Shown: piece by piece, positions 1 to 64,000 of the stretch
How positions within the stretch are numbered: the stretch's first letter is position 1
How the letters are laid out: every line of letters begins with the position of its first letter
Assembly (NCBI GenBank): GCA_016845065.1
Contig: JAERTG010000032.1
Coordinates: 1-64,000 of the forward strand
Length of the DNA: 64,000 nucleotides
Source of the DNA: Fidelibacterota bacterium
GTDB lineage: Bacteria > Fidelibacterota > UBA8477 > JABMPR01
Direction of reading: 5' to 3'
Notes under the pieces: generated by a model
Database searches by the model: none
What the model was told of the DNA's origin: nothing
The model's input: only the letters and a program-made list of their open reading frames with translations
Program-made: the position numbers and the translations under genes

Positions 1-457
1 CGAGTTAGTTTATGAAATTTACTTTCTCACCACAAAAGCTTTCGATTCAACAATTATTAATAGCATTTAGTTTGTATTTTCGAGAGTATTAATTCACCGT
101 GGCAACTACTGATTATTACATCGAAAATTATTGTCTATAAGTGGTTATTTATAATGAAGTTTAATTATGACTATATTAGACTCATAAATGGATCAATTTC
201 TGAGTGAATTTTAAAAACCAAAACTGTTTAAAAATCAGAAATAGATGTGCTCATCTAAATCCTGTCATTCGTTTAGTAACTCATCACAGAGCAACGCTTG
301 TTAATCCCATGGTTATGAAGCGAACTACGTTTTCCTCATATTAGAATCTATTTCGTGAAATCTGAGTGATCATGGATCAATTACAAAAACCTTTCTATCC
401 CTTTTATAATCATTTAGTTTGGATAAAGTTAAAATTTGGACCAGCATGGGGGTAATC
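1..457. other. AT-rich non-coding stretch at window start
   Basis: I see no convincing gene here. The stretch is AT-rich with frequent stops in all frames. A short minus-strand reading near base 50 resembles the end of a secretion tail, but a stop lies about 14 codons upstream. The last part presumably carries the promoter of the gene starting at 458. Confidence 0.5.
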
Positions 458-997
458 ATGAAGCGATTAAAATGGATCAAACCTATTCTTTTTAGTGTAT
501 TTGTTCTAATCACGAGATATTCACTTGCGTTTACAGAGTCTGATTCCACTGCCAATGTGCAATTTGCACCTGATTCAACAATGAATCTGACACTCGTAGC
601 AGAAGTCTTGGGCAAAGGAATTTTACCCGGTAGTGTTGGCCTTGAGGCGCAGCTGGACAAGATTTTCTCATTGGGCATTGGTTTTGGTCCTATACTTTAT
701 ACAAATCAGTCTAGGACCCTTTTTGCCGTCCCGTTCTATTTGCATGCCCACACTCCTCATGAAAAGCACCGTCTTTTTGGTGAAATGGGAAACATTACAC
801 ATCTTGTGATCGGAGAAGAGAATCGGTCTTATGTTACTCGAGATTCAGAATTTTTCGAGTGGCTCTTTGTGGATATTGGTTATGAATATAGAAACAATCG
901 TCTTTTGGTCAGAGCAGCATTATATATCCACATGGGTTATTATCTTGAAACCGGCTTCTTCCCATTTCTTGGAATTGGCATAGGATATCGGCTTTAG
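458..997 (+). CDS. Small exported, probably outer-membrane protein of unknown function
   Basis: I do not recognise a family. The protein (about 179 aa) starts with a basic residue run and a hydrophobic segment (MKRLKWIKPILFSVFVLI), consistent with a signal peptide. The remainder has alternating glycine/aromatic beta-strand-like segments and ends in GIGIGYRL, as in small outer-membrane beta-barrels. An earlier in-frame ATG at 419 exists, but the ATG at 458 puts the signal peptide at the N-terminus, so I prefer it. It stands alone, with no operon partner downstream for 400 bases. Outer-membrane location is inferred from composition only. Confidence 0.6.
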   Translation: MKRLKWIKPILFSVFVLITRYSLAFTESDSTANVQFAPDSTMNLTLVAEVLGKGILPGSVGLEAQLDKIFSLGIGFGPILYTNQSRTLFAVPFYLHAHTPHEKHRLFGEMGNITHLVIGEENRSYVTRDSEFFEWLFVDIGYEYRNNRLLVRAALYIHMGYYLETGFFPFLGIGIGYRL

Positions 998-1408
998 TTT
1001 TAAACCAATAACACCCTATAGCTCATACGGAATAAACAGGATTTTGTCTTAATAATTCCTACCGAGTTATGTCCTAATTTGGGTAACAATTATAAACAGC
1101 TAACGACAAACATTGATATTGGTGACAATGCTTGCCATACTGACGTCCATATGTAGTTAGGCATCCACAAATTTTTATTCCCTGTTTTTGATTATTCTCG
1201 CCACAATGTGGTGAAAATTCTTGACTTGCTGGTTTAGCGGGCATGGTTTATCTTTTTTCCAATCGATCGGGGAATGTGGGACTATCAGGTATATACCAGA
1301 TCATCAATGGGGGTTTACGCAACTATATCTCCCCTCCTAATAATCCCTCCTCAACCCAATTCTAATCGCAGCGAAATCTTTGGGATTTAGCGGTGGAGAG
1401 TCAAAATT
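998..1408. other. Intergenic region, no gene seen
   Basis: This stretch separates the small outer-membrane-like gene from the histidine kinase. No frame stays open for a credible length. It probably contains the kinase promoter. A TTGACT hexamer lies near 1220, but I see no well-matched -10 at the right spacing, so I do not call a promoter. Confidence 0.45.
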
Positions 1409-2932
1409 ATGCATACCAACGTACGAGATGAACATCAATATTTTGATTTTCTACCAGGCGCTTTGCTAGAGGTTGATCTGGCAAGTCGTACTGTTTTGTA
1501 TATGAATCGCATCGCTCTAAATCTTTTTGAGCTAAACCAGAGTGATATTGATTCTGGTTTACCCCTGAGGGAAATATTTGAAAATGATAGTGAGTACGCC
1601 CGATCCATCAAGCTAGCCGAAAAATTTGGGCTTGAAAATTATCAGAACCGCACTGCCTACACGCGCTATGAGAAACAAGATCTTTACGATTTCATGATGA
1701 AAAAGAAGAATGGAGAAGTTTTTCTGGGTGAATGCCAGGGAGCTTTCGTTTTGGATGATGCTCGGGTTCCAGTTGGGGCTCGTATCTATGTTCGAGACTT
1801 ATCCAAGCAGCGGGAATTGGAAGCGGCACATGTTGTAAATGAGGCAAAGTACCGCACTCTGCTAGAGTATTCATCTGACATCATTTTTGTCATTGATAGT
1901 AGTGGTGTAATCCAGTCTGTCAATCGAGCGGCTACAAAGTATCTAGGTTTGGAGATTGACCAGATCGAAGGTAAGAATTTTTCCCAGTTGTTTCCACCTC
2001 AGACAGTTGAAACCTTTAAAGGCTATTTGAATAAGACCTTCATCAGCGGTGAAAGTGCCACCTATGAAACCCCCATGCCCACCACCAACAAGGCAGTATG
2101 GGTCAGTACATCAATCAACCCCGTTAAGGATCAATCAGGAAACATCACAGCTGTGCTTGGAGTAAGTCGTGATGTCACTGCGTGGAAACGAGCTGAGGAA
2201 AGTCTCGAACAGGCTCTCATCGATGCCAGAAATGCAAACAAAGTGAAGGACCAGTTTATTGCGAATATCACTCACGAAATCCGCACTCCACTCACTAGCA
2301 TTACAGGATTTACAGGTCGACTGAAGGAAAGTCTGGGAGAAAATCTAAAGCCGGAGGAGGTAGACTACTTCAAGTTTATAAATAGTAGCAGCCAACGTTT
2401 ACTTCGTACTTTGGATTCAATTATTAACATCTCAGAATTGGAGGCAGGTACACTTCAACTTGATTCAAAAATGCATCGTTTGGGTCAACTCATTCACTTG
2501 CTCTGCGAGACATTAACAGCTGACGCCAATGAAAAGGGTCTCAAGCTCGATTGTCAGGTTCTTACAGAAGATGATGAAACTCGATTTGACCAATATTCCA
2601 TCTATCATGCTATACATAATATTCTTCAAAACGCAATAAAGTACACGGATGAAGGTAGTGTCACCGTATTGCTCAACCGCGTAGATGGGATGCTCCAGTT
2701 AACCTTCACTGATACGGGGATAGGTATCTCTGATGAGTATCGCGACCGGATGTTCCAGGTCTTTTCACAGGAAAGTGAAGGTTTGGCGAAAGACTATCAG
2801 GGTATTGGTCTAGGACTGGCCCTGACCAAACGTTACCTGGATATGAATAATGTTGAAATCAATGTAGACAGCGAAAAGGGCTCAGGATCAACCTTTACGC
2901 TTATTTTTCCTAACCCACCTGACATGAAATAG
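1409..2932 (+). CDS. Cytoplasmic PAS-PAS sensor histidine kinase
   Basis: A two-component sensor kinase of 507 aa that should autophosphorylate on His289 in the H-box ITHEIRTPLTSITGF. Two PAS domains precede it (about residues 10-135 and 145-265; the second has SDIIFVIDSSGVIQSVNRAA). The ATPase domain follows, with N-box HNILQNAIKYTDEG, G1 box DTGIGIS and G2 box GIGLGLALTKRY. There are no membrane segments or signal peptide, so it probably senses a cytoplasmic cue through PAS. GGAGAG lies upstream of the ATG. No response regulator is adjacent, so it is an orphan here. The kinase assignment is firm; ligand and partner are unknown. Confidence 0.93.
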   Translation: MHTNVRDEHQYFDFLPGALLEVDLASRTVLYMNRIALNLFELNQSDIDSGLPLREIFENDSEYARSIKLAEKFGLENYQNRTAYTRYEKQDLYDFMMKKKNGEVFLGECQGAFVLDDARVPVGARIYVRDLSKQRELEAAHVVNEAKYRTLLEYSSDIIFVIDSSGVIQSVNRAATKYLGLEIDQIEGKNFSQLFPPQTVETFKGYLNKTFISGESATYETPMPTTNKAVWVSTSINPVKDQSGNITAVLGVSRDVTAWKRAEESLEQALIDARNANKVKDQFIANITHEIRTPLTSITGFTGRLKESLGENLKPEEVDYFKFINSSSQRLLRTLDSIINISELEAGTLQLDSKMHRLGQLIHLLCETLTADANEKGLKLDCQVLTEDDETRFDQYSIYHAIHNILQNAIKYTDEGSVTVLLNRVDGMLQLTFTDTGIGISDEYRDRMFQVFSQESEGLAKDYQGIGLGLALTKRYLDMNNVEINVDSEKGSGSTFTLIFPNPPDMK

Positions 2933-3033
2933 ACGACACAGCTCTGAAACCTTCAGTCGCATCACACGGAATACCCTAAAAGTAGAATCGGCACAGCCAA
3001 ACAAATTCCAAATTGTCTTGTTTCATGTAAACT

Positions 3034-3693
3034 GTGGGCAGGTTTTTGCTTAACCCCTGGACTGTGATTAAATCTGGAGGCGAGTTGGCTGGTAAAAACA
3101 AATTATCCGATGGAAACAATCTGCAAATTGCAGAGAAGATGCTGCATGATGTAACTCAGGTCTTTGAGCTATTCAATGTACCCTATTGGCTAGAAGGTGG
3201 AACCCAGATTGGTATTGTTCGAGAGCAACGTCTACTACCGTGGGACAATGACATGGACATCTCAATGTATGACAATCACAGGAAAAAACTTTGGTTGGTC
3301 ATTCCCCTCCTTTTAATTAGGGGGTACCGCTTAACTCTCCAAAATCACCAGGTTGATATGGGACCATTCAAAAAAGGCGAGCTCAAAATAATTAAGATCC
3401 GTAATTATAATCGACGACTCAAAAAGGGTAAAGTCACTCTGGATGTATTTATCAAGCGCAAGGTTGAAGATCAATGCTTCTGGGTCGTTGGTATCAAGAA
3501 GCGGGTTCTAAAATCAACACCAGCCAGGTATACTGATTCACTCACCGAAATTGACTTCAAGAACAAAAATTACTTGATTCCCGAAGACTATGATGGGTAT
3601 CTCACCTTTAGATATGGTGACTGGAGAGAACCCCAAAAAGAATGGGACTTTCGGGTAGATGATCAGGCGATAGTAGAGAAGGATTACCAGTGA
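3034..3693 (+). CDS. LicD-family phosphotransferase
   Basis: A LicD/fukutin-type nucleotidyltransferase-fold protein (219 aa). In known members this family transfers phosphocholine or similar groups from CDP-linked donors onto glycans. The diagnostic block is WLEGGTQIGIVREQRLLPWDNDMDIS at about residues 50-76, with the DxD-type NDMDIS metal site; it is followed by a LDVFIKRK segment and the C-terminal FRYGDWREPQKEWD. The start is GTG. Its stop overlaps the GTG start of the LicC-like gene at 3690 (GTGA), so the two are probably translationally coupled. The group transferred cannot be read from sequence. Confidence 0.88.
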   Translation: MGRFLLNPWTVIKSGGELAGKNKLSDGNNLQIAEKMLHDVTQVFELFNVPYWLEGGTQIGIVREQRLLPWDNDMDISMYDNHRKKLWLVIPLLLIRGYRLTLQNHQVDMGPFKKGELKIIKIRNYNRRLKKGKVTLDVFIKRKVEDQCFWVVGIKKRVLKSTPARYTDSLTEIDFKNKNYLIPEDYDGYLTFRYGDWREPQKEWDFRVDDQAIVEKDYQ

Positions 3694-4445
3694 AAGCCAT
3701 TATCATAGCTGCAGGTACAGGAACGCGTCTGTATCCAATCACCAAGGATATTCCCAAAAGCCTTGTTGACGTAGGACAGGGGTTGACACTCCTGGAGACT
3801 CAACTACACAGTCTTAAGGAGTGCGGCATCAAAGATATAGTCATGATTATCGGATACCGGGCAGATCAAATTGAAGCGAAACTGAGCCAATTTACCACTG
3901 ACTTCAACTTTGAAATTGTATACAACCCCTTCTTCGAATCTTCTAATAATCTGGTCTCGGTCTGGATGGCACGACATTGCTTTTCTGATGAATTTATTAC
4001 AATCAATGGTGATGATATGTTTAATGCATCAGTTATCAAGGATCTTCTAAATAGCCCACACCATATCACCATTGTTACAGATGAAAAAGACCAATATGAT
4101 GATGACGATATGAAAATCATCTCAGTCAATGGTCTGGTAAAACGAGTGAGTAAGAAAATTCCACTAAGTGAAGCCAATGGCGAATCCGTTGGAATCATAA
4201 AGTTCAGTGGTGAAGGACCTCATATATATAAAGATATGCTCGAGTCCATGGTACGAGACCCGAAGTACATGAATGTTTTTTACTTAAAAGCCATCCAGAA
4301 TATTATTGATGCTGGACATGATGTCCATTTCAGTCAGTGTGACCCCAGAGACTGGGGAGAGATAGATTTTCATCCAGATCTTGAGATGATTCGGGAATAT
4401 GTGAGTCAGACAAATTTGGTGGAGAGAATCCTGGACAAATCCTGA
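3690..4445 (+). CDS. LicC-like nucleotidyltransferase (phosphocholine cytidylyltransferase type)
   Basis: A sugar-nucleotide/phosphocholine nucleotidyltransferase of 251 aa. The N-terminus AIIIAAGTGTRLYPITKDIPKSL is the NTP-binding signature, and ITINGDDMF carries the metal-binding acidic pair. With the overlapping LicD gene it forms an activation/transfer pair: LicC-type enzymes make the CDP-activated group that LicD transfers. Start GTG overlaps the previous stop by four bases. No choline kinase (LicA) is seen nearby. A different activated group, or a sugar-1-phosphate substrate, remains possible. A second LicC-like gene is at 43539. Confidence 0.82.
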   Translation: MKAIIIAAGTGTRLYPITKDIPKSLVDVGQGLTLLETQLHSLKECGIKDIVMIIGYRADQIEAKLSQFTTDFNFEIVYNPFFESSNNLVSVWMARHCFSDEFITINGDDMFNASVIKDLLNSPHHITIVTDEKDQYDDDDMKIISVNGLVKRVSKKIPLSEANGESVGIIKFSGEGPHIYKDMLESMVRDPKYMNVFYLKAIQNIIDAGHDVHFSQCDPRDWGEIDFHPDLEMIREYVSQTNLVERILDKS

Positions 4446-4461
4446 TTAAACCAGCTTAATC
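4444..4461. terminator. Weak inverted repeat at convergent gene ends
   Basis: GATTAA and TTAATC (six perfect pairs) flank a six-base loop and cover the stop codons of the convergent genes at 4445 and 4456. It is AT-rich with no clear T-tract, so it is only a possible weak bidirectional terminator. Confidence 0.25.
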
Positions 4462-5673
4462 ATCTTCTTCAGTCACCTCGAGGATCTTCAACCCGCCAAG
4501 TCCACCCGCAATAAATAAATAATCGCCTTTGGCCTTAACATGATTCACCGACTGTAGGTCATCAAACCTAAACTGACCGATCAACTCAAGATCGTCAACA
4601 TCGCAATCCTTTGAGTTAAATTTATCACGGGTATAGGCCACATACACTCCAGCCTCGCCATTTGACATGTATAAGGTTTTACTGTCAGTTGAGGCTGCGT
4701 TTGTAACGGTGACCGATGGGTCCAGATCATCAACTTCAGGCGGTGCGATCTCTTCTATGACAGCACCACCTTCCAGACAAATAATCTGAGTTCCTCCATC
4801 ACCCAAGGCGAGCACTGCCTTCTTCCGATGTATTTCGACGGTCGACTTGGAGAAATCAATCGTAGCACCTTCAAGAGAATAATCATTTAACATTTCTCCT
4901 GAATCGTAATCAAAGGTTACCAGCCTAGCAGGCGTTCCTGCAACAACACCAACATCATCACCATCAGTGGCAACTCCGCGAGCATCCTCAATTGGATAGG
5001 AAAAAACAATTTCATCGTCGTTGAGACTGATGACCGTCACATGACCACTATCTGCTCCTGAAGTTACAAATAGATGGTTTGATGACACTTCTACATCGGT
5101 GGCTGCCCAGCTGGGGACATCAAATGTTTCAGTCTCATCTGTAAGGGCACCTTTTCTAACACGAACTTTTTCAACAACCGCAGGAGAATTGAATTCATCT
5201 CTATTTGTAGCCATTGCCAGATATAATTGATTACTTTTAAAAGTTAGCCCATTGACATCGGAATCAGTAAAAATCATGGATGATTTTAGCTCTGGATCGT
5301 CTTCATCCTTAATATCAAAAATGTCTACCGCTCCTAAATACGGTTCTCCAATCATGTTGTAAGACACGTATGCAGTATTCGATTTGATGAATACATCGGT
5401 AGCCTGGAGGACTTGTCCATCAACACTTGGTGGTTCAACTTCTGCAATTAATTCCAGGCTGACTGGATCCTCTGCAGATTTTGCTAACCCTCCAGTTTGA
5501 AGGCTTGTATCAATTTCAATGACCTGACTCACATACGTCACACGATTTGATAAAGTTGATAGATTATTCTCTATAATGATCCTGTTATCCTCTGGGGGTT
5601 CAGTACATGTAGATAAAAGTCCGAGGAGAAGGAATGAAATGACTAATAATTTTACTTGAGTGATTTTTTTCAT
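4456..5673 (-). CDS. Exported beta-propeller-like lipoprotein
   Basis: A 405-aa predicted lipoprotein: the N-terminus ends in LLGLLSTC, a good lipobox with Cys at about residue 23. The mature part consists of repeated blade-like segments (for example AVDIFDIKDEDDPEL, HLFVTSGADSGHVTVISL, DYLFIAGGLGGLKILEV) typical of LVIVD/YVTN-type beta-propellers. These usually serve as extracytoplasmic binding platforms, and I see no catalytic motif. It is convergent with the LicC-like gene. The large protein at 12523 has the same kind of repeat. Lipidation and propeller fold are fairly secure; function is unknown. Confidence 0.75.
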   Translation of the reverse strand: MKKITQVKLLVISFLLLGLLSTCTEPPEDNRIIIENNLSTLSNRVTYVSQVIEIDTSLQTGGLAKSAEDPVSLELIAEVEPPSVDGQVLQATDVFIKSNTAYVSYNMIGEPYLGAVDIFDIKDEDDPELKSSMIFTDSDVNGLTFKSNQLYLAMATNRDEFNSPAVVEKVRVRKGALTDETETFDVPSWAATDVEVSSNHLFVTSGADSGHVTVISLNDDEIVFSYPIEDARGVATDGDDVGVVAGTPARLVTFDYDSGEMLNDYSLEGATIDFSKSTVEIHRKKAVLALGDGGTQIICLEGGAVIEEIAPPEVDDLDPSVTVTNAASTDSKTLYMSNGEAGVYVAYTRDKFNSKDCDVDDLELIGQFRFDDLQSVNHVKAKGDYLFIAGGLGGLKILEVTEEDD

Positions 5674-5818
5674 TTATTTGCCCCTGTTTAAATCTTTCAT
5701 CCCTGCAAGATGAACTTTAACACTTCGAAACCCAATCAAGATATTTCTACCCATATCTTCATGTAATATATATCACTTAGGTTATCATCGTGTCCTGTTG
5801 TTTTGTCCTGCTCCACAT

Positions 5819-7132
5819 TCAATAATTCATAGTAAAGGATATTTGCAATCCCGTATCACCGCGAAAGGCATTGGACCTGGTTTCAAGATTTGAAAAATGC
5901 AATCCCACATTTAGATCGTAGAGGGGATTGATTTGAAATTTTAAAATTGTACCAAAGCTGCGACTTCCCAAAAATTCTATCTCCTCTCCACCTAGATTTG
6001 CATCTGGAGAAACCCCTGAGCCTGCATATACCTCGATGTGGTTGGATGCATTGTTAAGATATTTACGTACACCCAAAATCCATGATTTTGAGAGACTTGA
6101 ATTAGCAGGTGAAACATATGATTTCAGGCTAATCCAGTATGATTGCCAATATTTACCCAGGGAGCCAACATAGATGGGAATCTGCTTATCGGGAACCTCT
6201 AGGTATCTCAACCCCAATGATGCTTCAAAGTCATTTGCTAGTGCTTGAAATACTTCAAGTCCCAACCGAAAAGATGGAAACAAGTCTGATTTTGAAAACC
6301 CAATACCTGTATAGAGATAGGTGCCCTTTCGAAGAAGCGGGTAGGACTCCATTTCAACCTGTGTTGCTGTGTTTTGAAACCGATTGGCATAATTCATTTT
6401 GATGATAAATGGACCAAAAGGAAAGATTTCTTTGTGCTCAAACGACATCCAATGCCAGGGATCAAGACTTGGTTCTACTACGATGAATTGCCATTCCGTT
6501 TTGGTCTCGGCCAAGCGGTTGTGTGCATAACGTATCGTCGACGCTCGTCGGACATTGGCACCAGACAGTTTAGCCGGGGGATACGGCTCTTTTGTGGTCG
6601 TCGTCTTCTGTTTATAGGTCAGTGCCTCCTTATTGTCCGGATCTATTTTCAGGATATCCTCAGCAACATGAAGAGCTTCATCCTTTCGGTCCTGCCTGGA
6701 GAGTATTCGAAATTGCTTAATTTTATAAGCGGTATCACCAGGATATTTCTGAATAGAAACACTGAGAAATTCCAAGGCCTTCTCATCCTGTTTGGACCAT
6801 ATATAAACATCTAACAAGGCATTCCGTGCATCTTGGTAATCCTCCATCTCTTCTACCACATGCACCAATTCAGTTTCAGCTTCGGAATATCGACCATCCC
6901 AGGCATAGCAACGACCTAACAGAATCCGAAAATCATGATAATAGGGAATCTGTGAGAGAGCATTTTTACACATTTCAATTGCCTGCTCTCGGCTACTGGT
7001 ATCCATGGCAGCCTGCCTAGCCTCTATAAAGAGCGAGTCTAAATTTTCGCCAGCTTGAACACATGGCACAGACAGAAATAGGAATACAAGAAAAACGAGT
7101 TGCTTTTGAATAATCGAAAGTTGGTTTTTCAT
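5819..7132 (-). CDS. TPR protein with YaiO-type outer-membrane beta-barrel
   Basis: A 437-aa exported protein. A signal peptide (LVFLVFLFLSVPCVQAGE) is followed by tetratricopeptide-like repeats at about residues 30-185 (for example ALSQIPYYHDFRILLGRCYAWDGRYSEAE). A C-terminal region rich in beta strands then ends in an aromatic/aliphatic pattern (GLQISFTMNY). TPR plus barrel is the arrangement of YaiO-family outer-membrane proteins, some of which sit with polysaccharide export genes. No such partner is adjacent; the neighbours are a propeller lipoprotein and a membrane protein. Barrel assignment is moderately secure and the substrate is unknown. Confidence 0.72.
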   Translation of the reverse strand: MKNQLSIIQKQLVFLVFLFLSVPCVQAGENLDSLFIEARQAAMDTSSREQAIEMCKNALSQIPYYHDFRILLGRCYAWDGRYSEAETELVHVVEEMEDYQDARNALLDVYIWSKQDEKALEFLSVSIQKYPGDTAYKIKQFRILSRQDRKDEALHVAEDILKIDPDNKEALTYKQKTTTTKEPYPPAKLSGANVRRASTIRYAHNRLAETKTEWQFIVVEPSLDPWHWMSFEHKEIFPFGPFIIKMNYANRFQNTATQVEMESYPLLRKGTYLYTGIGFSKSDLFPSFRLGLEVFQALANDFEASLGLRYLEVPDKQIPIYVGSLGKYWQSYWISLKSYVSPANSSLSKSWILGVRKYLNNASNHIEVYAGSGVSPDANLGGEEIEFLGSRSFGTILKFQINPLYDLNVGLHFSNLETRSNAFRGDTGLQISFTMNY

Positions 7133-7266
7133 ACGATACCCATTCGAATTTCCCCTAGACAGGGGTTATCATTAGCGATCAATAATTATATAAACAAATT
7201 TTTCAGGAAATACAATGAATGCCAGGGACATGTGCCACCTCCACTCGGACACGAATCTCTCATGTA

Positions 7267-7932
7267 TTATTGGATTCGTCCACGAGATATACCCCAATAA
7301 TACAAAACACCAGTGGAAAAGAGCAAAGGGGCCAGAATCATTAGGACGAATTCCTGGGATAAAAACAGCAATTGCTTGCCTGCTGATAAGAATGCCATGG
7401 AAATACCACCAGCACTTATTAATGCACCTCCAATAGAGACTGCGAGGAAGTGTAAATTCATCCACCTCCTTTTTACTACCATAATTGGTGTGGCTATGAC
7501 GACAACTGCTGCAGTTGTATGAAACAAGGGATATACAATTCGTGCCATAAGGGGTGCGTCCATAAATCGACTTGCAGTGATCAGAACCAATCCGAGAATC
7601 ATGATCCCCAAAAATATTTTTTCATATTTTGGATAGTAATTTGAAATTAGACCTGTAGCCCATGAAAAGGGGATCAAAGAAGATACAATTGCAACCAACT
7701 TGTTGCTGGTCCCTTCTCCCATGATTCCCAGAATACCCCATCCCCAAAATGTTAATAACAAAGCAGCAATACCTAAAACACCAAAAGCGACACCATGAAA
7801 ATATTCCGAGGGGTGTCTTTGATCCATACTCGTATTGCTTTTCACTAAATGCCTCACGGCTATGGCTGAGACGACTGAGGTGCCCACTAAAAAAACCTGA
7901 TCAAGAAAAATCATTCCCATCCCTTTCTGCAC
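7267..7932 (-). CDS. Multi-pass membrane protein, unknown function
   Basis: I do not recognise a family. The 221-aa protein has about six or seven hydrophobic helices (for example GVLGIAALLLTFWGWGILGI, IFLGIMILGLVLITASRF, LISAGGISMAFLSAG) with short polar loops. No catalytic or transport motif is visible. It is transcribed toward the TPR/barrel gene at 7132, 134 bases away, so it may or may not share a transcript with it. The start could be Met at 7932 or a few codons later (MIFLDQVF). Confidence 0.6.
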   Translation of the reverse strand: MQKGMGMIFLDQVFLVGTSVVSAIAVRHLVKSNTSMDQRHPSEYFHGVAFGVLGIAALLLTFWGWGILGIMGEGTSNKLVAIVSSLIPFSWATGLISNYYPKYEKIFLGIMILGLVLITASRFMDAPLMARIVYPLFHTTAAVVVIATPIMVVKRRWMNLHFLAVSIGGALISAGGISMAFLSAGKQLLFLSQEFVLMILAPLLFSTGVLYYWGISRGRIQ

Positions 7933-8053
7933 TCCCGCAACTGGATTGATACCGCCTAATCTAACTGCTTAATTACTATGGAAAACCTGTTGTTTAAGTG
8001 ATGAGATTTGAAAAATATATTACGAATAAATTTATGTAGTATTAAAATTTTCC

Positions 8054-8082
8054 TTGTTTCTGCTTGAATCCGACTATAAAAT
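8054..8082 (+). promoter_or_regulatory. Possible sigma70-type promoter of ssb
   Basis: TTGTTT (8054-8059) and TAAAAT (8077-8082) are separated by exactly 17 bases and lie 33 bases upstream of the ssb start. The -10 is a near match and the -35 only half matches, so this is a tentative call. Confidence 0.35.
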
Positions 8083-8114
8083 ATCATCAATCAAACCTAC
8101 AAAAGGAGGGTATT

Positions 8115-8516
8115 ATGCAGCGCAATAGCGTAAACAAAGTGCTATTGGTTGGACGTACAGGCAACGATGCTGATGTACGTCACACTACAAAGGGAATGGC
8201 CATTGCCACCATCAGTATGGCCACAACAGAGACCCGAAAAGATGGGAAAGGAGAGTTTCAAGATAATACAGAATGGCATCGTGTAGTAGTTTTCGGAAAG
8301 ATCGCAGAATTCACTGAAAACTACGTAAAGAAGGGTGCTTTGATTTACGTCGAAGGACGACTTCAGACACGGTCATGGGAGGACAAGGAGGAAAAGCGTC
8401 ACTACATGACAGAAGTAGTTGGCGATAAACTCACCATGCTTGGTGGCTGGAAGAAGGGTGCTGAAAAAAATGCAACCGCTGCAGTCGCAGAAGCAGAGGA
8501 GGAAGTCCCCTTCTAG
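8115..8516 (+). CDS. ssb: Single-stranded DNA-binding protein
   Basis: SSB coats single-stranded DNA in replication, repair and recombination. The 133-aa protein has the OB-fold sequence NKVLLVGRTGNDADVRHT, ATTETRKD, TEWHRVVVFGK and KGALIYVEGRLQTRSW. It has a short tail ending EEEVPF, which is the conserved acidic partner-binding tip (usually DDDIPF). An upstream in-frame ATG at 8064 is less likely, because AAAGGAGGG sits seven bases before the ATG at 8115. The alanine/glutamate linker is shorter than in E. coli SSB. Assignment is secure. Confidence 0.96.
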   Translation: MQRNSVNKVLLVGRTGNDADVRHTTKGMAIATISMATTETRKDGKGEFQDNTEWHRVVVFGKIAEFTENYVKKGALIYVEGRLQTRSWEDKEEKRHYMTEVVGDKLTMLGGWKKGAEKNATAAVAEAEEEVPF

Positions 8517-8707
8517 CTAAGACTCACCTCTCGAAGCTATGCCGGCCGGCACTTCTTCAAAAGGAGCTGCTTCATATTCAGGGTTTGTTATCGCCCCAAT
8601 GATAACTTTAAAAAAGCAAATCAACCGAAGCTTATAATTAATTCAAAATGCCTTTTGAGAGGATTTATCGTCTCAAGACAGATCCGAGGTAGATCGTTGG
8701 TAGACGG

Positions 8708-9481
8708 CTACTCATATAGATCATTAAGATCTGCGTTGGCTATTTCTACAAATAGATCAGCCATCCTTCGCGTGACATCCTTAAAGTAAGCCTCACCTTT
8801 TCTAACCGTCGCTTGCCTGGGGTCTCCTATGCCTGTATCGTCGGTCACATCTGCCCACTTCCGCTCAGTCCATGCCCAGCCTTGCTTGATGCTGTTGATT
8901 TTAATTTTGTGCTCTGTTCCGGCACCTGCCTCAGATAGTGGACGTACTAGATCTGGTCTCATATGCAGCATGAGGGATGTCTCCATCTCATCAGCATGAT
9001 CTCCCGCATTCGTAAAATATTGTGATTTATCAAGAGTGGAATACCAATTGGTAAATGCAAGAAACATATCCGGGTACTGCAAACCCAATTCACGTAAAAT
9101 GGGTTTAAAATCATTACCCCCATGAGAATTGAAGACCAGGAATTTACGAATACCTTGTCTATCCAGGGTATCCAGGACGTCGGCTACAATTGCCATCATA
9201 GTGCTGGGATTTAGATTTATATCTAAATAAATCTCGGTTTGTCCAGTATTTACTCCGAAGGGAATCGTTGGTAGTACCATCACCCTGGCTCCTTCTTCAT
9301 GGGCCAGACGTGCAGCCTCGGCTGCGAGATGATCCGATTCTATGATATCAGTGGCATATGGAAGATGAAAATTATGGGCCTCTGTGGCACCCCAGGGTAG
9401 GACTACCAGATCTACCTCTTGTTCCTTGACCTGCTTCCAGGTGCTTTCTCCTAAAATGTATGGTCGCATAGAATACCTCAT
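8708..9481 (-). CDS. Creatininase-family amidohydrolase
   Basis: A 257-aa member of the creatininase superfamily, metal-dependent hydrolases of cyclic amides and formamides. The metal-binding signature is present: GATEAHNFHLPYATDI (normally GATEQHGPHLPLGTD), then SHGGN and DHADEMETS. It is the last gene of a compact four-gene operon (11395 to 8708), overlapping the membrane-protein gene upstream by four bases. Substrate cannot be predicted: family members act on creatinine, mycofactocin precursors or formamidopyrimidines. The Ntn-type amide hydrolase in the same operon suggests a pathway that breaks C-N bonds. Confidence 0.88.
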   Translation of the reverse strand: MRYSMRPYILGESTWKQVKEQEVDLVVLPWGATEAHNFHLPYATDIIESDHLAAEAARLAHEEGARVMVLPTIPFGVNTGQTEIYLDINLNPSTMMAIVADVLDTLDRQGIRKFLVFNSHGGNDFKPILRELGLQYPDMFLAFTNWYSTLDKSQYFTNAGDHADEMETSLMLHMRPDLVRPLSEAGAGTEHKIKINSIKQGWAWTERKWADVTDDTGIGDPRQATVRKGEAYFKDVTRRMADLFVEIANADLNDLYE

Positions 9482-9903
9482 TCCTGAACTGTTGAATATT
9501 TATTTCCTGTATGAACCACTATGTACAACACGAAACCACCAGCTAGATATGCCAAAACATCATAAGGATCCCTTATGGATGATTTATCTATCAAGGGGAC
9601 CAGACCCTCAAATAACAGGCTGAAAATGAACACACCTCCTAGAATATGTGGAATCCTGAGATGAAAATCATCAACGAGTAAGCCAAGTCGCTTAGCCAGA
9701 TAAAAAGAGAGTGGGAGATAGACTGGCAGGGCAACAATATCCCCAAAATATTTCCTGAAAAATCCAATCTCTGGGAACAAAGGTATAAGAAGGATTCGAT
9801 TGATAGCAAACATACTCGCTGAGACCCCAGCTAGAATCATCGCGCGATTGAGAACTGCATGTGTTTCGGTATTATTCTTCAATCCCTTCTCCAAGATCAT
9901 CAC
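9478..9903 (-). CDS. Small membrane protein in hydrolase operon
   Basis: A 141-aa protein with about four hydrophobic segments (MILAGVSASMFAINRILLIPLF, IVALPVYLPLSFYLA, ILGGVFIFSLLFEGLVPL, VLAYLAGGFVLYIVVHTG). I do not recognise a family and see no motif. It overlaps the 3' end of the Ntn-hydrolase gene by about 32 bases if the first Met is used, and overlaps the creatininase gene start by four. The tight packing argues that it is a real operon member. Confidence 0.6.
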   Translation of the reverse strand: MMILEKGLKNNTETHAVLNRAMILAGVSASMFAINRILLIPLFPEIGFFRKYFGDIVALPVYLPLSFYLAKRLGLLVDDFHLRIPHILGGVFIFSLLFEGLVPLIDKSSIRDPYDVLAYLAGGFVLYIVVHTGNKYSTVQE

Positions 9904-11095
9904 TGTAGGTATCCCGTATATGAGATTCCAACCACTTATTGTACTTCTTCAAATCCCGATCTCGAATACCCTTCTTGCGCCATTTGTTTTGAAGGGATTT
10001 AGTCTTTTTAATAATTTTTGCTTCTGCAGGTAGCACAATATCCAGCAGACCCGTCCCGGCCTGATTGGTTATTTGAGAATGAAGTAAATAGTCCTGTCCA
10101 TTACCCCGCTTAACAGGAAAGCAACTCTGCTTTAATGCCATGGCAGCAGCATTGATTGGGGCTGGGGCCCCATCCCTGGAAACTACTATGCTAGGAAGTA
10201 GAGCTGGTGATTTTACCCACACCGGTGTTACCAGGGTTACTGGTTGCCAGCCTAATACTGTCCATAATGTTGTGAGCTGTGGGTCCTCAGCGGGAAGAAC
10301 ACCCTGTATCAACAGGGTTGAAGCACTTGCAGTTCGGACGACATAATCTTGAAACAGTACGTATTGCTCATCATTTCTATCGATGGGTAGCTGACCCGCT
10401 CTCAAATCCTTTTTTAACATCCCATGCTTCAGGTTTCGTGTGGCTGCCTCCAGTATGAAATCTACAGAAATATGTTCCTGTTCCTGAAACAGGTCACTGG
10501 TTACTCCATGGCGAATGAATCCATAACCTTTGTCTCTGGTACCGGACATAGAAAAATTAGTCCGTATGAGATACCCCTCAGGGGCTACCTCGGAATCTGT
10601 CACATCATATTTGGTATAATCATAGTAACCTTTTTCATAATAGGCTGCATTTCCCTTGGCATCAATAACACCAAAATTAGCTGCCAGACCCCAAGTCCCC
10701 ACTGACTTATCCATGAAATTCTCAAACTCATCCATATCAGCACAAACCTCAAGCACTGCGCGCATGAACAGCCCTTCCTGGTCATCTGGAACATCACAAA
10801 CTTGACCCTGGTTCAGATTGTAGGAAGCTGTATTCATTATGGCAAATCCAACCTCATTCGAACCCATCCAGATTTGCTGGGATAAAGTGTCCACCCTATT
10901 GGCGACGCCGACAAAATCGTAAGTACTTCCTTCAACATAAACCAGCTTGTTCTCGACATCTCCAGTATCTCGATGTTTCCAGAGTAAGGGTCTACCGTCA
11001 TCTGTGGCCTTACCGCTCACTACAGCAGATGTACAAGAGAACCCCGGTATAACAAAACTCAATAGAATTACGCCTGATATAAAATAGTTACGCAT
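9872..11095 (-). CDS. Exported Ntn-hydrolase (C45/C69-like)
   Basis: A 407-aa exported hydrolase related to the acyl-CoA:6-aminopenicillanate acyltransferase (C45) and linear-amide hydrolase group. These enzymes use an N-terminal Cys to cleave amide bonds. Following the hydrophobic signal (ISGVILLSFVIPGFS) comes CTSAVVSGKATDDGRPLLWK, the usual start of the catalytic domain, with Arg and Asp in KHRDTG. Signal removal would directly expose the Cys at about residue 21 as nucleophile; the same Cys also resembles a lipobox. Other supporting blocks are NEVGFAIMNTAS and GVIDAKGNAAYYE. It is second in the operon, three bases after a small membrane-protein gene. Substrate unknown. Confidence 0.78.
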   Translation of the reverse strand: MRNYFISGVILLSFVIPGFSCTSAVVSGKATDDGRPLLWKHRDTGDVENKLVYVEGSTYDFVGVANRVDTLSQQIWMGSNEVGFAIMNTASYNLNQGQVCDVPDDQEGLFMRAVLEVCADMDEFENFMDKSVGTWGLAANFGVIDAKGNAAYYEKGYYDYTKYDVTDSEVAPEGYLIRTNFSMSGTRDKGYGFIRHGVTSDLFQEQEHISVDFILEAATRNLKHGMLKKDLRAGQLPIDRNDEQYVLFQDYVVRTASASTLLIQGVLPAEDPQLTTLWTVLGWQPVTLVTPVWVKSPALLPSIVVSRDGAPAPINAAAMALKQSCFPVKRGNGQDYLLHSQITNQAGTGLLDIVLPAEAKIIKKTKSLQNKWRKKGIRDRDLKKYNKWLESHIRDTYSDDLGEGIEE

Positions 11096-11098
11096 GAT

Positions 11099-11395
11099 TT
11101 ATCCTTCCTGTGGTTCCAGAAATTTTGACTGTTTGTGCCTAAAATAACAATACACAGGCAGACCGGTAAGAATCAGAAAAGGGGCTGCTAAAATCCCGTC
11201 CAGTGTAAACACAGTAAAGGTGCCAAATAGTAGTACCTGAAAAATCACTGCCAATACAGCCATTAGCTGCCATGCAGGAACTGTCTGTTGCCTGCTAAAT
11301 GAGGGAAAGTTGGATACAGACACTTGACCTATCACAGTTCCTATGATGATTGCCAGACTATACTTTTGATTAAGTTCTCGTTTAACACCACTCAT
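11099..11395 (-). CDS. Small membrane protein, first gene of operon
   Basis: A 98-aa protein with two or three hydrophobic helices (LAIIIGTVIGQVSV, WQLMAVLAVIFQVLLFGTF, LAAPFLILTGLPVYCYFR) and a basic C-terminus. The last half faintly resembles the terminal helices of amino-acid/polyamine permeases (a PVYCYFR-type end), which would make it a transporter remnant, but the likeness is weak. The next gene starts three bases after its stop. Confidence 0.5.
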   Translation of the reverse strand: MSGVKRELNQKYSLAIIIGTVIGQVSVSNFPSFSRQQTVPAWQLMAVLAVIFQVLLFGTFTVFTLDGILAAPFLILTGLPVYCYFRHKQSKFLEPQEG

Positions 11396-11675
11396 ACTTC
11401 AGATTTCATTTCTCGATTGTATCAGGACTGATTTAACTCGGTCGGGTTTAAAGGTTGAGCAGAACGATCAAACTCAATGCAATTATATTTAGACTATACC
11501 ACAAAACAATATTCCTGTTTTTCTTAGACATCACTCACCTTTTCAACTTCAATTTCTTAGGAGTAGAGTTTAAGCTTTCTAAAGGTGGATAAAACTGCTT
11601 TTCATTTACTCCGAGGCACTGGACAATACGCAAATATGCTTTGACCTAAAGTGTATCTCGATCATATTTGCCCCC

Positions 11676-12509
11676 ATGAAATCATATTCAAATGTTGCAT
11701 CATTTCTGCTTATTCTCAACTTAAGCTTGTTTTCCTTCTCAACTCTACAAGGGGAAATTCTACACCTGAAGACACCTTCAATTGCATTATCTGACAGTAA
11801 TCGGGTGATCGTTGCCACTCCTACTCAGTTCGATCCTCAGAAAAAAGGTGGATATCCTTTTATTGTCATGCTCCATGGATGGAGTGGCGATGAAACCCAA
11901 TGGAAAGATGATTCAGATTTGCAGATGTTGTGCGATACCTATAATGTACTATTGGTGCTACCAGATGGTGGATATGACGGCTGGTGGGTCGATTCTGAGG
12001 TCAGTCCTGGGCGAAACTATGATACCCACATTCACCAGGAGATTAAAATCTGGATGGTGGAAAATTTTAATGGCTCCATGAATCCTATGAACCACGGTGC
12101 AATGGGTCTCAGCATGGGTGGTTTCGGTGCCATATCACAGGCCTTAAGATATCCAGCTGATTATGCTGCTGCTGCCAGTTTGAGTGGAGTCATGGATGTT
12201 ACACGTCATACTGAAAACTGGCACTTAACCGGTGCACTGGGATTGTATGTTGATGATCCTAATCGTTGGAAGAGAAACAACCCCCTCCACATGGCCATGA
12301 AAAAAGCACCTGTTATAAGCCCTAAACTGCTGTTGATATGTGGACGAGATGATTTCACCTTCCTGGAAAATCAAGAGATGGCCAAAATGTTGGGTGACAA
12401 AGGATATAAGATTGTCTTTAGGGAAGAATCAGGGACACATTCCCATGCTTTTTGGAAAACTCATGCAGAGTCGGCCATTAAGTTTATCGTGTCGCACTTC
12501 AACAAATAG
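11676..12509 (+). CDS. Exported esterase-D-like alpha/beta hydrolase
   Basis: A 277-aa serine esterase of the esterase D/PHB-depolymerase-like group. After a signal peptide (FLLILNLSLFSFSTLQGE), it shows the oxyanion-hole region VMLHGWSGDETQW and the nucleophile elbow GLSMGGFGAI. A catalytic Asp sits in CGRDDF and a catalytic His in SGTHSHAFW. All triad residues are present. It probably acts in the periplasm or outside the cell on acyl esters; feruloyl, S-formylglutathione-like or mycolyl-type substrates cannot be distinguished. It is convergent with the selenoprotein gene, 13 bases from its end, and stands alone on its strand. Confidence 0.86.
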   Translation: MKSYSNVASFLLILNLSLFSFSTLQGEILHLKTPSIALSDSNRVIVATPTQFDPQKKGGYPFIVMLHGWSGDETQWKDDSDLQMLCDTYNVLLVLPDGGYDGWWVDSEVSPGRNYDTHIHQEIKIWMVENFNGSMNPMNHGAMGLSMGGFGAISQALRYPADYAAAASLSGVMDVTRHTENWHLTGALGLYVDDPNRWKRNNPLHMAMKKAPVISPKLLLICGRDDFTFLENQEMAKMLGDKGYKIVFREESGTHSHAFWKTHAESAIKFIVSHFNK

Positions 12510-12522
12510 ATGGAACTAACAA

Positions 12523-14535
12523 CTAGCGTAGCTTGACAATCTTCTGAATATGTCGCTCTTGTTGGGCAGTCATATAGAGAAAGTAAACCCCCGAGCTTAA
12601 ATTTTCACCCCTGAGGTGAAAATCATAATCTCCACTAGTTAGCGTGCGATCTTTAATAAATTCATGAACTTTACGTCCACGGATATCAAATAATCCCAGT
12701 GAAATGATGCCTTCCTCATGGATAACAATCTTGATCCTTGCATCTGGATTAAATGGATTTGGAGACACTGTGATGAGATCGAGCTGTTCAGGGATTTCAA
12801 AAGAGTGTGGTTCGATGTCAACTGGTGAGATGTGTAACAATTCCTCAATAATTGCTATCATTGTACCGGGCTCGTATTCAGTCTTCGCCATGTGAACAAT
12901 ACCATTTTCATCCAGGATAAAATCGCGGGGGTAGGGTGAAGCAGACCCAGGAATATTATATTGCCCATACACTCCCTGATTATCATGTAACACAGGGAAG
13001 GTAATCCCCTGATCTGCAACAAAGGCTGCTATCTCTGGAATTGGTTCATTGGTGATTCCAACAACCTGTAAACCTGTATCCTGATATTCCTGCCAAATTG
13101 AAACCTCTATATCCGAAAACTCCGGAGCGCAGACAGGTCACCAGGTGGTAAAGAAAGCGAGCACCACAGGTTGACCTAAAAGTTCATTCGTACTAATGGA
13201 ACCCAAATCATTCACCACATCTAATTCAAATTCCGGGGCCATATCCCCTACCATAGGACCAGAAGGGTAGTTCCCGGTGATTTTCACCTCAACCTCCTGC
13301 TCATCAGGATCATTGGTAATTATAGTAAGGTCCTCTGTCCAATAACCTCCACCAGGTTGATAATGAATTGGAAATGTTAGCGAACTGTCTGGCAATAAAA
13401 TGCCGGGAGCTAAGCCAACTTCAAAATCAGAATCATCAATTTGTGCGTCATAGATTTCCAGGGGAAGTTGACCATTATTAACAATGGTTACCGGCAGCGT
13501 ATACGACTCGATCTGCTCCACTCTGGGAAATTCTACCTTCCTTGTATTTAGATCTATATCGGCTTCCTGTATCTCCTCATACTGAAAGACCACCAATTCT
13601 TCCCACTCTGCAGAGAAAATGATATCATCCAGCATTGCGAGCGCCATCACGCGGCCTCCTGTGTCTTTATAGCCGACCAACATCATACCTTGAATATCAA
13701 AACTCAATACCTCCACATCATCCCAGTCAGAAACTGCAATTCGATTCGAATTGGCTGAAACCCTGGAAGCATATCCGCTGGTATTATAATTATCAACTAA
13801 TGTGGGATTTTGCGGATCGCTAACATCTATCATATCAACACCTGCAGCACCTACAGCAACAAACAGATAGTCGTCTACTATAGAGACATCCTTTGCAGTT
13901 CCACTTGTGGGGAGGCCACCTATTAGTACAGGGTTAGAAGGATTGCGAACTGAGGCAATTTTGATACCGGCGCTGCCATCAGCAATATAGAGGAGAGTAT
14001 CTGCTATCATACTAGCCCAGGCATTGTGGGTTAAAAAATTGCTCACCACATGGATATATGGAGATTGCGAGATATCCACGAGCTCCACGCCCCGGCGGTG
14101 TTTTGATAGAAAGAGGGTGACCCCATCTGTCTCAGCATGTTCATATCGTTGATCAATCTCATCGTCTCCTGTATAAACTGTAGCCAGTAGGGGATCTGCA
14201 GGATTTGAGATATTTATGACATGCACTCCACATTCACGACCTGCACCATAGGCAAAATCGCCACTAACTGTCCAGGCATAAATTCGGCCCCAATCACAAC
14301 CTCCAGCACGGTAAGACGATACAACATCCGGATTGCTTGGATCTGAAATATCTACAATATTCAAACCCCCTAAACCGGCTGGAATGAATGCCAATTCATC
14401 CTCTATATAGACATCTAGCAATTCGAAATTATCCAGGCGAGACTGAGATAGGATACTCAAGTTCTTGGCATTTAGATGATATTGGGGAATAATCATCAAC
14501 CCAATTAGCAGTAGCTGGTAAATTTGATTCCTCAT
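12523..14535 (-). CDS. Secreted propeller/redoxin protein with in-frame TGA (probable selenoprotein)
   Basis: One reading frame of 670 codons runs from 14535 to 12523, broken only by TGA at 13138-13140. Domains in order: a signal peptide (YQLLLIGLMIIPQYHLNA); LVIVD propeller repeats such as LNIVDISDPSNPDVV and VDMIDVSDPQNPTLV (about 30-320); an immunoglobulin-like region (about 335-425); and a TlpA/redoxin domain from MVGDMAPEFEL. The sequence then reads VVLAFFTTW, TGA, PVCAPEFSD. The TGA therefore replaces the first Cys of the usual WCxxC motif, giving Sec466-Pro-Val-Cys469. The redoxin fold continues (GLQVVGITNEP, ITFPVLHDNQGVYGQYNIPG), followed by a sorting tail SPNPFNPDARI ending IQKIVKLR. 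A random nonsense mutation or error at exactly this codon is much less likely. Probably an extracellular or surface thiol/selenol oxidoreductase. Confidence 0.85.
13104..13137 (-). promoter_or_regulatory. Candidate bacterial SECIS hairpin
   Basis: Directly downstream of the UGA (13140-13138, reading minus), UCCG (13126-13123) pairs with CGGA (13115-13112) around a seven-base loop GAGUUUU. The loop starts with G, 15 bases after the UGA. An outer helix CCU-gu-CU (13137-13131) pairs with AGAGG (13108-13104). Bacterial SECIS elements have a short apical stem with a G at the start of the loop, about 16-37 bases from the UGA, so this is close to expectation. It was folded by eye. Confidence 0.5.
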
Positions 14536-14859
14536 GAAACTAAGTTAATGGATTATAGCTTTGTCACTGTCAGCACAGCGACAACTCTGGCAATGCTCAA
14601 TCAATTTACGCTGTTTACTTGTTTAGGATTGATATTTAGGTTGGGAGCTGAAAATCAAAATTCGGCTGCGGATGGATATTTACCAGTCCTCCACTATCTA
14701 TTCTGGAGTACCGCCGATGCGTATCAACATTCCGCAGCCGTCTAAATCAAATAATCCAGGTATAAATTACAGACGGGTAACCCCAATATTGTCATCCCAA
14801 TGACAGATGAGGTCATTTGCTTCGTTAAAGGGTTTTTTAAGGGGATGATTGGTTAGAAG
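14536..14859. other. Intergenic region with hairpins, no gene
   Basis: This lies between two minus-strand genes. No convincing coding frame. It holds a perfect hairpin TGTCAT-CCCA-ATGACA (14790-14805) and a longer compound inverted repeat at 14664-14739, listed separately. The promoter of the selenoprotein gene should lie between about 14536 and 14660. Confidence 0.5.
14664..14739. repeat. Compound inverted repeat
   Basis: GGCTGCGGATGGATA (14664 onward) matches the reverse complement of the segment ending CATTCCGCAGCC (14728-14739) apart from small gaps. Between the arms is an inner hairpin CTCCA/TGGAG (14689-14693 with 14704-14708). Read on the minus strand, the outer stem is followed by GAATTTTGATTTTC, so it could be an imperfect terminator for the gene ending at 14860. 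A structured RNA or mobile-palindrome relic is also possible. Confidence 0.4.
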
Positions 14860-15738
14860 TCAGGGATAATTCGAGCGAGCAGTATCATATCTTGAGATTT
14901 CCATAGCACCAATTTCATCGCTTATGATTTGACTCAGAACTGGATCCTTCAATATTTGATCTATCTCTAAAACAGATCCATTCAGTATACACTTGTTCAA
15001 TATGAACCTAATTCCATGGCTATAGTCTGTATACCAGTTTATGTGCCCCGTGTAGAGCGGTTGAATGGGTTCACCATTTTGATAGTGCCAACCATAGATG
15101 ATCACCTTATCAGGCTTGGTAGCAACCTGATTTGACAATATCACATCCTTCTTGTGACCACTGATTAAACTTCCCAACGGGTAATCACTGGCAAAGTTAT
15201 CTCTACTAAGTTCTAGCATCGAGTTATGCTCTTGAAATACCTTTACTGTAACCATTTCCGGGCTTGGAGGAATAGGTTGGGGTGGCAGCTTGACCTCAGA
15301 GGCTTTCCAGATGAGATCAACCATTTTCCGTGTCGGCAAGATACCACCCATATGATCTACGGCTTTTTGGGCTAGCATCGGTGTCATAGGCACCAGAAAA
15401 TGATCAGAATCTGAACCTATGGAGAGGTAATCTGGCATGACAAAGAAGGTCAGACTGTATTCTATATTCTCAACAGTTAAACTGGTTTCAATTTCAACCA
15501 ATTCTCTGAGAAAATCAGGAATATTACCATTTATAACTTCACCCAGGATGGCTTCCTCCCTTTGAAACAACTCCATGGATTCGATGGATCGTGCGAAGAC
15601 CGTCCCGGAAAGTGCATCTTGCTTACGTTGGGTAATTTTGGGTTTAAAGTTTTTTTGACCTGAATGAATCAAATTATCAGCTCCATAAACAGTTGAGATG
15701 ATCAACAACAGCAACAAAGTGAACACCTTTGAATTCAT
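14860..15738 (-). CDS. Conserved secreted protein with YGW/YSHG motifs
   Basis: An exported protein of about 292 aa when started at MNSKVFTLLLLLIISTVYGADN, where the signal peptide is N-terminal; in-frame starts further upstream (up to 15837) would bury it. The C-terminal region has KVIIYGWHYQNGEPIQPLYTGH and WYTDYSHGIRFI. I recall this pattern from uncharacterised secreted bacterial proteins, with a conserved Trp, His and YSHG block that could form an active site. The middle holds FFVMPDYLSIGSDSDHFLVPM. No function can be assigned. It diverges from the hydrolase at 15884. Confidence 0.68.
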   Translation of the reverse strand: MNSKVFTLLLLLIISTVYGADNLIHSGQKNFKPKITQRKQDALSGTVFARSIESMELFQREEAILGEVINGNIPDFLRELVEIETSLTVENIEYSLTFFVMPDYLSIGSDSDHFLVPMTPMLAQKAVDHMGGILPTRKMVDLIWKASEVKLPPQPIPPSPEMVTVKVFQEHNSMLELSRDNFASDYPLGSLISGHKKDVILSNQVATKPDKVIIYGWHYQNGEPIQPLYTGHINWYTDYSHGIRFILNKCILNGSVLEIDQILKDPVLSQIISDEIGAMEISRYDTARSNYP

Positions 15739-15883
15739 TAATTGGTTTCCCGTCATTATCATAGAATTACATCCAAAACAATTTTTAACAACCGGTTCAA
15801 CTGTGCATTTGAATATAAGGTTATGAAACCAAAACAAGTGTCTTTTCCCTTCCCCATCAATGCATTCGCCTTATTTTGTTTGA

Positions 15884-16729
15884 ATGCAGATACCATTTCC
15901 ACCTGAACCCACCATGAATCGCTGGGGCAATTCCCAAGGAGAAGTGCTCTTCTTTCTGCATGCAAATAGCTATTCATCAAGAATGTATGAACATTTTTTT
16001 GAACCGTTAAAAAGTGATTTTGATATCTGGGCGCCTGATCTACCTGGTCATGGAGACTCCAGGTGGAATGGTCGAGTTGAAGCCTGGATAAATTTAGCGA
16101 ACTATTATAGCGCTTATTTAGATAAAAATCCTCCTGGAAAACCAATGGTCGCCATGGGACATTCAATTGGTGGTATCGTCATCATGTTGATGGCAATTCG
16201 AAGACCACAGTGGTTTCATAAAATCATCCTACTGGATCCCGTTATGCTTCCTAAACGGATATTGGCTGCCATGCGGGTTTTGAGACTACTCTCACTAACC
16301 CACCTCATTCCTCTGACACGTGCAGCTGCTCGACGGAGAAATATTTTTGAATCTAGGTCTAAAGCATTGGAGCACTTTTCAAGAAAGGTTATTTTTTCTA
16401 GATGGGAGCCACGATTCCTGCAGGCCTATGTAGATACCTGTCTCCGAGATAATGGTCAGAATTCTTTGCAGCTATCCTGCGCCCCTCAATTGGAATCCAG
16501 TATTTATCAATCAATTCCCTTAAACGTTTGGTCTCTTCCAAAAAAGTTACCTGTTCCAGCACTTTTCATCATTGGTGAAAAATCGGATACAGTGAATCAG
16601 CGTGGTTTTAACCGGCTCAAACGCTCCAAGGGGAATCATATTGTGAAAAGCCTTGTTGCAGGGCATCTTTTCCCCTTTGAAAAACCTGCAGAGAGTATGG
16701 CTATTATTAAGGATTATCTGGCCACATGA
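15884..16729 (+). CDS. Alpha/beta hydrolase
   Basis: A 281-aa alpha/beta-hydrolase. It shows LFFLHANSYSSRMYEHFFEPL with the oxyanion region, DLPGHGDSRW, nucleophile elbow MGHSIGGIV (Ser), acid site IIGEKSDTV and terminal His in VAGHLFPFEKP. There is no signal peptide, so it is cytoplasmic. Its stop overlaps the start of the TsaC gene by four bases (ATGA), suggesting co-transcription. The substrate is not evident; it belongs to the broad esterase/epoxide-hydrolase-like group. The start may be the Met ten codons later (MNRWGNS). Confidence 0.85.
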   Translation: MQIPFPPEPTMNRWGNSQGEVLFFLHANSYSSRMYEHFFEPLKSDFDIWAPDLPGHGDSRWNGRVEAWINLANYYSAYLDKNPPGKPMVAMGHSIGGIVIMLMAIRRPQWFHKIILLDPVMLPKRILAAMRVLRLLSLTHLIPLTRAAARRRNIFESRSKALEHFSRKVIFSRWEPRFLQAYVDTCLRDNGQNSLQLSCAPQLESSIYQSIPLNVWSLPKKLPVPALFIIGEKSDTVNQRGFNRLKRSKGNHIVKSLVAGHLFPFEKPAESMAIIKDYLAT

Positions 16730-17340
16730 GACTTGAAATTCACGGCACCAGCATCAATGATCGAATCGTCGACCAAGCCGTGGATATTCTCAAAAGTGGT
16801 GGACTCATCATCTATCCCACGGATACAGTTTATGGACTGGGATGTGATATTACCCAAAAAGCAGCAATCGAACGCATCTACCGGGTCAAAGGCATGGAAA
16901 AACAGAAACCCCTAAGTTTTGTGTGCTCTGACATAAAAGACATTTCCAAATATGCAAAAATTTCTACTGTGAATTATCGGGATCTTCGAAGGCATCTGCC
17001 TGGGCCCTATACATTCATCCTGCCAGGAACCCGGGAAGTCCCTAAGATGCTGCTTTCAAAACAAAAAACAGTGGGGGTTAGAATTCCTGACCATCCTCTC
17101 ACTCTGGCCATTGTTGAGGCATTGGGGAATCCCATCATTTCAACCAGTGTCAATATCAGTGCAAAGAGTTTTGCCAGTGATCCTCAGGAATTTTCAGAGT
17201 ATTATGAGGGCCAGGTTGATCTCATCCTGGACTCAGGTCCTACCTGGGCAGAGTTATCATCAGTGATTGATATGACTGATGATGATCAGCCCATAGTAAT
17301 CAGGGAGGGTCAGGGCGATGTCAGTTGGTGTCTGGCATAA
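16726..17340 (+). CDS. tsaC: L-threonylcarbamoyladenylate synthase (YrdC/Sua5)
   Basis: TsaC condenses threonine, bicarbonate and ATP to threonylcarbamoyl-AMP, the first step of t6A modification of ANN-decoding tRNAs. The 204-aa protein is the short, single-domain YrdC type without the Sua5 C-terminal domain. Signature elements: GGLIIYPTDTVYGLGCDI, RVKGMEKQKPLSFVC, the PGPYTFIL loop, VGVRIPDHPL and STSVNISAKSF. It overlaps the upstream hydrolase by four bases and is followed 21 bases later by the ABC ATPase gene. Assignment is firm. Confidence 0.93.
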   Translation: MRLEIHGTSINDRIVDQAVDILKSGGLIIYPTDTVYGLGCDITQKAAIERIYRVKGMEKQKPLSFVCSDIKDISKYAKISTVNYRDLRRHLPGPYTFILPGTREVPKMLLSKQKTVGVRIPDHPLTLAIVEALGNPIISTSVNISAKSFASDPQEFSEYYEGQVDLILDSGPTWAELSSVIDMTDDDQPIVIREGQGDVSWCLA

Positions 17341-17361
17341 TCATTTTATAAGGAAGCTATC

Positions 17362-18432
17362 ATGGCACAAGTAACCCTAAAAAATTTAGATAAATCTTAT
17401 GGTGAAACTCAAATACTTCATGGTATCGACCTGGAAATCCAGGATGGTGAGTTTGCCGTTCTGGTTGGTCCTTCCGGCTGCGGAAAATCTACAACTTTAA
17501 GAATCGTCGCAGGTTTGGAAGAAGCGAGTGGAGGCGACGTATATATTGGTGATACCCGCGTTAATGATGTAGAGCCGAAGAACCGTGACATTGCCATGGT
17601 ATTTCAAAATTATGCCCTCTACCCCCATATGAATGTTTATGAAAACATGGCGTTTGGTTTACGTCTTCGGAAGTATTCTGACCAGGAGATTAAAGAACGA
17701 GTTGAAGAGGCTGCAGAGATTCTAAGCGTAGAAGAATATCTTTATCGTCGTCCTAAAGAATTATCAGGTGGTCAGCGACAGCGTGTAGCTGTGGGGAGAG
17801 CCATCGTCAGAAAACCTTCTGTTTTTCTCTTTGATGAGCCCTTATCGAACCTGGATGCCAAACTCAGAGTTCAAATGAGAACAGAGATCAAAAAACTCCA
17901 CGCTCGGTTGAAAACGACAATGATCTATGTTACTCACGACCAGGTCGAGGCCATGACCATGGGGGATCGTATTGTCGTGATGAAGGATGGATATATCATG
18001 CAGGCTGATGAACCTCTGAAAATATATAAGCGTCCACAAAACCACTTTGTAGGGAGTTTTATTGGTTCACCAGCAATGAATTTTTTCGAAGTGGAAATAA
18101 AAGCTGGTAAACTAGTAAATGAAAAATTTTCACTGCCCATCGTTGATGAACATCCATATACCTTAAAAGCATTTGATGGACGCAAGGTTAGACTGGGAAT
18201 TCGTCCCGAACACTTTCAACTGAAGGACTCCTCTTCAGGCATAAATGCCAGCCTTGAAGTCAGCGAGCTCATGGGAAATGAATCCTATTTATACTGTTCC
18301 ACTGGATTAGATACTTTTATAGCCCGAGTTGCCGACAACGCACCTCGCAAGATTGGCACTGCACTTAGTCTTTTTGCTGAACCTGAGACTTACCAATTCT
18401 TTGATCTGGAGACCGGGGAAAGAATCGATTAG
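17362..18432 (+). CDS. MalK/UgpC-type ABC transporter ATP-binding protein
   Basis: The ATPase subunit of a carbohydrate-type importer, 356 aa as in MalK, UgpC and MsmX. Walker A VGPSGCGKST (about 35-44), Q-loop VFQNYALYPHMNVYENMAFGL, signature LSGGQRQRVAVGRA, Walker B VFLFDEPLSNLDAKLR and switch YVTHDQVEAMTMGDR are all present. A TOBE-type C-terminal domain follows (RKVRLGIRPEHFQL). No permease or binding protein is adjacent, so it may be a shared ATPase serving unlinked transporters, as MsmX does. GGAAG lies upstream of the ATG. Confidence 0.93.
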   Translation: MAQVTLKNLDKSYGETQILHGIDLEIQDGEFAVLVGPSGCGKSTTLRIVAGLEEASGGDVYIGDTRVNDVEPKNRDIAMVFQNYALYPHMNVYENMAFGLRLRKYSDQEIKERVEEAAEILSVEEYLYRRPKELSGGQRQRVAVGRAIVRKPSVFLFDEPLSNLDAKLRVQMRTEIKKLHARLKTTMIYVTHDQVEAMTMGDRIVVMKDGYIMQADEPLKIYKRPQNHFVGSFIGSPAMNFFEVEIKAGKLVNEKFSLPIVDEHPYTLKAFDGRKVRLGIRPEHFQLKDSSSGINASLEVSELMGNESYLYCSTGLDTFIARVADNAPRKIGTALSLFAEPETYQFFDLETGERID

Positions 18433-18495
18433 ATCAATGCACTTCCGTGATAGCCTGATTTATTAATCGTTGTAAAGGTGAGAGTAGTATGAGTC

Positions 18496-19878
18496 CTATT
18501 CAGGCCCTCGAATCATTTGATACATGGCATCCCATGGTGGGAGAACAATTGGTTTCGTCTCCAGCGCTAAGGTTGTCTTTTTATCCAGATACTTTTTAGG
18601 AAGAATCACACCATACAGATATTGATCAAACCAGGCATCATCCATGAGCCAGTAACCCTTATTTCCACGCTCGGTACCCCATGAATTCTCCACCCGCCAC
18701 TGCCTTGCCTGCTTGTCTACCAGGTCAACACCAACGAAAACCATAGCATGTGTCGGGATGGATTCGCCATACAGAATTTGCTCACTTTTTGTCAAGTTAA
18801 AGTCAACGCCTAAAAGAGCTTCATAGTCATAGATACCCCGAACCATGAGTCCATCAGATCCCAGGTGTTCTTGTCCAACATCGCATGCAAACCATATGGG
18901 TTCGTCGGCAAGAACTGCTTTCAGTGTCTGTGCTTTGATTGCATCGCCTGGTATATTTAATACTGCCATATCAGGTTTTTCAACCATATCTCTATCGAGG
19001 GTAATGCTATAGTTTTGATAATAGTCCTTGGTAGGATTCTGAAGCAGGTATACATAATCAGCCAGATCGTGATTTACCACATCATCTCGAAATTGATGCG
19101 GTGTGTAAGTTTTGGACTTGCTTAATTTTTTATCTTCATCCTCATATTGCCAGATGAACGACTGGGGAGGCTCGCCAAGAGCTAGAGCCAGGATTCTATA
19201 TATGTCTCCCATGGCTTGATGATGAATTTCCGCTCGAACCTTGGAATCCGCTGCCATTCGAATTTCGGATGCTGCTTTACGCAATCTTTTTTTCAAAAGC
19301 TTATTCATATCACCTGTTTTTGAGCTGGCATAGGTTTCAGGCATAGCAATCATGGGCACCAGACCATATTTGGCTACCAGATCCACAACCATATTCCATT
19401 GTCCACCATCACCTATAGGTGAGTCCAATAGGAATTCTAGTTCACGATCATGAATATCACGCTCACGCATGAGTATCATCTGGTTCAGAAAGAGATTTGA
19501 TTTCTCCAATTTGTCATAAAAAAAGAGGAAGTTTTGAGAGAATTCAAATTCCTCAAGATCATATTTCTCGATAACAATGGGACGTAAAATATTGAGCCCC
19601 GCAAAGAGCCAGCATCTCCCACTGCTTTTCTGATTGCTGATACCTTTAACATCAATTTTATCGGAGAATAGGTGTTGTTGTCTTGTCCGGGTAGCGCGGT
19701 CGACGGACAGAGCTTTAATACTATTGTTCGCCAGCGCATTCTGTCTAGCCACATTGCTCTTGTCTGCATTGAATATTCTTGCATAAGTAGAGATGGTGGC
19801 TTTATCAAGTACCTTTAAATCCTGACCAAAGCCCATGGAAACTATAGCGCATAATACGATTCGAATGAAAAATTTCAT
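18496..19878 (-). CDS. Exported C1-family cysteine peptidase (bleomycin hydrolase/PepC-like)
   Basis: A papain-fold aminopeptidase of the bleomycin hydrolase/PepC group, 460 aa, close to the family length. Catalytic Cys89 lies in NQKSSGRCWLFAGLN, the His in IPTHAMVFVGVD and the Asn in RVENSWGTERGNKGYW. The N-terminus is a signal peptide (FFIRIVLCAIVSMGFGQD), so unlike cytoplasmic PepC this enzyme should act in the periplasm. The C-terminus is ...IRGPE rather than a trimmed aminopeptidase arm. It stands alone between convergent and co-directional genes. Family and export are secure; substrates are unknown peptides. Confidence 0.9.
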   Translation of the reverse strand: MKFFIRIVLCAIVSMGFGQDLKVLDKATISTYARIFNADKSNVARQNALANNSIKALSVDRATRTRQQHLFSDKIDVKGISNQKSSGRCWLFAGLNILRPIVIEKYDLEEFEFSQNFLFFYDKLEKSNLFLNQMILMRERDIHDRELEFLLDSPIGDGGQWNMVVDLVAKYGLVPMIAMPETYASSKTGDMNKLLKKRLRKAASEIRMAADSKVRAEIHHQAMGDIYRILALALGEPPQSFIWQYEDEDKKLSKSKTYTPHQFRDDVVNHDLADYVYLLQNPTKDYYQNYSITLDRDMVEKPDMAVLNIPGDAIKAQTLKAVLADEPIWFACDVGQEHLGSDGLMVRGIYDYEALLGVDFNLTKSEQILYGESIPTHAMVFVGVDLVDKQARQWRVENSWGTERGNKGYWLMDDAWFDQYLYGVILPKKYLDKKTTLALETKPIVLPPWDAMYQMIRGPE

Positions 19879-20104
19879 GATGTATCCCCTCCTGTATGAA
19901 TGCGCCTAAGCTATATGCAATTGTTGTAGTAAAAAACTGCTTTTCGTTGTAGGAATTATATAGCCCTGATTGCTTGGTTTTGGTTTCATGGAGTTAGTAG
20001 CCAGTGATTGGAGGGATTTATTGTGTTGTCTTAAGGGCAAGCTTCTAAAGCTTAGATATCCAATGTAATAACAGCTGGATTGGCTAGACCAAAATAGTTA
20101 AGCC

Positions 20105-20752
20105 TTAATTCATAGAAAGTGTCAGGATTCGTTCTGTAACCGTTGAAACAGGTAGGCAGGCAGAAACAACTGCAACATCAGCCCCCATGTAATTCACGGT
20201 GGAAATGGTTCGTTCATCATTGTCAAGTGTTGCTATATAAGTGACTTCTAATTGATTCCCTGTCAAGGAGTAGGATCCGTCGATATCTAGAGGATCTAGA
20301 ACAAGGTCGAGAGTAAATACTCCACTGCTCGTATCAGCGGACCACACCCCATCATAATCCAATCCAGAAGTGACAACGACACTGGGTACACATCCAGTCC
20401 CCCAATTAATTGGTAAACTACCAGCCAGGTTGGCACTTAAATCAGAATTTAGTGTGACGATGCCACCGATAGGTTCTGTATCAGCATCCGTATACAATTC
20501 CGACTCAACCAGGATTTGTGTTCCAACTGGAATCATAACCGAGTTTACACCATTTTGTGGTGCAATGAAAAAGAGAGTTGTGTCACTTAATGTGGTCGCC
20601 TCGACATTAATAGTCATTTCAGTTAAAGAATAAACACCTGTGAGGGGGTGGTCGATGACAGGTGAGGTTTCATCATCCTCACAGCCAATCAATAATCCTC
20701 CGACGATTAGAATGATCACCCCAGCTCTAATGATATTTGTCATGATACTCAC
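20105..20752 (-). CDS. Lipoprotein of unknown function
   Basis: A 215-aa predicted lipoprotein with lipobox GGLLIGC followed by EDDETSPVIDHPLTG. The body resembles lipocalin-like 'GVYSLTEMTI...' domains found in many FCB lipoproteins: short strands separated by Asp/Ser turns, with two or three Cys. I can assign no function. It lies downstream of the FadL-type porin gene but is separated from it by a strong terminator, so it probably has its own promoter. Confidence 0.65.
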   Translation of the reverse strand: MSIMTNIIRAGVIILIVGGLLIGCEDDETSPVIDHPLTGVYSLTEMTINVEATTLSDTTLFFIAPQNGVNSVMIPVGTQILVESELYTDADTEPIGGIVTLNSDLSANLAGSLPINWGTGCVPSVVVTSGLDYDGVWSADTSSGVFTLDLVLDPLDIDGSYSLTGNQLEVTYIATLDNDERTISTVNYMGADVAVVSACLPVSTVTERILTLSMN

Positions 20753-20763
20753 TCCTTGAGAGC

Positions 20764-20790
20764 AAAAAGGCCGCAGGAGCGGCCTTTTTT
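20764..20790 (-). terminator. Rho-independent terminator after FadL-type gene
   Basis: AAAAAGGCCGC (20764-20774) and GCGGCCTTTTT flank a four-base loop. Read on the minus strand it is a GC-rich stem followed by TTTTTG, 20 bases after the porin stop. It also has a T-tract on the plus strand, so it could work in both directions. Confidence 0.9.
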
Positions 20791-20810
20791 ACAATACATT
20801 TACGATTTAC

Positions 20811-22448
20811 TTAAAAACTCTTCTGAAGACCAATTGCAAATACTGTTGCGGTTTTCATGTAAGTTTCATCACCAGTCAAAGTTGGTGTCACTACGCCAGT
20901 CGTTGCGTCAACATCAGCTGCATAAATCACACCTGACTTTGAACCTTCTTCATAAGAAGTGCTAGAGAAACCAAGTGTGATCGCCATCTGTGAATTCAGG
21001 CTGTATTTGGCACCTACACCAAAAGTGTTTGAATTCAAGCTATAACTGAGATCAGTTTGATATTCCTCGAGGGCACCACTGGTTGCCATTAAATAGCCAC
21101 CACTAAGTAAAAGTGATTCTGAAAGTGCGAATTCTAAACCGAAAGCAATTTCATTACCATCTTCTACATGATCTTCCGCACCATCCCAGTTCACACCAGT
21201 ATTCATATACATGTTGTAATCGAATGCGATGTTTAGAGAGGGCATAACAAGGTAGGATAGTCCAACACCTATCATGGCGGGCATATCGGCGTTCGTAGTT
21301 TCACCATCCACATAGAGTACTGCATCTTCATCATCATTTGAATTAGTTAACTCTAATGCAGCCATTCCTTCGTAGCGGAAACCAATATTCAGTTTATCCA
21401 TCAGACTGATATTTAATCCAACTATTGGTGCAAAGGCTGTTCCAGATTGAGTTGCATCTACTACCAGATCAGCAGTTTTTGCATCAAGTTCCGCACCTGA
21501 GCCTATATAGACATCTGCTGTGGCTGTGGCTGTGGCTGCAGCAGTGTTATAAGCACCCTGGGCAATAGTTGGAGTCCAGGTTGCTTCATCAAAGCCAGGA
21601 ACGCCGAGAGCTGTAAGACCAGCTCCGAGGGCATCCACATCGGCTTGTGCCATTTGTCCACCAAGAACCAGATTTGCAAAAGATACATCACCTGCACCAC
21701 CATCGATGAGAGGCTGTAAAGATGCAGCTCCACCAGAGGCTGAAGTAGCAGCACCAGTATAGAGTGCGGCAACACCACGCATAACATCACCAGGAGCAAA
21801 ATCACCATCAGCGGTTTCAACCTTGATGTCCTTTAAATGTCCCTTGTAGCTATTTCCTGCTGAGAAAAAACGGGCACCTACAGAGACGGAGAGCATATCA
21901 TTGATAGCATAGGCAACAGAAGCCTGTCCACCTAAATATGTGGATGAACCATTAAAGTCAATATCAAAATTATAGCCGGTAACTCCAGCAGCTGCCATGG
22001 CTGGTACCAAAGCTGACACAGGAGCTTCAAAGGAGGGCAGTCCATCAGCAAATTCAGCACTACCACCGCCACCAATAGGTACAAATCCAGCGGAGAAAAC
22101 TAATTTGTCCATCTTGTATGCAAAATAAAAGTTAGGGAATACAGGGGCAAAAGTCGTTCCTTCATACTCTCTATTCATGGTTTCCAAACCGAGACCAGGA
22201 ATTGTGGCTATTCCAGTAACTGTTCTGCCCTGTGTAATAGTTTGGCTACTCAGATACAGATGCATCCCATTGTCCAGTTTGGTCAATCCAGCTGGGTTAA
22301 AGAATACAGCATCCAGATCTGTAGACGCTCCACGAGCCATCATGCGTACAAATTCGGCACTCTGGTTTGTGTTTTCTACCATACCACCACCAAATGCGAC
22401 GCTGATCATCAGCAGGAGCGGTAATACGCGCAAGAACTTACTCATCAT
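20811..22448 (-). CDS. OmpP1/FadL-family outer-membrane transport protein
   Basis: A long-chain fatty acid/hydrophobic-compound channel of the FadL family, 545 aa, slightly longer than E. coli FadL. After the signal (FLRVLPLLLMISVAFGGGM), the mature N-terminus has NTNQSAEFVRMMARGASTDLDAVFFNPAGLTKL, which matches the family NPAG signature. The barrel ends in TVFAIGLQKSF with a C-terminal Phe, the outer-membrane insertion signal. A low-complexity Ala/Thr insertion (about residues 225-320, for example TAAATATATADVYIGSG) probably forms an extracellular loop. AAGGAGAG precedes two tandem ATGs. Confidence 0.92.
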   Translation of the reverse strand: MMSKFLRVLPLLLMISVAFGGGMVENTNQSAEFVRMMARGASTDLDAVFFNPAGLTKLDNGMHLYLSSQTITQGRTVTGIATIPGLGLETMNREYEGTTFAPVFPNFYFAYKMDKLVFSAGFVPIGGGGSAEFADGLPSFEAPVSALVPAMAAAGVTGYNFDIDFNGSSTYLGGQASVAYAINDMLSVSVGARFFSAGNSYKGHLKDIKVETADGDFAPGDVMRGVAALYTGAATSASGGAASLQPLIDGGAGDVSFANLVLGGQMAQADVDALGAGLTALGVPGFDEATWTPTIAQGAYNTAAATATATADVYIGSGAELDAKTADLVVDATQSGTAFAPIVGLNISLMDKLNIGFRYEGMAALELTNSNDDEDAVLYVDGETTNADMPAMIGVGLSYLVMPSLNIAFDYNMYMNTGVNWDGAEDHVEDGNEIAFGLEFALSESLLLSGGYLMATSGALEEYQTDLSYSLNSNTFGVGAKYSLNSQMAITLGFSSTSYEEGSKSGVIYAADVDATTGVVTPTLTGDETYMKTATVFAIGLQKSF

Positions 22449-22584
22449 TTTCTCTCCTTGTTTATTGTCTTAATACAGACTCGACTTGAATATCCGTATC
22501 TGTTTAAAGTGATCTCGTAAAATACAAGTGCTTTGCAACGAAGCAAATCAAAATGTGCTTATGTAAAATGCCTCAGTTTGTAAA

Positions 22585-23046
22585 TTAAAATTGAACATAC
22601 CAGTCGGTCTGTTCGTTAATTAGTTTTTCACGGATCAGAATTCCTCGTGGAAGCGTATTCTCAGGCACAACTATATAATTTTGAATCTCGTTTAGCATCT
22701 CTTCATTGGCCAGCAATTGGGCCGGCTCGACTAACAATCCGATAACCAGGATCAGATATCCACCAGGTTCTAATTGAATAAAATAATTTGCACTTGTAAC
22801 ACCTGGATTAATAGGATCACTATAGGTAATAAAATGATCGATTACAGGATAGCCTGCTTCGTCAAGACTATCTAATTCCAGATCAACATCAAACACGAGA
22901 ACCGCCGCCGCAGCTATTGAATCTGGCCAGACTGGATCAAAATTTACTGTACCCTCAACACCAGCAACTGCCTCCAAACTATCAGGAGACTCACATGCAG
23001 TCATGATTATGAGTGTCAGACTGATAATTATGAAGGGGAAACGCAT
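22585..23046 (-). CDS. Small lipoprotein coupled to TonB receptor
   Basis: A 153-aa predicted lipoprotein (lipobox LIIMTAC at about residue 18). It has an Ig-like/beta-rich sequence (GVEGTVNFDPVWPDSIAAAAVLVFD, QLEPGGYLILVIGLLVEP) similar to carbohydrate- or peptide-binding accessory lipoproteins, but I recognise no family. Its ATG overlaps the receptor stop as TGATG, so translation is coupled. It is a likely surface or periplasmic partner of the receptor for substrate capture. Confidence 0.72.
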   Translation of the reverse strand: MRFPFIIISLTLIIMTACESPDSLEAVAGVEGTVNFDPVWPDSIAAAAVLVFDVDLELDSLDEAGYPVIDHFITYSDPINPGVTSANYFIQLEPGGYLILVIGLLVEPAQLLANEEMLNEIQNYIVVPENTLPRGILIREKLINEQTDWYVQF

Positions 23047-25262
23047 CAGAACCGCCTCTCTATAGAAAAGGATGCCATGCGCTCTTCCTCAATATTTCGT
23101 TCGAGCTGGGTGTAATAGTATTGGAAAATGTTTTCCACTCTGAAGAGGAACTGCCAGTCCTGGTAGGAACTACCAATTCCAGCGTTCAAGATGTGAACCG
23201 GAACCCTGGCATCCGCACCTGTGAGGTCGTTTTCCTGAAACAATTCCACACTCTCCATGCGACTCAAGTAACGATATTCAACCGATGCATCCATTCCCCA
23301 ATAGTGAATTCCCAAAGAGCTTATCCAGTGATATCGATGACGATAAGATAGCGTATCCAGAATTTCACCTGCTGAGTTTGTTTCCATAGGGTCCAGGATT
23401 GTGAATGCCGACTTATAGTCTAATAGATTGTTGAATGCACTTAAACCCAAACCCATTTCCAGACCCATAATTCGGGCATCCGCTATGTTAGTAAAGTGAA
23501 TGACAGCATCTGAATTAGGGACGGGCTCTATGAAGTTTTCGAATTTGTTGTGAAAAATAGCTGCATCCACTTTCACAAGATCAAGAACCCCTATCTGTCC
23601 TGCCAGAAGCGTGAATCCAAATTCACGATTTATACTTGTCTCAGAAATCAAATCCGGATTGGGCTCCACAGTGAATATACTCCTCCGGGCTGAGGTGAAC
23701 ATCTCAGCAACTGTGGGTACTCTGAAGCCCTTTCCTGTTGATATTCGCAATCCCAGCCAAGGCGAGGGTTTCCAATTGATAGCGAGTTGCGGAGTAAAGA
23801 CTTCATCCTGACTCTTGCCATCCACTTGATAGGTCTCCCAACGACTGCTAGCAGACAGGGTGAATTGACTCAATTTCTTTTCCAATAGCATGAATGTAGC
23901 AAAAGAGCTACTGTTGTGATCACCGAATATTTGGGCATTCACATGGTTCTGTTGAAAAGTCAAACCAAAAATACTGGTGAGGCTATTTGTCCAGCTTTTG
24001 CTAGCCTGTACCTCTTCATAGAAGCGATTCTCGTTAGAGTAATCAGGATCTACACCAAAACTGGTCCACTCATTCCAATAAGCGCTGGTTTTGGTTTTTA
24101 TGGCCAGATCAGGTGAATAGACATAATTATAGTGTCCATTCAGGACAACCTTCTTCCCTTGTGTCCCATCATTGGACGAACCTTCTGGGGCTTCAAAAGG
24201 ACTTGCGGAACTCTTCCAGATTGAGGTTAATCCAGCCTTGTCATCAAGAAAGTTCACAAAAATGGCCGCGGAGTGAGCGCTACCAAAATTCAATTTAAGT
24301 TTTGCAGAAACATTGACCGCCTCTTCCCAATTCAATTCCATAAATCCATCATCGCTGCGTTTTTGAACCCTGATCCAGGCTGCATGATCCCCAATGCTCC
24401 GGGAATGGGAAATCTCTGTATTGTACAACAACCCTCGCGATTCACGCCAGCGCCACTCATCAATACGGGGATGGCTATAAACACCAATTTTAGTCGAAAT
24501 TCTAGTCTCCGGTTTCGGGGGAGCATTTCGTGTTATGATGTTGACGACCCCACCCATGGCACTTGATCCATACAGTGCTGATCCACCTGATTTGACAATC
24601 TCAACACGATCAACCTCTGATGTGGGGATAGTAGCCCAGGTCACGTTACCTGCTGCACTCCCTAGCATGGGTATTCCATCCAGTAAAAGCAGGGAGCGGG
24701 TACCCGCATCCATGGTATAACCAGATGTGCCTCTGATATTCAGTTGACCTTTAATTGTCGATACTCCCGATTCATAAGATAGGATATCAACCATATTGAC
24801 GACAGCCTTAGCCTGTACCTCTCGGGGACCAATGGCAGAGACTGAAAACGGAGACTCAAGAATATCCTGGGCTTTTCGGCTGGATGTTACTACCACCTGT
24901 GGCGAGGCAAGTACATTAAATTTTAAATGGACTGGTAGTTGAATGGGGACTCCAATCACAACATTAATATTATTCTCATTATAAGGTGCATAACCCATCA
25001 TGGAGAATGAAAGCGTGTACTTTCCTGGAATCAATCTGTCTAGTTGGTAATAACCATCAACATCACTGCTGGTTCCATAGGAGCTACCTTGTATATGGAT
25101 ATTAACACCAGGTAAACCTTCACCCGTTTTTGAATCAGTCACCCTACCCTGAATGCTTCCTGTGGATTGACCAAATGCAAATGGTACAAACAGGCTCATC
25201 AGTAATATTAGAGATAGCGTTAACCAGAAAGGCTTTACTTTTTGAAAAATTTGTGAATTCAT
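23046..25262 (-). CDS. TonB-dependent outer-membrane receptor
   Basis: A TonB-dependent receptor of about 738 aa when started at MNSQIFQKVK, which makes the signal peptide (FWLTLSLILLMSLFVPFAFG) N-terminal; an upstream start at 25301 exists. A carboxypeptidase-regulatory-like domain (GSIQGRVTDSKTGEGLPGVN, DVDGYYQLDRLIPGKYTLSFSMMGY) precedes the plug (SRKAQDILESPFSVSAI, SGGSALYGSSAMGGVVNIITR). A barrel follows, ending ERMASFSIERRF. It imports a bound nutrient using TonB energy. The coupled lipoprotein at 22585 is the only partner visible. The ligand is unknown: no Fur box or riboswitch is apparent, and B12, iron chelates and oligosaccharides are all possible. Confidence 0.92.
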   Translation of the reverse strand: MNSQIFQKVKPFWLTLSLILLMSLFVPFAFGQSTGSIQGRVTDSKTGEGLPGVNIHIQGSSYGTSSDVDGYYQLDRLIPGKYTLSFSMMGYAPYNENNINVVIGVPIQLPVHLKFNVLASPQVVVTSSRKAQDILESPFSVSAIGPREVQAKAVVNMVDILSYESGVSTIKGQLNIRGTSGYTMDAGTRSLLLLDGIPMLGSAAGNVTWATIPTSEVDRVEIVKSGGSALYGSSAMGGVVNIITRNAPPKPETRISTKIGVYSHPRIDEWRWRESRGLLYNTEISHSRSIGDHAAWIRVQKRSDDGFMELNWEEAVNVSAKLKLNFGSAHSAAIFVNFLDDKAGLTSIWKSSASPFEAPEGSSNDGTQGKKVVLNGHYNYVYSPDLAIKTKTSAYWNEWTSFGVDPDYSNENRFYEEVQASKSWTNSLTSIFGLTFQQNHVNAQIFGDHNSSSFATFMLLEKKLSQFTLSASSRWETYQVDGKSQDEVFTPQLAINWKPSPWLGLRISTGKGFRVPTVAEMFTSARRSIFTVEPNPDLISETSINREFGFTLLAGQIGVLDLVKVDAAIFHNKFENFIEPVPNSDAVIHFTNIADARIMGLEMGLGLSAFNNLLDYKSAFTILDPMETNSAGEILDTLSYRHRYHWISSLGIHYWGMDASVEYRYLSRMESVELFQENDLTGADARVPVHILNAGIGSSYQDWQFLFRVENIFQYYYTQLERNIEEERMASFSIERRF

Positions 25263-25315
25263 GAAGTTGACGAATATAGAGTAGGTGTCAAAGTCAGACA
25301 ACTTGAAAAGCTGAA

Positions 25316-26212
25316 TTATCGAACTGAGTGTCGCTTATTCAAATATGCCAGCAAGGCCACATCCAGGGATTGATCAGTGGTTAGAGGGACATAATCCACG
25401 TGCTGTTCACGACTTCGCGCACCTAATTTGGTTCTAAAATCAGCCACCGCTGTCTGATAGTCTTTTTGAATGTGCCAGGGTTCCGTCGCCATGACCTCCC
25501 CTGATTCCATATCCTTAAATTTAGCCTGGGCATCAAAGGCAAAATCCACTTCACGGGGGTCCAAAATGTGGAAAACCAGAACCTCATGCCTATCATGTCT
25601 AAAATGTTTGAGTCCATTCAGAATATTTTCAAGATCGTCCAACATATCTGAAATAATGATCACAAGACCACGTCTGTTAATTCGATCAGCAAGGTGATGG
25701 AGACTATGCCCAATGGCTGTCTCCTCCCCTGGTGTAACATGTTCTAGGTGACTGAGAATATTATTCAACATTGAGGGACGGGATGAGGGTCGGATATGAG
25801 TACGAATCTCAGTATCGAACAACGTTAACCCCACTGCATCCTGTTGCCTCAGCAAAAGATAGGCAAGGGCTGCTGAGAGATAGCTGCCATATTGTAATTT
25901 ACTTATATCTCCAGAAGCATATGCCATGGATTTAGACATATCCAGCATGAGGTGTGCCTTGAGATTGGTTTCCTCTTCAAATTGTTTGACATAGAAGCGA
26001 TCTGTTTTGCCATAGAGGCGCCAATCCAGATAGCGTAGATTATCCCCGGGACCATAGGCTCGATGTTCAGCAAACTCCACAGAGAATCCATGGTAGGGGC
26101 TTTTGTGAAGTCCTACTATAAATCCCTCAACCACCATCCTGGCTCTGAGCTGCATGTTTGCCAGAGTTGCCAGGGTACGTGGATTTAAATATTTCCGTTT
26201 ATCTGTGGCCAA
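25316..26212 (-). CDS. DUF58 domain protein (MoxR partner)
   Basis: A 298-aa DUF58 protein. The family hallmark is GFSVEFAEHRAYGPGDNLRYLDWRLYGKTDRFYVKQFEEE, followed by a VWA-like fold with MLDMSKSMAYAS (MIDAS-like DxSxS). DUF58 proteins work with MoxR AAA ATPases in protein-complex assembly or stress functions. Here the MoxR gene is at 29368 on the same strand, with one 2.9-kb gene between them, so the usual pair is split but probably still in one transcription unit. No membrane anchor is visible. Confidence 0.9.
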   Translation of the reverse strand: MATDKRKYLNPRTLATLANMQLRARMVVEGFIVGLHKSPYHGFSVEFAEHRAYGPGDNLRYLDWRLYGKTDRFYVKQFEEETNLKAHLMLDMSKSMAYASGDISKLQYGSYLSAALAYLLLRQQDAVGLTLFDTEIRTHIRPSSRPSMLNNILSHLEHVTPGEETAIGHSLHHLADRINRRGLVIIISDMLDDLENILNGLKHFRHDRHEVLVFHILDPREVDFAFDAQAKFKDMESGEVMATEPWHIQKDYQTAVADFRTKLGARSREQHVDYVPLTTDQSLDVALLAYLNKRHSVR

Positions 26213-26253
26213 TTTCTTCCTGTAGATTCTTTTAAATTACTGTAGCACTTTAT

Positions 26254-29145
26254 TCAAAATGGATTTACCAGAGCCATTCTCAGGTAAGATCTATCCCAAA
26301 GGCTTGTATCATTTCCGGAATCAGCATATGCCCAATAGTCTGCATCTCCTCCCCACCCATAAGCGAGTGTTACTACTGGAACTTTTGCCAGGCTTATATC
26401 AAATTTTAACTCAGCGCCAAAGGTTTCCAGAGCTTTTCCAGAGTCAGGGATATATCCAAAATCATAGAACAGCGCTGAAGTAATATTCTGCACGCCCAGG
26501 CTAAAAACATCAACAGGCACATTCTCAAGAATGAGCATACGCAGCTCTGCAATGGAGTAGACGAGTTCAGTGGCTGGATATTCACCAACTTGCCCCCTTA
26601 AACTGTAGGATTCTGGACCATCAAACAGACCTGTACTTCGAAGAGCAGTCATATATTGTGTTGAGAAATACAAAGGACCTGATTCAGAGAAACCCAACTC
26701 ATCCTGAATACGAATATCACCAGCTTGACCAACATATTTCATCCGACCATACAGAACCACTGGTAGTTTGGGAAGTTCATAATTGAAAAAACCTTCAACC
26801 CAGTATTTACTGTAATCATTTTCACCCCAGATTCTGGAGGAAGCGGTTTCTGCATGGGCGAGAAAGCCCAACCCATCCCGTGGGAGAAAATAGGTTGAGG
26901 TCTGGGGCCTTTGTGATTTCCAGGTGTAGGTGATGCCCACATTGAATTCATCCGTTGCAGGTGTAGAGACCAACTGTCCACTTTCAGACACAAGCACATC
27001 ATCAAAACGATTCAAATCCCGTCTCATCAGTTGAAACTTCCACAAAAGGTTATGATTTGACGATAGTGATTGACCAGTATTCATTGGAATACTCGCAGCC
27101 AGGCCAATACCATTCCGGTTTTCAATAAAATTGAACCTATAGGTGCTGTAATAGTTCATGCTCAGGTTTTTCATTCCGTAAAAGTGGAGAGCAGGCAAAA
27201 ACTGAAGGTTGGTGTAACTGAAATATCCTCCGGTATAATCATCGAAGTAGGGGAAAAACCCACCCAATTGGAAGATGTGTTTCCCCAGCGCATCCTCGGC
27301 AGCACCAAGCAAGACAAGTGCATCACCCAGTGGCCAAATAAACTTAAAAAGAGTGCGGACAGTTTTTAGTGATTGATATGGATGAGGATTTGGAATAAAC
27401 ATTTCAGCATTATAGTCAATCTGGGGTACTTGAATATCGGGAGCCTTAGTTCGCCATGCATTGAAGGGTTCTCGGATCTGGAGCCCCAGTTCCGGAGCAA
27501 CCCTGGTATCTGCTACAGCCCTAATTCTGACCGTATCAACATCAGCTAATGTGGATGCAATAATTCGATTTGAATTAGGAAGTCTTTGTCTGGAATAAAT
27601 CCCCTCGGCCACATCCGTCATTTGAGTAATCTCAAGACTATCAAGATCTACGCGGTATAAATTGGGGGTAGAATTCCGATATGATGTATAAATGATAGCT
27701 GAAGCATCTGCTGACCAGACGGGGAATACATCCTCTTCGGGATCATAGGTAACTTTTTTGAACCCTGTCCCATCTCGATTCATGATGGCAATATCCACAT
27801 CCCCGTTGATATCCTGGATCATAAAGGTCAGCTTTTTACCATCTGGAGATAAATCAAGGTCTTGAAGTTGAACATCCCCTTCGAATTGGCTCAATTGAAC
27901 CCGTTTACCTGATTCGATATCCTGATAGTAAATCTGGGTTGTTTCTGTGGGATGGGCCACAAAGAAAACACCTGTTCCATCCGGGGAAAACACCGGGTGG
28001 AGAGCACGAAAACTATTGGTAAGCCAGCGTTTCTGCCTGGTGTCAGTATTTATAAGTCGGAGATCGTTCAGCAAGGAACCGTGCTTGCCACGGTGGTATT
28101 CTGTAAGAATCACTTCTCTGGAATCTGAAGACCAGGTTGGATTTCCCCTGAAGCGTCCAAAATGAATTTCATTCACCTCTCGAGTTGAATCAGTTTTTTG
28201 TAGATAGAGGCCATAATCTCGCATGTTTTTATCACGTCGACCCACAACAGCTATTTGCCCTCCATCTGGTGAAATGGAGGCGCTTTGCACCCGTGTAAAG
28301 CCCTTTAACGGTAGTGGCTCTCCGATCTCACCGAGGGTCTCCTTTTGAGCTTTGTATCCATAATAGTAGGTGTTCATGGCTCGTCGCCATTCCTCATCAA
28401 AATCTGCCAAAGATTGACCTGTGGCTTCCTTAAAGGCAGTTTTAAAATCATACCAGTATGGATACTTCTGTTGCTTCTTCAATAAGTGAAGGCGGTGTTT
28501 TGAGATCTTCACCAACGTGGAATCACCATATTTCCATGCCAGATATAACACCTTGGCATAGCCATCATCATGGGCACCCAGTTGATCCATTGTGTTTCGG
28601 TATGTATGTATCTTCATTCTGGAATCGCTGCGACCGACGCGCCACACTTCCGTCATATATTCCGCCATGCCTTCAATCCACCATCTTGGGATCGAAATTC
28701 CTCCAAAAATTCCGGCCCAGGTTCTATGCGCTTGCATTTGAACGACGTGTTGAAATTCGTGAGTGATTACCAGCTTTAACCATTTATCAGAACCACCAAA
28801 GTGTCCAGCCACATCATTCTGACTCACCCAGATGAAAATCTGATTGCTAGGCATGGCAAATCCGTTCATGATCTCATCCTCAGCAGAAAATACCATGTCG
28901 GTTTTACCAAAGTCCTTTACTTTCAACTGATCCATGATGGGTTGATAGGTCTGCTCAGCAATAAGAGCACCTTTTTTTGCAATGGAATCCAAGCCTTGGT
29001 GATAGTGAATGTTGAAATGCTCAGTTTCCAGGGTTTGCCATTTCAATTCGGGATGTGTGCGTTGATTCCACAACCACATGTTTTGAGCCGACACACTTTG
29101 TGTATAGGCGAATATGACTAAAATCACAACCCACTGTATAATCAT
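26254..29145 (-). CDS. Giant exported peptidase-like / TolB-propeller / beta-barrel protein
   Basis: About 963 aa from MIIQWVVILVIFAYTQSVSAQ, which places the signal peptide at the N-terminus (an in-frame start at 29229 adds 28 residues). Residues about 20-260 resemble a gluzincin-like peptidase: WLKLVITHEFQHVVQMQAH has an HExxH zinc motif, and WWIEGMAEYMTEVW supplies a downstream Glu. A TolB-like propeller follows, with repeated SPDG/WSxD blades (SISPDGGQIAVVG, FSPDGTGVFFVA, LSPDGKKLTFM). A C-terminal surface-antigen-like barrel ends in LRMALVNPF. Likely a surface-anchored protease. It sits between moxR and DUF58. Confidence 0.82.
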   Translation of the reverse strand: MIIQWVVILVIFAYTQSVSAQNMWLWNQRTHPELKWQTLETEHFNIHYHQGLDSIAKKGALIAEQTYQPIMDQLKVKDFGKTDMVFSAEDEIMNGFAMPSNQIFIWVSQNDVAGHFGGSDKWLKLVITHEFQHVVQMQAHRTWAGIFGGISIPRWWIEGMAEYMTEVWRVGRSDSRMKIHTYRNTMDQLGAHDDGYAKVLYLAWKYGDSTLVKISKHRLHLLKKQQKYPYWYDFKTAFKEATGQSLADFDEEWRRAMNTYYYGYKAQKETLGEIGEPLPLKGFTRVQSASISPDGGQIAVVGRRDKNMRDYGLYLQKTDSTREVNEIHFGRFRGNPTWSSDSREVILTEYHRGKHGSLLNDLRLINTDTRQKRWLTNSFRALHPVFSPDGTGVFFVAHPTETTQIYYQDIESGKRVQLSQFEGDVQLQDLDLSPDGKKLTFMIQDINGDVDIAIMNRDGTGFKKVTYDPEEDVFPVWSADASAIIYTSYRNSTPNLYRVDLDSLEITQMTDVAEGIYSRQRLPNSNRIIASTLADVDTVRIRAVADTRVAPELGLQIREPFNAWRTKAPDIQVPQIDYNAEMFIPNPHPYQSLKTVRTLFKFIWPLGDALVLLGAAEDALGKHIFQLGGFFPYFDDYTGGYFSYTNLQFLPALHFYGMKNLSMNYYSTYRFNFIENRNGIGLAASIPMNTGQSLSSNHNLLWKFQLMRRDLNRFDDVLVSESGQLVSTPATDEFNVGITYTWKSQRPQTSTYFLPRDGLGFLAHAETASSRIWGENDYSKYWVEGFFNYELPKLPVVLYGRMKYVGQAGDIRIQDELGFSESGPLYFSTQYMTALRSTGLFDGPESYSLRGQVGEYPATELVYSIAELRMLILENVPVDVFSLGVQNITSALFYDFGYIPDSGKALETFGAELKFDISLAKVPVVTLAYGWGGDADYWAYADSGNDTSLWDRSYLRMALVNPF

Positions 29146-29229
29146 GCAGGGTGAAAAATATCCAGAAATAGTCTTCACAAGTGAATCTAGTGAACGCGAC
29201 GATCCCATTTCCGGGATTGATTCAGTCAT

Positions 29230-29367
29230 CCCTCCCTCACAGAGGCAATGATTGTGTATGTTTTTTATTCTCTTCAGGATTTATCCCCGTCTCTCCGAGC
29301 GGAGTCAAAGGGTTCTGTTCTATCCCTCGACTCTACCAAGAACAACAACCTTGGAATACTTAATTTG
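29230..29367. repeat. Diverged copy of dispersed palindromic repeat
   Basis: The 29287-29340 part contains CCGTCTCTCCGAGCGGAGTCAAAGGG and then CCCTCGACTCTACCAAG. These resemble the arms of the palindromic element at 30408-30480 (CCCTTCGACTCTGCTCAG). It lies between the moxR stop and the next gene. Too diverged for a firm call. Confidence 0.35.
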
Positions 29368-30339
29368 TTAAAACAGTTTCTTAATAATCTCATCCACTGA
29401 CACACCATCAGCCTCAGCATTAAAATTGGTGAGAACACGGTGTCGTAACACAGGAAGTGCCACAGCTTTGACATCGTCGATCGATGGAGTAGGATTACCC
29501 ATCATGGCAGCTCTGGTTTTGGCACCCAAAATGAGGTATTGTGAGGCTCTGGGACCAGCACCCCAGCCAACCCACTTCTTTATAAATTCCGGAGCATCAT
29601 CAGAATCAGGTCTAGTTGTAGCCACCAGATCAACAGCATAATCAATCACATTATCTGCAACTGGAACGCGTCGGATGAGATCCTGATATTCCATAATCGC
29701 CTGTCTATCAAGAATTTTTTCCAGATTGACTGAAGCTCCCGAGGTGGTCTGATCTACAATCTGCCGTTCTTCATCACGACTTGGATATTCTACGCGTAAG
29801 TTGAACATAAAGCGATCTAACTGGGCTTCAGGTAAGGGATAGGTCCCCTCCTGTTCGATGGGATTTTGAGTCGCCAGGACAAAGAAGGGTTCATCCAGCA
29901 CATAGCTCTCCACACCAGCCGTTACGCGATGCTCCTGCATTGCCTCCAGAAGCGCAGCCTGTGTCTTTGGAGGAGTTCTGTTGATCTCATCAGCCAGAAC
30001 AATATTTGCGAAGACGGGTCCCTTCACAAATCGGAACTCTCTTTTACCAGTGGTGTGGTCCTCTTCGATGATGTCGGTTCCCGTAATATCAGAGGGCATC
30101 AAATCAGGTGTGAATTGAATACGTGAGAATGATAGATCCAGCACTTCTGCAAGACTTCGTATCAATAGGGTTTTAGCTAAGCCAGGTACACCTACCAATA
30201 GAGCGTGCCCCCTGGATAGCATAGCAATGACCAACTGCTCAATCACTCTATCCTGTCCAACTATTGCTTTCGAAAGCTCTTTTTTTAAACGCTGGAAAGC
30301 GGATACCATCTCATTAAGTTTTTTTACATCATCACTCAT
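29368..30339 (-). CDS. moxR: MoxR-family AAA+ ATPase
   Basis: A 323-aa MoxR-type AAA+ ATPase, a chaperone-like remodeller. Walker A is GVPGLAKT (about 53-60), Walker B NIVLADEINRTPPKTQAALLEAMQEH, sensor 1 FFVLATQNPIEQEGTYPLPEAQLDRF, and a C-terminal lid with WGAGPRASQYLILGAKTRA. It normally acts with DUF58 and VWA membrane proteins. DUF58 is present downstream at 25316, but no VWA/CoxE or Batl-type partner is visible in the window. Assignment is secure; the target complex is unknown. Confidence 0.94.
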   Translation of the reverse strand: MSDDVKKLNEMVSAFQRLKKELSKAIVGQDRVIEQLVIAMLSRGHALLVGVPGLAKTLLIRSLAEVLDLSFSRIQFTPDLMPSDITGTDIIEEDHTTGKREFRFVKGPVFANIVLADEINRTPPKTQAALLEAMQEHRVTAGVESYVLDEPFFVLATQNPIEQEGTYPLPEAQLDRFMFNLRVEYPSRDEERQIVDQTTSGASVNLEKILDRQAIMEYQDLIRRVPVADNVIDYAVDLVATTRPDSDDAPEFIKKWVGWGAGPRASQYLILGAKTRAAMMGNPTPSIDDVKAVALPVLRHRVLTNFNAEADGVSVDEIIKKLF

Positions 30340-30407
30340 ATCTATTTCACGTCCTCTGGAAAATTTTCAGAATAATTTCTACTAGTTATCTGGCTTCAAT
30401 TCTTAAA

Positions 30408-30480
30408 CCCTTCGACTCTGCTCAGTGCGACAGTTTCAGGAGCATAATCTGGTGAGTGTGTCATGCTGAGCTTATCGAAG
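30408..30480. repeat. Dispersed palindromic intergenic repeat
   Basis: CCCTTCGACTCTGCTCAGTGCGACA (30408-30432) and TGTCATGCTGAGCTTATCGAAG (30459-30480) form an imperfect inverted repeat. This TTCGA...CTCAG type is common between genes in many environmental genomes, including FCB bacteria. It lies between the rpmA terminator and moxR. A transposase-mobilised palindrome is the usual explanation. Confidence 0.6.
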
Positions 30481-30563
30481 TACAGCACTCACAATTTTAC
30501 TCCACTTTTATCTACTAAGCTATTAATCACTGGGAAGTTATTTGTTCATGTGTTCAATAAAAT

Positions 30564-30592
30564 AAAAATCCCCCGATTGCTCGAGGGATTTT
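30564..30592 (-). terminator. Rho-independent terminator of rplU-rpmA
   Basis: Read on the minus strand, CCCTCGA-GCAA-TCGGGGG forms a seven-pair stem (one G-U), flanked by AAAAT/ATTTT and followed by a T-rich run. It starts 23 bases after the rpmA stop. Confidence 0.88.
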
Positions 30593-30614
30593 GAGGTTTG
30601 TACTGGAATCCAGG

Positions 30615-30872
30615 TTATGCTTCTGGGTAGACGCTTACCTGTTTTCTCGTGCGGTCTTTACGTTCAAAGGTCACAATTCCATCGATCTTTGCGAAAAGGG
30701 TATCATCACCACCAATGCCAACATTCTGGCCAGGATGGATAGCGGTTCCGCGCTGACGGACTATAATGCTTCCCGCAGAAACGAATTCACCACCATAACG
30801 TTTAGTACCCAGTCGCTTTGCATGACTCTCGCGACCATTCTTGGAGCTACCAACACCTTTTTTATGAGCCAT
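30615..30872 (-). CDS. rpmA: 50S ribosomal protein L27
   Basis: L27 sits near the peptidyl-transferase centre of the 50S subunit. The 85-aa sequence is canonical: [22 protein letters not shown], then [21 protein letters not shown] and [20 protein letters not shown]. The N-terminus begins directly with AHKKG, so no Firmicutes-type N-terminal extension needs cleaving. It follows rplU by two bases in the conserved rplU-rpmA operon and ends before a strong terminator. Confidence 0.98.
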
Positions 30873-30874
30873 TG

Positions 30875-31387
30875 CTATTCTCCTTTATCAGCTTTTTTAG
30901 CGGCCGGTTTAGCTGTAGCTTTTTTAGCGGCTGGTTTCTTTGCAGCTGTTGCCTTTTTTGCAGCTGGAGCTTTCTTAGCTGCTGGCTTCTTGGCGGCTGT
31001 TGCCTTCTTAGCAGCTGGCTTTGTTGCTTTTACTTCAGCGTCGGCCTTTGCTACTTTTTTCTTGGCGGCTGGTTTTGCAGGTGCAATACCTTCTACCTTA
31101 ATCTGTGTAAAACCCTGGCGGTGTCCTTGTTTCTTCTGGTAACCCTTGCGGCGTTTCTTTTTGAAGACGATGATTTTCTTAGCGCGACCGTGAGCCACAA
31201 CTGTTCCGTCGATGTCAACATTGGTTAGCTCAGGTGTGCCAACCTCAAGACTTTTACCGTCAGAGTAAGCCAGTACGCGCTCGACGTTGACCTTTTTTCC
31301 AGGTTCAGCATCGAGTGTCGGAACGTTCAGGACCATGCCAGGTTTCACCTTGAACTGTTTCCCTGCAATTTGGATAATTGCGTACAT
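30875..31387 (-). CDS. rplU: 50S ribosomal protein L21 with long Lys/Ala-rich tail
   Basis: The first ~104 residues are a standard L21 ([53 protein letters not shown]), a 23S rRNA-binding protein. Most L21 proteins end there. This one continues for about 65 residues of [11 protein letters not shown] and APAAKK repeats, ending ADKGE. Such histone-H1-like tails are seen on some ribosomal proteins and probably bind nucleic acid. A well-matched promoter lies at 31418-31446, and AAAGGAGAT precedes the ATG. Assignment is secure; the role of the tail is inferred. Confidence 0.97.
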
Positions 31388-31417
31388 AACTTTATCTCCT
31401 TTATTAAAAAGCCAGCG

Positions 31418-31446
31418 AATATAGACGGCACCTGTTTCGCTGTCAA
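31418..31446 (-). promoter_or_regulatory. Sigma70-type promoter of rplU-rpmA
   Basis: On the minus strand TTGACA (31446-31441) and TATATT (31423-31418) are separated by exactly 17 bases. The -35 is perfect and the -10 is one base off consensus. Transcription would start near 31411, leaving a leader of about 25 bases with a good Shine-Dalgarno sequence. Confidence 0.8.
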
Positions 31447-31507
31447 CGGATTATCAATATATTTTGGAGAGAGTCTCAGCCATTTAAAGCTGGACTATAA
31501 GATTTTT

Positions 31508-31936
31508 TTATCCTGCTAAATGGATAAGCTCAATCTGAGCTTCTTTCGCATGGGTTTTGATACGTTCGTCACGATATAACTCACCATAAAAGATGCGCTG
31601 GATACCAGAGTTGGCTATGAGCTTAAAACAGTTGTAGCAAGGACTTGCAGTGACATAGATATCAGCTCCTTCAATACCCACACCATTTCTGGCTGCTTGA
31701 ACAATTGCGTTGGCTTCAGCATGGACAGTCCGTACGCAGTGGCCATTGTCCATTTCATGCCCAACCTCATCACAGTGTGGTAAACCACGGATGGAGCCAT
31801 TATATCCTGTGGATAATATCATTTTGTCGCGAACTATTACAGCTCCTACAAATTTCCGGTCACAAGTAGATCGTGTGGAAACATCTTGGGCTATTTGCAT
31901 AAAATAATTGTCCCACGAGGTTCGATCGATTACCAT
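31508..31936 (-). CDS. Deoxycytidylate (dCMP) deaminase
   Basis: A zinc deaminase converting dCMP to dUMP for thymidylate synthesis, 142 aa. The zinc site is complete: VHAEANAIVQAARNG (HAE) and ASPCYNCFKLIANSGI (PCxxC). The N-terminal RDKMILSTGYNGSIRGLPHCDEVGH is typical of the ComEB/dCMP deaminase family rather than of cytidine or tRNA deaminases. It lies alone, with loose spacing on both sides. Confidence 0.92.
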   Translation of the reverse strand: MVIDRTSWDNYFMQIAQDVSTRSTCDRKFVGAVIVRDKMILSTGYNGSIRGLPHCDEVGHEMDNGHCVRTVHAEANAIVQAARNGVGIEGADIYVTASPCYNCFKLIANSGIQRIFYGELYRDERIKTHAKEAQIELIHLAG

Positions 31937-32042
31937 TGAATGTTAACCCTTATTTTTTCCACGAAGCTAACGAATGCTCTTCTAAATTATTCATTGCGTA
32001 TGTTCGAATTCTTCGTCAAATTCGTATTGAATCTTTTCCTTA

Positions 32043-33026
32043 TTATTCCGAAATGATCGTTTTGGTTGTACCAATGATGTGTTTTGCGTGATTTCTTAAA
32101 TCTGGCTTCCACCACTTCATCAGGTTCTCCGACAAGGGTTCTTTGGCAAAGCCAATGTCTTCTAACATCTTTAGGACCATTTGTCCAATAGCTCGATAAT
32201 TACCGTCCAGGACCTTTACCGCCAGCCCATAGACCTGACCATCGGGCATAATGAAACCCGCAGCAGAAACTGCTTCGGCACCACCCTTAGACATAATTTT
32301 ATCAGGATAACTTTCCATAAGAGCAGTGTCAAACCGGCCCTCGCCACCGACCAGGTGGGGGTGAACATTCATAGCTTGAAAAATCTGACGGCTTTCCTGA
32401 TTCTCTTGCCTGCTAATCCGTGCAAAAGCCATGGCCACTTTTTGAAGAGGCAAATGAAATACAGGGGCTGAACAACCGTCCACGCCTCTATGGATCTTGT
32501 CTAGTGAAGTATATTCTTTTACAATATCATAAATGTACTGCTGGACAGGATGGTCTGGATTCAGGTAATCCTTAGGATCATACCCCATTTGCACACAGGT
32601 TGTCAACATACCGGAGTGCTTGCCGGAGCAATTGTTGTGAATTTGTTGGGGTGCAATCCCTGCAGTTTGTAACGCTTTGGCACTTTCACGATGAATGGGT
32701 GGGTGGATTCCACATGCCAGTAGCTCAGATCCAACCCCAGCCTTGGAAAAAATGTTGGATACCGTTTCAGTATGAACAGGTTCACCGCTGTGAGATGAGC
32801 AAATGACAGCCAATTCGGCTGAAGTCAACTTAAAATCATTGTAGGCTCCAGAACGTAGAACTGCCATGCCCTGAAGTGGTTTTGCTGAGGACCGTACATA
32901 GGTCGGGTAATCGGTATCACCATAGGCGCGGACAATTTCACCTGACGCATCTACAATAACTCCATATCCTACATGGAAGCTTTCAACTTGACCCGAACGT
33001 GTAAACTGGGTAATCAGTGGTTTCAT
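32043..33026 (-). CDS. Asparaginase II-family protein
   Basis: A 327-aa member of the Asparaginase_II family (bacterial and plant-pathogen type, unrelated to AnsA/AnsB). Family blocks are RSGQVESFHVGYGVIVDASG, YVRSSAKPLQGMAVL, CSSHSGEPVH, NNCSGKHSGMLTTCVQMGYD and GVDGCSAPVFHLPLQ. It is expected to hydrolyse asparagine to aspartate and ammonia; activity is documented for few members. Its start overlaps the stop of the PdxJ-like gene upstream by four bases, so the two are co-translated. No signal peptide. Confidence 0.88.
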   Translation of the reverse strand: MKPLITQFTRSGQVESFHVGYGVIVDASGEIVRAYGDTDYPTYVRSSAKPLQGMAVLRSGAYNDFKLTSAELAVICSSHSGEPVHTETVSNIFSKAGVGSELLACGIHPPIHRESAKALQTAGIAPQQIHNNCSGKHSGMLTTCVQMGYDPKDYLNPDHPVQQYIYDIVKEYTSLDKIHRGVDGCSAPVFHLPLQKVAMAFARISRQENQESRQIFQAMNVHPHLVGGEGRFDTALMESYPDKIMSKGGAEAVSAAGFIMPDGQVYGLAVKVLDGNYRAIGQMVLKMLEDIGFAKEPLSENLMKWWKPDLRNHAKHIIGTTKTIISE

Positions 33027-33709
33027 TGAACCTGGGCTTTGAAATCTCGAACTGCTGTTTCCAATCCAACAAAGATTGAACGACCAATAATCGCCCGACC
33101 TACAACCACATTCTCAACTGCTTCGATACTCACCAGGGGTAAGACATTTTGGAAAGACAAACCACCATTGACAGCTACACCAAGACTATTTTTCTCGGCT
33201 GTTCGCGCCATGAGGGCTATTTGTTCCTGCGCTTCAGCCTGACCGGCTACGCTGCTATTTTCAGAATAGTGATTTACGTTTAACTCAACCAGATCAGCCT
33301 GCAAACGATAAGCCTTTTTCAGTAGTGTTAACTCAGGTTCCAGACAGAAGGAGATCAACTTTCCAGCATCCTTGAGCTGAGGTATAAATGTTTCTAGATC
33401 GGCACCATAGTCATCAAACAGGTTTTCACCTGTAAAGGTCACTTGTGCAACCGGGAGGTTAAGGGCTAGCTGTAGAAGTTCTGCACGTGGTGTTATTCTC
33501 AAAGCAAATCGAGTTGCCATAGCAGCTGCAATGGTCAATTCCAGATCCTTTTCAGTGAAATTCGCAGAGCGTCCATCATAAGTCAGACTAAATCCATCTA
33601 CTCCTGAGAGTCCTGCTATGGTAACGACGCCAGGTAAGGTGAGACCATCCACTTTCAGTTGCTGCTGCACACTGATAAATCCATCCAGGTTGAGTTCCAT
33701 TTGAGCCAT
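33023..33709 (-). CDS. PdxJ-like TIM-barrel protein lacking catalytic residues
   Basis: A 228-aa protein whose second half aligns with pyridoxine-5'-phosphate synthase: QVTFTGENLF, KLISFCLEPELTLLKKAYRLQADLVELNVNHYSE, ENVVVGRAIIGRSIFVGLETAVRDF. The residues that define active PdxJ are not seen. The N-terminal NIDHVATLR is replaced by NLDGFISVQ, the HLREDRRHI block reads LTYDGRSANF, the NLEMA Glu is lost, and GHGLNY is VNGGLSF. It is therefore probably not a B6 enzyme, or it works very differently. It overlaps the asparaginase II gene by four bases. Confidence 0.72.
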   Translation of the reverse strand: MAQMELNLDGFISVQQQLKVDGLTLPGVVTIAGLSGVDGFSLTYDGRSANFTEKDLELTIAAAMATRFALRITPRAELLQLALNLPVAQVTFTGENLFDDYGADLETFIPQLKDAGKLISFCLEPELTLLKKAYRLQADLVELNVNHYSENSSVAGQAEAQEQIALMARTAEKNSLGVAVNGGLSFQNVLPLVSIEAVENVVVGRAIIGRSIFVGLETAVRDFKAQVQ

Positions 33710-33738
33710 AGTTTCCTCGATTTACTTCTTTTAAAAGA

Positions 33739-34911
33739 TCATTTGACCAGTTTTGAAACTGGAACGAGATCAAATCCTGCCTCAGTCAGTGCAGGTAAAT
33801 ATTTTTTTAAGGTCTTCAATGTATTCGGTCTGCAATGCCCTATGCCAATCGCTTCCCCTTGTTCTTTGGCTATTCGAGCCAGACGGAAAAGTTCACCGGC
33901 AATAGCCTCCTGGTCATCAACCTCGTCCAGAAATACATCTCTGCTATTGGTGGGAACATAGCGCTCCCTGGCAACAGTCTCTCCTACAGAAGCTGCAATG
34001 GTCCTGCTATCGATGAAGAACATTTTCTGTTCGGCCAGAAAGTCTGTAACTCCCGTCATAACTTTTCGACTCTGGGTTCCACCACTTCCCTGGTGATTAT
34101 TCATTCCAGCTGCCTGGGGAACATCCTTGCGAGCCTTTTTCAAGCGTCTAACAATTTCTCCATCACTCAGCTCGTCAGATAATGCGTAGTCAGGTTCACT
34201 GGTTGAGTTCGTCACAGTAACCATCGGCATATGAATCAGTGTTTGGATGGATCTATTGTTTAAGCGTTCATCAACCTGGGTCGAGTAGGGGCGACCAGGA
34301 ATGACTGCCGCAGTAAAGGGTTCCTTGAGAGAGATAAAACCATTGATGGTTTCATTCATGGAATAACCAAAATCATCGATGATAACTGCCAACCGGGGTC
34401 TTTTTGAAACCTTGGCAATATCAGCTGGTAAAATTGATGTTGGGGCAGCTTTTTCTTCAGGATATTCAAATCTGTATACCGACCAGACAGTTGAATCGCT
34501 TCCTACTTGGAATTCCCAGTGATCGGAAGCATCAGCGGTTTGCTGAACCTCAAAACCGAAACCACCTAAAGTGCTTTCCAGCAATTTTTTAATGTCTGAG
34601 GAACGGATGCTCTTCTGATCAGAGATCTCAAAAACGCGTGTTCCCATCCCGTCATCACTCAAACGACCCTCCACAAACTCAAGGCTGGGGAAGCGTCGGG
34701 TCAAAGTTTGATCCATACGAGTGTTTAACGTGAAATATCCCTCATAAAAACCCTGCTCTGACATAAGCTCCGGTTCATATGTGTTGGCCTGGTTCCACAT
34801 GATAACCCAGACTACAACCACAACCAGAATCAAGGTGAGCAGGAAAATTTTAAGAAAATTTCCGCTATTGGGATTGGACTGTATTCGCTCTTTATAATAC
34901 TGATATCTCAT
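33739..34911 (-). CDS. Divergent polysaccharide deacetylase family protein
   Basis: A 390-aa inner-membrane-anchored protein: a basic N-terminus, one hydrophobic helix (FLKIFLLTLILVVVVVWVIMW, residues ~23-43), a linker domain, then a NodB-like 'divergent polysaccharide deacetylase' (YibQ-like) domain from about 185. Its markers are RLAVIIDDFGYSMNETINGFISL, AVIPGRPYSTQVDERL, LIHMPM, GMNNHQGSGGT, FFIDSRTIA and IGIGHCRPNTLKTLKKYLP. It is likely periplasmic, acting on a cell-wall or exopolysaccharide substrate. It ends 29 bases before the PdxJ-like gene, so the three genes to 32043 probably form an operon. Confidence 0.87.
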   Translation of the reverse strand: MRYQYYKERIQSNPNSGNFLKIFLLTLILVVVVVWVIMWNQANTYEPELMSEQGFYEGYFTLNTRMDQTLTRRFPSLEFVEGRLSDDGMGTRVFEISDQKSIRSSDIKKLLESTLGGFGFEVQQTADASDHWEFQVGSDSTVWSVYRFEYPEEKAAPTSILPADIAKVSKRPRLAVIIDDFGYSMNETINGFISLKEPFTAAVIPGRPYSTQVDERLNNRSIQTLIHMPMVTVTNSTSEPDYALSDELSDGEIVRRLKKARKDVPQAAGMNNHQGSGGTQSRKVMTGVTDFLAEQKMFFIDSRTIAASVGETVARERYVPTNSRDVFLDEVDDQEAIAGELFRLARIAKEQGEAIGIGHCRPNTLKTLKKYLPALTEAGFDLVPVSKLVK

Positions 34912-35002
34912 GATGACTTATTATAGTTTTCTACTGGACTGAGTCCACCGAAAAACATTTACTGCAGCAGATAATTCACGCTGTCCCATGATTTCTCATA
35001 GC

Positions 35003-35455
35003 TTATTTGAATTTCAATTTCATAATGACTTCACCATCTTCAATTTCACCCGTTTCAAGAAAACCCAGCTTTTCATAAAAACCCTTGGGATTACCCTCCT
35101 TGGGTACGTAGCTCAGAATGAATTCAGTGCTCTCTGGGAGACTTTTCACATATTCTATAACCAATTTCAAAGCCGCTAATCCGTACCCATTGCCTTGAAA
35201 TTTCTCATCTATCATATAACGCCACAGATAGTACTCTGGTTTTTTCATATCAAGCTCCAACATGACAAAACCAACTGCTGTATCCCCTTGATAGATACCA
35301 CGATACCATGCCTGAGAATGAAACAGTGCCTGAGCGAGTGAAATTGCATTGCTGGCAACAAACCCCATTTGATTATCTGCTACCTTCAGCTTTAGGATAT
35401 CCCTATAGTTAGACTTATCTAGTTCTCTTAATTCAATAATCAAATCAGCCATCAT
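35003..35455 (-). CDS. GNAT-family N-acetyltransferase
   Basis: A 150-aa acetyltransferase with the acetyl-CoA-binding A motif MIDEKFQGNGYGLAALKLVIEYV and the B region SYVPKEGNPKGFYEKLGFLETGE. It resembles the diamine/spermidine acetyltransferase group (ELDKSNYRDILKLKV; AVGFVMLELD), so a polyamine or small-amine substrate is plausible but unproven. Its start overlaps the uridine kinase stop by 11 bases, so it is co-transcribed with udk. Confidence 0.88.
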   Translation of the reverse strand: MMADLIIELRELDKSNYRDILKLKVADNQMGFVASNAISLAQALFHSQAWYRGIYQGDTAVGFVMLELDMKKPEYYLWRYMIDEKFQGNGYGLAALKLVIEYVKSLPESTEFILSYVPKEGNPKGFYEKLGFLETGEIEDGEVIMKLKFK

Positions 35456-36074
35456 GCTTTTCCTTTAATACGGCATTGATTTTTGTGCGTATCAGATCGA
35501 CTGCCACATGATTCATCCCACCTTCAGGAATAATCACATCAGCTAGATATTTATTTGGCTCAACAAATTGTGAATGCATGGGTCGCACCGTAGCTTTATA
35601 CTGATCAATAACTGAATCCACAGATCTACCACGCTCGATAATATCACGTTTTAGTCGACGAATAAATCGAATGTCTGATGGTGTATCTACATAAAGTTTA
35701 ACATCCAGTTTTGCAGTAAGCTCTGGATAGCAAAGCGCCATAATTCCTTCAATGATGATGACTTTATGCGGTTCTACCTTACGCGTATCTTTGGCTCTAT
35801 TGTGTGTGGCAAAATTGTAAATCGGGATTTGAACTGCTTTTCCCTGACATAACTCATCCACGTGTTGAACCAACAGCTCTATCTCCAGAGAAGATGGGTG
35901 ATCAAAATTGATCGCTGCACGCTCTTCCCTGCTCAAATCAGACAAATCACGATAATAAGAATCCAGGTCCAAACGCAAAACTTCACCAGGGCTATATTCC
36001 TGGACAATATTTTTAGCAATGGTTGTTTTACCTGAACCTGTGCCCCCAGCTATGCCAATAATTATTGATTTCAT
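35445..36074 (-). CDS. udk: Uridine kinase
   Basis: Phosphorylates uridine and cytidine in pyrimidine salvage. The 209-aa protein has P-loop GIAGGTGSGKTTIAKNI at the N-terminus, RLDLDSYYRDLSDLSREE with the family DxYY motif, the NFDHPSSLEIELL region, IIIEGIMALCYPEL, and RFIRRLKRDIIERGRSVDSVIDQY with the lid arginines. It ends with PEGGMNHVAVDLI. The length is standard. It lies 42 bases after the DUF819 gene and overlaps the GNAT gene downstream. Confidence 0.95.
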   Translation of the reverse strand: MKSIIIGIAGGTGSGKTTIAKNIVQEYSPGEVLRLDLDSYYRDLSDLSREERAAINFDHPSSLEIELLVQHVDELCQGKAVQIPIYNFATHNRAKDTRKVEPHKVIIIEGIMALCYPELTAKLDVKLYVDTPSDIRFIRRLKRDIIERGRSVDSVIDQYKATVRPMHSQFVEPNKYLADVIIPEGGMNHVAVDLIRTKINAVLKEKHDG

Positions 36075-36116
36075 GCTTTATCCTTCAGCAATAATTTTAT
36101 TAAGTAGCCCAAAATC

Positions 36117-37271
36117 TTAAAAAAGAACCGCCCTGAAAATGTAGGCAAATCCCACACCTAGATAATTTCCTATGGCATAGCCGATGATTCCCGTCGTCAA
36201 ACCTGATAATATGATTTCCTTATTATTCAGAGCTTTTGCTACAACTGGGACAAATGGTGGTGAACAAACTGCTGAAACTGATGTGATCAAGAAAGTATCC
36301 GTATCGATTTTGAAAAGTTTGCAGAAAACCGCGTGGAGCAGCATGGTGCCAAACACAATAAAATTGACGAAAAACATCATAGACCAATTGATGTTCACCA
36401 GTTGATCCAGGTTTGCCATAGATCCAACAATCAGACTGAACACCAGAATGATATACATACCAAATTGAAAGGTCATGGGGATGTTTCTTATCCTTCGAAT
36501 AAATGATGATCCGATACCCAGTGTAGTTATAAGGAGCATGATTGCCGCAGTGGAATAATCATCAGGTATCAATTGAGATACTCCAAAGCTCAACCCTAAT
36601 ATGACAAGTGATATACCCAGACCAGCCAACAGACCTAAAAGAATTCGTGGTTTAAAAATGCCCACATAGGAATGAATACTCTCACTGCCCTCGATATTTA
36701 CGTTTCTATCAATAGCAGAATGAAATTTCGGTAGCACCTTATTAAAAACCCGTTGGCCGAAACTCATGACAAAAATGAGGTAAACAATTCCATTGACGGC
36801 ATCATAGGTGTGCATCATGATGTATTGGGTGGAGTCAACATTCAGAGCGGTTTTGATAGCTGCCAGATTGGGTGTACCTCCAGTGTAAAGTCCAATGGCC
36901 ATTCCGCCAAACTGCCAGGCATTTTCAACATTAGCCTGGATCAGCCAACTTCCCAGCCCGGCAACAAATACAACAAGAACGGTTGCCCCAAGCATGGACA
37001 GAATTGCCTTCCCAGCAGAATTCAGCCAGGAACGAACATCTAGAGAAAACAACAGGAGTGGTAGGGCCAGGGCCACTGATATTCCACTTAGTTCATCCTG
37101 AACACCAGCAGCACCTTCTGCCAACAGACCGCTGTTCCCCAGGAAAATCCCAAAGACATATGCCAGAATAACTGATCCAATTTTGTCAATCAGGGTGGAT
37201 TTGTAACACAACCACAAAATCAATACAGGCATGAGGAAATAAAATGCGATGAGACCGGGAATCGGTAGCAT
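36117..37271 (-). CDS. DUF819-family membrane protein
   Basis: A 384-aa polytopic protein with about ten to eleven hydrophobic helices. The helices carry Gly-rich family signatures: IGLYTGGTPNLAAIKTALNVD, SVSAVCSPPFVPVVAKALNNKEIILSGLTTGIIGYAIGNYLG. DUF819 (YjcL-like) proteins look like secondary transporters, with repeated halves and kinked GxP helices, but no substrate is established. It is 17 bases downstream of the DUF4180 gene and 42 bases before udk, so a DUF4180-DUF819-udk-GNAT transcription unit is likely. Confidence 0.87.
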   Translation of the reverse strand: MLPIPGLIAFYFLMPVLILWLCYKSTLIDKIGSVILAYVFGIFLGNSGLLAEGAAGVQDELSGISVALALPLLLFSLDVRSWLNSAGKAILSMLGATVLVVFVAGLGSWLIQANVENAWQFGGMAIGLYTGGTPNLAAIKTALNVDSTQYIMMHTYDAVNGIVYLIFVMSFGQRVFNKVLPKFHSAIDRNVNIEGSESIHSYVGIFKPRILLGLLAGLGISLVILGLSFGVSQLIPDDYSTAAIMLLITTLGIGSSFIRRIRNIPMTFQFGMYIILVFSLIVGSMANLDQLVNINWSMMFFVNFIVFGTMLLHAVFCKLFKIDTDTFLITSVSAVCSPPFVPVVAKALNNKEIILSGLTTGIIGYAIGNYLGVGFAYIFRAVLF

Positions 37272-37288
37272 GGAATTAACCCTTCAAT

Positions 37289-37648
37289 TTAAGATGTGAG
37301 CCAAATTTCGGCATCTTCTCGATTTTCATAAAATCGAAAGTGATTGCTCCCATTCATTTCGTACATCAATTCTCTAAACCTTTCAGACTGCTCGGCATTG
37401 GGTGGTAGCAATATGGCTGTTTTCACTTGGTAATTGGCAAATTTCTGCATGGCTGCCCCAGCTAGTCCGCTTTTCAGGTTAAAGAATTCCGGGGAGAGGT
37501 TTTTGTCATCCAGCAGGAGGAAGTTTGAATTATGGTAATAGCATAGACTTAAGAGATCATTCAGATCACTTTCCAGATTGATATTTGATTCTGTTCCGAT
37601 GAGATCTATGAAATTAACACCATTTAATGATCTTAGGGCACCATCCAT
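37289..37648 (-). CDS. DUF4180-like small protein
   Basis: A 119-aa protein resembling DUF4180: residues about 44-119 read FLLLDDKNLSPEFFNLKSGLAGAAMQKFANYQVKTAIL, then RELMYEMNGSNHFRFYENREDAEIWL. The family (STAS/SpoIIAA-like in appearance) has no established function. It is divergent from the NAT gene at 37774 and precedes the DUF819 transporter by 17 bases. Confidence 0.75.
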   Translation of the reverse strand: MDGALRSLNGVNFIDLIGTESNINLESDLNDLLSLCYYHNSNFLLLDDKNLSPEFFNLKSGLAGAAMQKFANYQVKTAILLPPNAEQSERFRELMYEMNGSNHFRFYENREDAEIWLTS

Positions 37649-37773
37649 TTGTATTTAACTCCTGTTTAAGTAAGGAAATCAATATAGTCCGAAAGAACCC
37701 GATTTTTCAAGCATGTCTCTCACTCGAGAACTATTTTAAGCCAATTGAAGTGCTCAAATTAAATTGGAAAAGC

Positions 37774-38583
37774 ATGACCCTTATAAATCCAGGTGCATTT
37801 GAAAAAGAAGCTCTTGTCTTTCTAGAGCATTTCAATTTCTCCGGTACAAAACCCTCACTAGAGCATATAGCAGAGATTTCAAGATATTTTAGCCGTCTTC
37901 CATATGAGAATATCAGTAAAATCTTGAAACGAAATCAATCGTTGGGGAGAAACCGCCTCAGATTGCCTGATGAGGTGACCCATGACCATTTCGCCTGGCA
38001 ACTGGGTGGTACCTGCTTCTCTTTGACTTACTTTCTGTGCGCCATATATGCCATTCTGGGCTATAAAGTTCAACCACTTATCTGCCACCTGAATTGGGGG
38101 GAAAACACACATTCAGCAGTCGCTATTCAATATGCTGGCTCACGATATCTCGTTGATCCCGGCTATATGATTTTCAGACCACTCCCGTTAACCAAGTCGA
38201 ATATTGAAGCTCGTCTCTCAGCAGACACAGGACTCTCACTGCGCTTCGATACTGAACATGATGAGTACGCAGTTTACACCTATCGTAAGGGACAGTTTGT
38301 TCGGCGATATCGATTTAATGACAGCTCTGTTTCCTGGGATCAATTTGCCAACTTCTGGGATAAATCTTTTCAGCTGCCGGGTATGGATGATCTCACACTC
38401 ACACGTGTCGAAGGCCAGGAGATGATCTTTGTTCAAGGAGATTTTATAAAGATAACATCACCTGAAACCATTGAGAAAATGCGTGAAGCAAACCTGGCAG
38501 AAAAAATTATTAAAGAACGGTTTCAGATACCCCTTGAGAAACTAGAAGAGGCTAGACACGTGCTAATGCAGAGGCAGAAATGA
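37774..38583 (+). CDS. Arylamine N-acetyltransferase-like protein
   Basis: A 269-aa protein of the NAT superfamily, which transfers acetyl groups from acetyl-CoA to amines through a Cys-His-Asp triad. From the ATG at 37774 the triad is Cys81 (GGTCFSLTYFL), His113 (NTHSAVAI) and Asp128 (LVDPGY). RLPYENISKILK matches the conserved N-terminal block. The frame is open from 37627, but those residues lack NAT similarity and would run into the divergent DUF4180 gene. It overlaps the DUF4416 gene start by four bases. Substrate unknown. Confidence 0.83.
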   Translation: MTLINPGAFEKEALVFLEHFNFSGTKPSLEHIAEISRYFSRLPYENISKILKRNQSLGRNRLRLPDEVTHDHFAWQLGGTCFSLTYFLCAIYAILGYKVQPLICHLNWGENTHSAVAIQYAGSRYLVDPGYMIFRPLPLTKSNIEARLSADTGLSLRFDTEHDEYAVYTYRKGQFVRRYRFNDSSVSWDQFANFWDKSFQLPGMDDLTLTRVEGQEMIFVQGDFIKITSPETIEKMREANLAEKIIKERFQIPLEKLEEARHVLMQRQK

Positions 38584-39101
38584 GAGCCATTGATCCCCAA
38601 GCTGTGAAATATTTTATTGGAGCACTTTTCAGCAGCAGTGACCTCCTGGAGCAAGCTATCTACCAATGTGAAAACCGCATTGGAAGTATCGATATGAAGA
38701 GTGAGTCTTTTCCGTTTGCTTCAACATCCTATTATGAAGATGAGATGGGTCAAAACATCTCCCGAGTCATTTTCAGCTTTGATGCCTTATTATCTCCAGG
38801 TGAGCTGGCCAATCTCAAAGTCTTGTGTAACATGATCGAGGATGGGTTGAGAGTTGAAAAATCCAGGAAGGTGAATCTGGATGTAGGTTATCTGGATTTT
38901 CACAAATTGGTTTTAGCTTCAGCTAAATACAATGGTCAGAAAATATATCTTGATCATGGGATTTATGCCGACCCTACACTCTATTTTGAAGCTGGAAAGT
39001 TTCACGCGTTTGAGAATACCTTCCCAGACTTTAAATCGGAAACTTACCATGATGTCTTTCTTAAAATCCGCAACACCTACAAGGCTCAGTTAAAAGGCTA
39101 G
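38580..39101 (+). CDS. DUF4416-family protein
   Basis: A 173-aa protein matching DUF4416 as I recall it: FPFASTSYYEDEMGQNISRVIFSF near residue 43, then SRKVNLDVGYLDFHKLVLASAKYNGQKIYLDHGIYADPTLYFE and FENTFPDFKSETYHDVFLKIRN. These occur across Deltaproteobacteria, Planctomycetes and FCB bacteria without known function. It overlaps the NAT-like gene by four bases and is convergent with the NagB/PIG-L gene. Confidence 0.8.
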   Translation: MRAIDPQAVKYFIGALFSSSDLLEQAIYQCENRIGSIDMKSESFPFASTSYYEDEMGQNISRVIFSFDALLSPGELANLKVLCNMIEDGLRVEKSRKVNLDVGYLDFHKLVLASAKYNGQKIYLDHGIYADPTLYFEAGKFHAFENTFPDFKSETYHDVFLKIRNTYKAQLKG

Positions 39102-39112
39102 CGAATTAAAAG

Positions 39113-41473
39113 TTATGTGTGGGATTCTGTGACCTTTTGCAACTCTCTGGCTCTTGTGTAGAATTCTTCCAGCTCCATTTCTTTTAGATAGACCAAACCA
39201 TGGGCAGCTCGTATTCGAGGATGGGTGTTTTCATACCAGAAATTACGCCCCATTACTCTCTTCATATCCTGATGTTGTTGCACCTGGATGGCCTGAGCTA
39301 AACCGGAAAATGGACCATTGAATTCAAAGCTTGGGAAGGGAGCATCCACCTGGGATTGGAAGCAATATTTGAATGTTTCTTTCATTATAGCCATTGAATT
39401 CAATGATACAGGCACAAAGATATTCGCATCTGTGGGTTGGAATTTGAACCATACATTGCGATAACCCCACACCCTCAGAGGTGCTTCAGGATGTCTTTCT
39501 TTGTACAGTCGAATTGCTTCAGCTATAGCCTGCATCACCTTGTAGTGTGTGTCTGGACCACTGGCTTCAGGGTCAAGCGCCAGGGTAACCACAGTGGGGC
39601 GGATTTTCTCCATGTACTCAAGAATCGGCTGAACATCTCGATCCATAGTGGGATCCTCTGTGAATATATCACCCTTGTAGAAACCAAGTCGAAGATGGTG
39701 CACATTTTTAATGGGTGTTCCATAATGTCCCCAGACCAGGTCGGCTTCCCACTCTCTGATACGACCTTTCAACAACTGGATGATGGGATCATCTTTTTGT
39801 CCGGGATATCGTGTATTCAAATATTCAATAAGTTCATTCATTTTATCTGGGAGTGTATCCAGACTGTGCTCTGGATATAGGATCAGCAGATTACGAATTA
39901 GACGACGGGATGAACCATTGTTTCTCAAGGTTCGGCTATGATGAGCAACTCCATCCAGATATGTATAAATATCCCTCTGAGCACCTGCCTCATTCTGCGC
40001 GTCATAATAATTTTCTGCCTTGAGACGATGGAACTGTTCTGTCTCCATATGCTCCCTGGCATGATAAATTTGATCTTTCACGAATTCATTGGTCACAGCA
40101 TTAAAGCCACTGGTCATATAGGCAAAATGATGATCGTTCCTCGGTGTTCTAACGAGATGTACTATGTGTGCGAGATAGCCCAGCATGATGTCATCGTGAT
40201 GTGGGGCTGTGTGAAAAAACACATCGTCTTCGACCGGCATCAGTCCACTATTTAGCTTCTCCTCAAGCTCCTGGAATATCCTTTCCTTAATCTCTGGAAG
40301 CGTAGCCCTGCTCCTTTTAAGAGCCATTGCCGGGACCTGTTTTTCTGCCACCTGAGCCTCTGTAATATCCCTTATAGGTGTTTGAGAGCGCATTGAGAGC
40401 GTAATCAGATGTTGATCAACCAGGTTTTCAGAAACTTCTGAAACCCTTTCAATTTCATGAGCCTGTCTACGATCTAAAAATACAGATGCTCCAGTTGTGA
40501 TATAAAATCGTGCATTGCGCATGTTATGTAAGGCACCAGCTGGATATGTATTGTTTGCCGGTTCCTGTACCGACCCTGCTACAATTTTTGCCTTGGCTTC
40601 CCCTGCTGCAAAAATCACACAGGTCGCATCTGGATTGTAGGTTATGGTTTGTAGACCAATAGTAATTACCAGACGTTTCTGAGAGACTTCGATACCACCT
40701 AAATCGCCAGCAGCGGCAGCTTGAGTTTCAAAATTGGTCGGTGTAAGACGCGTCGTTGAAAAATAATCAGACCCCCTCACATTGAAGGCGATATGGCCAT
40801 CAGGACCGATACCCCCCAGGAAAAATCCAATTCCCCCCTTCTCACGTATTCGTCTTTCGTAATCAGTGCAAAATTCATCAACCCGCTCAATGGCTTCCTT
40901 TTGGAGGCGCGCCTTGGTTGTATTGGGTTGGCTAAATCGCAGACTTAGATCCACGACATCATCTGGAAAAATTTCGTTATACGTTTTCCCCTGGGGCGAA
41001 GTGATCTGTGTTGCATCAATGAGTTGGGCGCGTTCAGCACTGATACCAAATCCATTGATATAATATTTCATCACATAGTCATAAAAACTGTTGTGTTGTA
41101 ATGGGGAAATAGGAAAAAACTCATCAATTTGGACAAATTGCAGATTTTGTAGACGTGGTTTGATTGAATAATCAAATCCAACCTTCTCCAGAAAAGCGCT
41201 GGTTGATTTGTCCTCCCAATGCTTAAGGTAATGTTCAGCATAGCGGATGAAATACTCTGGTGTCTTGCCTGTAGGCAGCGAAACAACTCCTTCAGGATTA
41301 TTCTGCACCCATTCCAAAAATCTCAATGCGGTCAACTGTCCAAGACTTGGAAAGTTATTCACCTGGATGACTGGGATTTTTTCATCTGGTTCATAACAAA
41401 AATCAAGTTTGGATAGGTTAAGGAAGTAGTTTTCTACAGGTGTGGGCGGATTAAAAATATTCTTTTTATTCAT
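39113..41473 (-). CDS. Glucosamine-6-phosphate deaminase fused to PIG-L-like domain
   Basis: A 786-aa fusion. The N-terminal half (about 30-340) is NagB-like: VVSLPTGKTPEYFIRYAEHY, FVQIDEFFPI, GGIGFFLGGIGPDGHIAFNVRGSDY. The C-terminal half (about 415-720) is a PIG-L/LmbE deacetylase-like domain with PHHDDIMLGYLAHIVHLV, where PHHDD corresponds to the PHPDD metal motif, then HAREHMETEQFHRLKAE and TLALDPEASGPDTHYKVMQ. This architecture is found in Bacteroidetes and relatives, suggesting amino-sugar turnover (deacetylation and deamination to fructose-6-phosphate). It is monocistronic. Confidence 0.9.
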   Translation of the reverse strand: MNKKNIFNPPTPVENYFLNLSKLDFCYEPDEKIPVIQVNNFPSLGQLTALRFLEWVQNNPEGVVSLPTGKTPEYFIRYAEHYLKHWEDKSTSAFLEKVGFDYSIKPRLQNLQFVQIDEFFPISPLQHNSFYDYVMKYYINGFGISAERAQLIDATQITSPQGKTYNEIFPDDVVDLSLRFSQPNTTKARLQKEAIERVDEFCTDYERRIREKGGIGFFLGGIGPDGHIAFNVRGSDYFSTTRLTPTNFETQAAAAGDLGGIEVSQKRLVITIGLQTITYNPDATCVIFAAGEAKAKIVAGSVQEPANNTYPAGALHNMRNARFYITTGASVFLDRRQAHEIERVSEVSENLVDQHLITLSMRSQTPIRDITEAQVAEKQVPAMALKRSRATLPEIKERIFQELEEKLNSGLMPVEDDVFFHTAPHHDDIMLGYLAHIVHLVRTPRNDHHFAYMTSGFNAVTNEFVKDQIYHAREHMETEQFHRLKAENYYDAQNEAGAQRDIYTYLDGVAHHSRTLRNNGSSRRLIRNLLILYPEHSLDTLPDKMNELIEYLNTRYPGQKDDPIIQLLKGRIREWEADLVWGHYGTPIKNVHHLRLGFYKGDIFTEDPTMDRDVQPILEYMEKIRPTVVTLALDPEASGPDTHYKVMQAIAEAIRLYKERHPEAPLRVWGYRNVWFKFQPTDANIFVPVSLNSMAIMKETFKYCFQSQVDAPFPSFEFNGPFSGLAQAIQVQQHQDMKRVMGRNFWYENTHPRIRAAHGLVYLKEMELEEFYTRARELQKVTESHT

Positions 41474-41668
41474 GCCCTCATTATGCTTGTGGAATTACCA
41501 ATTTCCAACCATTTATTGCATATCACATACTTCATAAATGCAATATTATCAACACATCAATTATATTGTTTGTTAACTATATTTACTAACCAATTGTTAT
41601 TTCAGTATTGATGTTAATACCAAATCGTAAAATTGTAATTACATTGATTATTGTCTATGTTGAGCGAT

Positions 41669-42337
41669 ATGACAAAAACAATCAATACGGCTATTATCGT
41701 TGCTGCTGGAAGCGGTAGTCGCTTAACCAGCGAAATCCCAAAGCAATATTTGAAACTGAGGAATGTTGAAATCCTGGCTTACTCGGTTCGATCTTTTCTG
41801 GACCATCCAGAAATCGGTGCGGTTATCATAGTCGCATCAGCAGATTATCTTGAACAAGTGCGAATTCGATACCCGAATTGCAAGGTGGTGATGGGTGGTG
41901 AAACTAGACAGGATTCTGTCTTCAACGGACTGCAAGCCTGCTCAGAGGATACGGATATCGTCATGGTTCATGATGCAGCCCGCCCATTGATCCCCACCAG
42001 AGTTATCGACTCCTGTCTTTCCAGCCTGAGAAAGCATGACGGTGTAGCTCCAGCATTAAAACCAGTCGATTCAATGATCCAGCTGATGGATTCAGGTTTT
42101 AATAATCTGCAACGGGATAAGCTGAGGATTGTGCAGACACCGCAATGCTTTCGCATTGATGTACTGAAGGCTGCCCACGCTTCTGGAATAATTGACACTG
42201 ATGAAATAGGTCTCGTGAAGCAAAGTAATCCCCAGGCGCAACTTGAGTTTATTGAAGGAGCTCCTGAGACGATGAAGGTCACCAAACTCATCGATCTGGA
42301 AATAATAGATTTCTACCTCGATGCACGAGGGAAATAA
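41669..42337 (+). CDS. IspD/TarI-like cytidylyltransferase
   Basis: A CTP-dependent cytidylyltransferase of about 222 aa. Markers: AIIVAAGSGSRLTSEIPKQYLKL (NTP loop), GGETRQDSVFNGLQ, MVHDAARPLI, KLRIVQTPQCFRIDVLKAAH and TMKVTKLIDLEI. It could be IspD (CDP-ME synthesis in the MEP isoprenoid pathway) or TarI/Bcs1-type (CDP-ribitol/CDP-glycerol-like donor for a surface polymer). The TagF-like gene 18 bases downstream favours a polymer role, whereas overall sequence suits IspD. In-frame starts at 41651 (TTG) and 41657 (ATG) are alternatives. Confidence 0.8.
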   Translation: MTKTINTAIIVAAGSGSRLTSEIPKQYLKLRNVEILAYSVRSFLDHPEIGAVIIVASADYLEQVRIRYPNCKVVMGGETRQDSVFNGLQACSEDTDIVMVHDAARPLIPTRVIDSCLSSLRKHDGVAPALKPVDSMIQLMDSGFNNLQRDKLRIVQTPQCFRIDVLKAAHASGIIDTDEIGLVKQSNPQAQLEFIEGAPETMKVTKLIDLEIIDFYLDARGK

Positions 42338-42355
42338 TTTAAACCGACCCTTCTT

Positions 42356-43417
42356 ATGACACCCACACTCGATTTAGTTTATTCAACTACAAAGGGATAT
42401 GCCAGCCTACGACCGCTATATCTATATATGCAGTCCCAGGGATGGAAGGTCAGACTGGAGAAGGTTCATCGAAATTGTGTTCGAAATCGGAAGCTATTAA
42501 AGTCGATCTCTTCAGTCATTGTAATCGCTTATGACAAACCGCTTGTTCGATTACAAAAATGTGGTTGGAAGGGCGATTTTATTTATATCGAGCATGGTTT
42601 AAGCCCCATGAAGTACTATACCTATAAATATGATTTTTTTCAAAAATCAGCATTGCTGTTTTATCCAGGGGAAGTCTTTAAACGCAAGATGGAATCCATT
42701 AATCCCAAATTTGACCGTGGTCTACTTGGTGGATACCCCAAAGTTGACGAACTGGTAAATTTACAGGTTAATAAAATTCAATTATGCTCAACATTTGAAT
42801 TAAATCCTGAGAAACCTATCATCCTTTTTGCCCCTTCCTGGGGCGGAAAAAAGAACAATAATTCTGGTATTCACAATGCACGACATCTTACATCCATTGA
42901 AAATCTCCTAATTGTCCCCCATTCTGCTGACTATCGTTTAGCAAAAAAGTATGGGGCAGTGAAACCTGGTGATGGTAACATCAATCAGTTTCTACATCTT
43001 GCCGATGTGGTCATTAGTGATGTTTCCTCAGTTTTGGCCGAAGCGTCTATCCTGGATAAACCAGTCGTCCAGCTCATTTTGTCTGCCTATCCAGGATGTT
43101 TCCCGGAAGTGGAAAGCCGCACATCCGGCATATGGATTTCGGATGAAGTTTTGGCCAGAGAGCAGAAAACAGATCGAGCTGAGCGACCATTTAAAATTCC
43201 CTACATTGATGAAGATTGGATAATGGGAGTCACTGCTAAACCCAAGGAATTGAAATCTGCAATTCGGGATGTTCTTAGCAACCCACAACAATTCGCTGAA
43301 AAACGCAAGTATTGGGCAGAACAAAGCTGTTATAAACCTGATGGACGAAGCAGTCAGAGAATCGCTTCCATGATTGCTAGTTATATGGAGACGGGTAAAC
43401 CGGACCAGATAGATTAG
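42356..43417 (+). CDS. CDP-glycerol glycerophosphotransferase-like protein
   Basis: A 353-aa GT-B-fold protein of the TagB/TagF family, which adds glycerol- or ribitol-phosphate from CDP donors. Family blocks in the C-terminal half: ILFAPSWGGKKNN, ENLLIVPHSADYR and FLHLADVVISDVSSVLAEASILDKPVVQLI. In a Gram-negative this would modify a capsule or O-antigen rather than teichoic acid. The ATG is 18 bases after the cytidylyltransferase stop. There is no signal peptide; it probably acts at the inner membrane face. Confidence 0.85.
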   Translation: MTPTLDLVYSTTKGYASLRPLYLYMQSQGWKVRLEKVHRNCVRNRKLLKSISSVIVIAYDKPLVRLQKCGWKGDFIYIEHGLSPMKYYTYKYDFFQKSALLFYPGEVFKRKMESINPKFDRGLLGGYPKVDELVNLQVNKIQLCSTFELNPEKPIILFAPSWGGKKNNNSGIHNARHLTSIENLLIVPHSADYRLAKKYGAVKPGDGNINQFLHLADVVISDVSSVLAEASILDKPVVQLILSAYPGCFPEVESRTSGIWISDEVLAREQKTDRAERPFKIPYIDEDWIMGVTAKPKELKSAIRDVLSNPQQFAEKRKYWAEQSCYKPDGRSSQRIASMIASYMETGKPDQID

Positions 43418-43538
43418 GCAGCTAAGTCTTTCCATTCTTTTGGCTTACGAAACCTCGCCTCAATAATATATTGTCGGGATGTGTATAGGACACTTCACAG
43501 CTTAGTTTAACGGCAATAAGCAAGACAGAGGATAAATA

Positions 43539-44219
43539 TTGAAAGCAATTATTTTAGCAGCAGGAATCGGTTCGCGGTTAGGAAATCCTCGCCCAAAACC
43601 GTTGACTCATCTATCCAGCGGTGAAATGATCATGGAGCGTCAGGTCAAGTTTCTGCAACAGGTTGTATCGATTGACGACATCATGGCGGTCATTGGTTTC
43701 AAAAAGGATTTGATCATGGAGGAGTTTTCCGAACTCACCTATGTCTTTAACAATGTTTACGATCGGACCAACACATCTAAGAGCCTCCTTAAAGCCCTGA
43801 AAAAAGTAAAGGATGAAGATGTAATCTGGCTAAATGGTGACGTCGTTTTTGACCCCGATGTACTTGAACGAGTGGTAGCAACTCAAACCTCTTGTATGGC
43901 TGTCAACACAGCATCCGTGGCTGAAGAAGAAGTTAAGTACACCGTCCAGAATGATGGATCAATAGACCAGGTCTCCAAGATTGTGGAGAATGCACTAGGT
44001 GAATCTGTGGGCATAAATCGGGTTATTGCCAAGGATATTCCCCTCTTTATTGAGATGCTGGAGAAATGTGACGACAATGACTATTTCGAGCGAGGGATAG
44101 AATTTGCCATCGCAAAAGGTTTGAAGATTTATCCTGTGGATGTGTCAGATGTCCTTTGCATCGAAGTTGATTTCACTGAGGACCTTGAAAAAGCCAATAA
44201 TGAGCTGGGAGAAGCTTGA
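43539..44219 (+). CDS. LicC-like nucleotidyltransferase (second copy)
   Basis: A 226-aa nucleotidyltransferase with KAIILAAGIGSRLGNPRPKPLTHL and VIWLNGDVVFDPDVL. It resembles phosphocholine/phosphoethanolamine cytidylyltransferases of Lic loci, and also small-molecule phosphate nucleotidyltransferases. The start is TTG, with GAGG eight bases upstream. Its stop overlaps the TTG start of the LicD gene (TTGA), giving a LicC-LicD order, the reverse of the pair at 3034-4445. Confidence 0.82.
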   Translation: MKAIILAAGIGSRLGNPRPKPLTHLSSGEMIMERQVKFLQQVVSIDDIMAVIGFKKDLIMEEFSELTYVFNNVYDRTNTSKSLLKALKKVKDEDVIWLNGDVVFDPDVLERVVATQTSCMAVNTASVAEEEVKYTVQNDGSIDQVSKIVENALGESVGINRVIAKDIPLFIEMLEKCDDNDYFERGIEFAIAKGLKIYPVDVSDVLCIEVDFTEDLEKANNELGEA

Positions 44220-45301
44220 ATAATTTCTTTTTCACAGCACTCCGGATTTTAAGACTTTCAAAGATTCGTTACACAATCGGTGCAGAGTCACTTGTGGGGA
44301 TGCTTGAGTCCGATCTATATAAATACACACACAATCTGCGTCTTTATCTTTTTCCTACCTCCCCAATGAAACTGGTGCTGCTGGCCTTCAAACTTCTCCT
44401 TTCTGGAATAATTTTTAAACCAAAGTTTAATCATGGAAATCTTTACTTCAAATTGCGTTATAAACCCAGCCCTTTCAAAAAGGAAACAACCTTTATCAGT
44501 ATCACACCACTCAAGGCCACAGAAAATGGTCATGTCGCTTTTTTAGGTGGTCATGATACATTTTTTTCGAGTGAGGATTTGGATCAAAACTCTCTTCAAG
44601 CCTATATGGTCAACAATGAGACGCTCAGCGTCCCCCACGATTACAATCATTTCATGGAGAAATATCGTGGTGAGTTGATGTCCGGATTCTATCAAAAACA
44701 TCAAGTACAATTTGATTCTGAATCTGAAAAGGCAGCCGTGAAATTCATGCATAAAAACGTATCTGTCATGAATGAAACGGGCATCGATTTCTGGATTGAG
44801 GGAGGGACCCTTCTGGGGGCATTACGAGATCAGAAGTTGATTCCATGGGATCATGATCTTGATTTTGGCATGAAATTCAAATCTGAAGCTCAGATGATAC
44901 AACTCATTCGAAAACTGCGTCGACATTTCTATGTAAGCGTGCGGTCCTTTCCCAAAACATCCAAAATCTGGCATTTAGGAAAATATCGTGTTTTAAAGAT
45001 ATTTCCTCGAAAAAATTTGATATTCAAGGAAGCTCTATGTCTTGATCTCTTTGTCTACTACGAAGGGACACTTCCTGGCAAGGAGGAAATGGTATATAAA
45101 TATGTAGTATGGGATAGAAATGCCTACCACCGCAAAGAATTTTTTGACACCATCGATACACTAAACTTTTACGGGGGCGAAGTGCCTGTCCCGGCGAATG
45201 CGGAGCAATTTATTGAAGTTAAATATGGCAAGGATTGGCGGACTCCCATAAAGGAATGGAATGTTGCCCTGGATGATGGATCTATTTACAAAGAAGGCTA
45301 G
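44216..45301 (+). CDS. LicD-family protein with N-terminal extension
   Basis: A 361-aa protein whose C-terminal ~180 residues are a LicD domain: DFWIEGGTLLGALRDQKLIPWDHDLDFGMKF near 180-212, CLDLFVYY, and terminal VKYGKDWRTPIKEWN. The first ~165 residues have no recognisable family. They include a hydrophobic stretch (PMKLVLLAFKLLLSGIIF) and may anchor the enzyme to the membrane or bind the glycan. The start is TTG, overlapping the LicC-like gene by four bases. The GT29-like gene begins three bases after its stop. Confidence 0.85.
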   Translation: MNNFFFTALRILRLSKIRYTIGAESLVGMLESDLYKYTHNLRLYLFPTSPMKLVLLAFKLLLSGIIFKPKFNHGNLYFKLRYKPSPFKKETTFISITPLKATENGHVAFLGGHDTFFSSEDLDQNSLQAYMVNNETLSVPHDYNHFMEKYRGELMSGFYQKHQVQFDSESEKAAVKFMHKNVSVMNETGIDFWIEGGTLLGALRDQKLIPWDHDLDFGMKFKSEAQMIQLIRKLRRHFYVSVRSFPKTSKIWHLGKYRVLKIFPRKNLIFKEALCLDLFVYYEGTLPGKEEMVYKYVVWDRNAYHRKEFFDTIDTLNFYGGEVPVPANAEQFIEVKYGKDWRTPIKEWNVALDDGSIYKEG

Positions 45302-45304
45302 GTC

Positions 45305-45937
45305 ATGAGTGACATCAGCGTAAACGATCTACCAGTAGAGTATCAATCACTAATAAATGCATCAGTCCTCATCGTTGGAAACGGTCCCAGTGCAGCCGGT
45401 CATGAGTTGGGCAAAAAGATTGACAACTTTGATCAGATTATTCGTATTAATAACTACACAACATACAACATGGAATCACAGGTTGGATCCCGGACTGATA
45501 TTTGGGTCAATGGTGCCAATCAGGGATTAAAACATCGTACTGATAAGCCTGCTAAAATTTTAGTAATGATTCCCCCAGTTGTTCTCGAGCATAAGGGAGA
45601 TGCAATCCACACCCGTGTGGAGAGACGACTTGGAACCAAAGATTATACGCTTTTACCGATAGAGATCATGTCCCTGATGGAATCTACCAGTGGTATTGAC
45701 CGTCCTACAACGGGATTCTTTGCTATCTATTTTTGCTATCTCTTGGGTCTTGATATTACGCTACACGGTTTTGATTTTTTTGTTGGATCAACAGCCCATT
45801 ATTTTGATGGAAAATTGAAGCGCTGGCTTAAGGATAAAGGGATCATTCGCAAGGGTGGGAAACATGATGTGAGTGGGGAAAAGGAATTCGTTGAATCCCT
45901 CATTCATGAAGAAAAAATTAAGCTTCTGACTACTTAG
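45305..45937 (+). CDS. GT29-like sialyltransferase homologue
   Basis: A 210-aa protein with features of the GT29 sialyltransferase family. An L-motif-like block at 21-50 is VLIVGNGPSAAGHELGKKID plus NFDQIIRIN. A short S-motif-like block, RPTTGFFAIYFCYLLGLDITLHGFDFF (133-159), matches the PTTG...GF pattern, and HYFDGK (165-170) recalls the terminal HYYE-type motif. GT29 enzymes use CMP-sialic acid, and NeuA and NeuB homologues lie 1-3 kb downstream, so transfer of a nonulosonic acid to the surface glycan is a coherent role. It is shorter than eukaryotic GT29, with no membrane anchor. Confidence 0.72.
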   Translation: MSDISVNDLPVEYQSLINASVLIVGNGPSAAGHELGKKIDNFDQIIRINNYTTYNMESQVGSRTDIWVNGANQGLKHRTDKPAKILVMIPPVVLEHKGDAIHTRVERRLGTKDYTLLPIEIMSLMESTSGIDRPTTGFFAIYFCYLLGLDITLHGFDFFVGSTAHYFDGKLKRWLKDKGIIRKGGKHDVSGEKEFVESLIHEEKIKLLTT

Positions 45938-46800
45938 CTTCCGCGTTTAAGGGTGAGCAGAACCAAACCCGACAAGGTAATTACACCTCCGACAGCCACA
46001 TTCCAGGATACAATTTCACCAAAAAACAACCAGGCTAGAATTGATGCTAATATTGGTTCTCCGAAGGGCATGGCTCCAACAATCGTTGGTCGTATATACT
46101 TCACAGCATAGTTCATACTGTTATGGCCAATGAGGGTGGGTAAAATTACCAGACCTATAAGCCATTTGACATCGCTTGACATGAAATTAATGTCGGTACC
46201 AAAGCCAAGAATAATGAAAAACAAAGTTAAAGCAGCGAACATGTACAACCATCGTGTATACATGATATTAGTAATGTCTTTGCGAACGCTTTGGCCAATA
46301 AGAAGTACAACCGACATGAACGCTGAACTGGCCAGTGCATAGAGATTTCCAGTAGTAGCTTCGGTTCCCCAATCAAAGCCCGCTCCCTGGACAATGAATG
46401 CTCCAAAAATTGCAATCCATAACCCCAGTAATGCTGCTAGGGGTAACTTCCGTTTTAGAAAAAAACGTTCATAAATCAACGTAAACAGGGGTGCCATGGT
46501 AGCAAATAGAGTGGCATTCGCAATAGAAGTAAGCTTTACCGCCGAGTAAAAAAATGCAAAGTGTAACGCTAGAAAAATACCTGCTATAAGGATTGATGGG
46601 AATTTAGCTTTTTCCAGAGTTTTCTGAGGTTGGATTGTTCCATGTGTCCATAGCAAAGCCGAAGCACCGGCCATACGCCAAAATGCGATTGTGAGTGCGG
46701 CCATCTCTGGAAGAAAGCGTGCAATCGGACCTCCAAAACTGACGCCTAGTAGTCCGAATCCAAGGATGAAATAGACTTTTTTACTCATGGGTTTCAACAT
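45934..46800 (-). CDS. DMT-superfamily (EamA) transporter
   Basis: A 288-aa drug/metabolite transporter with ten hydrophobic helices in two EamA repeats (for example VYFILGFGLLGVSFGGPIARFL, TLFATMAPLFTLIYERFFLKRKLPLAALLGLWIAIFGAF, GAMPFGEPILASILAWLFFGEIVSWNVAVGGVITLSGLVLL). It is the only minus-strand gene in the glycan cluster and overlaps the GT29-like gene end by four bases. LicB choline permeases also belong to this superfamily, so choline uptake is possible. Generic EamA exporters are as likely. Confidence 0.88.
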   Translation of the reverse strand: MLKPMSKKVYFILGFGLLGVSFGGPIARFLPEMAALTIAFWRMAGASALLWTHGTIQPQKTLEKAKFPSILIAGIFLALHFAFFYSAVKLTSIANATLFATMAPLFTLIYERFFLKRKLPLAALLGLWIAIFGAFIVQGAGFDWGTEATTGNLYALASSAFMSVVLLIGQSVRKDITNIMYTRWLYMFAALTLFFIILGFGTDINFMSSDVKWLIGLVILPTLIGHNSMNYAVKYIRPTIVGAMPFGEPILASILAWLFFGEIVSWNVAVGGVITLSGLVLLTLKRGS

Positions 46801-46918
46801 AATCCAGGTTCATCACATGAACACGTGCTGATTCGCGGAAGTCCATCGATGTCATCGTCTGTCAGGAAGTAGTTAAAATTGTGGGCTGTGATAAGCGCCT
46901 CTCCATATATATTGCAGG

Positions 46919-47602
46919 ATGTCAATTTTTTGCATAATTCCAGCTCGCGGCGGTTCCAAAGGGGTTCCTCACAAAAATATTGCTCCATTTATGGGGCGTC
47001 CTTTGATTAGCCACTCTATCATGTATGCACTTGATTCCAAGTTGGTTGACCGTGTATTTGTTACAACGGATGATGAGCAAATAGCCAATATATCAAAGGA
47101 CGATGGTGCTGATGTCATACCGAGACCAACACATCTCGCAGGTGACACAGCCACCACAGAATCGGCTATCTCACATGCCATCGAGTGGTGGCAATCACGG
47201 GAAATGAATCCATCCATTATTGTTTTGCTCCAGGCCACGAGCCCTTTAAGACCCGCAAGTTCCCTGGACAAGGCCCTGGTAAAGTTTCAAACAGAAGCTT
47301 TTGATTCCTTACTTAGCATCTCCCCCACTCATCGGTTTTTCTGGAAAGTGGACGGATTAGAGGCGCGGGCTCAATATGATTTTAAGAATCGACCGAGGCG
47401 TCAGGATATGACTGAGGCTGACATACGATATGTTGAAAATGGTTCCGTCTACATTTTTTCAATGGACCATTTTAAGCGCACTGGAAATAGATTGGGGGGA
47501 AAGATAGGGTATACTGTCTTTCCTGAGGAATTCAGTCCTGAAATTGATACATCAAGCGATTTTACTTTGTTGGAAGAGATTGCTAAAAACTTAAATAGAT
47601 AG
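46919..47602 (+). CDS. neuA: Acylneuraminate cytidylyltransferase (NeuA-like)
   Basis: Activates a nonulosonic acid with CTP to give the CMP-sugar. The 227-aa protein has FCIIPARGGSKGVPHKNIAPFMGRPLI, then RVFVTTDDEQIANISKDDGADVIPRP, LLQATSPLRPASSLDKAL and RYVENGSVYIFSM, all NeuA/NeuF/PseF family markers. It is followed 17-30 bases later by the NeuB gene. Which acid (Neu5Ac, legionaminic, pseudaminic or KDN) cannot be told. Confidence 0.9.
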   Translation: MSIFCIIPARGGSKGVPHKNIAPFMGRPLISHSIMYALDSKLVDRVFVTTDDEQIANISKDDGADVIPRPTHLAGDTATTESAISHAIEWWQSREMNPSIIVLLQATSPLRPASSLDKALVKFQTEAFDSLLSISPTHRFFWKVDGLEARAQYDFKNRPRRQDMTEADIRYVENGSVYIFSMDHFKRTGNRLGGKIGYTVFPEEFSPEIDTSSDFTLLEEIAKNLNR

Positions 47603-47631
47603 ATTGTTATAATAAGATATTGGAGGATGCC

Positions 47632-48681
47632 TTGCCAACTTTACAACTGGGTTCACAAAGAGTAGGAAATAGTGAGCCAACGTATATTATCGCGGAAATT
47701 GGTATCAATCACCAGGGCGAGGTAGAAACTGCAAAAAAACTCATTCAAGAGGCTGCTGATGCAGGGGCTAATGCGGTAAAATTTCAAAAGCGCAGCATTA
47801 AAAGAATCCTGACTCACGAAGGTCTGGAAATGCCATATGATAATCGTAATTCATTTGGCAAAACCTACGGCGAACATAAGAAGGCTCTGGAACTCTCCGA
47901 GGATGACTATCAGGAACTGCTGAATTATGCCACTCAATATAAAGTCGACTTTATCGCTTCTGGTTGGGATGAGGAGAGTATCGATTTTTTAGATAATCTA
48001 GGAGTCCCATTTTTTAAGATGGCCTCAGCAGATTTGACCAACATACCATTGCTTAAACATACTGCGAATAAGAGTAAACCCATGATTCTATCAACTGGTA
48101 TGGCAAACATGGAAATGGTAGAAACAGCCGTTAAAGCGGTTAAGCCTTATGGTATACCCATATGCATTCTTCAATGTACCTCAACGTATCCCTCCAAATT
48201 CGAGGAAGTCAATCTTGGCGTAATTGATACATTTAAAAAGACTTTTCCTGATGCTGTGATTGGTTACTCAGGTCATGAATTAGGTATTGCCATTACTGAA
48301 GCCGCCGTTGCTCTTGGGGCTAAAATTGTGGAACGTCACTTCACTCTTGATAGGACCATGAAGGGTGGCGATCATGCTGCATCGCTTGAGCCTGGTGGTT
48401 TCTCAAAATTGGTTCGGGATATTCGTCACATTGAAGCCGCCATGGGTGGTTCGACCAAGAAAGTTCAAGAATCAGAATCGCCTATTTTTAAAAAATTGGC
48501 GAAAAGTGTAGTGTCTCAAGTAGATATTTCCTCTGGTACCATGTTAACTAGAGATATGCTTACGACTAAGGGTCCTGGAACAGGGATTTCGCCGGCAAGA
48601 TTGGATGAGCTTCTCGGGAAAACGGTTGTAAGGGACATCGCAGCTGACGTGGTACTCAAGGATGAAGACATCAACTGGTAA
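47632..48681 (+). CDS. neuB: N-acetylneuraminate synthase family (NeuB-like)
   Basis: Condenses phosphoenolpyruvate with a hexosamine or mannose derivative to make a nine-carbon 2-keto acid. TIM-barrel residues: YIIAEIGINHQGEVETAKKLI, AVKFQKRSIKRI, FFKMASADLTNIPLL, ILSTGMANMEM, ILQCTSTYPSKFEEVNL, GYSGHELGIAI and ERHFTLDRTMKGGDHAASLEP. A C-terminal SAF antifreeze-like domain follows. The start is TTG at 47632, because GGAGG sits five bases upstream; the TTG at 47620 lies before it. The KdsC-like phosphatase comes next, which favours a 9-phosphate product. Confidence 0.93.
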   Translation: MPTLQLGSQRVGNSEPTYIIAEIGINHQGEVETAKKLIQEAADAGANAVKFQKRSIKRILTHEGLEMPYDNRNSFGKTYGEHKKALELSEDDYQELLNYATQYKVDFIASGWDEESIDFLDNLGVPFFKMASADLTNIPLLKHTANKSKPMILSTGMANMEMVETAVKAVKPYGIPICILQCTSTYPSKFEEVNLGVIDTFKKTFPDAVIGYSGHELGIAITEAAVALGAKIVERHFTLDRTMKGGDHAASLEPGGFSKLVRDIRHIEAAMGGSTKKVQESESPIFKKLAKSVVSQVDISSGTMLTRDMLTTKGPGTGISPARLDELLGKTVVRDIAADVVLKDEDINW

Positions 48682-48693
48682 TCAGGAGTACAA

Positions 48694-49191
48694 ATGATAT
48701 CTGAGCAACTTCAAGCCAAAGCAAGGAAAATCAAACTTGTTGTTACTGATATTGACGGTGTTTGGACCGATGCAAAAATATATTACACAGCTGAGGGCGA
48801 ATTATTAAAGGCCTTTAGCTACTATGATGGTATGGCTACAGCTTTATTGACCAAGGCCAGCATTAGAACTGCAATCATAACTGGAGAAAATTCTCAACCA
48901 GTTGCCCGAAGAGCTGAAAAGCTAAAAATCGAAGACGTTTTCCTTGGTATTCATGATAAACTTGACATCTTCGAAACGCTTTTGGAGAAATACGATCTAG
49001 AACCATCTGAAGTGGCCTACATTGGTGATGATGTAAATGACTATTCAGTTATGCAGGTAGCAGGTCTTACTGCAGCGCCATCCAGTACCCCAGCGTTTCA
49101 TATCCTTAAGCCAGATATACTTCTTAGTAGAGCGGGAGGTGATGGTGCATTTCGAGAGTTTGCTGATCTCATCATAGCATCTCAACAATGA
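48694..49191 (+). CDS. KdsC-like HAD phosphatase
   Basis: A 165-aa HAD phosphatase of the KdsC family (tetrameric C0-type, Kdo-8-phosphate or KDN-9-phosphate phosphatase). Motif I is VVTDIDGVWTDAKIYY (DxD), followed by RTAIITGENSQPVARRAEKLKI and motif III YIGDDVNDYSVMQVAGL. Next to NeuB it probably dephosphorylates the 9-phosphate of the condensation product, as reported for Bacteroides KDN biosynthesis. A Kdo role cannot be excluded, because the next gene is KdtA-like. AGGAG precedes the ATG; its stop overlaps the next start (ATGA). Confidence 0.88.
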   Translation: MISEQLQAKARKIKLVVTDIDGVWTDAKIYYTAEGELLKAFSYYDGMATALLTKASIRTAIITGENSQPVARRAEKLKIEDVFLGIHDKLDIFETLLEKYDLEPSEVAYIGDDVNDYSVMQVAGLTAAPSSTPAFHILKPDILLSRAGGDGAFREFADLIIASQQ

Positions 49192-50459
49192 AACTTCTTT
49201 TCTATCTACTTTACAATCTTCTTCTTTTCCTGGCCTTACCTGTATTATGGATTAGTGCTTACTTTAATGAAAAACTAGCAGGAAGTTTATCTGGGCAAAA
49301 AGATATAATTTCAAGAGTTTTACGTTTTAACGATTTAGTTAAGTCTAAACCTAAACCTGTTATCTGGACCCATGCAGCATCAGCCGGTGAATTTGAGCAA
49401 ATGCGTCCAGTCTTAAACAGACTTTCAAAGCTTGATTTATATATCTTCCAGACATTCACTTCTGCAACCATTTATTACAAAGCATCACATAATGATATGT
49501 TTGATGGCGTGAGTTTCCTGCCCTGGGATCTATTTTCTCGAGTGAATCGTTTCGTTACACTGCTAAAACCAGCTATTTTTATCAATACGAGACATGATAT
49601 CTGGCCCAATCTTCAGCTTTTGCTACACAAAAACCAGGTAAGAAATGTACTAATCAATGCGAACCTCTACCAGGATTCAAAGAGATTGATTCCTGGTCTT
49701 CGTGGTATTAATACTATAGTATTCAGTCATATTGATCAAATCTATACTGGATCTAAATCACTCAAATTATTATTAGAGCAGATCTATAGTGGGCAGATCG
49801 AGGTTGTAGGTGACTCACGGTTCGATCAAGTATATGAGCGCTCGTTAAACAATACCGAAATGTTGATAACATCGGATTTTATTTCTGACCGACGGGTCGT
49901 TGTGTACGGGTCGGTTGGTTCCAGTGACTTAAAAATCATCACCAGGTCCATTGCTAAACTCCTAGTAAACAAGGCATTTACACATATTATTGTGCCCCAC
50001 GAAACGGCTGAACGAGATCTCATCCCCTGGGAAACCGAGCTTTATCGACAAAAAGTAAAATCAATACGTAGAAGTGAAATTGAACAATATAAAAATGAAT
50101 CTGTCATCATTTGGGATAGTGTAGGTCAGTTAGCTGACCTGTACAAATACGCAGATCTTGCATTTATTGGAGCTGGTTTTGGCGCTGGTGTACACTCAGT
50201 TACTGAAGCAGCTATTTATAATGTCCCCAGTGCACATGGTCCCAATTACGACATCCTCGCTGAAGCCATTGAGTTAGTCGAAAATGATCTTTCATTTGTA
50301 ATTAATGAAGTTGATGACCTCACTGCTTTTCTAGAAATGGATCAAGAAGACCTCGTTAAGATCTCAACCTCAATCGAGAAGTTTGTTGACGAGCGCCTAG
50401 GTGCTACAGATAAAATATTCAATATCGAACCACTGCTTCGTTCTCTTACTCTACGATAA
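49188..50459 (+). CDS. KdtA/WaaA-like 3-deoxy-ulosonic acid transferase
   Basis: A 423-aa GT-B protein related to Kdo transferase WaaA. An N-terminal membrane segment (LLFYLLYNLLLFLALPVLWISAYF) is followed by VIWTHAASAGEFEQMRPVL (WaaA WxHAxSxGE, with the catalytic Glu), FLPWDLFSRVNRFVTLLKPAIFI, DIWPNLQLLL, VLINANLYQDSKR, VVGDSRFDQV, then GAGFGAGVHSVTEAAIYNVPSAHGP. It may transfer Kdo to lipid A or, given its neighbours, a related ulosonic acid. It ends inside the convergent PNGase F-like gene (14-base overlap). Confidence 0.88.
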   Translation: MKLLFYLLYNLLLFLALPVLWISAYFNEKLAGSLSGQKDIISRVLRFNDLVKSKPKPVIWTHAASAGEFEQMRPVLNRLSKLDLYIFQTFTSATIYYKASHNDMFDGVSFLPWDLFSRVNRFVTLLKPAIFINTRHDIWPNLQLLLHKNQVRNVLINANLYQDSKRLIPGLRGINTIVFSHIDQIYTGSKSLKLLLEQIYSGQIEVVGDSRFDQVYERSLNNTEMLITSDFISDRRVVVYGSVGSSDLKIITRSIAKLLVNKAFTHIIVPHETAERDLIPWETELYRQKVKSIRRSEIEQYKNESVIIWDSVGQLADLYKYADLAFIGAGFGAGVHSVTEAAIYNVPSAHGPNYDILAEAIELVENDLSFVINEVDDLTAFLEMDQEDLVKISTSIEKFVDERLGATDKIFNIEPLLRSLTLR

Positions 50460-52137
50460 AATTTAGAAGTAGCTCCTGTCCAAAATCTGATGGGAATGTT
50501 ACAAGCGTATCCCCTTGTACTGATTCAATCTGGACTAATCCATCTGTACCCACTTGCTCCGGTGCTGAATTTCTGTTCCACCAGTGTCGTGAAATACCAT
50601 CCTCCTTATTATCATTAAACTTAAACTGATAACTTCCTCTTGAGAGGTTGACTGGTATCCTATAACTTGTACTGTCCTCAAAATCACTCATATCATACCA
50701 CACTAATCCAGATACATCACTTATATAAAACTGGTTTTCAGAAGCTCGACCCAGATTGTTGGTTTGTATTGATAGTATGAACTTCTGAGGTAGAATCTTG
50801 GCTGGATCATAAGTGGATCTTAAAACATTGTTCCCAGGATAATCATCGTTTCGTTCATTAGAGAGCTGGACCTCCACCTCAAATACACCAGTCTCTCTCA
50901 TTTTTTTCCATGGGAGGGCAGGCAGCGTGACCTTCTCAGACTCGAGAAAATCCAATTTACCTTTCCAGAGTATCTTCTTCTTTCGTTTCCCTCTCAAACC
51001 ATATTTAATGATGAGATCCTTAAGAGAATATTCGCCTCGGTTTTGGATTATTATTATTGGATTACCAGCAGATGGATTGAGTCTCGAATAACTATCCTTC
51101 GAGCTTGGTACAAGTATATCTACTATAGCTACATCATATTTAAAATTTGGCCTGCCATAACTAAATAACTGATGACTCATTCTAAGCGTACCATCTTTTT
51201 CACCATTATTTCGAAATGGCTCAATACTGTAATCCAATGTAATTGTATCTCCAGGGTCAACCATTGATGTTAGCTCAAATTCATGTTCATCCACCTTTTC
51301 TCCGGGACACCAACCAGCCCTATCAAAGGGCCAGGTTCCTCCCTGGGGATATATAGGATTGTTCCCACAATCCTTCCATACAATCCATTTGTAAGTATGC
51401 CAACCATTTAATCTATATGTATGTGATTTACTGTCCCACTCACAACAATTATTGGATCCGGAATGTCCATGTCCTGAGATGGTAGCCTTAAGCCTGAACG
51501 CTTCAGCTTCCTCTGATAAATTGATCACTCTCTCCTTTAAGAGGCTGTCTGTGGCGAGGTGCTCATACTTATACTCACCGTAGGGATATACATTTTCAAC
51601 GGAGATGACCTTTCGTGCTGGCTTTCCCTTTATAAACAAAAACTCCAAGTTCAATAATTCTTGATTGTTTCCAGCAATCAACTCACGTGATCCTTTTAGT
51701 AGTGGCGCATACTCGGTAACTTCATATATCCACTTCCAGCCTGTCGATCCACCGAGATTAAGTCGTTTTCCATAAGGTGTTACAAAACTTCCCAGCGTAA
51801 ATAACTCCAAACTATCACCTTGGGGTACCTGGATAAATGTGTTCCATATGTAGTCCCACTCGCCACATGGGTACTTGTCAGCTGCAGTTGCAGAATCACA
51901 TTTTAAAGTTTGAATCATGAAGATTTGAGACCACTCATGCTCATCATCAGGAAAATCAACAACAGTTTTATATTGTGCATTCCAGCCCACGGGACTTGTA
52001 TCTTCAAATGTAATTGGATTTAGTTTTAAAGTATCTCCTGACCATATCTGCCCATAGCACAAATTAGAGGTCAATAAAAATACTTTTAGGGTTAAAACGA
52101 TTACCATGATAAAACTTCTGAATATCATCGTACACAT
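50446..52137 (-). CDS. Exported PNGase F-like protein
   Basis: A 563-aa exported protein with the two-domain fold of peptide-N-glycosidase F, which removes N-glycans from asparagine. Signal region FIMVIVLTLKVFLLTSNLCYG. Matches: KYPCGEWDYIWNTFI (the D60 region of PNGase F), ISGHGHSGSNNCCEWDSKSHTYRLNG (the region of the second catalytic Glu) and PQGGTWPFDRAGWCPGE. About 230 further C-terminal residues (IVDILVPSSKDSYSRLN...SIQTNNLGRASENQFYISD) look like additional beta domains. Activity is plausible but not certain. It is monocistronic. Confidence 0.83.
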   Translation of the reverse strand: MCTMIFRSFIMVIVLTLKVFLLTSNLCYGQIWSGDTLKLNPITFEDTSPVGWNAQYKTVVDFPDDEHEWSQIFMIQTLKCDSATAADKYPCGEWDYIWNTFIQVPQGDSLELFTLGSFVTPYGKRLNLGGSTGWKWIYEVTEYAPLLKGSRELIAGNNQELLNLEFLFIKGKPARKVISVENVYPYGEYKYEHLATDSLLKERVINLSEEAEAFRLKATISGHGHSGSNNCCEWDSKSHTYRLNGWHTYKWIVWKDCGNNPIYPQGGTWPFDRAGWCPGEKVDEHEFELTSMVDPGDTITLDYSIEPFRNNGEKDGTLRMSHQLFSYGRPNFKYDVAIVDILVPSSKDSYSRLNPSAGNPIIIIQNRGEYSLKDLIIKYGLRGKRKKKILWKGKLDFLESEKVTLPALPWKKMRETGVFEVEVQLSNERNDDYPGNNVLRSTYDPAKILPQKFILSIQTNNLGRASENQFYISDVSGLVWYDMSDFEDSTSYRIPVNLSRGSYQFKFNDNKEDGISRHWWNRNSAPEQVGTDGLVQIESVQGDTLVTFPSDFGQELLLNFIVE

Positions 52138-52244
52138 CTCAATAGTTTTATGTTATATCTTTTCAAAATAAACGACTCACTTATTCACATGATATTTCAT
52201 AGTAATTGTGAGGCGATTATTCATATCCCAATTTACGATAGAGC

Positions 52245-52745
52245 TTATCCTAGTTTAGCAGCAACCTCATCATAATTTGGCTCATCAGAGATAACTGGAA
52301 CCTGTTGAGTGTAGGTCACAGATCCGTCACTATCCACCAAAATAACTACCCTTGAAAGAAACCCTTTCATAGGACCATCTATAACCTGTAGTCCATAATC
52401 CTTACCAAACTGACCCGTCTCAAAATCAGATAGGGTGGTCACATTTTCCAAGCCTTCAGCACCACAAAACCGTGATTGTGCAAAGGGTGTATCTCTGGAA
52501 ATGCAGAGCACCTTTGTGTCTGGTAGTTTGCCAGCCAACTCATTGAAGTATCGAACGGAAGCTGCGCAGGTTCCCGTATCAAGACTCGGAAAAATATTTA
52601 GCACCAATCTTGAGCCCGTGAAATCTGCCAGTGTAACCCGACTCAGGTTTTTTGCGACAAGCTCAAACTCCTTTGCTTTTGAACCAACCACAGGTAGCTC
52701 TCCAATCGTGTGTACAGGGTTGCCTTTCAGTGAAATTGTAGCCAT
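52245..52745 (-). CDS. tpx: Thiol peroxidase (atypical 2-Cys peroxiredoxin)
   Basis: Tpx reduces hydroperoxides using thioredoxin. The 166-aa protein has the peroxidatic Cys60 in IFPSLDTGTCAASVRYFNE and resolving Cys94 in SRFCGAEGLENVTTLSDF, which is the Tpx spacing. KDYGLQVIDGPMKGFLSRVVILVD is also conserved. The residue before the Cys is Thr-Gly-Thr rather than the usual Thr-Pro-Val, a small variation. The ATG follows a GGAA-type ribosome site. Assignment is firm. Confidence 0.95.
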   Translation of the reverse strand: MATISLKGNPVHTIGELPVVGSKAKEFELVAKNLSRVTLADFTGSRLVLNIFPSLDTGTCAASVRYFNELAGKLPDTKVLCISRDTPFAQSRFCGAEGLENVTTLSDFETGQFGKDYGLQVIDGPMKGFLSRVVILVDSDGSVTYTQQVPVISDEPNYDEVAAKLG

Positions 52746-52864
52746 TATTTTTCCTTCAATTATTGTTAGCCTTAATAAACTCCTTGTGGAATTATTAAAC
52801 GATCCAATCTAACCCTTTCAAATTAATTGAACATGGGAACATGTGACAACTCGTTTATAGCGGG

Positions 52865-54136
52865 TTAAGTATCCCTGCGTTTATATGGTCTGCGACGTCT
52901 TGGTCGATTTCCACCACTCGTTTTTGCTGGTCTTGATTTTTTTCTTAAACCGTAGGGTACTGCAGCATTCTTTGCGGTCTCGTCAGGTTTATAATTCAGA
53001 AAGGGATGCTCAGAAATCACATTGATTTTTTGCTTGATCAATTTTTCTATATCACGGAGATAAGCTTTTTCTTCCTCATTGCAAAAAGAAAGAGCAGTGC
53101 CGCTGGCACCCGCTCTCCCTGTACGACCGATTCGATGTACATAGGTCTCGGAGATATTTGGTAAGTCATAATTTACTACGTGGGATAATTCATCAACATC
53201 GATACCTCGGGCCGCAATATCTGTTGCCACCAGGACCTTAGTTTCCCCGCTCTTGAAATTACCCAGGGCTCTCTGTCGAGCTGTTTGCGATTTATTGCTG
53301 TGAATTGCTTCTGCTGAAATGCCCGCTCTATCCAACAACTTTACGATCTTGTTTGCCCCATGCTTTGTCCTTGAGAAGACTAGAACTGAATCCATGGATA
53401 TCGTTTTTAATAGATGAATCAGCAGTTTTGTTTTACCGGGTTTACTTACAAAGTATACCGCTTGTTCAACTTTTTCTGCAGTAGTTTGATCTGGAGTGAC
53501 AGAAACTTTTTCAGGGTTTCCGAGTATTTTACGAGATAATGCAATTATATCTGGAGGCATTGTTGCGGAGAAAAATAACGATTGACGTTTCACTGGCAGT
53601 AGTGCAATGAGCTTCCGGATATCATGAATAAATCCCATATCCAACATTCTGTCTGCTTCATCTAAGACAGAATACTCAACTCCCTTCAGGCTGATAAAAC
53701 CCTGACCAATTAAATCAAGGAGTCGTCCTGGAGTTGCAACCAATACATCAACACCTTGGTCCAGTATTTTTGTCTGAGCCCCCTGTTTCACACCACCAAA
53801 GATGACTGTATTTTTTATACCGGTATGTTCCCCGTATATACTAAAGCTTTCACCGATCTGAATTGCCAGCTCTCTCGTAGGGGTGACGATGAGGGCTTTA
53901 ATTTTTCTTTTACCTCGATGTGTCTTATTGCTCTGACGTTTGAGGTACAGGTGCTGAAGAATGGGGATGGCAAAAGCTGCCGTTTTCCCTGTACCTGTCT
54001 GAGCACAACCAAGGAGATCTTTACCATGCAGGAGAATGGGAATAGATTGCTCCTGGATGGGAGTAGGGTTGGTGTAGCCTTCAGCAGTCAACGCCCTGAG
54101 GATAGGGTCAATTACCCCTAGCTGTTGGAAAGTCAT
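52865..54136 (-). CDS. DEAD-box RNA helicase (RhlE-like)
   Basis: A 423-aa ATP-dependent RNA helicase with all core motifs: Q motif [86 protein letters not shown] and [13 protein letters not shown] short basic tail ([24 protein letters not shown]) suits RhlE. It probably remodels rRNA or mRNA, often in the cold. It begins eight bases after a second DEAD-box gene, so both share a transcript. Confidence 0.94.
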
Positions 54137-54144
54137 CTAGATTA

Positions 54145-55956
54145 TCACTTCTTACGACTTCGACGCGGGCTAATCCCGTTCTTTTTGTTTCTACTGTCAC
54201 GTCTACCGCTTTTGCTCATTCCATATTCTTTTTGCTTGGAGAATTTTTTCTTCTTGGTGGGTAAAGGGGTTGGCTTTTCTGTAGAAACCTCCAGCTGAAC
54301 TTTGACACCTTCATGTTCTCGTCCATTCAATTTATCAACTAAGGGTTTTACGGCGTCCTGTTCAATGTCAAAAAAGGCAAATTTTTTCATGATTTCGATA
54401 GCGCCAACATCAGCATCATTGGAGTTTAAAGTTTTATTAATTAAACCAATTAAACGGGTGGGCGTTAAATCATTTTTCATTCCCAGGTTAATAAACAATC
54501 TGGTGAAAGCTTTATGGTGGGATCCCTGGTCTCTTCTGCTATCCACCCTATCGCCACGTTTGTTTCTATCTCTTCGGCCTGGACGTTCTCCACGTTTCGG
54601 TTTATCACTGGCTGATACATTTATATCCACGGCATGTTTGTAATAAGAAAGAAAACGGTTGAATTCTGCTGACACAAAGTGCTTAATCAGTTCTTCTCGG
54701 CTTAACCATTCCAGTTTTTCATAGATAGCTGGCATGAAGGGACCAATTTGCTTATCGTCAACCTCAACCTTTTCAATTTTATCTATTAGAGCGTATAGCT
54801 GTTTGCTACAAATGTCTTGACCAGTGGGGACGAGTTCTTTCGTGAATTTTAACTTAAATTTATTTTCAATTGATCTGATTTTTCCATACTCACGTGTATG
54901 AATGATAGCAATGGAGATACCTTTTTTCCCGGCTCTTCCCGTTCTACCACTTCTATGGATGTAAACCTCAGAATCATCTGGGAGGTTGTAGTTAACCACA
55001 TGTGTGAGATCATTGATATCCAGTCCACGTGCAGCCACATCTGTTGCGACCAGAATCTGCAATTTTTTTGATCGGAATCTCTTCATCACTTCATCGCGTT
55101 GCGCTTGAGACAATTCACCATGGAGAGCATCTGCATTGTAACCGTCATGCATAAATTTGTGTGCTACATCCTTGGTCTCCTGTCTAGTTCGACAAAATAC
55201 CAGGCCATAAATGTTTGGATTGGAATCGGCGATTCGCTTCAGCACTTCATATCTATTCTTGGCCTGAACCATATAGTAGATATGTCTAACATTGACTGCA
55301 CCCGTATTCATTTTAGTTGCAGCGATTTCAATCGGATTGTCCATATAGGTCTTGGTCATCCGCTGGACTTCCCTGGACATGGTAGCTGAAAAAAGGAGTG
55401 TCTGTTTGGTCGCCGCTGTCTCTGCAAGGATGGCATCCAGGTCTTCTTTAAACCCCATGTTGAGCATTTCGTCTGCTTCATCCAATACGACACGCTCAAC
55501 ATTGCCAAGTAGAAGCCGCTTTCGCTTAATTAAATCTTTGGCTCTACCTGGTGTTGCCACCACGATTTGAGCAGCTTTTCTCAGTGCTTTTATTTGACTG
55601 TCAATGGGAGCGCCGCCATAGACCGCAACCACACCGATTGCTTTGATGTTCATCGCAAAATTCTTCAAATCCTTTGAAATCTGAATACAGAGTTCCCTGG
55701 TCGGGCAAAGGATGAGCGTCTGGGTTCTTTTGTCTTCAGGTTTTGTGAGATGGACAGCAGGTAAACCGAAAGCACCGGTTTTTCCAGTCCCGGTTTGGGC
55801 AAAGGCCACCAGATCCTGAGTTGAATTCAACAAGTGTGGTATTGTCTTTTCCTGAATGGGAGTGGGGTTTTCAAAACCCAGTTTTTGAGTAGCCAGAACA
55901 ATGTCATCATATAAGCCAAGTTGAGCGAAAGCATTCATCGTGTTAGTTTGATCCAT
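54145..55956 (-). CDS. DEAD-box RNA helicase (DeaD/CsdA-like) with RNA-binding C-terminus
   Basis: A 603-aa helicase. Core: [90 protein letters not shown] and YIHRSGRTGRAGKKG. Residues about 480-560 (KAFTRLFINLGMKNDLTPTRLIGLINKTL, IEIMKKFAFFDIEQDAV) form a DbpA-type RNA-binding domain. A basic linker (KRGERPGRRDRNKRGDRVDSRR) and tail flank it. It fits cold-shock/ribosome-assembly helicases. Head-to-tail with the RhlE-like gene. Confidence 0.94.
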   Translation of the reverse strand: MDQTNTMNAFAQLGLYDDIVLATQKLGFENPTPIQEKTIPHLLNSTQDLVAFAQTGTGKTGAFGLPAVHLTKPEDKRTQTLILCPTRELCIQISKDLKNFAMNIKAIGVVAVYGGAPIDSQIKALRKAAQIVVATPGRAKDLIKRKRLLLGNVERVVLDEADEMLNMGFKEDLDAILAETAATKQTLLFSATMSREVQRMTKTYMDNPIEIAATKMNTGAVNVRHIYYMVQAKNRYEVLKRIADSNPNIYGLVFCRTRQETKDVAHKFMHDGYNADALHGELSQAQRDEVMKRFRSKKLQILVATDVAARGLDINDLTHVVNYNLPDDSEVYIHRSGRTGRAGKKGISIAIIHTREYGKIRSIENKFKLKFTKELVPTGQDICSKQLYALIDKIEKVEVDDKQIGPFMPAIYEKLEWLSREELIKHFVSAEFNRFLSYYKHAVDINVSASDKPKRGERPGRRDRNKRGDRVDSRRDQGSHHKAFTRLFINLGMKNDLTPTRLIGLINKTLNSNDADVGAIEIMKKFAFFDIEQDAVKPLVDKLNGREHEGVKVQLEVSTEKPTPLPTKKKKFSKQKEYGMSKSGRRDSRNKKNGISPRRSRKK

Positions 55957-56211
55957 TATATATTTAGTATGTTGTTATTTTCATTTCGTTTAGTATAAAC
56001 GACTTCAACCCTGCAACTAACCATATCTGAGTATATGGGCAAATCAATGATTTGTGATTTGAATGGTCACAGATAAGGGTTAGAGGCGTTCTATTTAGGC
56101 AGAAGTCTAAACGATGAACTCATCGCCAGTCAAATATATGCAATATAATTGAGTTCTTCGGAAAAGGAGAGGGAGGCGACGACTGCTAAAAAGTACCTTT
56201 CTCCTGGCAGC

Positions 56212-56904
56212 TCATGGGGACTTAATTGCTTCTTTTATTGCTTGTGCGAGGAGCTTGGACATTTGGACATAACCAGCTCGATTGGGATGCACCCCATCAT
56301 AAGTATATTCATCCTTAAAGCCATTTCTCTTGTCTGCCATAGTTGTAAAGTAGTCCAGATAGTAGATGTCCCCAGCACTGGCATATGCTTGAAGCATATC
56401 ATTTAATGCGACGATTTGTTCTGCCGGCTGGATCCCCTTTCTCCAGGTATACTGGTAGACTGGCAGCACAGATGCTAAAATGACCTTGATGTTATTGGCG
56501 TGGGCCAGCTCTGACATGGAAACGATGTAACCATAAATCTCATCTAGTGTCATGGGACCTGTATTTCCTGCTATGTCATTTGTCCCTGCTAGAATGACAA
56601 CCACATCGGGTTCTAGATCGATGACATCCTGTCTGAAACGCAATAACATCTGGGGTGTAGTTTGGCCACTAATTCCACGAGGTAGGTAGGGTGAATTCTC
56701 AAAGAATTCCGGATAGAATTTGGGCCACCCCTCGGTGATGGAATTTCCCATAAGCACCACTCGTATTTTTCCAGGTGCTGGTGCTTCCAGGTTGAGGTTT
56801 GCCTTCTTGTATCGTTCAAGGTTTGCCCAATCCTGAGCCATCAACTCCACTGTTGATCCAATCAAAATCAACATGATAAACGAAATACGATGCAAACGTT
56901 TCAT
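56212..56904 (-). CDS. Exported SGNH/GDSL-type esterase
   Basis: A 230-aa exported hydrolase of the SGNH family. The signal region is ISFIMLILIGSTVELMAQ. Block I is RVVLMGNSITEGWPKFYPEFF (catalytic Ser55), block II PRGISGQTTPQMLLRF, block III VVILAGTNDIAGNTGPM (GxND), and block V DGVHPNRAGYVQMSKLL with catalytic Asp and His. It resembles secreted carbohydrate or acetyl-xylan-type esterases of the FCB group. Monocistronic. Confidence 0.9.
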   Translation of the reverse strand: MKRLHRISFIMLILIGSTVELMAQDWANLERYKKANLNLEAPAPGKIRVVLMGNSITEGWPKFYPEFFENSPYLPRGISGQTTPQMLLRFRQDVIDLEPDVVVILAGTNDIAGNTGPMTLDEIYGYIVSMSELAHANNIKVILASVLPVYQYTWRKGIQPAEQIVALNDMLQAYASAGDIYYLDYFTTMADKRNGFKDEYTYDGVHPNRAGYVQMSKLLAQAIKEAIKSP

Positions 56905-57254
56905 ATTTTTGATTCTCCTTAAAACAATTCTGGGAAAGATTTACGAAAAAAGAATTTCTGATTACGGATTTGCTATGCTAATCCATTCCCCAGTGAGAGC
57001 ATCAACCGAGTTGGGTAGGATTTCGATAAAACACAAATGACACCAATGAAATGACATACCAGCCAACGTTCTAACCATCACGAAGATGGATCAGTGGTTG
57101 TTGCGAAAAATCACCAGACAAAATGTCTCCCCTCTACTTTAAATTTGTGGCAAATTAATCGTCTGGATTGGAAGAAAAAGTACAATGATAATGAAAAAGG
57201 TCCCAGGAAAAACTCCCGGGACCCTTGAATCCAAATCATCCTGTTGTCTTAGGA
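56905..57254. other. Intergenic region
   Basis: No gene seen. It contains the terminator of the DUF4199 gene at 57194-57224 and, nearer 56905, should hold the promoter of the SGNH esterase. A small perfect hairpin CCATC-ACGAA-GATGG lies near 57075; its significance is unclear. Confidence 0.5.
57194..57224 (-). terminator. Rho-independent terminator of VOC-DUF4199 unit
   Basis: Read on the minus strand, GGTCCCGGG and CCTGGGACC pair around AGTTTTT (one mismatch), followed by TTTTTCATT. It lies about 30 bases after the DUF4199 stop. Confidence 0.85.
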
Positions 57255-57752
57255 TTACTCTGAGACATCGCCCTCTGGCTTGGTCTTTAGAAAGAAGGCC
57301 ACTACGGCACTGGTAATCACACCCATGACTGGGGCGAATATGGTGCTCTGGATGATATAATTTTTTAGGCTGAAATATGCTTCTGCATCTGCTTGGGTCG
57401 TCAAATTATTGGCAACACCATATGCAATTGCATTCTCAAAATAAGAAGGGCTAATCACATAAGCTGTAATCAGTTGTCCCAATGGGCTTAACACACCCAC
57501 CACGACGGAAATAATAACACCACTCACTAGACCTTCCTTATAAGTCATCTTCCCGTTCAGGTCAGTAGCACGTTTATCCCTTAAGGCAAATACATATACA
57601 GCTATAGCTATGGGTGCAAACAGATTCGTATAAGTAGCGTGTTTTTCTATATGAGTACTGTGTAATCCTGTCAGGCGTTCCAGAAGCATCCAGACCAGGG
57701 TGACACCCATAAATATGAGGCCCCATTTAATTTCAGTTTTGAATTTATTCAT
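57255..57752 (-). CDS. DUF4199-like membrane protein
   Basis: A 165-aa protein with four hydrophobic helices (KWGLIFMGVTLVWMLLERL, LFAPIAIAVYVFAL, LVSGVIISVVVGVLSPLGQLI, STIFAPVMGVITSAVVAFFL), in the pattern of DUF4199: KRATDLNGKMTYKEGLVSGVIISVV. Function unknown. The frame is open from 57815, but a strong AGGAGG stands six bases before the ATG at 57752, so that start is chosen. It follows the VOC gene by eight bases. Confidence 0.82.
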   Translation of the reverse strand: MNKFKTEIKWGLIFMGVTLVWMLLERLTGLHSTHIEKHATYTNLFAPIAIAVYVFALRDKRATDLNGKMTYKEGLVSGVIISVVVGVLSPLGQLITAYVISPSYFENAIAYGVANNLTTQADAEAYFSLKNYIIQSTIFAPVMGVITSAVVAFFLKTKPEGDVSE

Positions 57753-57760
57753 GTCTCCTC

Positions 57761-58138
57761 CTATTGCCCGGAATGGACACCGATAAGATTGCCTTCTGTG
57801 TCCTGAATTATGCAAACAAACCCATGCCCGCCGATTGCGTGTTTGGGGCTAAAAACCTGACCCCCATTTTCAACTGCACGTTTTTCCTCAACACTACAAT
57901 CAACTGAATTGAAATATACTGTCGTACCACCTCTGCCTGGATTCCACCCATCGCTCTTAACCAGAGCTCCTGAGGCATATGCCCCGTTTTCAACACCTGG
58001 GAAGCCCATGATCTGTTCATCATCAAAACTATAATCCTCAAATGCTCCAAATTGAAATACTGCTTCGTAAAAATTTTTTGCTCGTTGCATGTCACTGACA
58101 TAAATCTCGAACCAGCCGACTACGTTTGTATGACTCAT
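57761..58138 (-). CDS. VOC-family (glyoxalase/bleomycin-resistance-like) protein
   Basis: A 125-aa single VOC protein: VVGWFEIYVSDMQRAKNFYEAVF, EQIMGFPGVENGAYASGAL, GGTTVYFNSVDCSVEEKRAVENGGQVFSPK and GFVCIIQDTEGNLIGVHS. Ser/Thr/Tyr-rich strands line the pocket, and the terminal His of the usual metal site is present. Substrate unknown. It is co-transcribed with the DUF4199 gene downstream. Confidence 0.88.
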   Translation of the reverse strand: MSHTNVVGWFEIYVSDMQRAKNFYEAVFQFGAFEDYSFDDEQIMGFPGVENGAYASGALVKSDGWNPGRGGTTVYFNSVDCSVEEKRAVENGGQVFSPKHAIGGHGFVCIIQDTEGNLIGVHSGQ

Positions 58139-58240
58139 ATTATTGCTCCCTATTATTAATCACTATTGATGACCTGATCGGTCACCTTTTAATATCTAAT
58201 GCGGAACCAGGGAAATCAAGTGTGTTAATTGGAGATCTGT

Positions 58241-58834
58241 TTATCGACGATATTTGTCAGACAAACCAACACCGCTGAGGATCATTGGAGTAATCTTTTC
58301 CAGCCGAGCGAGTTTTGTTTCCTGTCGCTTTGCAGTACTGATATGCTCAGCATATTCCCTTCTTTTGGAGAGTGTCAAAGCTTCAAATTTAATCAGTAAA
58401 TCGGGTGTGGATCGAAATGCTTGTGCAAGTTCATCAGGAATCATGAGAGGTTTCTTTGTGTCGGCTTTGATCTCTCTGCCAGCTTTATGATTTTCAATGG
58501 TTTCGAGAACATAGGCTTTAATCGTAGCTTGATCAATCTTATCACCAGAGGTAAACCGCATCTGTCTCTGAGCCTTGGTGATCCCCTCCTGGGCATTTAC
58601 CAGAAGTTTTTTCTTGTCCTTGAGCAGAGCACCCTGGTAAAACCAGAGACTTACGAAAGATTTAAATCCACCAATACTGACTAAATTCTTTTTATTGAAC
58701 ATATAGACTGGACCACCCCACTTCACGACTTCTTCCAATCCGACATCCAACAGGATCTTTCGAAGCACCTTCAGTTCCTCAGACCATTGGGGTTGGTTAC
58801 TTATATATTCATCAACGCTTTTTGCTCTCTGCAT
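58241..58834 (-). CDS. YdeI-like / DUF1801 protein
   Basis: A 197-aa protein. The N-terminal DUF1801-type domain (SVDEYISNQPQWSEELKVLRKILLDVGLEEVVKWGGPVYMFNKKNLVSIGGFKSFVSLWFYQGALLKD) is followed by a YdeI (OmpD-associated) C-terminal region: MIPDELAQAFRSTPDLLIKFEALTLSKRREYAEHISTAKRQETKLARLEKITPMILSG. Members have been linked to stress or peptide resistance, without a clear biochemical role. Loose spacing on both sides suggests a single-gene unit. Confidence 0.87.
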   Translation of the reverse strand: MQRAKSVDEYISNQPQWSEELKVLRKILLDVGLEEVVKWGGPVYMFNKKNLVSIGGFKSFVSLWFYQGALLKDKKKLLVNAQEGITKAQRQMRFTSGDKIDQATIKAYVLETIENHKAGREIKADTKKPLMIPDELAQAFRSTPDLLIKFEALTLSKRREYAEHISTAKRQETKLARLEKITPMILSGVGLSDKYRR

Positions 58835-58857
58835 ACCTGCTCCCTATCAGCTACCAA

Positions 58858-60132
58858 TCAGCGACGGCTTCCTACCAGCCGATTCAGGAAAGTTGATTTT
58901 AGCGGTTCAATAGCCATGAGTGCTTTAACCGGAGAAGTTTTTTCCAATACGCTTAACACCCTCCCAAGGGTTCGATGACTAAACCCATCATAATCATAGA
59001 ATATCAGATCTGACAGCTTTCCTCTCTCGATAGCCATTGCAGCATATTTGTCAAAACTGCTTTCAGGTGTGTAGACCCGTTGGGGGCGCGCCTTCATCAC
59101 TGCAGAACCTGTGGTACAATAGGTAGGACAAACTCCACAACCGAGACAAACCTCCTCATCTCTAACTGCTTTCTGCTTCTTGCGACCATCCTTTTCATAC
59201 TTCACCATTTCAATGGCATCTACTGGACAAGCGGATTCACATTTCGCGCAACCTGTACAACTTGCCTCATCGATTTCAACAATCCAACTGGATGAGACAA
59301 TGGCGTTGTTCATATCAAATGTTTTGATAGCCTCCATCATTCCACAGCAACATCCACAACAATTACAGATATAGCTCAGGTCGTTCTGAACATTGTCTCC
59401 TGTCTGCGCCAGCCCTGCTTCCTTGCTCATTTCCAACAGATTCATGGATTCAGAGACTGAGATATGTTGAGCGAGACCGTTGTGTACCAGGACATCTGCT
59501 GCCCCTCCAAATGAGAGACAATTGCTTTGCTCATGATCACAAGCCTTTCCTAAATGTTCTGCCTTGTGACGACAGGCGCATAAAGAAACCGCATGAGAAC
59601 TGGCATTTTTAACAACATGGGATGCCCTGTCATAATCCAGAATTTCTATATGGTCACCCCCCGGCAGAGATTCTTCCCTTGGTAGCGAACGCCCCACCTG
59701 GGTTTGACCTTCAAAAACAGCTCGACTAAAACGATCATTTTCCAGCATATATTTTTCAAAAAGTTGGGCAATTTCTGCCATGGGAGCATCAGGTCTGGAG
59801 CGCATAAATGTATACTCAAAGAACCCTATGACCACAGGTGGCAGTGCAACATATCGACGACCTTTACGTTCGATATCTACAACGAGTCCTCGATGGGCCA
59901 GATCCTGGATCAGATCATTGAGATTTGCTTCTTCCATACCAAGCTTGTCCGCCAGCTTGGATGTGCGGGTAGGAATTGTAGGGAATCGACGTACCAGCCT
60001 GGCTTCGTCAGGAGTAAATAGCAGCTCTAATATTTTTGTAAATGTTGGTGATGCAGGTGCACCGGTAATGTGACGGTCGAATCGTTGCTGGAGTAGGCGG
60101 TAATCTCGATGCTCAGTGACAATATGTCCCAT
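58858..60132 (-). CDS. 4Fe-4S dicluster protein with N-terminal winged helix
   Basis: A 424-aa protein. Residues about 35-95 look like a winged helix (EARLVRRFPTIPTRTSKLADKLGMEEANLNDLIQDLAHRGLVVDI). The middle has scattered Cys (SLCACRHKAEHLGKACDH) and an unusual CNCCGCCCGMM block. A ferredoxin domain follows with two CxxCxxC clusters (CTGCAKCESACPVDAIEM and CLGCGVCPTYCTTGSAVM). This architecture is seen in putative redox proteins of anaerobic and FCB lineages. It could be a redox-responsive regulator or an electron carrier; the sequence does not decide. Confidence 0.83.
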   Translation of the reverse strand: MGHIVTEHRDYRLLQQRFDRHITGAPASPTFTKILELLFTPDEARLVRRFPTIPTRTSKLADKLGMEEANLNDLIQDLAHRGLVVDIERKGRRYVALPPVVIGFFEYTFMRSRPDAPMAEIAQLFEKYMLENDRFSRAVFEGQTQVGRSLPREESLPGGDHIEILDYDRASHVVKNASSHAVSLCACRHKAEHLGKACDHEQSNCLSFGGAADVLVHNGLAQHISVSESMNLLEMSKEAGLAQTGDNVQNDLSYICNCCGCCCGMMEAIKTFDMNNAIVSSSWIVEIDEASCTGCAKCESACPVDAIEMVKYEKDGRKKQKAVRDEEVCLGCGVCPTYCTTGSAVMKARPQRVYTPESSFDKYAAMAIERGKLSDLIFYDYDGFSHRTLGRVLSVLEKTSPVKALMAIEPLKSTFLNRLVGSRR

Positions 60133-60473
60133 GGTATCCTCAATTAGAATTAGCGCATAATATAGGTGCGAAGCGCAACAATATGTGCCCTGTTTTTAAT
60201 TGAAAGAGCTTGGCCTTGGGAGACCTTTTGCTATATTGCTTCACATGAGAGCCCGCCTTCATGTAACCTTAGAACTCCCCCTCTTTCCCGACCTTCAGAA
60301 AACAACTTCGCAGGAAGATTATTCTTTCAATCGATGGAAATTGAGGAAACGCTAGACCATGTATTTTCAGGTGGAAAATATCAGGCCCAAACCTCTAACA
60401 CCGGCACTGGCTCCACCAGCAAAACTGACACCCCAAAATATCCAGCAATCAATCAGAAATATTTGAGGACACT
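60133..60473. other. Divergent intergenic region upstream of pyrG
   Basis: It separates the divergent 4Fe-4S gene and pyrG. An open frame (60166-60501) spans it but has an unlikely composition and runs into pyrG, so I do not call it. Promoters for both genes should be here; I could not place them with confidence. Confidence 0.5.
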
Positions 60474-62096
60474 ATGGAAGCGCATCAAGCCAAGCATATA
60501 ATTGTAACGGGGGGAGTCATTTCGGGTCTTGGAAAGGGTATTGCGGCTGCTTCACTGGGGATGTTGCTGGAACTAAAGAACAAGAAGGTGACAATTCAGA
60601 AGTTGGATCCATATTTGAATGTTGATCCTGGAACGATGAATCCATTTCAGCATGGAGAAGTTTTTGTACTGGATGATGGCACAGAAACCGATCTGGATTT
60701 AGGCCACTACGAACGATTTATTGATGCAGATATGACCAAGGCCAATAACAGCACAGCTGGCAGTATCTATTACGAGGTCCTCGAGAGAGAGCGGCGTGGA
60801 GATTACCTGGGTGGGACAGTACAAATCATTCCTCACGTAACTGACGAAATTATCAAACGTATTAAACAACCAGAGAGAATTGATCCTAATCTAGATGTAG
60901 TTATAACTGAAATTGGTGGTACGGTAGGTGACATTGAGAGTCTTTCCTTTCTTGAAGCAGTCAGACAGTTTCAACAGGCTCGGGGCCGAGAGAACGTCAT
61001 CATTCTGCATGTAACCCTTATTCCATACATCGAAGCCAGTGAAGAGTTAAAAACAAAACCTAGTCAGCATTCAGTCATGCGATTGAGAGAGATCGGTTTA
61101 CAGCCAGACATCCTTCTCTGTCGTACGCAACATGAACTTTCAGATGACGTGAGACAAAAGCTGGCACTTTTCACCAATGTAAAGTCCAATGCGGTCATCC
61201 AGGGACTTGACGCAAAATCTATTTATGAAGTCCCCCTCCTGCTGCAAAAAGAACATCTCGCTGGAATTGTTATGGAAAAACTCCACTTGGATAATATGGA
61301 ATCTGACACGTCAAGGTGGGAGCAATTTGTACATCATATACTAAATCCCGAAGATGAAATCACTGTTGCAGTCGCTGGTAAGTATACTGCCATGGTTGAC
61401 GCATATAAAAGCATCATTGAATCCTTCATACATGCGGGAGTTGATAATCGATGCAAGGTTAATATTGAATTTGTGGATGCTGAAGATCTTGAATCTGATT
61501 CAGGGCTGGAAAAGGTCTTGGGACATGTCCACGGAATTCTAATTCCCGGTGGATTTGGCTCGCGTGGCATCGAAGGCAAAATTAGAGCGGCACAATATGC
61601 CCGGGAAAAACAGGTCCCATTTTTAGGGTTGTGTCTTGGATTACAAGTAGCAGTGATTGAGTACTCCAGAAATGTGCTAGATCTCAAAGAGGCAGATTCT
61701 GAAGAGTTTTCAGAAATCACTCCACATCCAGTCATCCATCTTATGCTCTCACAACATCATGTCACCCATAAAGGTGCCAGCATGCGTCTGGGGGCATATG
61801 ATTGTGTTTTGAAGGATAGTACGAAATCATTCGAAGCATATGGTGAAGGGAATATCTCAGAACGTCATCGTCATCGTTTTGAGGTAAATAATGCCTATCG
61901 AGATCAGTTAGAAAAAGCTGGTATGATCATTTCGGGAGCATCCCCTGACGATGAGCTGGTTGAGATGGTTGAAATCGCTGACCACCCCTGGTTTGTGGCC
62001 ACTCAAGCACACCCTGAATTCAAATCACGAGTGGCTAAAACACATCCCCTGTTTAAGAACTTTGTGAAAGCATCGCTTCAATTTAAAAAACAATAA
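60474..62096 (+). CDS. pyrG: CTP synthase
   Basis: Makes CTP from UTP, ATP and glutamine. The 540-aa protein has the synthetase domain start (IIVTGGVISGLGKGIAAASLGMLL; KVTIQKLDPYLNVDPGTMNPFQHGEVFVLDDGTETDLDLGHYERF) and the class I glutaminase domain (ILIPGGFGSRGIEGKIRAAQYAREKQVPFLGLCLGLQ with nucleophile Cys; WFVATQAHPEFKSR with the His-Glu pair). Length and domains are standard. It supplies CTP for the many CTP-dependent surface-sugar steps in this window. Firm. Confidence 0.98.
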   Translation: MEAHQAKHIIVTGGVISGLGKGIAAASLGMLLELKNKKVTIQKLDPYLNVDPGTMNPFQHGEVFVLDDGTETDLDLGHYERFIDADMTKANNSTAGSIYYEVLERERRGDYLGGTVQIIPHVTDEIIKRIKQPERIDPNLDVVITEIGGTVGDIESLSFLEAVRQFQQARGRENVIILHVTLIPYIEASEELKTKPSQHSVMRLREIGLQPDILLCRTQHELSDDVRQKLALFTNVKSNAVIQGLDAKSIYEVPLLLQKEHLAGIVMEKLHLDNMESDTSRWEQFVHHILNPEDEITVAVAGKYTAMVDAYKSIIESFIHAGVDNRCKVNIEFVDAEDLESDSGLEKVLGHVHGILIPGGFGSRGIEGKIRAAQYAREKQVPFLGLCLGLQVAVIEYSRNVLDLKEADSEEFSEITPHPVIHLMLSQHHVTHKGASMRLGAYDCVLKDSTKSFEAYGEGNISERHRHRFEVNNAYRDQLEKAGMIISGASPDDELVEMVEIADHPWFVATQAHPEFKSRVAKTHPLFKNFVKASLQFKKQ

Positions 62097-62257
62097 ATCC
62101 ACCATGGTTTTTAGTTTTGTCGCCTGAACAATAAAAAGAAGTAGATTTTCTCAAAAAATATTTATTTTACAGTCTGATTAGCTAACCCCACCTCAGTCAA
62201 TTTCATATACGCGTGCCTTTGGGCACCAATATTCACTCATCAATTTGGGAGTACGTA

Positions 62258-62941
62258 ATGCAAGAAAAGACTATAGCCAGTTCAGGACATAGACAAAGAT
62301 TAAGGGATCGATTTTTTCAAAACGGGATTGAATCCTTCCATGATTATGAGGTTCTGGAGCTCTTACTCACTCTGGCGACACCCAGGAAAGACATGAAGCC
62401 CGAGGCAAAAGAGCTCATTCGACGGTTTGGCAGTCTGGCAGGTGTCCTGGAAGCACCTACTTCAGTTCTACTCGATGTAAAGGGAATGGGACAGGCCAAT
62501 GTATTTGCACTTAAGCTTCCTCATGCAGTTGGCAGGAGGTATCTGTTTGAACAAACAGAGGGTAAAGATTATCTAAGATCCAGCAAAACCGTGAAGGACT
62601 ACCTAACACATAATTTACGGGAGAGAAATCGTGAAGTTTTCATGGTCATATTCCTGGACGGGCAAAATCAGATTATAAAAATGGAAGAACTATTTACTGG
62701 ATCACTTACGACATCGGCAATTTATCCACGAGAAGTTATCCAAAAGGTCCTGAGCTATGATGCGGCCAGTGTTATTCTGGTTCACAACCATCCTTCCGGT
62801 TCACTGACACCCTCTGGCAGCGATCGTGCAGTAACCAAAAAATTGCAGGTTGCATTGGCTTCTATTGATGTGGAAATACTTGATCATCTCATCGTGGGTG
62901 GAAATGACTTTTTCTCGTTCGCAGATCACCATCTGCTCTGA
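62258..62941 (+). CDS. radC: RadC/JAB-domain protein
   Basis: A 227-aa RadC (UPF0758). The N-terminal helix-hairpin-helix part (RQRLRDRFFQNGIESFHDYEVLELLLTL, AGVLEAPTSVLLDVKGMGQANVFALK) precedes a JAMM/JAB+ domain with intact metal site VHNHPSGSLTPSGSDRAVTKKL (HxH, S, D) and conserved IDVEILDHLIVG, terminating FSFADHHLL. It is often linked to recombination or mobile elements, but the role is unproven. The frame starts at 62213, but the ATG at 62258 follows GGGAG and begins the conserved region. Confidence 0.93.
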   Translation: MQEKTIASSGHRQRLRDRFFQNGIESFHDYEVLELLLTLATPRKDMKPEAKELIRRFGSLAGVLEAPTSVLLDVKGMGQANVFALKLPHAVGRRYLFEQTEGKDYLRSSKTVKDYLTHNLRERNREVFMVIFLDGQNQIIKMEELFTGSLTTSAIYPREVIQKVLSYDAASVILVHNHPSGSLTPSGSDRAVTKKLQVALASIDVEILDHLIVGGNDFFSFADHHLL

Positions 62942-62985
62942 ATTCAGTCTCAGTATGAAGGAAGTGAATGAGGGTAAAGTTGATT

Positions 62986-63081
62986 ATGCTAGAAGTACAA
63001 TTAAAACCTACATGTTGTATCTTGTTATTTTATCTACACCTAGCATATGCAAAGGAAGCATTTTGCATTGACAAACATTAA
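62986..63081 (+). CDS. Possible tiny exported peptide or gene remnant
   Basis: A 31-aa frame, MLEVQLKPTCCILLFYLHLAYAKEAFCIDKH, that reads like the start of a signal peptide (CCILLFYLHLAYA). GAGGG lies about 12 bases upstream. It sits between radC and its lipoprotein paralogue and may be a remnant left by the duplication. Low confidence. Confidence 0.25.
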   Translation: MLEVQLKPTCCILLFYLHLAYAKEAFCIDKH

Positions 63082-63132
63082 TAGGTGAGATATATTATCA
63101 CCATTAGGTTTTACAATCATCGTGGAGATTAT

Positions 63133-63681
63133 TTGAGATATACACATCTTATATTAATTATAGCTTGCTTCGCATCATGCAGTTTGAGCCCTGGGACAGA
63201 TAGTGATTCCCAGCATTCCTCAAGACGAGCTCACAGTGGCAAATACTTCACCGAAGAGAAGCATGTTGCAGGCAGCCGCAACCTGTTTGTCCAACCTGAA
63301 GGCAAGCATTGCCTGAACTCCAGTAAAGCGGTTTCAGCCTATTTGAGTACGCATCACCGTGAGCGGAATCGAGATGCAGTATTTGTCATTCTCCTTAACG
63401 GAAAAAACGAAGTCCTAAGTATGGATGAATTGGAATCAGATTTTATTGCTAAGCCATCCCATTATTTGTCAGAAGTGAAACAAAAGTCAAAAGAAATGGA
63501 AGCCACTTCAGCAATTCTGGTACAATGCCTCCCCACACGATCATCAACTCCATATCAAAAAGATCGTGAGATATCAAGAATTATCAAGCTAGCTCTTGAA
63601 ACTGTCGATGTGGGTCTGCTGGATCACCTCATTGTAGGCCGAAACGAATGTTTTTCATTTGCAGACAATCAACTTCTATAA
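63133..63681 (+). CDS. RadC-derived lipoprotein lacking the JAB metal site
   Basis: From TTG at 63133 (GGAG five bases upstream) the 182-aa protein begins RYTHLILIIACFASC, a lipoprotein signal with lipobox FASC. After a Ser-rich linker, residues about 50-182 align over their whole length with the C-terminal half of the RadC encoded just upstream: RNLFVQPEGKHCLNSSKAVSAYL versus RYLFEQTEGKDYLRSSKTVKDYL, and both end SFAD..LL. By hand about 62 of 134 positions match. The JAB site is gone: VHNHPSG reads VQCLPTR, and only the Asp survives. It is likely a catalytically dead, exported paralogue. Confidence 0.82.
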   Translation: MRYTHLILIIACFASCSLSPGTDSDSQHSSRRAHSGKYFTEEKHVAGSRNLFVQPEGKHCLNSSKAVSAYLSTHHRERNRDAVFVILLNGKNEVLSMDELESDFIAKPSHYLSEVKQKSKEMEATSAILVQCLPTRSSTPYQKDREISRIIKLALETVDVGLLDHLIVGRNECFSFADNQLL

Positions 63682-63694
63682 TTACGGAAAAAAT

Positions 63695-64000
63695 ATGCGA
63701 TTTCTACTAGCCCCTGTGCTTTTACTTAGCATCGTCTCATGTAGCATTCTATTACCCATTAAAGTTAACCAGGCCGAGGATATCAATATCGATTCCACCC
63801 CTGAGCGATTGGATCGCGGTGAGTATCTTGTTGAACATGTCACTGGTTGCACAGATTGCCATAGCCAACGGGATTGGTCAATTTTTATGGCTCCTGCCAG
63901 ACCAGGAACTCATGGTGCTGGTGGTGAAGTATTCAATGAAGAGATGGGAGCGCCCGGAACTATCTATGCCCCAAACATTACACCTGCGGCTCTGGGTTCC
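63695..64000 (+). CDS. Cytochrome c-like lipoprotein (partial, runs off window)
   Basis: The first 102 codons of a gene that continues past the window. The signal LLAPVLLLSIVSC is a lipobox, so it is a lipoprotein. RLDRGEYLVEHVTGCTDCHSQRDW carries one CxxCH haem-binding motif, as in c-type cytochromes of the alcohol dehydrogenase/thiosulfate-associated kind. GAAAAAAT-spaced ATG with no strong Shine-Dalgarno. It begins 13 bases after the RadC-derived lipoprotein gene and may share its transcript. Confidence 0.85.
   Translation, partial: MRFLLAPVLLLSIVSCSILLPIKVNQAEDINIDSTPERLDRGEYLVEHVTGCTDCHSQRDWSIFMAPARPGTHGAGGEVFNEEMGAPGTIYAPNITPAALGS

What the first reader, a model, noticed from the sequence alone, without database searches (positions are those of the whole stretch)
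12523..14535. Probable selenoprotein: TGA replaces the first Cys of a thioredoxin-type CxxC in a secreted propeller protein
The frame is continuous for 670 codons except one TGA at 13138-13140. It falls exactly where the redoxin motif needs Cys: VVLAFFTTW, TGA, PVC. The redoxin fold and a sorting tail follow in frame (all 48 codons after the TGA up to the next annotated start are open). Sec in place of the first Cys of a thioredoxin-like motif is a known selenoprotein pattern. A combined LVIVD propeller, Ig-like region, Sec-redoxin and type-A sorting tail would be an extracellular selenoenzyme that I do not recognise as described. An ordinary gene caller would report two truncated genes.
Basis: partly seen in the sequence, partly recalled or inferred. 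Interest (0 to 1): 0.9.

Follow-up and report, generated by a model that had tools for sequence, protein, structure and literature searches.

The report
Surface-exported selenocysteine redoxin with propeller
A gene of an uncultured bacterium that looks broken by a stop codon in fact almost certainly encodes an exported enzyme carrying the rare amino acid selenocysteine, and relatives in many other bacteria keep the same codon and the RNA hairpin that marks it.

Summary
On the minus strand (14535 to 12523) a 670-codon frame is open except for one TGA (13140-13138) in the redoxin motif VVLAFFTTW-U-PVC. The genome has selA, selB, selC and a TGA-containing selD. A phylum search (245 genomes) found the gene in 48 genomes (49 loci): 48 of 49 have TGA at this codon; one is truncated before the redoxin. 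Four members outside the phylum also have TGA; no full-length Cys version was found. Three codons after the TGA (CCG, GAG, TCG) are identical in 48 of 48 loci, although these residues use other codons elsewhere. They form a hairpin, UCCGG-AGUUN-UCGGA, loop starting at the 17th base after UGA. Three of four outside members keep it by paired changes; the fourth, a frameshifted copy, has one mismatch. This fits a bacterial SECIS element.

The protein is a new family: a secreted LVIVD propeller, Ig-like domain and Sec-redoxin with a type IX tail, or dockerin-like repeats in some lineages. Sec-redoxins are known; I found no description of this architecture. Most likely it is a cell-surface Sec/Cys thiol-disulfide oxidoreductase. 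Sec insertion is near certain by comparative evidence; export and activity are inferred; the substrate is unknown.

The parts
12523..14535 (-). Whole gene: 670-residue secreted LVIVD propeller / Ig-like / Sec-redoxin / type A sorting tail protein
   Evidence: homologues
13138..13140 (-). UGA codon 466 read as selenocysteine, first residue of the U-P-V-C redox motif
   Evidence: TGA in 48 of 49 loci of the phylum; in the 4 members seen outside it
13112..13126 (-). SECIS hairpin: 5-bp stem UCCGG/UCGGA with loop AGUUU (13121-13117), loop beginning at the 17th base after UGA
   Evidence: codon invariance; consensus structure; pair counts; geometry test
13129..13131 (-). Cys469, second (resolving) cysteine of the UxxC motif
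   Evidence: Cys in 48 of 48 loci; resolving role inferred
12928..12930 (-). Pro536 of SPYPRDF, probable cis-proline of the thioredoxin fold (role recalled from TlpA/ResA proteins)
   Evidence: column invariant in the 19-row alignment A2
14470..14535 (-). Signal peptide, about residues 1-22, judged by eye
   Evidence: sequence; not predicted with a tool
13576..14463 (-). Beta-propeller of LVIVD repeats, about residues 25-320
   Evidence: PF08309; AlphaFold model mostly above 70 pLDDT here, top listed Foldseek hits are propeller proteins
13270..13560 (-). Ig-like domain, residues 326-422
   Evidence: PF22544 E 8.7e-6, 26.3 bits against a cut-off of 25.5
12841..13251 (-). Redoxin domain (AhpC-TSA/TlpA/ResA type), residues 429-565
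   Evidence: PF00578, PF08534; closest solved sequences 2ls5, 3or5, ResA
12532..12768 (-). Type A sorting tail of the type IX secretion system, residues 590-668
   Evidence: PF18962, TIGR04183; SprA translocon gene in the genome

Best explanation
This is one intact selenoprotein gene. The ribosome inserts selenocysteine at UGA466 because SelB carrying Sec-tRNA(Sec) recognises the hairpin that starts 12 bases downstream (loop at base 17). The finished protein leaves the cytoplasm by its signal peptide and crosses the outer membrane through the type IX system by its tail. On the surface its Sec466/Cys469 pair does thiol/selenol-disulfide (or peroxide) chemistry, while the propeller and Ig-like domain place it or bind a partner. 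Shown by computation: the conserved TGA, the Sec machinery, selection on the RNA hairpin with paired changes outside the phylum, and the domains and tail. Inferred: actual Sec insertion, surface location, redox activity and its direction. The substrate is not known. A TlpA-like redoxin that also carries a type IX tail is a likely redox partner.
For: selC (72 bits, cut-off 47; ARAGORN tRNA-SeC), selB, selA and selD in the genome. TGA at the codon in 48 of 49 loci from 48 genomes of 245 searched, and in the 4 members seen outside the phylum. Of 64 columns with a shared residue (Met and Trp left out), only TGA466, CCG471, GAG472 and TCG474 are codon-invariant (47 of 47 genes); the next is 0.87, median 0.52. 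Hairpin on 51 sequences: 99.6% of 250 cells paired, 4 of 5 pairs with changes on both sides, covariation score reached by 0 of 500 shuffles. Exact geometry in 48 of 48 loci against 18 of 29817 other codons of the same genes, though this rule was taken from the family itself. 40 of the 48 holder genomes have a clear SelB; five more have SelB pieces below the cut-off and one has selA only. A nearby TlpA-like gene interchanges C and U.
Against: No protein-level proof of Sec. The hairpin of the window sequence alone is no more stable than shuffles (z 0.19), and 4 of 48 loci have a 51-nt folding energy above -7.5 kcal/mol. Inside the phylum the stem hardly varies (47 of 48 identical; L096 has one unpaired end), so all paired changes come from three sequences outside it. 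A fourth outside sequence, the frameshifted L137, has one mismatch in five pairs and was not in the alignment. Rfam finds nothing in the window at gathering thresholds. Two of the 48 genomes, G225 (86% complete) and G173 (65%), show neither selA nor SelB. Export and redox function rest on domain homology.
Confidence: 0.92

Rival explanations
1. A pseudogene or sequencing error: a Cys codon misread or mutated to TGA, leaving two truncated genes.
For: A normal gene caller reports two ORFs. The assembly is fragmented, 182 contigs. Some relatives are damaged: L085 truncated, L084 and L137 in two frames.
Against: 47 other loci at 30-81% identity share the TGA. Downstream codons and an RNA hairpin are under selection. 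TGA is the only in-frame stop here.
Confidence: 0.01
2. The UGA is a programmed stop with two fates: the main product is the propeller plus Ig-like domain, and Sec insertion makes a minor long form only when selenium is plentiful.
For: UGA is a normal stop in this genome, so competition with termination is expected in general. One relative, L085, has a propeller-only ORF.
Against: The short form would lack redoxin and export tail. The redoxin is kept in 48 of 49 loci, and 45 of the 47 loci classed by a crude pattern have a type IX-like or dockerin-like end.
Confidence: 0.05
3. UGA is reassigned to another amino acid (for example Gly or Trp) in this lineage.
For: The frame is open when TGA is read as a residue.
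Against: TGA ends 17 of the 54 other long window ORFs, and the orthologues in G225 and G232 run to a TGA at the end of the aligned protein. Inside the matched span there is one TGA, at the redox position. Sec machinery is present.
Confidence: 0.005
4. The hairpin-like conservation reflects protein constraint, not RNA.
For: Pro471, Glu472 and Ser474 are identical in all 48 loci of the phylum.
Against: The codons themselves are invariant, while pooled usage elsewhere in these genes is CCG 21% of Pro, GAG 30% of Glu, TCG 10% of Ser. Outside the phylum Glu becomes Gln and Ser becomes Ala or Val with paired base changes.
Confidence: 0.01

Closest known systems
Redoxin family and Prx-like thiol:disulfide oxidoreductase selenoproteins, UxxC (PF08534 / PF00578; Table 1 of PMC13188914)
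   Same: Same fold, Sec as first residue of UxxC, bacterial SECIS downstream.
   Different: That table has no entry described with a propeller, Ig-like domain, type IX tail or dockerin beside this redoxin. Here no Cys full-length version was found among the genomes searched.
ResA / TlpA / DsbE (CcmG) thiol-disulfide oxidoreductases
   Same: Redoxin domain matches ResA (NF002854 1.4e-15; PDB ResA 3.7e-9); same spacing of the redox pair.
   Different: Below the cut-off of each redoxin family listed (57.6 bits against 170 for ResA); Sec instead of Cys; large N-terminal propeller; C-terminal export tail.
Selenoprotein domain fusions of the GOS survey (PMC2398784, passages seen)
   Different: In the passages seen, the fused domains are not described as propellers; Unknown_3 has three conserved Cys including CxxC. 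Figure S1 was not readable here.
LVIVD / choice-of-anchor B surface propellers (PF08309, TIGR04312)
   Same: Same propeller repeats; LVIVD above its Pfam cut-off.
   Different: 31.7 bits against a cut-off of 100 for TIGR04312. Partial propeller matches without a redoxin are common in the phylum and outside.
Bacterial SECIS model (fig. 2 legend, PMC13188914)
   Same: 5-bp upper stem, 5-nt loop, G at the second loop position followed by U, 16-nt spacing, folding energy at or below -7.5 kcal/mol in 44 of 48 loci.
   Different: Spacing is at the lower limit of 16-37; 4 of 48 loci miss the energy limit.

Membership tests
Bacterial selenoproteins (Sec at UGA) | In-frame UGA at a Sec/Cys position conserved among homologues | tested here: met
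   48 of 49 loci and the 4 members seen outside the phylum; Cys in the nearest other redoxins
Bacterial selenoproteins (Sec at UGA) | SelA, SelB, SelD and tRNA-Sec in the genome | tested here: met
Bacterial selenoproteins (Sec at UGA) | SECIS hairpin just downstream of UGA | tested here: met
   one mismatch in L137 and one in L096
Bacterial selenoproteins (Sec at UGA) | Selenium or Sec detected in the protein | not testable with these tools
   needs mass spectrometry or 75Se labelling
Redoxin / AhpC-TSA (TlpA-like) oxidoreductases | Profile match above curated cut-off with a redox pair | tested here: met
   PF00578 81.8 bits (cut-off 26), PF08534 59.1 (26.6); U466 and C469 in 48 of 48 loci
ResA / DsbE equivalogs | NCBIfam cut-off of those families | tested here: not met
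   57.6 against 170 and 28.7 against 123.15 bits
Type IX secretion cargo, type A tail | C-terminal tail over cut-off and a translocon in the genome | tested here: met
   TIGR04183 31.5 (cut-off 23); SprA; secretion itself not tested
Choice-of-anchor B proteins (TIGR04312) | Curated cut-off | tested here: not met
   31.7 against 100 bits

The most novel reading that the evidence does not exclude
A previously undescribed family of outer-surface selenoenzymes in which Sec appears irreplaceable: no Cys orthologue was seen in holders from three bacterial phyla, and the export tag changes (type IX tail or dockerin-like repeats) while the Sec centre is kept. It would be the core of an extracellular redox module with a TlpA-like partner, DUF3179 and an outer-membrane-type protein, acting outside the cell on disulfides, peroxides or metal/selenium species.
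Probability: 0.55. Interest if true: 0.75.

Novelty: new variant of a known kind. Interest (0 to 1): 0.62.

Why it matters
Almost all selenoproteins have many Cys homologues, and one main class of search relies on them (PMC12013277, passages). A family without any full-length Cys version seen so far is easily missed and is read by a normal gene caller as two short genes. If export is confirmed, it places Sec outside the cell in a phylum of uncultured bacteria, and makes it testable why a cell would pay for Sec there. The near-invariant hairpin, with paired changes in distant members, is a clean natural data set for how SelB of these lineages reads SECIS loops.

Tried and rejected
Rejected: sequencing error, pseudogene, UGA reassignment, and protein-level constraint as the cause of codon conservation (see rivals).

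Led nowhere: folding energy of the single window sequence is uninformative. Rfam has no match in the window at gathering thresholds. The AlphaFold model from three sequences is poor over the redoxin (residues 410-598 under 50 pLDDT), so no active-site geometry is claimed; only the propeller part was informative, and its top listed Foldseek hits are generic WD40-type and designed propellers. A weak SBP56 selenium-binding-protein match (E 0.0068, below cut-off) was not pursued. One search aligned the wrong stretch of L029 and was not used. The direction of catalysis and the substrate could not be tested.

Not found in print. Full-text searches: Marinimicrobia + selenoprotein (2 papers; passages of PMC8318568 seen, the other by listing), LVIVD + selenocysteine (0), five selenoprotein terms with at least three required (11 listed; passages or sections of three read), Neomarinimicrobiota + selenocysteine (0), type IX secretion + selenoprotein (1, listing only), selenoprotein + beta-propeller + thioredoxin + fusion + bacteria + UGA (1, listing only), selenocysteine + T9SS (2, listings only), LVIVD repeat (5, listings only). 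Only open-licence papers are held, and supplements were not readable.

Rows dropped before counts: one search left out L084 and L085; the tree left out L076, L084, L085, L086 and L089; L137 was found after the alignment and is reported apart.

Full report
What is there. The gene is on the minus strand, from ATG at 14535 to a TAG at 12523-12525. With TGA read as U it is 670 residues with one U at codon 466. Under table 11 it splits into ORFs 13138-14535 and 12523-12993. The protein begins with what looks like a signal peptide (by eye). It then has LVIVD propeller repeats, a HYDIN-type Ig-like domain, an AhpC-TSA/Redoxin domain and a type A sorting tail. The TGA stands in VVLAFFTTW-U-PVC, the first redox position of the redoxin. 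The closest solved sequences to the redoxin are thioredoxin-like proteins of the ResA and DsbE kind.

Machinery. The window is part of a 4.05-Mb, 182-contig genome, 93% complete. It holds tRNA-Sec (72 bits against a cut-off of 47; ARAGORN agrees), selB (347.9 bits, cut-off 242.25), selA (517.7 bits) and selD (370.2 bits, itself with one TGA). TGA is also an ordinary stop: of 56 long window ORFs, 18 end in TGA, one of which is the first half of this gene. The genome has the type IX translocon SprA.

Homologues. A search of 245 genomes of the phylum with the whole protein (E up to 1e-30, at most four candidates scored per genome) found it in 48 genomes of 32 genera. I fetched all 49 loci (L029 was already held, and the window itself is one). 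48 of 49 have TGA aligned to codon 466, in the motif U-P-[VA]-C-x-P-E-[FL]-S-D. The remaining one, L085, is an ORF that ends in the propeller with no redoxin after it. In L084 the gene lies in two frames, and the redoxin piece has the TGA. A profile search of 392 genomes (judging by handle numbers, the same 245 and 147 outside the phylum; three candidates scored in most genomes, E up to 1e-25) gave no full-length member without TGA. It added two genomes outside the phylum: G298 (L125, full length) and G361 (L126, propeller to redoxin; L127, matched over Ig-like domain and redoxin), all with TGA. A search of the 6 held genomes of G298's phylum added G392 (L137), in two frames, with TGA in UPVC. 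The nearest redoxins with Cys at this position are fusions to a glycosyl hydrolase family 1 domain (PF00232 in the one tested, L128) and stand-alone redoxins, with WCSVC, WCSIC or WCNPC.

Sec machinery across holders. Of 245 genomes, 166 have SelB over the cut-off. Of the 48 holders, 40 have a clear SelB hit (best E at or below 1e-80, my count from the table). Of the other 8, five have SelB pieces below the cut-off (G062, G190, G162, G026, G189), four of these five with selA, and G239 has selA only. G225 (86% complete) and G173 (65%) show neither. G298 and G361 have both. tRNA-Sec was searched only in the window genome.

The RNA signal. In 47 genes (L084 left out) I compared codon choice in 64 columns where at least 42 sequences share the residue, Met and Trp excluded. 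Only TGA466, CCG471, GAG472 and TCG474 are invariant as codons; the next column reaches 0.87 and the median is 0.52. Elsewhere in the same genes CCG is 21% of Pro, GAG 30% of Glu and TCG 10% of Ser. Pro467, directly after the TGA, uses all four codons (19/11/9/9). The consensus fold is a 5-bp stem UCCGG/UCGGA with loop AGUUN, whose loop starts at the 17th base after UGA. That fits the bacterial SECIS model as given in PMC13188914 (outline, sections 5, 7 parts 1-2 of 3, and 9, and passages read). Inside the phylum 47 of 48 loci have exactly this stem, and L096 has one unpaired end. Three members outside the phylum carry UCCGC-AGUUG-GCGGA, UCCAC-AGUUG-GUGGA and GCUGC-AGGCU-GCAGC: both arms change together while the loop stays in place. 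The fourth, frameshifted L137, carries UCCCC-AGUUA-GCGGA, with one mismatch. On the 51 sequences without L137, 50 distinct, 99.6% of 250 cells pair. Four of five pairs have double-sided changes, the fifth never varies, and 0 of 500 shuffles reach the covariation score (six changed cells from three sequences, so few independent events). With my own geometry rule, taken from the family (stem of at least 4 bp, loop AG at base 17), 48 of 48 loci pass against 18 of 29817 other in-frame codons of these genes. A looser stem-loop rule (5 bp or more, 3 or more G-C, spacing 16-37, G in the first two loop bases) passes 48 of 48 against 2076 of 29817. Against this: folding energy of the window hairpin alone is not unusual (z 0.19), 4 of 48 loci miss the -7.5 kcal/mol limit, and Rfam reports nothing in the window at gathering thresholds.

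Tails, neighbours and tree. By a crude pattern on 47 loci, 32 ends carry a PN[PL]FN motif as in type IX tails, 13 are dockerin-like, and 2 are neither: L089, and L113 with an unassigned tail (L084 and L085 left out). Of those scanned with Pfam, the type IX tail is over cut-off in the window protein, L074 and L125, and Dockerin_1 in L114; for L104 Pfam lists no dockerin at E up to 0.001. The dockerin-like ends come from family codes f22 and f25. One f19 member inside the f22 clade (L074) has leucine-rich repeats and a type IX tail. In 11 of 49 loci a TlpA-like redoxin related to the L065 protein lies near the gene: seven have Cys and four (L092, L099, L100, L102) Sec at the same position, and those four have a hairpin with loop GG[TC]. 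Pfam was run on two of the 11: the type IX tail is over cut-off in L092 and below it in L029. In 10 loci a DUF3179-like protein is nearby (PF11376 in the one tested), and in several an outer-membrane-type protein with a CC motif, named from its look, without a Pfam match in the one tested. In the window genome the TlpA-like Sec protein lies elsewhere on the same contig. In the gene tree, rooted on L125, family codes f1, f22, f25 and f27 hold together (f22 with one f19 member inside), while f15, f17, f19 and f26 are split.

How it most likely works. Supported by computation: one gene, a Sec codon, a SECIS element under selection, the machinery, a redoxin with U and C redox residues, and export signals. 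Inferred: SelB recognises the hairpin and inserts Sec; the protein is exported and displayed on the cell surface; U466 attacks a disulfide or peroxide and C469 resolves it; the propeller binds a partner or polymer; the TlpA-like protein exchanges electrons with it. Substrate and direction are unknown.

What is known. Table 1 of PMC13188914 lists 119 prokaryotic selenoprotein families or subfamilies, among them UxxC Prx-like and Redoxin families and DUF3179, but none described with this architecture. The GOS paper (PMC2398784, passages only) reports redoxin-like fusions with other domains. PMC9312934, PMC8318568 and PMC12013277 were seen as passages. My literature searches found no description, within an open-licence library. 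I therefore file it as a new variant of a known kind: a selenoprotein redoxin in a new, probably surface-exported architecture, with no full-length Cys orthologue in the genomes searched.

Noticed in passing
L065 (G000:C32:131463-131819, outside the window): Second Sec-redoxin in the same genome: TlpA-like FFASW-U-GSC with what looks like a type IX tail and its own hairpin.
   Followed up: partly
L057 (G000:C9): Peroxiredoxin with TFVU and an adjacent rhodanese-like frame with IYU, each with one in-frame TGA followed by a hairpin. The rhodanese name is from the sequence, not scanned.
   Followed up: partly
L128, L129, L132, L133: Glycosyl hydrolase family 1 domain fused to a redoxin with WCSVC (PF00232 and PF08534 tested in L128; the others look alike); two copies in L129.
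   Followed up: partly
L068, L090, L091, L093, L094, L095, L096, L098, L103, L104: DUF3179-like protein near the Sec-propeller gene, in several loci with an outer-membrane-type protein that has a CC motif.
   Followed up: partly
L074: Family member with about 490 residues after the redoxin, including leucine-rich repeats and a type IX tail, nested in a dockerin-tailed clade.
   Followed up: no
L085 (G106): Truncated propeller-only member in a 95% complete genome that has SelB; no redoxin follows.
   Followed up: partly
L137 (G392) and L084 (G182): Family members lying in two reading frames; both redoxin pieces keep the TGA. L137 also has a mismatch in the hairpin.
   Followed up: partly
window 14860-15837 (-) and 15884-16729 (+): Unknown protein without a Pfam match and an alpha/beta hydrolase, both kept near the gene in the same-genus loci L087, L088, L089.
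   Followed up: no
window 11676-12509 (+): Putative esterase (PF00756) ending just beyond the gene's 3' end on the opposite strand.
   Followed up: no
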